Virus record (IMG/VR): IMGVR_UViG_3300025110_000137
Span: 1-23,328 of that record
Reading direction: 5' to 3' (one strand)
From: a virus
Length of the DNA stretch: 23,328 nucleotides
Shown here: positions 1 to 23,328 of the stretch, piece by piece
How the letters are laid out: every line of letters begins with the position of its first letter
Position numbering within the stretch: position 1 is the stretch's first letter
Program-made: the position numbers and the translations under genes
Notes under the pieces: generated by a model
Told to the model about the DNA's origin: nothing
What the model saw: only the letters and a program-made list of their open reading frames with translations
Database searches by the model: none

Positions 1-1
1 A

Positions 2-25
2 ATTACCTGCTGATGGTAATGCCAT
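2..25 (-). CDS. Start of a further tail-fibre-like gene (partial)
   Basis: Eight codons remain before the window edge, reading MALPSAGN. The ATG lies 3 bases after the stop of the S74 fibre gene. An AAAGGA ribosome site sits inside the last codons of that gene. Many marine phage structural proteins of the tail region begin with Met-Ala-Leu-Pro-Ser, so a further tail protein is likely, but this rests on a few residues plus position. The rest of the gene lies outside the window. Confidence 0.5.
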
Positions 26-28
26 GTT

Positions 29-3000
29 TTATTTTCCTTTCAATACTTCAATCTCAGCTTTTAATTCTTTAATTGCTTCAATCAAATAACCAGTGATATT
101 GCCGTAGTTTACACTCAGTGTACCCATCTCGTCGTCTGCGGTGAGTACAAGTTCTGGAGCAATCTTTTGTAGTTCTTGTGCGATGACACCTGATGAATCT
201 TTACCTGTTGCATCACGCACATAATGTACGCCTCTCATCTCGCTTACTTTGGATAAAGCATCTGGGATTGTAGTTATGTTAGATTTTAGTCGTTCATCAG
301 AGAACGCAGTAACATCATTATTAAACGTAGCCGCACCTGCCGCAGACATATCTAAGGTCAGGGCTGTGATTGTTGAGCCACCATCGTTACCTTTAAAAAT
401 CAAGTCTTTATCAGAAACTGTACTCTGAATAACAAAATTACTAGAACTATTACCAAAATAAGCTATACTCGTACCATCATCTAAGATATTGATATTACCA
501 CCACCTGCATCAATGTTTATCTCTCCAGCGACATCAAGGGTAAGATTGCCAGAACTTAAACCAATAGTAGTGCCATCAATGTTGAAGTTGTCTATGTCTA
601 TGCCAGCGTCTGCGGTGATTTTTCCGTTAAACGTAGCCGCACCAGCGTCTGACATATCAAGGGTGAGGGCTGTTATTTGAGATCCGCCATCGTTGCCTTG
701 AAAAAGCATATCTTTGTCAGATTGTGTTGACTTTAGCACCATACTACCTGACGATGCGTAAATATTACCGTAAGTAGTTCCACTATCCGCAAATCCAGTA
801 GAACCAGCATCTGCTGAATCTAAAATAACCTGCCCTGCTGCATCAAGTGTCATATGACCAGAAGACAGCGCAATCGTAGTGCCATCTATGTTGAAGTTAT
901 CAATGTCTATCCCTGCGTCTGCGGTGATTTTGCCTGAGGGTTCAAAAGTTCCTGTAACTGTTACACCACCTGAGGCAGTAGCTAGTTTTGCCGCGTTGTC
1001 GTGGTAAAGAGTAACTGCACCATTTTCTACAAATGTTGCCATAGTTTCTGAGGCAGAACTCATAAGATTAATGTCATCTGATTTAATAGAAAGCGCACCT
1101 GCTACAGTGTTATTAATAAAAGCATTAGACCCATCATAAAAAATTTGTAAATCTGCTCCTGCACCTAGTTGAACTTTTGCACTATCTGCAAAAGTAGCGT
1201 TTCCAGCATGAGCCGTAGTAGATGCAAAATCTACAGCACCATCAATGTCAACAACGTCTAGGTTAGTTGTACCGTCTACATCTACGTTACCTGAAATATC
1301 AAGAGATGCTGCAGCAATTTCACCTGAGAACGTAGAGTTATCATCTGCTGTTATTGCTCCTACGTGTAAGGGTACATAATCATTTATAGTTACGTTACCT
1401 GCAGTAGTTCCTGCTTCTGTGTTAGCTGCAATGGTTGCAAACTCATCTGCAGACTCATCCCAGATAAAACCTCTGTTTGCAGTGTTACTACTTGAACCAT
1501 CACCACGTGTAATAATGAAACCTTGATCATACGCAGTGCCAGTATAACCTTGTCCGTACTTAACAAGTGGGTCTTCAACAGTTAAATTAGTTGTAGCAAC
1601 TGTAGTAGTTGTACCGTTGACAGTAAAATCACCTGTTACTGTAACATTGTCTCCAAAAGTAACTTCAGATGTACCGTGTCCTATAGTAATAGCTGTACCA
1701 GATATACCTGTACCAATAGATACAGACTCACTGCTGTTAGCAGTATCAATTATAAGATAAGCATCTGACCCTTGTTTAATTGTAAGGGCTGTAGCTGAGT
1801 TATCTGACACAGCCACATTAATATCTGTACCGTCAGCACTAATAGAATCTAATGCAATATCACCTACATTTGTAATATTATAATCACCAAAGCTAGTGTG
1901 TCCACCAAAAGTTTTATTTGTAAATGTATCTGTAGTTGCTCTACCTACAATAGTATCTGTAGAAGCAGGTAATGTTAATGTCACGTTACCAGAATAAGCA
2001 GAGTGTGCCGCTGACTGTAATGCTGTATAGTGAGCATTAGATGACTCACAATAAAATTTAATATTAGATACTGAACCACCATTTTTAAGATCTATTGTTC
2101 CAGAATCAATACCAACATTACCGTCAATCATAACAACTCCTGAACCTTTTGGAGTTAAATTAAGATTAATATTTGTATCACTTCCAGTAGAGGATATAGT
2201 AGGTCCACTACCTGTTGCAGCATTAGTAACATCAAATTGATTTACTGCTGAACTTGTTGTCTGAAATATTATTTGTTCATTACCATTTTCATCAGCAATA
2301 AAGTGTGCGTCATCAATAAGAATGTTGTGTGAGTTTGTATCTAAGTTAGCACCTAGTTGAGGAGAAGTATCTTCTACTATGTTTGATATACCAGAACTTG
2401 TTGCAAGACCAGAAACAACTGCACTTCTTGTAATTTTCTTTAAGCCACCACCAGATGTGTCTACAGCTAAAAATACATCGTCATTTGCAACAGTGCTTAT
2501 TTCAGATAAATCACCTACTGCTATTGGATTAAAGTTTGTACCGTCAGCAACTAAAATATGTCCTGATGTATTAGTACCCATAACTAAGTCATCACCTGTT
2601 ATAGTTAGATCACCTGTTACAACAACGTCACCGCTAAATGTAGCTTTACCAGCAAGAGCCATATCAATGTCTAGTGCAGTGATTGCACTGGAGCCGTCAG
2701 TTCCTTTAATAGCAAAGTTTTTATCTGCTGTACTTACTGTTAGCTCTACATCTGTAGAGTTATTAGCTATGTCAAGTATAGATGTTCCAGCAGATTTAAT
2801 AGTTATATTATTGCCAGCAGCATCAAGAATAATATCTCCTGACGAATCTAATGTAATGTCTGTTCCATCATTAGTAATAGTATCTAGTGCAATGCCTCCT
2901 ACGTTAGTAATGTCAGCATCATTAAAGGATGTAGCACCAAATGTGTTAGCTGCAGCAGTAGAAGTAATACCTGCACCTGCAGTATATAAACCTCCTGTAG

Positions 3001-3970
3001 CTAATGTACTAGCCATGTCTACTGCACCATCAATGTCAACAGCGTCAAGATTAGCTGTACCGTCTACATCTAGATCTGTACCAACGTACAACTTTTTAGC
3101 TATACTTGCCCCACCTTCAGTTCGTAAAGCTCCTGTATCACCTGTAGCATCACTTGAATCTGTAGTATCTGTTATGTCAACTACACCTGCAACTGTAAGG
3201 GTTGATGCCATGTCTACTGCACCATCAATGTCTACAACATCTAAGTTTGTAGTACCATCAACGTCTATGGCTCCTGATATGTCTAATGAAGCTGCGGCTA
3301 TCTCACCACTAACATCTACTGCACCATTTATATCTATAGTTGTAGCGTTTATCTCAATCTCTGTGTCAGATACTAAGTCAAGTACACCATCTGCAGATTG
3401 ATGTATGTATGTACCACTGTCACCAAATTGTAATTGTCTAGTGCTGTTTAACAATATACCTGTGTCAGCAACGTGTGTTAAGGTAACATCATTATCAACA
3501 CCCATACCTAGTATAGCTGCATCACTATCTAATTTTAAATCATTACTAACCAGTACGGCTGTAGAAGCATTAATGTCTACTGTAGCTTCACCATCTATCC
3601 TAAGAACACCATTAGAGCTTTGTTGTATAAAACTAGCAGTATCACCAAACTGTATTTTTTCTGTAGATGCTACAAGTATGTCATCAGAAAACTCAAAGTA
3701 ATCTTCATCTTCCATCCATTTTAATACACCATCATTTGTTTCACCATCAAAAGTGATAGTAATATCTGTTCCTGTACTGCCTGTACCAAAGGTAAGAGTA
3801 TGACCTAATAACTTCGTTATTGGTCCACCCTCTGCAGCAGTACCGTCATGTGTATGTCCTGAACTTGCAGCAAAAGCAGCTAGAAGCTGATCAAACTCAT
3901 CGTTAGTATCTGCTGCAACGATGGTATCTCCATCTGAATAGTCTGATTGTCTTGTGTACGTAGCACCCAT
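29..3970 (-). CDS. Tail fibre with C-terminal S74 chaperone
   Basis: A 1313-residue fibre probably used for host recognition. Residues 1-55 form a conserved-looking N-terminus with an Asn-Glu-Phe-Asp-Gln-Leu segment and a Gly-His-Thr-His-Asp-Gly motif, seen in marine phage fibres and probably the virion anchor. Residues 60-1220 are Asp/Ser/Thr/Gly-rich beta-strand repeats, including two copies of a module with ASLDISG and DIDGAVD, and two copies of one with ADAGIDIDNFNIDGTTI. Residues 1224-1313 match the intramolecular chaperone of endosialidases (peptidase S74), starting with SDERLKSN. In that family the chaperone cuts itself off just before this Ser once the trimer has folded, and a coiled coil ends it, as in LIEAIKELKAEIEVLK here. 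The start overlaps the previous stop as TAATG. The 3' third is richer in GC than the middle. Confidence 0.9.
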   Translation of the reverse strand: MGATYTRQSDYSDGDTIVAADTNDEFDQLLAAFAASSGHTHDGTAAEGGPITKLLGHTLTFGTGSTGTDITITFDGETNDGVLKWMEDEDYFEFSDDILVASTEKIQFGDTASFIQQSSNGVLRIDGEATVDINASTAVLVSNDLKLDSDAAILGMGVDNDVTLTHVADTGILLNSTRQLQFGDSGTYIHQSADGVLDLVSDTEIEINATTIDINGAVDVSGEIAAASLDISGAIDVDGTTNLDVVDIDGAVDMASTLTVAGVVDITDTTDSSDATGDTGALRTEGGASIAKKLYVGTDLDVDGTANLDAVDIDGAVDMASTLATGGLYTAGAGITSTAAANTFGATSFNDADITNVGGIALDTITNDGTDITLDSSGDIILDAAGNNITIKSAGTSILDIANNSTDVELTVSTADKNFAIKGTDGSSAITALDIDMALAGKATFSGDVVVTGDLTITGDDLVMGTNTSGHILVADGTNFNPIAVGDLSEISTVANDDVFLAVDTSGGGLKKITRSAVVSGLATSSGISNIVEDTSPQLGANLDTNSHNILIDDAHFIADENGNEQIIFQTTSSAVNQFDVTNAATGSGPTISSTGSDTNINLNLTPKGSGVVMIDGNVGIDSGTIDLKNGGSVSNIKFYCESSNAHYTALQSAAHSAYSGNVTLTLPASTDTIVGRATTDTFTNKTFGGHTSFGDYNITNVGDIALDSISADGTDINVAVSDNSATALTIKQGSDAYLIIDTANSSESVSIGTGISGTAITIGHGTSEVTFGDNVTVTGDFTVNGTTTTVATTNLTVEDPLVKYGQGYTGTAYDQGFIITRGDGSSSNTANRGFIWDESADEFATIAANTEAGTTAGNVTINDYVPLHVGAITADDNSTFSGEIAAASLDISGNVDVDGTTNLDVVDIDGAVDFASTTAHAGNATFADSAKVQLGAGADLQIFYDGSNAFINNTVAGALSIKSDDINLMSSASETMATFVENGAVTLYHDNAAKLATASGGVTVTGTFEPSGKITADAGIDIDNFNIDGTTIALSSGHMTLDAAGQVILDSADAGSTGFADSGTTYGNIYASSGSMVLKSTQSDKDMLFQGNDGGSQITALTLDMSDAGAATFNGKITADAGIDIDNFNIDGTTIGLSSGNLTLDVAGEINIDAGGGNINILDDGTSIAYFGNSSSNFVIQSTVSDKDLIFKGNDGGSTITALTLDMSAAGAATFNNDVTAFSDERLKSNITTIPDALSKVSEMRGVHYVRDATGKDSSGVIAQELQKIAPELVLTADDEMGTLSVNYGNITGYLIEAIKELKAEIEVLKGK

Positions 3971-5718
3971 TATCTTCTAGCCCCTAATTGAAATTCCATT
4001 TGAAATCCTTTTAATGAATATGGACCTGTTGAATTAGATCCATCTTCTACTCTTAATGCTACAGCAAACCCAGAACCTTCTACTGATTTTCTTACAATAG
4101 GTTGTGATGGACCACCGTAAGTAGCATTACCATAAACTGATACTGCACCGTATGTACCTGCAACGTCTGTTGTGTCTAGTGGATACGCTGCTGGTCTTGA
4201 TGAATCTTTTGCTTCGTAATCATACCTTACAAACATGTCTGCGTCAATAGTTGATTCAGGTGCGTAGTTAATATTTACCCTTTGCATATGTTTTCTTATA
4301 CCCGGATCTCCAAAGGTTAAGTCTGGGCTACGGTACTTAGCGTCTACTAGTGTACCATTAAAAGTGTTTCCTTGATCTTGCCTGTATACATATCCATCAA
4401 AACTTCCATGTATAGGTATAACATTGCCTAATTCTACAACACTGTCTGTACAAGCAGGTTTAATACCTTTTATCTGTGAAAATTCAAAAGACTGTCCTCT
4501 TAATACACATATTACACCTGTAGTAGTTTTTTCTGCACCAACAGCTTTAGAAAAAAATATTCTGTATTGTGTTTTGTCTGGAATAACTAATGAAGTAAAG
4601 TTTCCAGAATCACTTAATTGTTCTTTAAATAAAGGCTGTACAGGAGAACTAATTGTACCAAGTTCAACGTCACCAATTCTTGCAGTACCAGCAATAGTAC
4701 GTAACCCGTCTGGTCCTAAGAATATTAAGTCACCAGCAAATTCCTGTATTGTATCACCATTTACACACCCAATGTTTCTTGTAACGGGTACAATAGCAAA
4801 GTTAGAACTTGTTGTGCCTGACAGTTTAAATATTCTATTTTCACAGAAGATAAATAAATCTTCACGGAAAACTTTTAGTCCTACGATTGTGTCATCTACT
4901 TTAATACTACCTGCACCACTAGCTGTAGCAAAGTTATCCTCATCAAATGGAACACTAAATACTAACTCTTGTGGTGTACTAGACATTCCTGAATAGAACA
5001 TATGGCTCTTAAATGCAGCTACGTGTTTAGCACCTGTAACTGCTGTAGTTACTTCTCCACCACCTGCAGATGATACATCTGTTGCAGATAGGGATGTGTT
5101 AAATATAGTTGGTGCATTTGCCTGATCTACTACAATAAATTTATCGTTGCCATCAAAGTTAAATCTTTCAAACTTATACTTTGCAGCACTTGTTCTACCT
5201 GTATCTCTTTCTGTCCAACTTTCAGATATAACAACATTAGCTTCGTGGACTGCTGCTGTAGTGCTACTTGTAGCTCTTGTTACCCCAGTAAAAGTTGTAG
5301 CTGTTACTCCTGTATATGTAAATATTTCTGAGTCTATATACAAAGTACCACTAGAACTAAAAGATGTAGTGCTTTTTGCATTGATAGTTCCTGACCCTGA
5401 CATTGTAGCACTAGAAGTTATTTTTTGTGACAGTGTTGTACTAGCAGAACTAAATATCTTTTCTCCTCTAGCAGCAACTATGTAGTCGTGAAATAATGCT
5501 GTCATTAACATTGGCTCACTACTAAGTGCTGTTTCAGGAACTTGTTGTATTATATAAGGTTTGTATCCATTAATTCGTCTGTAGCCACCCTCAACATCTG
5601 GCTCAAAGTTAGTTAACTCTAGTGCCTGTCCGGGTTCCATAATAAATGTAGACTTGTTTAAAACTAAACCGCCTTCACAGTTAAACGAAAACGGTTGGAC
5701 TTGTGATTGATCAGGCAT
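3970..5718 (-). CDS. Tail nozzle-like protein (T7 gp12 / P22 gp10 role)
   Basis: A 582-residue structural protein. Position after the adaptor, size, and beta-rich sequence with repeated short blades (for example VGLKVFREDLFIFCENRIFK and DLIFLGPDGLRTIAG) fit a beta-propeller nozzle or tail tubular protein B. The N-terminus (FNCEGGLVLNKS, then ELTNFEPDVEGGYRRINGY) has the form common to this group in marine podophages. Residues about 108-164 hold an inserted domain closely related to one in the preceding adaptor. The gene starts two bases after the adaptor stop, and an AGG of the adaptor C-terminal codons can act as its ribosome site. It ends with a TAATG overlap onto the fibre gene. Exact homology to T7 gp12 or P22 gp10 cannot be shown by eye. 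Confidence 0.75.
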   Translation of the reverse strand: MPDQSQVQPFSFNCEGGLVLNKSTFIMEPGQALELTNFEPDVEGGYRRINGYKPYIIQQVPETALSSEPMLMTALFHDYIVAARGEKIFSSASTTLSQKITSSATMSGSGTINAKSTTSFSSSGTLYIDSEIFTYTGVTATTFTGVTRATSSTTAAVHEANVVISESWTERDTGRTSAAKYKFERFNFDGNDKFIVVDQANAPTIFNTSLSATDVSSAGGGEVTTAVTGAKHVAAFKSHMFYSGMSSTPQELVFSVPFDEDNFATASGAGSIKVDDTIVGLKVFREDLFIFCENRIFKLSGTTSSNFAIVPVTRNIGCVNGDTIQEFAGDLIFLGPDGLRTIAGTARIGDVELGTISSPVQPLFKEQLSDSGNFTSLVIPDKTQYRIFFSKAVGAEKTTTGVICVLRGQSFEFSQIKGIKPACTDSVVELGNVIPIHGSFDGYVYRQDQGNTFNGTLVDAKYRSPDLTFGDPGIRKHMQRVNINYAPESTIDADMFVRYDYEAKDSSRPAAYPLDTTDVAGTYGAVSVYGNATYGGPSQPIVRKSVEGSGFAVALRVEDGSNSTGPYSLKGFQMEFQLGARR

Positions 5719-5720
5719 AT

Positions 5721-6656
5721 TTAAATAGACCTAAAAGTTGAAGTAGGACTTCCTATATGATTTCTAGTTATATAAGTAGACCTTAAATAGTCATATTTAT
5801 TTATTAGAAGAGTTTGCATATTTTTTATGCCTTGCTCAAATCTAGTAAAGTTAATTGCATATTGCTGTGTTTCACCACGATACTGATATATAAATGCAGT
5901 TGCACCATCTACAATAACGGCTGCAAATCTATCAGGTATAGTAGTTGTATCTCCATGTGCATCCATATCAGTAGGAAATGTAAAGTAATCATACTTTATA
6001 GTGTATGCTTTTTCTGGGCAAGGATACAATATATAATTGTTATCTAGTGTTCTTACTACATGTGTTGGCGCACTACCATTGTCAAACTGTGCTACCTGTA
6101 CACCGCTAGCATGTGTAGCCGCAGTAGTAGATTGTGTTCCACGTGTAACACCTGTTAAGTCATTTCCACTTACACCTGTATAAGATATAATCTCACTACC
6201 TATATAAGCACTACCTGCAGAATCAAAGTCTGTGGTAGATGTAAGTGTTAGTGTAGTTACAGAACTAGAGTGTGATCCATTTAATGTTGTGGTTACAATT
6301 TCATCTTCGTGAGTAACATGATTCTCAATATACTCTTTGTAGTTCATACTATTTAATTTACCGCCACTTGTACCTAAGTCAGAATCTTTGACGATACGAA
6401 ATGTATCATAGTCAGCTAACTTAGCTGTTGTTGGTAAACTATATTTAAATGTACCTGCAACAAGTGTTTCTGAGTCTGTTGCATGATTAAATGGATAATT
6501 AAATTCTCTTTGGTTTATGTATCTAACAGATTCATTAATAGCTGTTTTAGCTTGAGTTTGAATACCTCTAGACGAAGAAAAGGTTGAACTTGTTAATTCA
6601 ACTTCGTTTAATCGTGCAAGTACTTTATTAGTTAAGGTTAAATAGGATTCTGCCAT
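5721..6656 (-). CDS. Head-to-tail adaptor (tail tubular protein A-like)
   Basis: A 311-residue protein. The N-terminal helical part (LTLTNKVLARLNEVELT, then ETKAI-like NESVRYINQREFNYPF) and the C-terminal part (DRFAAVIVDGATAFIYQYRG, followed by an aromatic helix) look like the gp11-type adaptors that connect portal and nozzle. Between them, residues about 125-189 form an inserted Ser/Thr-rich domain with YIGSEIISYTGV and TGVTRGTQSTTAA. The nozzle-like protein next door carries a related domain. It is preceded by a 65-base gap with a GC-rich hairpin and a weak ribosome site, so its expression is probably lower than that of the capsid genes. Confidence 0.75.
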   Translation of the reverse strand: MAESYLTLTNKVLARLNEVELTSSTFSSSRGIQTQAKTAINESVRYINQREFNYPFNHATDSETLVAGTFKYSLPTTAKLADYDTFRIVKDSDLGTSGGKLNSMNYKEYIENHVTHEDEIVTTTLNGSHSSSVTTLTLTSTTDFDSAGSAYIGSEIISYTGVSGNDLTGVTRGTQSTTAATHASGVQVAQFDNGSAPTHVVRTLDNNYILYPCPEKAYTIKYDYFTFPTDMDAHGDTTTIPDRFAAVIVDGATAFIYQYRGETQQYAINFTRFEQGIKNMQTLLINKYDYLRSTYITRNHIGSPTSTFRSI

Positions 6657-6685
6657 AGATACAATCTTTCATAAAAATCTTGTTA

Positions 6686-6710
6686 GGGGGCCAAGTTAGA
6701 CCCAGCCCCC
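6686..6710 (-). terminator. GC-rich intercistronic hairpin, possible weak terminator
   Basis: On the transcribed strand GGGGGC and GCCCCC form a 6-bp all-GC stem around a 13-base loop, in a gap of AT-rich DNA. A run of five T follows about 8 bases later (6673-6677), which is not the tight spacing of a classic intrinsic terminator. It lies after the major capsid and decoration genes, where partial termination or 3'-end protection of abundant mRNA would make sense. Confidence 0.45.
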
Positions 6711-6721
6711 AGTTAGTATAT

Positions 6722-7201
6722 TTATGCTAATGTGTCTCTATCAACTTCATTAGCTGATGTACTTCCTTGTTCAGAAACGTCCATCAATAGAGCGTAAACT
6801 CTAAGTTTACCTGCTGAGAAGGTAGCACCGTCACCTGCAAAAGTCAGGTCTAGTGTGTCTGCTGAAGACAAAACAACTTCTGCTGAAGGTGTAACGCTTG
6901 GAGCATATGCCAAGTCTGATGCACCATCAATGTCAAATGCTGTAACATATTCGTCAACGTCTGCTGCACCCAATGTTATAGTTGCATTTGTACCTGTGTT
7001 CATTGTTGCAGATTCTACAACTTGAACACCTGCGTGAAGTATATGAGTATTCGCTGGTAGTGTAATACATTGTACTACATCTGCTGACGAACAATCAATA
7101 GCTTGTGCAGTCAAGTCAATTATTAATTCAACTTGATAAGGCATACGTCCTCTGTTGGAGTTACCTGTTGCAGGAAGTAAAAGTGATGTTATAGTAGCCA
7201 T
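6722..7201 (-). CDS. Probable capsid decoration / minor head protein
   Basis: A 159-residue protein directly after the major capsid gene with a 14-base gap. It is rich in Ala, Thr, Val and Asp and looks all-beta, with strands such as YQVELIIDLTAQAID, NATITLGAADVDEYVTAFDI and GKLRVYALLMDV. No transmembrane segment or enzymatic motif is seen. Position and composition suggest a head decoration or cement protein made in high copy from the capsid promoter. It could instead be a head fibre or a minor tail component. The ribosome site is GAGGGAGATT before the ATG. A GC-rich hairpin follows the gene. Confidence 0.55.
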   Translation of the reverse strand: MATITSLLLPATGNSNRGRMPYQVELIIDLTAQAIDCSSADVVQCITLPANTHILHAGVQVVESATMNTGTNATITLGAADVDEYVTAFDIDGASDLAYAPSVTPSAEVVLSSADTLDLTFAGDGATFSAGKLRVYALLMDVSEQGSTSANEVDRDTLA

Positions 7202-7215
7202 TTTTTAATCTCCCT

Positions 7216-8289
7216 CTAAGCTGCGTTATATACGGCATTAACAAGAGCTTCTGGACGAAGGATCTTTCTGCCATACAAATGCATACCACGAACAATGTCA
7301 GAGAAACTGTCAGGGTCACGATATGTCTCAGTCTTATTGATCTGCTCTGCAGTAGCAACAGCAGAATCGTGTCCAGCTACAATTACACCATAGTTAGTAA
7401 GTTGGTTTGCAGAACCTGAAGTTCCCGGACCTGTTCCTACTGATGGTAAATTGCTTGAACTATACACTCTGAAACCACCCAAGTTATTAATAACTAGGCC
7501 GTTTCGTATACTTCCTGATTCTCCAAAGTCTGCGTTATGTAAGCGTGAGTCTTCGTCACGAAGCATTTCCATAAACACAGGATCTACAACTAGCCAACGA
7601 CCATTGGTGTCAACTTGCTGTTGATCAAGTAGTCTAGCCATACGAGATATCACCATGATTGGTGACGCTGTAGCTGTTGGCAAGGATGTTGCACCCGGCA
7701 TACGTGGAGTCAGAGGAATTGAGTGATTTCCTGCTGAACTGGTAGTGATGTTACCAAAATCACCTTTAGTTAGTTTCATGCTGGAAAGAAGTTCATCTGT
7801 TCCTGCAGTTGAAACTGCCACAGAACCATTTACAGTTGCGTTAACTGTGTCTGGTGATCCGTGAATGGATGATTGTTTGTAACCTGATAGGTAACCAAGT
7901 ACGTCTTGGTCAAACTGGTCAGCCAATCTATAAGCTGCTCTATCAGAAGCAAGGCTCATAAAGTTTACGTGGCTATGTGCGTCTTCAATATCATCAATCT
8001 TAAAAGCATAGTAATTAGATTTATCTATTGTCAACGAGAAATCTTCATCGTCAAGATCTTGTGGTAGAATTGTTGTACCACGTGTGTAGGCCTTAACTGT
8101 GATTTCTGGTTCTTTTATTATTTTAACGGTATCGCCCATGTTAGCAATTTCACCAAAGTAATCGTTATTGGTGACTGCTTCTACAACAGATGACTTGCGG
8201 AAAGCAAGTTGCACCTGTTTGCTGTAGATTACTGGACTAAAATTACCGTTAGGCAGGTTTCCATAACCTGCTGCGGAACTAAATGCCAT
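7216..8289 (-). CDS. Major capsid protein
   Basis: A 357-residue coat protein. The N-terminal pattern (SPVIYSKQVQLAFRKSSVVE, then a Gly-Asp-Thr-Val-Lys-Ile segment and TVKAYTRGTTI), the DQFDQDVLGYLSGYK helix and the central WLVVDPVFMEMLRDEDSRL segment are typical of podophage coat proteins in the P22-like and HK97-fold group. The gene follows the scaffold, as is usual. It has its own sigma70-like promoter 210 bases upstream and a strong AGGAG ribosome site 8-9 bases before the ATG, in line with the highest virion copy number. HK97 fold is inferred from the family, not seen directly. Confidence 0.88.
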   Translation of the reverse strand: MAFSSAAGYGNLPNGNFSPVIYSKQVQLAFRKSSVVEAVTNNDYFGEIANMGDTVKIIKEPEITVKAYTRGTTILPQDLDDEDFSLTIDKSNYYAFKIDDIEDAHSHVNFMSLASDRAAYRLADQFDQDVLGYLSGYKQSSIHGSPDTVNATVNGSVAVSTAGTDELLSSMKLTKGDFGNITTSSAGNHSIPLTPRMPGATSLPTATASPIMVISRMARLLDQQQVDTNGRWLVVDPVFMEMLRDEDSRLHNADFGESGSIRNGLVINNLGGFRVYSSSNLPSVGTGPGTSGSANQLTNYGVIVAGHDSAVATAEQINKTETYRDPDSFSDIVRGMHLYGRKILRPEALVNAVYNAA

Positions 8290-8470
8290 TTTATAATCTC
8301 CTATTTATAGCATATTTCACAGATGCAAATCAATCAAATGTACTCACGGGGCTGATTTACGTAGGGTGTATCTCTTACAAGGTTGCGCTACTATGTATTT
8401 GATAGGCCATGTTTATCAGGTAATCTTAAAGTCTTTTCTTGTTTTGCGATTTAGTTAGTGTAGTAGGTAA

Positions 8471-8483
8471 CCAGTTAAACTGG
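8471..8483 (-). repeat. Palindrome in capsid leader
   Basis: The 13 bases ccagttaaactgg are a perfect dyad around a central A. Flanking AGTAG and CTACT on the transcribed strand can extend the stem across an asymmetric internal loop. It sits near the 5' end of the transcript from the promoter at 8507-8534, so it could be a stabilising 5' hairpin or an operator. No U-run follows, so a terminator is unlikely. Confidence 0.5.
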
Positions 8484-8506
8484 GGCTACTAAAGAGTATG
8501 ACTATA

Positions 8507-8534
8507 GTTATATCTATTTTTTTCTATTTGTCAA
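8507..8534 (-). promoter_or_regulatory. Sigma70-like promoter for the capsid genes
   Basis: Read on the minus strand, a perfect -35 TTGACA (8529-8534) is followed by a 16-base spacer and a -10 TATAAC (8507-8512). It starts six bases after the scaffold stop codon, in a 251-base non-coding gap before the major capsid gene. The predicted start of transcription is near base 8500, giving a leader of about 210 bases. Confidence 0.75.
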
Positions 8535-8540
8535 TCTCTT

Positions 8541-9413
8541 TTAACGAGCATTTCCAGATACATCGTAATCAAAACGTCCTGAACGGATAGCTTCCATTAT
8601 AGCATCTGCGTTTCGCTCATACTCTTGTGCCGTCATTTTAGACACTTGAGATTCCTTAAAGCCACCACTACTTCTGTCAGTTTCTGGAGTATTACGTGTC
8701 TGTTTACTATTTACAGAACGTGCAGCTTCTTTATTGGTTGATGACTTTTTAGGTGTGATGTTTTTATCTATCTTGTAAAGGTCTATTGCCCTTGCTGCAG
8801 ATCTAGCATCTTCATCATTTTCATATAGAGCTTCTTGAACCCACTTAGGTTGTTCTGTTGCCCAGTTATGAAAGTCATCACTGTCTCTTATTTCACCAAA
8901 GTCAGGGTGGAGTTTCATTAACTCTACTTCTGCTTTTTCTTTATTAGCAGTCTCACGCATTGCATCTATTTCTTTTACACGATCTTCTAAATCTTTAGAC
9001 TGTTCTCGTGCTTTTTTAATTGCAATGGTTTCTACGATTGCTGCTACATCAGGATATTGCTCTGCCCATGCATCTATATCGTCATCTGACTTTGGTAATT
9101 TAATTTCTTGTTTAGTGCTTTTATCAAGTTGTTTACGAAGGTCATTAATTTGTTTTTCTAAGGATGTTTTTGTTTCTTGAGAATGTCTACGTAGGTCTCC
9201 ATATCGTTTCTTAAATGTTTTTTCTTCTGCACTATCTGGTTCAGCTTCTTCGGCTTCTACCTTTTCTTCTTCACCCTCACCTTTATTTTCTTTTATAAGG
9301 GCTTCTAGTTCTTCCTCTTCAGCTTTACGCTTTTCATCATTTGAGTATTTACGTGTTGCAAATGCAACTTTAACTTCTGCTTTTGGCTCTTCAGCCATTA
9401 CTGTTTCGTTCAT
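8541..9413 (-). CDS. Capsid scaffolding protein
   Basis: A 290-residue, highly charged protein just before the major capsid gene. Residues 20-70 are Glu/Lys-rich and disordered-looking. The segment FKKRYGDLRRHSQE, followed by a coiled coil (KTSLEKQINDLRKQLDKS) and a helix with a DDIDAWAEQYPDVAAIVETI pattern, is characteristic of marine podophage scaffolds. The C-terminus (MTAQEYERNADAIMEAIRSG, then YDVSG) is amphipathic and would bind the coat protein. An AGGAAATAAC ribosome site supports the first ATG over the one five codons later. A 69-base gap separates it from the preceding gene. Confidence 0.88.
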   Translation of the reverse strand: MNETVMAEEPKAEVKVAFATRKYSNDEKRKAEEEELEALIKENKGEGEEEKVEAEEAEPDSAEEKTFKKRYGDLRRHSQETKTSLEKQINDLRKQLDKSTKQEIKLPKSDDDIDAWAEQYPDVAAIVETIAIKKAREQSKDLEDRVKEIDAMRETANKEKAEVELMKLHPDFGEIRDSDDFHNWATEQPKWVQEALYENDEDARSAARAIDLYKIDKNITPKKSSTNKEAARSVNSKQTRNTPETDRSSGGFKESQVSKMTAQEYERNADAIMEAIRSGRFDYDVSGNAR

Positions 9414-9482
9414 GTTATTTCCTAACTGGGGCCACCGTAGCCTATGTTGGTAGGGGGATGAGTAGCCAGCAAATAAGCTAGT

Positions 9483-9704
9483 TTATCGTGTAGCTAAACC
9501 ACGTTTTCTAGGCATTGCAGTTGGTGCAGGTCTTGATGCTATCATCATTCCTACATCTTCCATCTCTGGACCTAGTAATTTTTCTAAAACCATAGATTCT
9601 GCAGTACCATTTAAACCACGCAATGTGGCTTTCTCTTCATCTTGTAAGCCATCATATCGTGACATTAAAGTTGATTTATATTCTTGAAGTGTATCTTCTT
9701 CCAT
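9483..9704 (-). CDS. Small acidic protein upstream of scaffold
   Basis: A 73-residue protein of unknown function. The N-terminus is acidic and helical (MEEDTLQEYKSTLMSRYDGL, then DEEKATLRGL), and the C-terminus is Arg/Pro-rich (APTAMPRKRG). The chosen ATG has a GGAG ribosome site six bases upstream. That GGAG is part of the final Gly-Glu codons of the 1569-residue gene, and the stop of that gene lies just before this ATG. An upstream in-frame TTG at 9716 has no such support. Its place between the giant structural protein and the scaffold suggests a head-assembly role, but that is only context. Confidence 0.6.
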   Translation of the reverse strand: MEEDTLQEYKSTLMSRYDGLQDEEKATLRGLNGTAESMVLEKLLGPEMEDVGMMIASRPAPTAMPRKRGLATR

Positions 9705-9705
9705 G

Positions 9706-12700
9706 TTATTCTCCAAATGCCATTTTAATTTTACCTACTCCATAACAGAGTGGCTCAAATATAGAACGATATATACGACCTAAAGTGTTTCGTTTAGTAC
9801 CCTTTAACTCTGCACGTAAATCTGCAGTACGTCTTCGTGTACCATGTTCTAATATTTTACGGATAAATTTGTTATTCTTAGTATATGCTAAATGTACTAA
9901 CGGAAGGAACAATGTATGATAACCTACTTCGTGTGCTTTTGTCAAGTGTTTATTTGAATAGTTTAACCAAATTGCCTGACGATAAGAACCAAATCCATAA
10001 GAAGCATTCATAGCTGTACAAATAATTTTTGAATCTTCTTTTTCGTCACTATTATCTTGCTCACTTTTTGTACCATGTCCACTTGTAACACCTTTACCTT
10101 TTGAGTATTTTACAGGTTCACCTTTAGCATCTGTTTTATTAGACCAATTACCGTTTTTAAATTCTACTTCTACTTTATTACCAAACGTGCTACGAGTATA
10201 TGCTTTACCTGATGAGTCTTTGTACACTGTTTTGCCATCTGCTTTTGCAGCTTTGTTACTATCAGCAGATTTTCTAACAACACCAGCAAGACCATCTACA
10301 CCAGAAATTTTACCTATTACATTTTTTTCTGCATCAGTTCCTGTGTATCCTGTTTGTATATTGTCTCTATCATCTGCTGCAATAGCAGAGTCTGCAGGAA
10401 CTTCTCTTCCTGATGATAGTATGTATACTGGTGGGGCTTTACCTGTAGCTGCTGCAAATTTAATATCATTGTTAAGTTGCGCTCTACCAAAACTGTCTCC
10501 AGTATTATTACCTACTGAAATATCGTATACTCTATCTCCACCATATGTTTTATTGCCTCTAGCCGTTAAAGGAACTCCAGATACTAGATTTCCTTTATCA
10601 CGGGCATCTCTGTAGTCTACTGTTGTAGGTCTTGCAGCTACGGCTGGTGCAGATGGTGCAGATAAACCTGACGCTAGTGGTTCATTTATACGTCCCATTT
10701 GATCTGCAGTTTTACTCGTAGTTCCTATAACGTCTGCACCACGAAGTGGTATACTAGATGGATCAAGTTTAGGTGTAGTCATTTGTCCGAAAGTGCTTTC
10801 TCTACGTCTTTGTTGGTCTTGAATAGCTGCGCCCATACCAGCATCATCTGCAGGAGTAGGTATTAATTTGTTTGTAGTCGGTAATGATCCAACAAACTCA
10901 CCTGCTGCAGATGGTGCAGAAACATCTGTTTGAGATGGAAAAGGTGTTCGTGTTGAGGGAATTTGACTTGGTCCTCTTGGATCTCTGTAAGTAGCCGCAT
11001 CTCTTAGTTCTTCAGGATCGTCATACTCTAAAATAGGGTCTGTATCTCCAAACGAAGGAACATCTCTAACACCACTATCTGTTCTTCGTAACGCTGAAAA
11101 TTCTTCTTGTCCAACAGATGGAACACGAGTACCTGTTCCATAAAGGTTGCTGCTAGTATAATCTGCTGCTGGATACAGTTTAACATCAGGCCCATAAATA
11201 GAAGCTGCAGCGTCCGTTACTATTTCATCACGACTACCACCAGAAACAGGAGGAAAAATATCTCTTCTATAAACATTCTGTCTGCCACTAGTACCAGCCA
11301 CATTAGCTCCCATTTTTGTACCTACAGGTTGTGTTCCAATTATTGGAAAAGGTGTAGTTGAAGGTGGAATTTGACTTGGTCCTCTTGGGTCTGCTGTTGG
11401 AATAAGATTCATTTGATTACCAGCATCTAAAAAACCTTGAACATCTCTTGCTGGCGTAATTGGCATTAAGTTAGATAAACCAACCTGTTGTTGGTTAGAT
11501 AAATTTGTCATATTTACTTGTGACTGGGAAGCACTTGGTAAAGATTCACGAGCATCTTGTAATTTTTTATTATAGGCTATTGATTCTGCTGCAGTCATGT
11601 CAGCTAAACCACTTTCTTCGCCTACTCTTTGCTGATCTGCTGTGCTAAATCTTGGGTCTCTCATACGATATCTACTAGGATCTTCGTTTAACATTCTTAT
11701 TGTTTGGCCTTGAATACCTTCTCTTGCTTGAGCAAGTCCTACGTCACTTCCTTTAACATCGTCTCTAAAAGCAGTATCTACATACAGGTTAGCTCTATTT
11801 GCATCTTTTTGGCTCATTCCACCACCACCACCTGCAGGTGTTACATCTACTTGTGGTAAAGAATCTACAAACTCATTTGCAGGTGCTACAGCCTGTGCGT
11901 CAGTTCCTTGTGACTGCTCTAACTGTCTATAAAAATTTGTTGGTCCTCTACCTTGTACATCATTAATACGACTCATTCTATCAAACTCAGGTTGTCGTCT
12001 TCTTCTATCTGCTATATAATCTGTAACTCTAGAATCTAATCCATCTGGACCTCTAGTTATTTGTCCTTTGTTTGCTGTAAAGTCTGCCTGTAAACTATTA
12101 GGATTCGCACCACCACTTAAGGCATTTAATACGTTTTGTACAAGTGGTTTATCTTTTAAGTTAATACCTAAAAACTCACTCAAAGCATCTACACCTTTAT
12201 TAGCATACTTTACAAGATTTCCTGCAATTCCATATCCATAATTATCTTTTAATGCCGCTATATCTGCTCTAACTTGTGCAGCATTTGCAGGATCTATTAA
12301 ACCATTTTCTAATCTTCTTTCTAATTCTGCTGTTAATTTATTTGCACTAATAGATTTTCCAGATTCATACAATGCAGATACGGCTGGACCACCAACTAAA
12401 AAAGCAATACCACTTGCTGCTTTTGCAGATATACTGTTTTGTCTTTTTGTTTCTTCTGCTAATTGAGCATTTGTTGCGGTACTCATATCTAACTGATAAC
12501 TACCATCGTAACGATTTCCAAACCTGTCTCTAGCACCTTCCTCTTCTTGTGGCAGCGGTGGACTTGCTTCTACAACTTCTTGTACTGGGCTAATAGGTTC
12601 ACCTGTTATAGGTGTATATTCTGAGTACCCTTCAGGAATAGGGTATATTGGTTTACCCCCAATAAATGCAACTAAAATATTTTTACCATCTGCATTTCTA

Positions 12701-14415
12701 TATTCTTTAAAAGAAATATTTGCATCACCCATTACTTTTTTAAAGTCTATTGGTTGTGAAATTGGAGGAGTATATGTAGGTCCAAGTTGTCTAACACTTG
12801 CAGATGGGTCACCACCATTAGCCATAGTTACATAACCACCTTCAGCCATTTCAACTTCTTTACCATCTTCCGCAACAACAATTAAATCTGCCATACTAAA
12901 AGGCATTTCTTCTGGTAATGTAGCTTCATCTGAGTTTCCCATTTGACCCATAGCTTCCATTTTACGTAATCCCATTTTGGCTTCATCTCGTAGTGCCATC
13001 ATTTTATCTAACCCATGATAGCGTACAACGTCTGCTGGCATAACAAATTCACCCTCACTAAGTTTAGCAGGGATGTCATCTCTTACTTCTTCACGAGTGC
13101 TTCCTACAGGAACTTCATTACCTGATTCTGCATCTATCATGCCGCCTTCTTGATTAAGACCACCTTCTTCAAAAAGTTTCATTTGTTTATTCATTGTAAC
13201 TGCTCCACCTTTATTCATTCTATATCGTACTTCACTAGGAAGTATTGTTCCATCTGTTGCATTAAGAGGTTTTGGTGCATCCGCTTTTTTTATATAAGTA
13301 ACACCTTTTGCAAAAACTCTATCTCCTACAACAGTAGCAACATCTGCGCCTTTAACTGCTTGTCCTGTTGACATATCAACAAATAAATGTCCACTTGCTG
13401 GATTAAAACCAATTTCTACTACTGTATCATCAATTTCTTCTAGTACATTTCTTGTGCTATTATAATTACCATCTACAGACATAGCAGGAAATTTACTTTT
13501 TGCTTCTGGAACATCTAATTTTTTAATGTTAGCAGCAATACCTTGCCTACCTTTTTGGCTTACATTAAATGTAACATTTTCTACTGTCGCAAAACCCTTG
13601 TAAGAAAGTGCTTTACCATTATAATTATTTTTATGTAATGTTTGTAATTTATCTAAGCCTTTAGGCATATCAGGTATAGTAGAGTTTAAATTTAATCTAA
13701 CACCTACTTTAGTTCCTTCTGTTAATGGTGCGTTAATTAATTTATTAGCCTCTTTACTACCTGCTGTAGCTTTGTTAACTTTCTTTAGTATCTGTTTTGT
13801 ATTTAGCGGAGTATAATTTTTTAACAATTTTCCTGACTGAAATAGTTCACTAGACCCAATTTCAAGAGGTTTTACATTACGAAACTTTTTAGTAGCAGTA
13901 CGTAATGCTTTACCAGCTAAGTCACCAACGACAGGAACTACACCTAATGCTCCTGCTGCAGTTTCAATACCTGCTCCTAAATAGTCTTTTTCTCTAAAAG
14001 CATCAGAAGCTCGTTTAATTGCTGCAGTTTCTCCTGCAATAGGTAGGGATTCTGCAGCTAACTCTCCATAGTCTAGTTTTTTTAGAAAGTCTGCTGTTTT
14101 TCCCATTAATCCTTTTGTGGGAGTTCCACCTTTATTAAGTTCTATTTCAGAAAAATATTGTATAAACTCTTTTTTAGTAGGGTTTTTATCTTCAAGAAAT
14201 TTGCTAATACGTTTTGAAGTTTCTCTACCTGCTAAAGGTTCTTCTGCGGTTTTATATTTAAATAATAAATCTTCAACTTCAAACATTGGCATTTCTTTAC
14301 CATCTTTGAATTTTATTACATAGTGTTCTTTTCCGTCATATTCTTTAGAATTTATTTCATATTTTTTTCCAAAAACATTTTCTTTATTAGTATATTTATT
14401 TTCTTTGTCAGCCAT
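9706..14415 (-). CDS. Giant modular virion-associated protein, possibly ejected
   Basis: A 1569-residue protein with no single recognised fold. Residues 1-110 are charged. Residues 115-170 hold Gly/Ala-rich hydrophobic stretches (GIETAAGALGVVPVVGDLAG). Residues about 320-385 contain IGFNPASGHLFVDMSTGQAV and RVFAKGVTYIKK, reminiscent of a module of phage polyvalent proteins. Residues 400-540 have LFEEGG, REEVRDDIPAKLSEGEF, MPADVVRYHGL and GGYVTMANGG, a segment I recognise from marine phage structural proteins of unknown role. Residues 655-682 are hydrophobic. Residues 800-1330 are Pro/Ser/Arg/Asp-rich and disordered-looking, with a duplicated DPRGPSQIP. Residues about 1461-1569 form a compact C-terminal module (ICTAMNASYGFGSYRQAIW, EHGTRRRTADLR, LGRIYRSIFEPLCY). 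No lysozyme or transglycosylase motif was found. An ejection or internal-core role is inferred from size, modularity and position. Confidence 0.7.
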   Translation of the reverse strand: MADKENKYTNKENVFGKKYEINSKEYDGKEHYVIKFKDGKEMPMFEVEDLLFKYKTAEEPLAGRETSKRISKFLEDKNPTKKEFIQYFSEIELNKGGTPTKGLMGKTADFLKKLDYGELAAESLPIAGETAAIKRASDAFREKDYLGAGIETAAGALGVVPVVGDLAGKALRTATKKFRNVKPLEIGSSELFQSGKLLKNYTPLNTKQILKKVNKATAGSKEANKLINAPLTEGTKVGVRLNLNSTIPDMPKGLDKLQTLHKNNYNGKALSYKGFATVENVTFNVSQKGRQGIAANIKKLDVPEAKSKFPAMSVDGNYNSTRNVLEEIDDTVVEIGFNPASGHLFVDMSTGQAVKGADVATVVGDRVFAKGVTYIKKADAPKPLNATDGTILPSEVRYRMNKGGAVTMNKQMKLFEEGGLNQEGGMIDAESGNEVPVGSTREEVRDDIPAKLSEGEFVMPADVVRYHGLDKMMALRDEAKMGLRKMEAMGQMGNSDEATLPEEMPFSMADLIVVAEDGKEVEMAEGGYVTMANGGDPSASVRQLGPTYTPPISQPIDFKKVMGDANISFKEYRNADGKNILVAFIGGKPIYPIPEGYSEYTPITGEPISPVQEVVEASPPLPQEEEGARDRFGNRYDGSYQLDMSTATNAQLAEETKRQNSISAKAASGIAFLVGGPAVSALYESGKSISANKLTAELERRLENGLIDPANAAQVRADIAALKDNYGYGIAGNLVKYANKGVDALSEFLGINLKDKPLVQNVLNALSGGANPNSLQADFTANKGQITRGPDGLDSRVTDYIADRRRRQPEFDRMSRINDVQGRGPTNFYRQLEQSQGTDAQAVAPANEFVDSLPQVDVTPAGGGGGMSQKDANRANLYVDTAFRDDVKGSDVGLAQAREGIQGQTIRMLNEDPSRYRMRDPRFSTADQQRVGEESGLADMTAAESIAYNKKLQDARESLPSASQSQVNMTNLSNQQQVGLSNLMPITPARDVQGFLDAGNQMNLIPTADPRGPSQIPPSTTPFPIIGTQPVGTKMGANVAGTSGRQNVYRRDIFPPVSGGSRDEIVTDAAASIYGPDVKLYPAADYTSSNLYGTGTRVPSVGQEEFSALRRTDSGVRDVPSFGDTDPILEYDDPEELRDAATYRDPRGPSQIPSTRTPFPSQTDVSAPSAAGEFVGSLPTTNKLIPTPADDAGMGAAIQDQQRRRESTFGQMTTPKLDPSSIPLRGADVIGTTSKTADQMGRINEPLASGLSAPSAPAVAARPTTVDYRDARDKGNLVSGVPLTARGNKTYGGDRVYDISVGNNTGDSFGRAQLNNDIKFAAATGKAPPVYILSSGREVPADSAIAADDRDNIQTGYTGTDAEKNVIGKISGVDGLAGVVRKSADSNKAAKADGKTVYKDSSGKAYTRSTFGNKVEVEFKNGNWSNKTDAKGEPVKYSKGKGVTSGHGTKSEQDNSDEKEDSKIICTAMNASYGFGSYRQAIWLNYSNKHLTKAHEVGYHTLFLPLVHLAYTKNNKFIRKILEHGTRRRTADLRAELKGTKRNTLGRIYRSIFEPLCYGVGKIKMAFGE
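10958..10980 (-). repeat. Exact 23-base repeat, copy 1
   Basis: The same 23 bases recur at 11366-11388 inside the giant gene. Both copies encode part of DPRGPSQIP in the disordered region, and weaker similarity extends on both sides (aaaaggtgt in each). This points to an internal duplication. Confidence 0.85.
11366..11388 (-). repeat. Exact 23-base repeat, copy 2
   Basis: Second copy of the repeat at 10958-10980, in the same reading frame and also encoding DPRGPSQIP followed by a Thr-Pro-Phe-Pro context. Confidence 0.85.
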
Positions 14416-14620
14416 TGGCTATTACACTATCCCTTAGTCTTTGTATATTACGTAACATATGAACAGCACCTTGCGCTCTATGTATTGTAATCATATCGTC
14501 TGTTTGTTCCATCAAACGATGTTGTTGTTTAACAAGCTCTTCTAAATAACTATTGAAGTGGGTCCACTGCTTGGGGTTGTTGACCAGCCCCTTGAGCTTG
14601 CTGAATATTTCCTTGTCCAT
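14408..14620 (-). CDS. Small helical protein overlapping the portal 3' end
   Basis: A 70-residue protein in a different frame from the portal, overlapping its last 71 bases and the first 8 bases of the giant gene. It looks fully helical: KEIFSKLKGLVNNPKQWTHF, then YLEELVKQQHRLMEQTDD and the HRAQGAVHMLRNIQRLRD end. Similar short proteins with an Arg-Ala/Leu-Gln-Gly segment follow the portal gene in marine podophages, which supports it as real. A GTG two codons upstream (14626) is an alternative start, nearer to an AAGGA ribosome site. Function is unknown, but a portal or packaging accessory role fits the position. Confidence 0.7.
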   Translation of the reverse strand: MDKEIFSKLKGLVNNPKQWTHFNSYLEELVKQQHRLMEQTDDMITIHRAQGAVHMLRNIQRLRDSVIANG

Positions 14621-16691
14621 TTCCACTAAATCCTTGTTCCTGTGGTAATGGTACTTGGCCTGTGCCTATTGTACCACCACCTGCACCTGATGGGTCCATT
14701 GGGTTTGCACCTGCTGGTGCTGCACCTTGTTCTGGAGTTGGAGCAGGTTGTTGGAACTGCTTCATTAACTCAGCTTGTATAGCTGCTTCATCCATATTGT
14801 TTGTTACTTTATCAGGGTCAAGGTCAAGAGACTTAGCAATCTCTCTAATAATATATTGAAACTTAGCAAAGGGTGCAAGTGCTGGGCTGGAAGATACCTG
14901 CATAAATTGCATAAGTCTTTGGCTACGTACTTCATTTGCCATTAGGCTTTCTGTACCACGTGCCTTTACTTCTAAGTCACCACGTATAGCTGGATCAAAG
15001 TCAAACTGCATGTTAAATCTAAACAGTCCTTCACCCAGTGGTCGTAGTAAGTAGTCATCTACATTCTTAATTACATTTTTAATACCACCTGCAGCAGCAC
15101 CCATTAACATAGAAATACCTGATGCAGTTCTACCTACACCAGATACACCTGTCTGTCCATGAGCAAATGATGGCATCCCTGTACTTTCATCTGCGAGTAC
15201 ACGTGCCTTATCAAATAGCTGCAAGTTTTCTCCTGCTACATTTGGAAACTTTGTACCAAACACAGCCTGTCCGGGTGCGCCACCCTGTCGTCTAAATACT
15301 TTGCCGGGATATACGGATAAGTCTTGGCCCGGAACTAAGTTTGTTTCATCTACTTCTATAAGTAAGTTACCACTCAGTACTGCATTATCTACAGCCATAC
15401 GCATAAACCCATTCATAAGTGTTTGGGTATCGTCCATGTTTTCTGCAATACCTATACCAAAGAAAGAGTATGGGTTTAGTTCATAGGGCGCAGCCATGTA
15501 AGGAATGGTAGCAGGTTTAAATGGATTAAGTACCATACGCAAAAGTTTACCATTACAAATCCATATATTTGCCTGTAGTTCGTCAACTCCGTCAAGCTCT
15601 TCAGGTATTTCAATACCCTGCTCCACCAACATAGCATAATCACACATACCCCAATACTCAAGGACTTCATAGCGTTCTACTCCATATTCAGGTGCATAGT
15701 CAGATAAATCGTCTTCCCATGATTCTTTTGTATAATTTGTGCCTTGCATAATTGCATCATCAATTACTGAAGCTCTAAAGTAAGGACGTTTCTTTAATCC
15801 AATTAACTGTGAACGAGACATCTTATGACGTTCAATTACATACTGTGCTTCATCTATGTTGTTTGCATCTGGATCTGGATAAAAGTTCCAAACAGATACA
15901 TGAGATACTTGTGGTACAGTCTTAATTCTTGGTGAGTATTCACCTTCTTCATCCCAGTTAGGGTATTCTTTATCTACAGCAAATGGACCTTTCATTATTC
16001 CTGTGCCAAATAATGCCATCTCAAATGCTGTACTACGTAAATGTTTATTAGCACTAGACTCTTCTAGTTGGTCTTGTATTTTCTTTTGCATTGCCTTTGC
16101 AGCAATCATAGCTGGACTAAAAGTTACAGCCGTAGGAGTTTTACCCACACCTGCTCTTACACCCTCAATATCGTCTAATTTATCTCCTAATGGTCCTAAA
16201 CTTTCTGATAATGTTCGTGCTGTAGCTCCTGCAGGTACATCTTTACCATCTCCCATAAATCCATAAGGACTTACAGGTTCATCTAATTCTGAGTTTCTAA
16301 GTTGCTCTGGTTCTTTTGGATCAAAGTGTACATCACCTACAACTCCTTCAGGTAATACTGTTGGTTCTACAGTAAGCGGAAATTTATTACTTGCAAATAA
16401 TACATCTACAATTTGTCCGTAGGCTGCAAGTGTTTTTGTTTTTGTTACTTTGATAAAAACTCTAGACTTTTCTGCTTCAGTAAACTGAACATCAGATCCA
16501 TAGATACCTCTATAGTTACGATAGGATCTTAACCATCTATCTTCATCTTGCTGTCTGTAGTCATCAGCACGTTTATATCTATCCATGACAAAGGGTATAA
16601 TACCACTAATATTAGCATCATCTACTCCTGAGTCTTCAGAGTCTTCTAATACTACTTGTTCGTCATCTGTAAATTCTTGATCTTCTGCCAT
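14550..16691 (-). CDS. Portal protein
   Basis: A 713-residue protein, close in length to P22-type portals and longer than T7-type ones. It forms the dodecameric head vertex for DNA entry and tail joining. Seen in order: an acidic N-terminus; a helix with DRYKRADDYRQQDEDRWLRS and NYRGIYG; the AAYGQIVDVLFASNKFPLTV segment; SHVSVWNFYPDPDANNIDEA, typical of portal wing domains; and NPFKPATIPYMAAPYELNPY with SFFGIGIAENMDD, the clip/stem part. Residues 640-713 are Gln/Pro/Gly-rich and disordered-looking. It follows the large terminase by 11 bases with an AAAGG ribosome site. Its 3' end overlaps the next gene. Confidence 0.88.
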   Translation of the reverse strand: MAEDQEFTDDEQVVLEDSEDSGVDDANISGIIPFVMDRYKRADDYRQQDEDRWLRSYRNYRGIYGSDVQFTEAEKSRVFIKVTKTKTLAAYGQIVDVLFASNKFPLTVEPTVLPEGVVGDVHFDPKEPEQLRNSELDEPVSPYGFMGDGKDVPAGATARTLSESLGPLGDKLDDIEGVRAGVGKTPTAVTFSPAMIAAKAMQKKIQDQLEESSANKHLRSTAFEMALFGTGIMKGPFAVDKEYPNWDEEGEYSPRIKTVPQVSHVSVWNFYPDPDANNIDEAQYVIERHKMSRSQLIGLKKRPYFRASVIDDAIMQGTNYTKESWEDDLSDYAPEYGVERYEVLEYWGMCDYAMLVEQGIEIPEELDGVDELQANIWICNGKLLRMVLNPFKPATIPYMAAPYELNPYSFFGIGIAENMDDTQTLMNGFMRMAVDNAVLSGNLLIEVDETNLVPGQDLSVYPGKVFRRQGGAPGQAVFGTKFPNVAGENLQLFDKARVLADESTGMPSFAHGQTGVSGVGRTASGISMLMGAAAGGIKNVIKNVDDYLLRPLGEGLFRFNMQFDFDPAIRGDLEVKARGTESLMANEVRSQRLMQFMQVSSSPALAPFAKFQYIIREIAKSLDLDPDKVTNNMDEAAIQAELMKQFQQPAPTPEQGAAPAGANPMDPSGAGGGTIGTGQVPLPQEQGFSGNGQGNIQQAQGAGQQPQAVDPLQ

Positions 16692-16702
16692 TTATAATAC
16701 CT

Positions 16703-18109
16703 TTAATATCCAAAAGTTTTGTCTGCCATTGGCATACTAGATTGGGGTCTTCCGTGTGGATCATAGTCAAATATACTAAACCTTGGTCTTGACATAATAC
16801 CATATCTTAGTGCATCATACAAGTGGTCTTCACTATGAGTATCAATATCTTCTGGATTCTTTTTATCCAATGGTATAGCTGGTAATTGTGAAACTATATT
16901 TGTACAGTTATTAAAGAAAACAAGCCTTGGTTCTTCTGTAAACTCATCAACTTGTAAGCGTCTATGTATTTCGTTTTTACCTGCTACCCTTGATCCTTTA
17001 CTTCTATCTGAAGGTCTCCAACGACAACCTCTACTTACCATCTGCTCTGCAAGACTAGGCCCAGTATCCCCTCTTTTGTGCCAAAGAGAACTATCCAGAA
17101 CCCCATATCTAATAGTACCATCACCTGCTTCTAACTCCAGTATTTTATCTGCTAAATCTGTAGCTAGTACTTTACCTACATACAGTTCTCTGTAAACAAT
17201 TAACTGTTCATTAGGGGCGCAAGCAAACCATACTACTCCAGATTTACTTCCATATCCATAGTCACAGGCTCTAAATCTTACCCAGTTACTTGGTATATCA
17301 AATGGTTCAATAACATGTAAGTCTCTATTAAACTCTGTAAAGGCTGCGCCTTCTTTAATATCCCAATCACCATCTAGTAGCTGTCGTCTTTGCTGTTCTG
17401 GTAGTGACAAAAGCATTGCTTCATAGTCACCTGCTTCTGCTAAGTATGGATTATCTTTTAGTCGTGCTGGTATAAATCTACGTTTAAATAAAGATATACC
17501 TGCTTTTTCGTGTCCTGCTGGATACTTTAATGCTTCTCCAGTTTCTATGTCTGTAGCTTCAAAAGCCTTGTTTGGTATCGCAGGGTCAATAAACATTTTT
17601 TTAACCCAGTGATGTCCTCTACCTCCGGGGTTTGTAGTTGCCCTCATAAAGATAGGTAAGTCGGGTGCAGTAGACCGTAGACGAGACCGCATGTAATCCC
17701 ATGCATATGGTGTGGCCCATTGAGTTAATTCGTCAAAGCCTATCCAGCTAAATGCCAGACCCTGATAACGCAAGACATCGTCTTCTCTATCAAGATACGA
17801 CATCCACAACCTTGCGCCAGATGGCGCGGTCCACTGCATCTTTCTTTCAGACCATTTGATTCCGGGCCATATCTTGGGGTACATCTCTTGTGATTTGAAT
17901 ATAAGTTCACGTAACTCTTCCGTTGTGTGTCGTAGTAGTAGACCACTAAACGCAGGATGCCCCATATACCTCAGAGGGTCTGCAAGCATTGCATAGGATT
18001 TACCACCACCAGCACTGCCACCATATAATACTTCTCGTTCACTTGCCGCTAGAAAGTCTGTTTGTGGACCATCGTTTGGTTTGAAGATTACATTGTTATC
18101 TTCTTCCAT
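16703..18109 (-). CDS. terL: Terminase large subunit
   Basis: ATP-driven packaging motor and nuclease. With the start used here the protein is 468 residues. The frame stays open upstream to an ATG at 18274 (523 residues), but that would overlap the preceding gene by 128 bases and adds only a Lys/Arg-rich tail, so I prefer the ATG at 18109. Walker A is GGSAGGGKS, Walker B is FSWIGFDE, and the coupling motif is MRATTNPGG. The RNase H-like nuclease domain has its acidic residues in RACDYG, GVLDSSLW and HLYDALRYG, so all key residues are present. The QTDFLAASEREVLYGG lead into Walker A is typical of marine phage terminases. The order small subunit, helix-turn-helix protein, large subunit, portal supports the call. 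Confidence 0.93.
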   Translation of the reverse strand: MEEDNNVIFKPNDGPQTDFLAASEREVLYGGSAGGGKSYAMLADPLRYMGHPAFSGLLLRHTTEELRELIFKSQEMYPKIWPGIKWSERKMQWTAPSGARLWMSYLDREDDVLRYQGLAFSWIGFDELTQWATPYAWDYMRSRLRSTAPDLPIFMRATTNPGGRGHHWVKKMFIDPAIPNKAFEATDIETGEALKYPAGHEKAGISLFKRRFIPARLKDNPYLAEAGDYEAMLLSLPEQQRRQLLDGDWDIKEGAAFTEFNRDLHVIEPFDIPSNWVRFRACDYGYGSKSGVVWFACAPNEQLIVYRELYVGKVLATDLADKILELEAGDGTIRYGVLDSSLWHKRGDTGPSLAEQMVSRGCRWRPSDRSKGSRVAGKNEIHRRLQVDEFTEEPRLVFFNNCTNIVSQLPAIPLDKKNPEDIDTHSEDHLYDALRYGIMSRPRFSIFDYDPHGRPQSSMPMADKTFGY

Positions 18110-18146
18110 ACGTTTAATAGTAGTATTTCTTGTTACTTCTACTATT

Positions 18147-18557
18147 TTAGATGGCTGCTGCTTCTTTGGCTCCGATACGACTTTCTTCAATTTCTTTCGC
18201 CTTGGCGATTGCCTTTTCCGCATAGTCTGCCCATTGGCGTAAGCTTCTAACTTTGTGTTTTCTACTTCTTTCATTATCCAACCGTTTTCTTAAACCTACG
18301 TGAGATATAGATCTACCAGTATTTGTTGTCAACCAGTTCGCTACTTCACGATATGAGTACTGTTTTAAATACTTTTTTGCTTTGTCTAGTTTGTCTAATT
18401 GGTCGGGTATGGGTATTAATATTTTATTATCGTTTGTGTCTAGCTCATAACCAAAAGGAATTGTTCTAGATATTCTAGGTACTTTTACCCATTCATTGTC
18501 TTCTTGTAGATCTATAGGTTGTGGTAGCTTCCATTTACCTAAACTTCTATTCGTCAT
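18147..18557 (-). CDS. Helix-turn-helix protein between terminase genes
   Basis: A 136-residue protein found, from memory, between the terminase subunit genes of many marine phages. The N-terminal part has LPQPIDLQEDNEWVKVPRIS and TIPFGYELDTND, an apparently conserved beta segment. Residues 60-100 carry a resolvase-like helix-turn-helix (YLKQYSYREVANWLTTNTGR, then SISHVGLRKRL), followed by a basic helix and an Ala/Glu-rich C-terminus. It overlaps the small terminase gene by 11 bases. It probably binds DNA, perhaps the packaging site or a promoter, but its role is not known. Confidence 0.75.
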   Translation of the reverse strand: MTNRSLGKWKLPQPIDLQEDNEWVKVPRISRTIPFGYELDTNDNKILIPIPDQLDKLDKAKKYLKQYSYREVANWLTTNTGRSISHVGLRKRLDNERSRKHKVRSLRQWADYAEKAIAKAKEIEESRIGAKEAAAI

Positions 18558-18918
18558 CTTCTACAACTTTAGGTGGCATTAACATAACTCCACCCTTTGC
18601 TTCTACTTGTAATTTTTCTGTTTTTACTAAACCCGTACGATCTAGTAGTTCTTTTGCCGCAATCATTTTATCTTTAATACCTAGTTCTGTAGGATCATAC
18701 AGACCACCAACCATAGCCATTGCAGCTTTTGGTGCGTTACGTGCCATAAAACTTTGTGTAGAATCTAGTATTTCTTCTTTTAAACTATTAACAACGTCTG
18801 TTGTGCTATATGTATCTGAATACCCAGCTAGTTTTTTTGCAGTTAAAACATCACCACCTGCTTCATCAAACAAAACAGCTAAAAACTTTTGTTGTTTTTC
18901 AGTTAACTCACGTGCCAT
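18547..18918 (-). CDS. terS: Terminase small subunit
   Basis: A 123-residue protein that recognises phage DNA and loads the large subunit. The N-terminal LTEKQQKFLAVLFDEAGGD followed by TAKKLAGYSDTYST is the usual helix-turn-helix start of small terminases. A helical oligomerisation region follows (SLKEEILDSTQSFMARN, then KMIAAKELLDRTGLVK), and the tail is short and acidic. The length is normal for the family. It starts through a TAATG overlap with the small basic gene before it and overlaps the next gene by 11 bases. Confidence 0.85.
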   Translation of the reverse strand: MARELTEKQQKFLAVLFDEAGGDVLTAKKLAGYSDTYSTTDVVNSLKEEILDSTQSFMARNAPKAAMAMVGGLYDPTELGIKDKMIAAKELLDRTGLVKTEKLQVEAKGGVMLMPPKVVEDDE

Positions 18919-19115
18919 TATTTTTTCTTCCTGCTAGGTACTTTGGAACCTCTGGCTTTTTCTTTTGCTTTCTTTGAAAGATCTTTAAAATGAACCACAA
19001 CTTTAGAACCCTTAGTATGTGTTTTACCTGTATGTAAGGAGCCATCAGACATCTTATGAGTCTCTCCATTATATTTTCTACCATCCTTATAATAGTGTTG
19101 TACACCTTTTGCCAT
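18918..19115 (-). CDS. Small basic protein ending in a Lys tail
   Basis: A 65-residue Lys/His/Gly-rich protein beginning MAKGVQHYYKDGRKYNGETH and ending RGSKVPSRKKK. I recognise similar short proteins from marine phages but know no function. The ATG at 19115 has an AAAGGAAAA ribosome site. The in-frame ATG at 19136 would overlap the preceding gene and is less likely. The gene ends with the AAGAAAAAATAATG junction that starts the small terminase. Confidence 0.6.
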   Translation of the reverse strand: MAKGVQHYYKDGRKYNGETHKMSDGSLHTGKTHTKGSKVVVHFKDLSKKAKEKARGSKVPSRKKK

Positions 19116-19116
19116 A

Positions 19117-19422
19117 TTATTTTCCTTTCTCTGCAAATGCAGATCCTGTTAGTATTGCCCCAAATGCTAAATGAAATAAACCACCACCCATTAAAGTAAA
19201 TGGACTATGTTGTCCTGTTAGTTTTTTCATTAATTCCATTTGTATCATTGGCTCTGTTGTTGAGTTTATTATTTCCATAAAGTCAGATATATCTGGCCTA
19301 TTCAGTCCGTACCATATAGGACAAAACATAAAGTCATAAAAACATATCAGAAGGTAAAGTATTAATGCTGTCCATCTCCATGTCATTGTAGACTTTTGTT
19401 GAGGTGTTAACTCCTTTTGCAT
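19117..19422 (-). CDS. Two-helix membrane protein, holin-like
   Basis: A 101-residue protein with membrane segments at about 17-37 (TALILYLLICFYDFMFCPIW) and 75-93 (LMGGGLFHLAFGAILTGSAF). The Gly-Gly-Gly-Leu-Phe-His-Leu-Ala pattern is known to me from small membrane proteins of marine phages that are often labelled holins. It follows the muramidase and a 33-residue membrane peptide, so it belongs to the lysis block. It may be a second holin, a pinholin or an antiholin to the GTA-type holin. The start codon directly follows the stop of the 33-residue gene (TAAATG). Confidence 0.55.
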   Translation of the reverse strand: MQKELTPQQKSTMTWRWTALILYLLICFYDFMFCPIWYGLNRPDISDFMEIINSTTEPMIQMELMKKLTGQHSPFTLMGGGLFHLAFGAILTGSAFAEKGK

Positions 19423-19524
19423 TTAAAGACACGGTGGAGTACACATTAATTTACTAGTTCCATAAAACATAACAATTATAAATACTGCAAGAGCTAACCC
19501 TATCCATATCCATTTATTTTTCAT
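19423..19524 (-). CDS. 33-residue membrane peptide in the lysis block
   Basis: A short gene after the muramidase that fills the 104-base gap between it and the holin-like gene. It reads MKNKWIWIGLALAVFIIV, one membrane helix, followed by a short tail ending CTPPCL. The stop TAA directly abuts the next ATG. It could be a signal-anchored peptide or a very small outer-membrane spanin-like lipoprotein. However, the residues before the first Cys (Lys-Leu-Met) do not make a standard lipobox. No clear ribosome site other than AGGAGAATAACA in the end of the muramidase gene is needed, and that one is good. Confidence 0.6.
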   Translation of the reverse strand: MKNKWIWIGLALAVFIIVMFYGTSKLMCTPPCL

Positions 19525-19526
19525 TG

Positions 19527-20045
19527 TTATTCTCCTGCCATTTCTAATGCTGTTTCTAATGTCTCATTGTTTCTGCGTGACCATCCTTTACCAAAGGTAG
19601 AAAAAGTAGATAGTCCTTCGTAAAACTTTTGTCGTGCTTGATGCATATTTACAATAATATCATGGGGTTTATGTTTAGCTACATCTCTGAGCGTGTTAGG
19701 GCCAATACCACCATCAACAGTAGAGCCAACGATAAGCTGTAACGCTTTTGCTGCCCTGCCCATGCCACTATTAACGCCCCAATCAAAAACAGACCAATCC
19801 ACTCCACTAGGTAAATCATCACATTTTCCTCTATCCCAATAGTTAGTTTTATATATTGGAGATACTTCTGTTTTTGTTAAAGCTCTCATCTCAGCTTCAG
19901 TAGCATTACGTTTGATGTACTTTTCATATACAGCTTTTGTAACGCCTAAGTTTGTCATACCACCCGGATCGTCAGGATGATTTACAAAACCACCTTCGTG
20001 ATGTAAAAGCATTGATAAACATTTAGAAAAGTTTTCTGCACTCAT
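19527..20045 (-). CDS. Endolysin, GH108 N-acetylmuramidase
   Basis: A 172-residue lysozyme that cuts the peptidoglycan glycan chain at lysis. Residues 12-36 hold the family signature LLHHEGGFVNHPDDPGG, in which Glu17 of HEGG is the expected catalytic acid, then NLGVTKAVYEKY. The middle has NYWDRGKCDDLPSGVDWSVF and DWGVNSG. The C-terminal half matches the small peptidoglycan-binding domain usually fused to GH108 (KALQLIVGSTVDGGIGPNTL). The length is normal. No signal peptide is seen, so export depends on the holin. It overlaps the holin gene by an ATGA. Confidence 0.92.
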   Translation of the reverse strand: MSAENFSKCLSMLLHHEGGFVNHPDDPGGMTNLGVTKAVYEKYIKRNATEAEMRALTKTEVSPIYKTNYWDRGKCDDLPSGVDWSVFDWGVNSGMGRAAKALQLIVGSTVDGGIGPNTLRDVAKHKPHDIIVNMHQARQKFYEGLSTFSTFGKGWSRRNNETLETALEMAGE

Positions 20046-20440
20046 TTCTTAGCAATGCCTTTGCTCTTTTCATAGCTACGTAAACCGCCCAATCCTAGCA
20101 TACCCATAAGAACAGTCATAAGACTACCCATATCAAATGCAGGTAGTGGTGGTAATGTAGCTCCAAACATTGTAGCAAAGAATAAAATACAAGGCTGTAA
20201 AATAAAGTGGTATAGTAAAGCAATTCCACAAATCCAACCAACAAAAGGTCTCCATCCACCAATAAATAAGGAACCAGACTTTGCCTCTTCCTGATTAACA
20301 GCAATCTGAGACATAGCTAGTTCTTGAGCATGGCGTTCTGCCATAGTACTTATCTCGTGAGCTAAAGCGTTTTTTTGATCTTTGTCTTCTATGAACTTGT
20401 CAAGAAGTCCTGAAACAGGAGATATAAGTTGAGCTAACAT
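20042..20440 (-). CDS. Holin, GTA-type three-helix family
   Basis: A 132-residue inner-membrane protein that opens the membrane for the muramidase. A helical, charged N-terminus (residues 1-55) precedes the family core FIGGWRPFVGWICGIALLYH (about 59-78). This runs into a second hydrophobic segment ending near 92 and a third at 104-120 (MGSLMTVLMGMLGLGGLRSY), with a Lys-rich tail. It matches the 3TM holins of gene-transfer-agent release. It starts through TAATG from the Lys/Met/Gly protein and ends in an ATGA overlap with the endolysin. Confidence 0.88.
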   Translation of the reverse strand: MLAQLISPVSGLLDKFIEDKDQKNALAHEISTMAERHAQELAMSQIAVNQEEAKSGSLFIGGWRPFVGWICGIALLYHFILQPCILFFATMFGATLPPLPAFDMGSLMTVLMGMLGLGGLRSYEKSKGIAKK

Positions 20441-20691
20441 TATTTTTTCTTCTTAGCCATGCCACCGTACATCATCTTTGCTGTAGGTTTTTTCTTAGCC
20501 ATACCGCCACCCATCATTTTCTTTCCATAGGAACCAGCTTTGCCGTGATCTTTTTTGGGCATTCCTCCACCCATCATTTTTTTCTTTGCCATACCGCCAG
20601 CTTTCATGTAGCCCATTTTATTGCGTACAGCAGCAGGTAACTTTTTAAGTCCTTTTTGATTAGCAGAAGCTTTCTTCTTCATTCCCGGCAT
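20440..20691 (-). CDS. Lys/Met/Gly-rich repeat protein
   Basis: An 83-residue, very basic protein built from imperfect repeats of Gly-Gly-Met-Ala-Lys-Lys-Lys and Met-Met-Gly-Gly-Gly-Met, ending MMYGGMAKKKK. Only the N-terminus (LPAAVRNKMGYMKAGG) looks less repetitive. Function is unknown. Binding to nucleic acid or membrane is possible from charge. It overlaps the DUF1127 gene by 13 bases (its ATG at 20691, that stop at 20679) and overlaps the holin start as TAATG. Neighbouring small proteins share the Gly-Gly-Met and Lys-tail features. Confidence 0.65.
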   Translation of the reverse strand: MPGMKKKASANQKGLKKLPAAVRNKMGYMKAGGMAKKKMMGGGMPKKDHGKAGSYGKKMMGGGMAKKKPTAKMMYGGMAKKKK

Positions 20692-20825
20692 ATTCTTCCC
20701 CTTTCAATATCATAACGAGAAACACCAATATCTTTGAGTTCTCTATCTGTCATATTTCTTAACTTCCAGTAATTTGCTCTTTGTTCTTGCAACTTAACTG
20801 CTTTATTCCATAATCTTTTAAACAT
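20679..20825 (-). CDS. DUF1127 (YjiS-like) small protein
   Basis: A 48-residue gene. The protein begins MFKRLWNKAVKLQEQRANYW and continues KLRNMTDRELKDIGVSRYDI, ending ERGRICRE. The block Met-Thr-Asp-Arg-Glu-Leu-Lys-Asp-Ile-Gly-Val-Ser-Arg-x-Asp-Ile is the DUF1127 signature. In Alphaproteobacteria these short Arg-rich proteins are known to bind RNA and affect mRNA and sRNA turnover. An AAAGGAGAAAGAT ribosome site precedes the ATG. It is the first gene after a sigma70-like promoter, so it would be made early and strongly in that transcript. The role in the phage is inferred to be regulatory. Confidence 0.88.
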   Translation of the reverse strand: MFKRLWNKAVKLQEQRANYWKLRNMTDRELKDIGVSRYDIERGRICRE

Positions 20826-20844
20826 ATCTTTCTCCTTTTATGTT

Positions 20845-20865
20845 TAAGTCATAAACACTGACTTA
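20845..20865 (-). promoter_or_regulatory. Dyad in the leader of the DUF1127 operon
   Basis: TAAGTCA and TGACTTA form a perfect 7-bp inverted repeat with a 7-base spacer, about 20 bases upstream of the DUF1127 start and just downstream of the predicted transcription start. It could be an operator or an mRNA hairpin near the ribosome site. Confidence 0.55.
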
Positions 20866-20890
20866 TATAATAGGAGTTATATCATATCTA

Positions 20891-20919
20891 GTTATAACAT
20901 AAAACAGCTAAGTTTGCAA
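20891..20919 (-). promoter_or_regulatory. Sigma70-like promoter for DUF1127 and late genes
   Basis: On the minus strand a -35 TTGCAA (20914-20919) is separated by exactly 17 bases from a -10 TATAAC (20891-20896). The -10 and the two bases after it (TATAACTA) match those of the capsid promoter at 8507. A second TATAAC follows at 20876-20881. It lies in the 109-base gap before the DUF1127 gene, in a window where most gaps are only a few bases. Confidence 0.7.
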
Positions 20920-20934
20920 GCCCGTTATGCATTT

Positions 20935-21177
20935 TTACTTCTTTTTGCAATCACAAAAACCGCACCATCCAAATAGGTGTAGTACAATCCCTGCAACAAT
21001 GAGTCCAGCAAGTCCTGAACTTCCTAGATTTTCAACTAGGTCAATAATATTTCCAACAGCGTTACCAAGAAAAATTAAGTTGCTTGGTCCTACAAGTACT
21101 GATGCTACTATTGATAGTGTAATAAGAGCAATGCCCATTTCTGTTATACTTGCGATTGACGATTTCATTTTATCCAT
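20935..21177 (-). CDS. Two-helix small membrane protein
   Basis: An 80-residue protein with hydrophobic segments at about 15-38 (GIALITLSIVASVLVG) and 54-71 (SGLAGLIVAGIVLHLFGW) and a C-terminal Cys/Lys tail (CGFCDCKKK). It resembles small membrane proteins common in marine phages. Size and topology would fit a holin or antiholin, but a better holin candidate exists at 20042-20440. An AAAGGATAGACA ribosome site supports the start. It is the last gene before the promoter region, so it may end the upstream transcript. Confidence 0.6.
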   Translation of the reverse strand: MDKMKSSIASITEMGIALITLSIVASVLVGPSNLIFLGNAVGNIIDLVENLGSSGLAGLIVAGIVLHLFGWCGFCDCKKK

Positions 21178-21193
21178 TGTCTATCCTTTCTAA

Positions 21194-21400
21194 TTAAGTA
21201 TCTATTTTGTCTTTCACATCCCAGTACACACACTTTTTAGCACGTGCAATATGACTAGGAAACTTTTGTCTTAAATAGGGTAATCCTATATCTTCCATTC
21301 CTTGATAACATGCAGCTTCCGTTTTAAATATTGGTCCACCGTATGTTGCACAATCTGTAGTTACATACATAGAACACATGAGTACTATTGGGGTCCACAT
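21194..21400 (-). CDS. Small Cys-containing exported or membrane peptide
   Basis: A 68-residue protein starting with a short hydrophobic segment (MWTPIVLMCSMYVTT) and carrying Cys at 9, 17, 31 and 57. The remainder (YGGPIFKTEAACYQG, then LPYLRQKFP) is soluble-looking. A periplasmic domain with disulfides is possible, but the hydrophobic start is short for a signal peptide. No function is known. The ATG overlaps the preceding stop as TAATG within the AAGAAAAAATAATG junction. Confidence 0.6.
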   Translation of the reverse strand: MWTPIVLMCSMYVTTDCATYGGPIFKTEAACYQGMEDIGLPYLRQKFPSHIARAKKCVYWDVKDKIDT

Positions 21401-21747
21401 TATTTTTTCTTTGTGGAATATCCACCCTTAAACATTCCTGTTTTACGCATGTCATTGGTTCCTTTTTTTGTTACCATTCCACCTTTAGCTTGATAAGAGA
21501 AACCTTCCCGTGACTCAAATTTTCTGCCTTTGTTTCCCGGTCCTCTACGCATTAGAAAATTTAATACCCTTCTACCAAAACTGTCTGCATCTTCCTTTGG
21601 TCTTTTTCTAGGTAACGGACCAACATTTTTTTCTATTGAACTTTTACGTAATCTATTTAACTCTGCTTTAATTTCAGATTTCATCGCTTTGTCAGAAATA
21701 CCTTTTAAAATTTTATCTGACATATCTTCTATGGATTTATTTGCCAT
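21400..21747 (-). CDS. Small basic protein with Gly-Gly-Met / Asp-Met-Arg-Lys tail
   Basis: A 115-residue basic protein. Residues 1-40 are helical (DMSDKILKGISDKAMKSEIK). The middle is Arg/Pro/Gly-rich (PLPRKRPKEDADSFGRRV). The C-terminus has KGGMVTKKGTNDMRKTGMF followed by GGYSTKKK. This tail is clearly related to that of the next gene upstream (GGMVNDMRKSGLF). An AAAAGGAATTAAACA ribosome site precedes the ATG. Function is unknown. A shared tail in adjacent genes suggests a shared binding partner or membership of one family. Confidence 0.65.
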   Translation of the reverse strand: MANKSIEDMSDKILKGISDKAMKSEIKAELNRLRKSSIEKNVGPLPRKRPKEDADSFGRRVLNFLMRRGPGNKGRKFESREGFSYQAKGGMVTKKGTNDMRKTGMFKGGYSTKKK

Positions 21748-21760
21748 TGTTTAATTCCTT

Positions 21761-22345
21761 TTATCTAAACAAACCTGACTTACGCATGTCATTTACCATA
21801 CCACCTTTGTTCATGTTTGCTGGTCGTTTCTTTGGTTTATTCTTTGGTTTATTCTTTGGTTTATTTATATTTGCTTCTTTTAGAGCTTTATTTATGGCTG
21901 CTTTCATACTTTTTGCTCTTTTTTCTTTTAATATACCTTTTGTTCTCTTACGTAATTCATCCATTGTCATGTCGTCTGGACCACTAAATATTTGACTAGG
22001 ATCAGCAAACATAGCACTAAGTGCATTTTTATATTCTGGACCAAAGTTTTTAGCTACTGGTACAGCACCAAGTCCTACAGCAAAACCTTTAACTCTATTC
22101 TCCCCAGTTATTTTAGCATCTTTAGTCATACGTTTTGTTATTTTTTCACCACGTGTATCTTTAAAACTTAGTTCTCTTCCTGACGGTTTATCTCCGCGTC
22201 CTAAAACTAACTTTTTATATTTCATTGGAATCCAACTACTACCAGAAATTTTACCTGCAATAAAGTCTTCTGCTTTAGAGATAAGTTTTTTTCCTACTTT
22301 TTTTGGACCCATTTTTATTAGTTCGTTAGCTATAGCCATACTCAT
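21761..22345 (-). CDS. Basic protein with NKPK repeats and the same tail motif
   Basis: A 194-residue, very basic protein of unknown function. The first 150 residues have helical and loop segments (KVGKKLISKAEDFIAGKISG; DDMTMDELRKRTKG) with no recognised domain. Near residue 165 three tandem Asn-Lys-Pro-Lys units come from a perfect 12-base repeat, and the protein ends NKGGMVNDMRKSGLFR. The ATG at 22345 has AAAGGA about ten bases upstream. The ATG two codons later is possible. Confidence 0.65.
   Translation of the reverse strand: MSMAIANELIKMGPKKVGKKLISKAEDFIAGKISGSSWIPMKYKKLVLGRGDKPSGRELSFKDTRGEKITKRMTKDAKITGENRVKGFAVGLGAVPVAKNFGPEYKNALSAMFADPSQIFSGPDDMTMDELRKRTKGILKEKRAKSMKAAINKALKEANINKPKNKPKNKPKKRPANMNKGGMVNDMRKSGLFR
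21828..21863 (-). repeat. Three tandem copies of a 12-base unit
   Basis: The unit ttctttggttta occurs three times without a gap or mismatch and encodes three Asn-Lys-Pro-Lys units on the minus strand. The 12-base period keeps the reading frame, so copy number could vary between related phages by slippage. Confidence 0.95.
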
Positions 22346-22357
22346 TTTAGTATTCCT

Positions 22358-22636
22358 TTACCATTTAACTTTATCTGCCCAGTAAGCTGCACTCAACTTA
22401 CCTTTAGCTATATTCTTACCATGTCTAGCTTTAAAACTTTTACGTTTAGCTTTCATACGGGCAGACTCACCTGCTTTAGGTTTACCTGCTGTGCTTGCGC
22501 CTTGTTCTCCAAAGCGTATCATTTTAATTGTACTACCTTCTTTGGCAAGAACTACGTGAGATTTAGTTGGATGTTTAGGTGTTCGTTTAGGTTTGTTGTA
22601 CCCTGAAAAGGTTTCACCTCTATACGTTATACTCAT
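22358..22636 (-). CDS. Small basic conserved phage protein (DUF6321-like)
   Basis: A 92-residue basic protein. The C-terminal half, IRFGEQGASTAGKPKAGESA followed by KRKSFKARHGKNIAKGK and the ending AAYWADKVKW, is a pattern I recognise from small conserved proteins of marine phages. The family name DUF6321 is from memory and should be treated as tentative. No enzymatic motif is seen, and charge and size suggest nucleic-acid binding or a structural role. It starts directly after the stop of the preceding gene (TAGATG). Confidence 0.7.
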   Translation of the reverse strand: MSITYRGETFSGYNKPKRTPKHPTKSHVVLAKEGSTIKMIRFGEQGASTAGKPKAGESARMKAKRKSFKARHGKNIAKGKLSAAYWADKVKW

Positions 22637-23278
22637 CTAGTTACCTGCCAGTGGATTATCTATTGCACGTTGTATCTTTTTATCTAGCACTGTTTCTAAG
22701 TTATCTAGCTTTTGATCTAGCTTAGACATTTTAGAATCCATGCGTTCTTCAAATGCACTGATTGTAGATTCAAACCGTAGTTCAAATGTATTAATAACAC
22801 CTCGTACATCCTCTATGTTCTGACGATTACGAACGTCCTGCTTTTCTAAACGTGACTCTTGTTTCTCTATGTTAGCATTTATTTTATCTGACTTGACTTC
22901 AATAGCATTGTTTAGTTCTGCTGTATCTTGGTTAAGATCCATTCGTAAGTCATGTAGATCTGTTTGTAGTTGGGCAGAGATTGCTTTAACAGAGTTGATC
23001 TGCTCTCGTATAACTGCTCCAGTTGCAGCGTCTACTTCTTTGAGTGCTTTAAACTCTGCACCTATAATACCTAACTCAGCTTCTACCATGTTCATATGAT
23101 TATCTATATGAGATAGATCAGGTGATACAAAGTTAGCTATCTTTTCTTCCATAGATAAATATCTTTGATAGGCTTCAAAGCCACCCCAGAGTCCTCCTAT
23201 AATTGTACCACAAAGCGGAATGATTAGCAAGAGCTTAGAGCCACCTACTTTTATACCTTTGTATTCTACTTCAGCCAT
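22637..23278 (-). CDS. Membrane-anchored coiled-coil protein
   Basis: A 213-residue protein with one hydrophobic segment at about 13-33 (GSKLLLIIPLCGTIIGGLWG) after a short YKGIKVGG start. A very long alpha-helical coiled coil follows, from about 75 to 205, with Leu/Ile/Val heptads such as LDQKLDNLETVLDKKI. The protein is most likely held in the inner membrane with the coiled coil on one side. Function is unknown. Length and topology recall inner-membrane spanins, but the residues give no direct proof and the gene is 2.6 kb from the holin. It starts through TAATG. Confidence 0.65.
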   Translation of the reverse strand: MAEVEYKGIKVGGSKLLLIIPLCGTIIGGLWGGFEAYQRYLSMEEKIANFVSPDLSHIDNHMNMVEAELGIIGAEFKALKEVDAATGAVIREQINSVKAISAQLQTDLHDLRMDLNQDTAELNNAIEVKSDKINANIEKQESRLEKQDVRNRQNIEDVRGVINTFELRFESTISAFEERMDSKMSKLDQKLDNLETVLDKKIQRAIDNPLAGN

Positions 23279-23328
23279 TATACTTTCCTATACCGTTTGG
23301 TCTTTTTAGCTACACCCTGTGGCTGTCT
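23278..23328 (-). CDS. C-terminal end of a Lys/Arg-rich protein (partial)
   Basis: The last 16 codons and stop of a gene entering from the right edge, reading RQPQGVAKKTKRYRKV. The frame is open to the edge and the stop overlaps the next ATG as TAATG. Its basic tail resembles those of the other small proteins in this block. Confidence 0.6.
   Translation of the reverse strand, partial: RQPQGVAKKTKRYRKV

Follow-up and report, generated by a model that had tools for sequence, protein, structure and literature searches.

This locus raises the question of why a phage keeps a gene for a small DUF1127 protein in front of its packaging genes, and of how that gene is expressed. The window, i.e. the whole stretch of DNA analysed, is a 23,328-base IMG/VR virus fragment with all major genes on the minus strand. 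It matches HMO-2011, CRP-1 and CRP-345 over the coat, portal and terminase genes, and 26% of it matches HMO-2011 DNA at 75%. These matches identify the window as part of the genome of an HMO-2011-type phage, a type reported to dominate in the ocean and to occur widely there (PMC9038755).

The DUF1127 gene and its neighbourhood

In transcription order, the window comprises accessory genes (23278-20935), a 109-nt gap, DUF1127, an 83-aa protein, a holin, an endolysin, two small genes, TerS, a 136-aa gene, TerL, the portal, further structural genes and a 1313-aa fibre-like protein (Table 1). A preliminary description of this DNA had presented DUF1127 as the first gene of an operon. The gene does head the packaging operon, but it is not the first of its strand run because same-strand genes lie directly upstream.

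Table 1. Positions of the features identified in the window
Feature	Position	Strand	Basis and details
Operator-like element GCATAACGGGCTTGC	20916..20930	minus	single copy in window; blind scans; fixed distance to P2
Promoter P1	20891..20919	minus	TTGCAA 20919-20914, 17 nt, TATAAC 20896-20891; by sequence and conservation
Promoter P2, -10 box TATAAC, TGA-extended	20876..20881	minus	47 nt from operator motif ATAACGGG; predicted +1 about 20869
Leader RNA hairpin	20832..20876	minus	5' arm CUCCU 20876-20872 (anti-SD), inner hairpin 20864-20846, 3' arm AGGAG 20836-20832 (SD); folds, permutation test
DUF1127 protein ORF, 48 aa	20825 to 20679	minus	ATG start; 8 R and 5 K; calculated pI 10.1
83-aa Lys/Gly/Met repeat protein	20440..20691	minus	overlaps DUF1127 end by 13 nt
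GTA-type 3-TM holin	20042..20440	minus	PF11351 E 2.9e-19; phrog_3427 holin
GH108 endolysin	19527..20045	minus	PF05838 E 1.9e-30
Terminase small subunit (TerS)	18547..18918	minus	phrog_2538 E 8.6e-4; 77-79% identical to HMO-2011 and CRP-1 proteins
Terminase large subunit (TerL)	16703..18274	minus	phrog_979 E 9.6e-62; 83% identical to HMO-2011/CRP-1
Portal protein	14550..16691	minus	megablast to annotated portal of HMO-2011 and CRP-1

The translated ORF, MFKRLWNKAVKLQEQRANYWKLRNMTDRELKDIGVSRYDIERGRICRE, was compared with the Pfam DUF1127 profile PF06568 and scored 33.5 bits (gathering cut-off 23.3, E 3.6e-8); on the plus strand its frame contains stops. A genome-wide profile search scored it at 32.4 bits and found it to be the sole copy in the record. 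The 48-residue DUF1127 gene of the preliminary description was thus confirmed by profile, while the "complete" signature claimed for it was so in part: the alignment covers the whole core, at profile positions 12-37 of 37, and leaves the first 11 positions unmatched. The ORF also matches phrog_26566, of unknown function (E 1.9e-6), and is preceded by a strong SD, AAAGGAG, 7-13 nt 5' of its start. Purifying selection acts on the gene (pooled pN/pS 0.28 for 11 distinct close relatives). With 17% arginine (8/48) the protein fits the Arg-rich criterion of the family, which averages about 14% (PMC12501420). An AF2 single-sequence model (pLDDT 78) places helices at residues 3-23, 27-32 and 37-42, i.e. 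the phage protein is predicted to consist of one long and two short helices. The NCBIfam search returned nothing but a sub-threshold infA match, a PDB sequence search with 24 phage DUF1127 proteins gave no match, and no defence system was called by PADLOC.

For the 83-aa protein that follows, no family was found in Pfam or PHROG profile searches. It shares Gly-Gly-Met-Lys motifs with several unrelated-looking minus-strand proteins of the window: MMGGGMAKKK-like repeats in the 83-aa protein itself (20691-20440), KGGMV..KK close to the C-terminal end of a 115-aa and a 194-aa protein (21747-21400 and 22345-21761) and similar forms in a 1569-aa protein (14415-9706).

By tblastn, DUF1127 was detected in 37 phage records (RCA roseophages, cobaviruses, Sinorhizobium phages and Agrobacterium phages), whose named hosts are all alphaproteobacteria; the IMG/VR protein search returned 68 relatives. 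Among bacteria, 44 of 115 alphaproteobacterial genomes carried at least one copy. Profile searches found exactly one DUF1127 in each of the 11 cultured RCA phages of HMO-2011 type, upstream of the terminase in all 11, and none in HMO-2011 (SAR116 host), HTVC033P (Pelagibacter host), phiM6 (Sinorhizobium) or ctYwJ313. Absence from all related phages, which the preliminary description had named as counter-evidence, was therefore not what we observed: every cultured RCA-roseobacter member carries the gene. In CRP-13 (1501-1665) DUF1127 is unannotated in the GenBank record, and its profile match, promoter and hairpin are all present. HMO-2011, which has no DUF1127, carries other accessory genes upstream of the terminase (3358-4440), including an annotated methanesulfonate monooxygenase.

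Operator and promoters upstream of DUF1127

A sigma70-like promoter had been proposed directly upstream of the gene. It was not listed by a generic sigma70 scan, and a generic terminator scan of the region found no terminators. Because promoter-like sites in the region occurred at chance level (10 found, 11.7 expected), the proposed promoter could not be trusted alone. Yet the operator, P1 and P2 proved conserved across very divergent phages, which upholds the proposal. Aligning the upstream regions revealed a block far more conserved than its surroundings, with the layout CATAACGGG-n-TTGCA, a spacer of 17-18 nt and TATAAC, followed by an inverted repeat that has the SD at its end. The operator consensus is GCATAACGGG(GT/TA)TGC and is partly palindromic, reading GCATA-n5-TATGC in the other of two phage classes. 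P1 belongs to one class, within which it is as conserved as P2, and is missing from most second-class leaders. P2 has no recognisable -35, and in the window its -10 box overlaps the 5' arm of the hairpin.

These elements were searched for blindly in IMG/VR DNA. The first scan used the upstream motif alone, as the pattern ATAACGGGGTTGCA-N17..19-TATAAC, and gave at least 119 matches; 119 of the 119 parsed precede a DUF1127-like ORF. DUF1127 was called by a strict regular expression in 81 of them and by Pfam for the remaining distinct sequences. Together with two from the second scan, 32 unique sequences were missed by the regular expression, of which 31 match PF06568, the remaining one being most likely an ORF cut by the contig end. 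All 116 first-class contexts also contain another TATAAC-like box, 46 or 47 nt away from where ATAACGGG begins. The second scan used only the 14-mer operator CATAACGGGTATGC and gave 120 matches. TATAAY was present at 46-48 nt in 43 of these, all with HMO-type packaging genes downstream and with a DUF1127 called by regular expression (41) or included in the Pfam-tested set (2). The other 77, with neither box nor DUF1127 nor packaging genes, look like chance matches.

Among 15 complete phage genomes, the pattern CGGGNWTNC-N31..37-TATAAY occurred once in 9 of the 11 with DUF1127, directly upstream of that gene, and never in the 4 without it; the reversed control pattern gave 0. The leaders of CRP-207, CRP-3, CRP-212, CRP-738 and CRP-235 have no P1 and keep P2 at 47-49 nt, which is weaker evidence because the position of the box helped to choose the motif. 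In P1-less leaders (CRP-212, CRP-3 and the loci L282, L288 and L306), the stretch separating the operator from the P2 -10 box often contains a further palindrome (CACCTAATTAGGTG; AGGTACTACTACCT), which may be the site of a second regulator. A host origin of the operator-promoter was considered and rejected: 0 of 385 alphaproteobacterial genomes contain the pattern, a count in which nearer hosts are perhaps under-sampled and weaker variants fall outside the pattern.

Finally, the gene content around 177 loci with this cassette was determined. Packaging and portal genes were found on the same strand downstream (TerS in 170, TerL in 151, portal in 116) and never upstream. In the six loci where packaging genes are missing altogether, the contig continues downstream for no more than 1.6 kb; HMO-type packaging genes thus lie 3' of the cassette, on the same strand, in essentially every contig with room, and likewise in the cultured RCA phages. 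Of the two gene sets that DUF1127 had been said to precede, packaging therefore holds throughout the group and lysis does not: that lysis genes are always 3' of DUF1127 was rejected, the endolysin being upstream at 21 loci and downstream at 35. In the close group of the window the lysis genes do come after DUF1127; the holin, suggested as a landmark for a check on relatives, is downstream at 24 loci and upstream at 0.

The leader hairpin and the putative nested promoter

The leader RNA upstream of the gene was folded for 107 non-redundant leaders. All were more stable than their shuffles (every z < -1, mean -3.6), the mean pairing probability of the SD was 0.965, and the SD lay inside the stem in about 95%. 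The bacterial control, 28 automatically chosen DUF1127 leaders, gave a mean z of -0.6 and an SD pairing of 0.42. The paired arms differ from phage to phage (ACTACTCC/GGAGTAGT, ACTATCTCC/GGAGATAG, ACTATCC/GGATAGT, AGTCTCCAGTT/AACTGGAGAC), and neither the length nor the sequence of the inner hairpin and loop is constant, the anti-SD/SD pairing alone persisting. A 5' half folded with its own 3' half reached -14.2 kcal/mol, against -9.2 with the 3' half of another phage. In 20,000 arm-swap permutations none was as good as the real pairing (43 leaders below 80% identity; 22 below 70%; 15 below 65%). This is strong evidence, from which relatedness is not fully removed, that the pairing of the leader RNA is conserved despite sequence change. 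A DNA-level operator dyad was rejected as the cause of the hairpin, because arm spacing and sequence vary widely while the pairing with the SD is kept. The Rfam scan of window positions 20600-21200 gave no family match.

The start of the P2 transcript was assumed to lie 7 nt 3' of the -10 box. On average, the nucleotides pairing with the SD are at or upstream of this predicted start in 152 of 155 leaders (about 98%), and most of them sit between the P2 -10 box and +1. Read-through RNA should therefore be closed, and late RNA open. For the full leader, the predicted accessibility of the SD is 0.04; for RNA that starts at P2 it is 0.75 (0.00 against 1.00 in the window; 0.19 against 0.72 in P1-less leaders). 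The model has exceptions: the P2 transcript stays more than half closed in 22 of 118 leaders, and among P1-less leaders 23 of 33 open by more than 0.3, about ten changing little. In CRP-235, CRP-738 and one further locus, L039, there is a single -10 box and the 5' arm lies entirely before it; the hairpin can then arise only in RNA that enters from further upstream.

The alignments and predicted folds thus show a cassette with fixed spacing and kept base pairing, in which the anti-SD lies between the P2 -10 box and the expected start; part of this conservation is common descent. We propose, with a probability of about 0.6, that DUF1127 belongs to a fixed cassette of operator, P2 and SD-burying hairpin that heads the packaging and structural operon, closed in read-through RNA and open in late RNA from P2. 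The hairpin would bury the SD, and often also the AUG, of the DUF1127 mRNA. RNA arriving from the upstream early or accessory genes, or made from P1, would hold the whole hairpin and leave DUF1127 untranslated. Late in infection, a hypothetical activator bound to the operator motif at about -53 would turn P2 on, and the P2 RNA, starting inside the hairpin and devoid of the anti-SD arm, would be translated. Late transcripts, with their start inside the hairpin, would then probably be the only source of DUF1127 protein. In the window, successive reading frames overlap from DUF1127 to the endolysin (after the first overlap, given in Table 1, 1 nt for 83-aa protein/holin and 4 nt for holin/endolysin), and closing DUF1127 could therefore also damp the lysis genes by coupling. 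As a group-wide feature, coupling of DUF1127 to the next gene was rejected, an overlap or a gap of at most 10 nt being found in only 46 of 101 cases.

The same cassette was met in another phage type. L029 and L030 carry a ribonucleotide reductase module, and HMO-type packaging genes were not found in these contigs. Ahead of their DUF1127, which is 71% identical, the same operator recurs, P2 keeps its position at 47 and a hairpin is present; the gene closes a run of plus-strand genes, beyond which the genes are convergent. The cassette therefore seems, in this one lineage, to have moved as a unit, serving DUF1127 itself. The view of the cassette as a mark of the late operon only is weakened by these contigs, where no packaging genes follow.

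P1 RNA would be closed, and the simple switch model leaves the conservation of P1 unexplained. In phages of the P1 class, the -35 hexamer of P1 shares nucleotides with the operator (in the window, 20919-20914 against 20930-20916), and a single bound protein could therefore both block P1 and activate P2. We hold only tentatively the extended reading of a portable cassette, in which the operator-bound protein shuts P1 and activates P2 15 nt downstream, the choice of promoter acting as a translation switch for DUF1127 and, by coupling or polarity, for the late operon. A rather unlikely alternative takes the RNA from P1 or from read-through as the working mRNA and the hairpin as the site of an RNA regulator: most simply the DUF1127 protein, repressing its own leader, or else a host or phage factor that opens the hairpin. 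The conservation of P1 within its class would fit, as would RNA binding by the DUF1127 protein CcaF1 (PMC10253847, PMC12501420) and the hairpin accompanying DUF1127 into the lineage of L029, where the gene is seemingly alone. However, an inner hairpin and loop so variable, with only the anti-SD/SD pairing kept, fit occlusion better than a specific protein site, and the P1-less class has, read-through aside, no promoter upstream of the 5' arm. That the hairpin is mainly a 5'-terminal stem-loop guarding the long late mRNA from decay, as in ompA, with incidental burial of the SD, is very improbable: the stems are stable and P1 RNA would begin just upstream of them, but a stabiliser should spare the SD that about 95% of leaders enclose, P2 RNA would have no stem, and in CRP-235, CRP-738 and L039 the 5' arm precedes the only promoter.

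Possible roles of the protein and known systems

Under the nested-promoter reading, the small, basic and predicted helical DUF1127 protein would probably tune a host regulator or RNA late in infection. Among characterised relatives, RNA is bound by CcaF1 of Rhodobacter, and the sensor kinase PhoR by E. coli YjiS and the proteins of Agrobacterium (PMC10253847, PMC12501420). PhoR binding is as well documented a DUF1127 function as the RNA role. The preliminary description had given the protein a possible role in retuning host RNA turnover or in protecting the late transcript. We consider this possible, if doubtful: CcaF1 affects sRNA maturation and mRNA stability (PMC10253847, PMC12501420), and the window protein is Arg/Lys rich and encoded at the head of a late operon, but Salmonella YjiS showed no RNA binding (PMC11707872) and CcaF1 also complements a PhoR-dependent phosphate phenotype (PMC12501420). 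Binding to host PhoR or another sensor kinase, altering phosphate uptake during infection, appears unlikely. Agrobacterium and E. coli DUF1127 proteins do bind PhoR and damp the Pho regulon, with working cross-species complementation (PMC12501420), and cobavirus CRP-5 has its copy flanked by MazG and ribonucleotide reductase and close to PhoH. However, the known DUF1127-PhoR contact lowers uptake, with no obvious gain for a phage in a low-phosphate sea.

The main papers on the HMO-2011 group and RCA phages that the survey covered mention neither a promoter nor a DUF gene, and in the open-access literature naming DUF1127, which defines the scope of our survey, a phage DUF1127 is in no title or topic. 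The strongly conserved promoter-hairpin-DUF1127 cassette, with its T4-like nested logic, is apparently unreported for this abundant marine phage group. Its single-copy motif and hairpin mark the start of the packaging operon and could provide a handle on the timing of late expression in metatranscriptomes. With the cassette, a timing device of T4 type also becomes open to testing in a phage unrelated to T4; in addition, the cassette links the much discussed, poorly understood DUF1127 family (RNA or protein binder?) to infection in cultured pairs of CRP phages and RCA strains.

CcaF1 of Rhodobacter, the SDPs of Agrobacterium and YjiS of E. coli and Salmonella share the Pfam domain, the arginine richness and the size of about 50 aa with the window protein. 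The latter differs in being phage-borne and in its leader hairpin, absent from most of the 28 bacterial leaders; no sRNA cluster was noticed downstream of the phage gene. Sinorhizobium duf1127_1 is likewise controlled through its mRNA leader, but by uORF-dependent transcription attenuation (PMC12218461), whereas the phage leader has no terminator-like site and a stem that covers the SD. Cobaviruses (SIO1, CRP-4/5, P12053L) and Emdodecavirus phiM12 also carry DUF1127 in phages of alphaproteobacteria. In CRP-5 (4974-5171) the gene is part of an operon for nucleotide metabolism, overlaps the adjacent genes and has no leader of this kind, which is a different use of the same family.

The closest parallel in design is provided by genes e, soc, 49 and I-TevI of T4, whose late promoter is nested in an RBS-sequestering hairpin, read-through RNA being closed and late RNA open (PMC3014915, PMC2988022). 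As in these genes, and here by prediction, the SD and/or AUG is buried in read-through RNA, the RNA of the nested promoter does not contain the 5' strand of the stem, and the gene belongs to the late phase. In contrast, the gene is DUF1127, the cassette, with its constant operator spacing, is shared by an entire phage group, and it is known here from sequence. Its box is a sigma70-like extended -10, TATAAC/TATAAT, with an operator near -53, and since it is not the gp55 late box TATAAATA of T4, the cassette falls outside the T4 late-promoter class and would be, at most, a functional analogue of the T4 nested late promoter.
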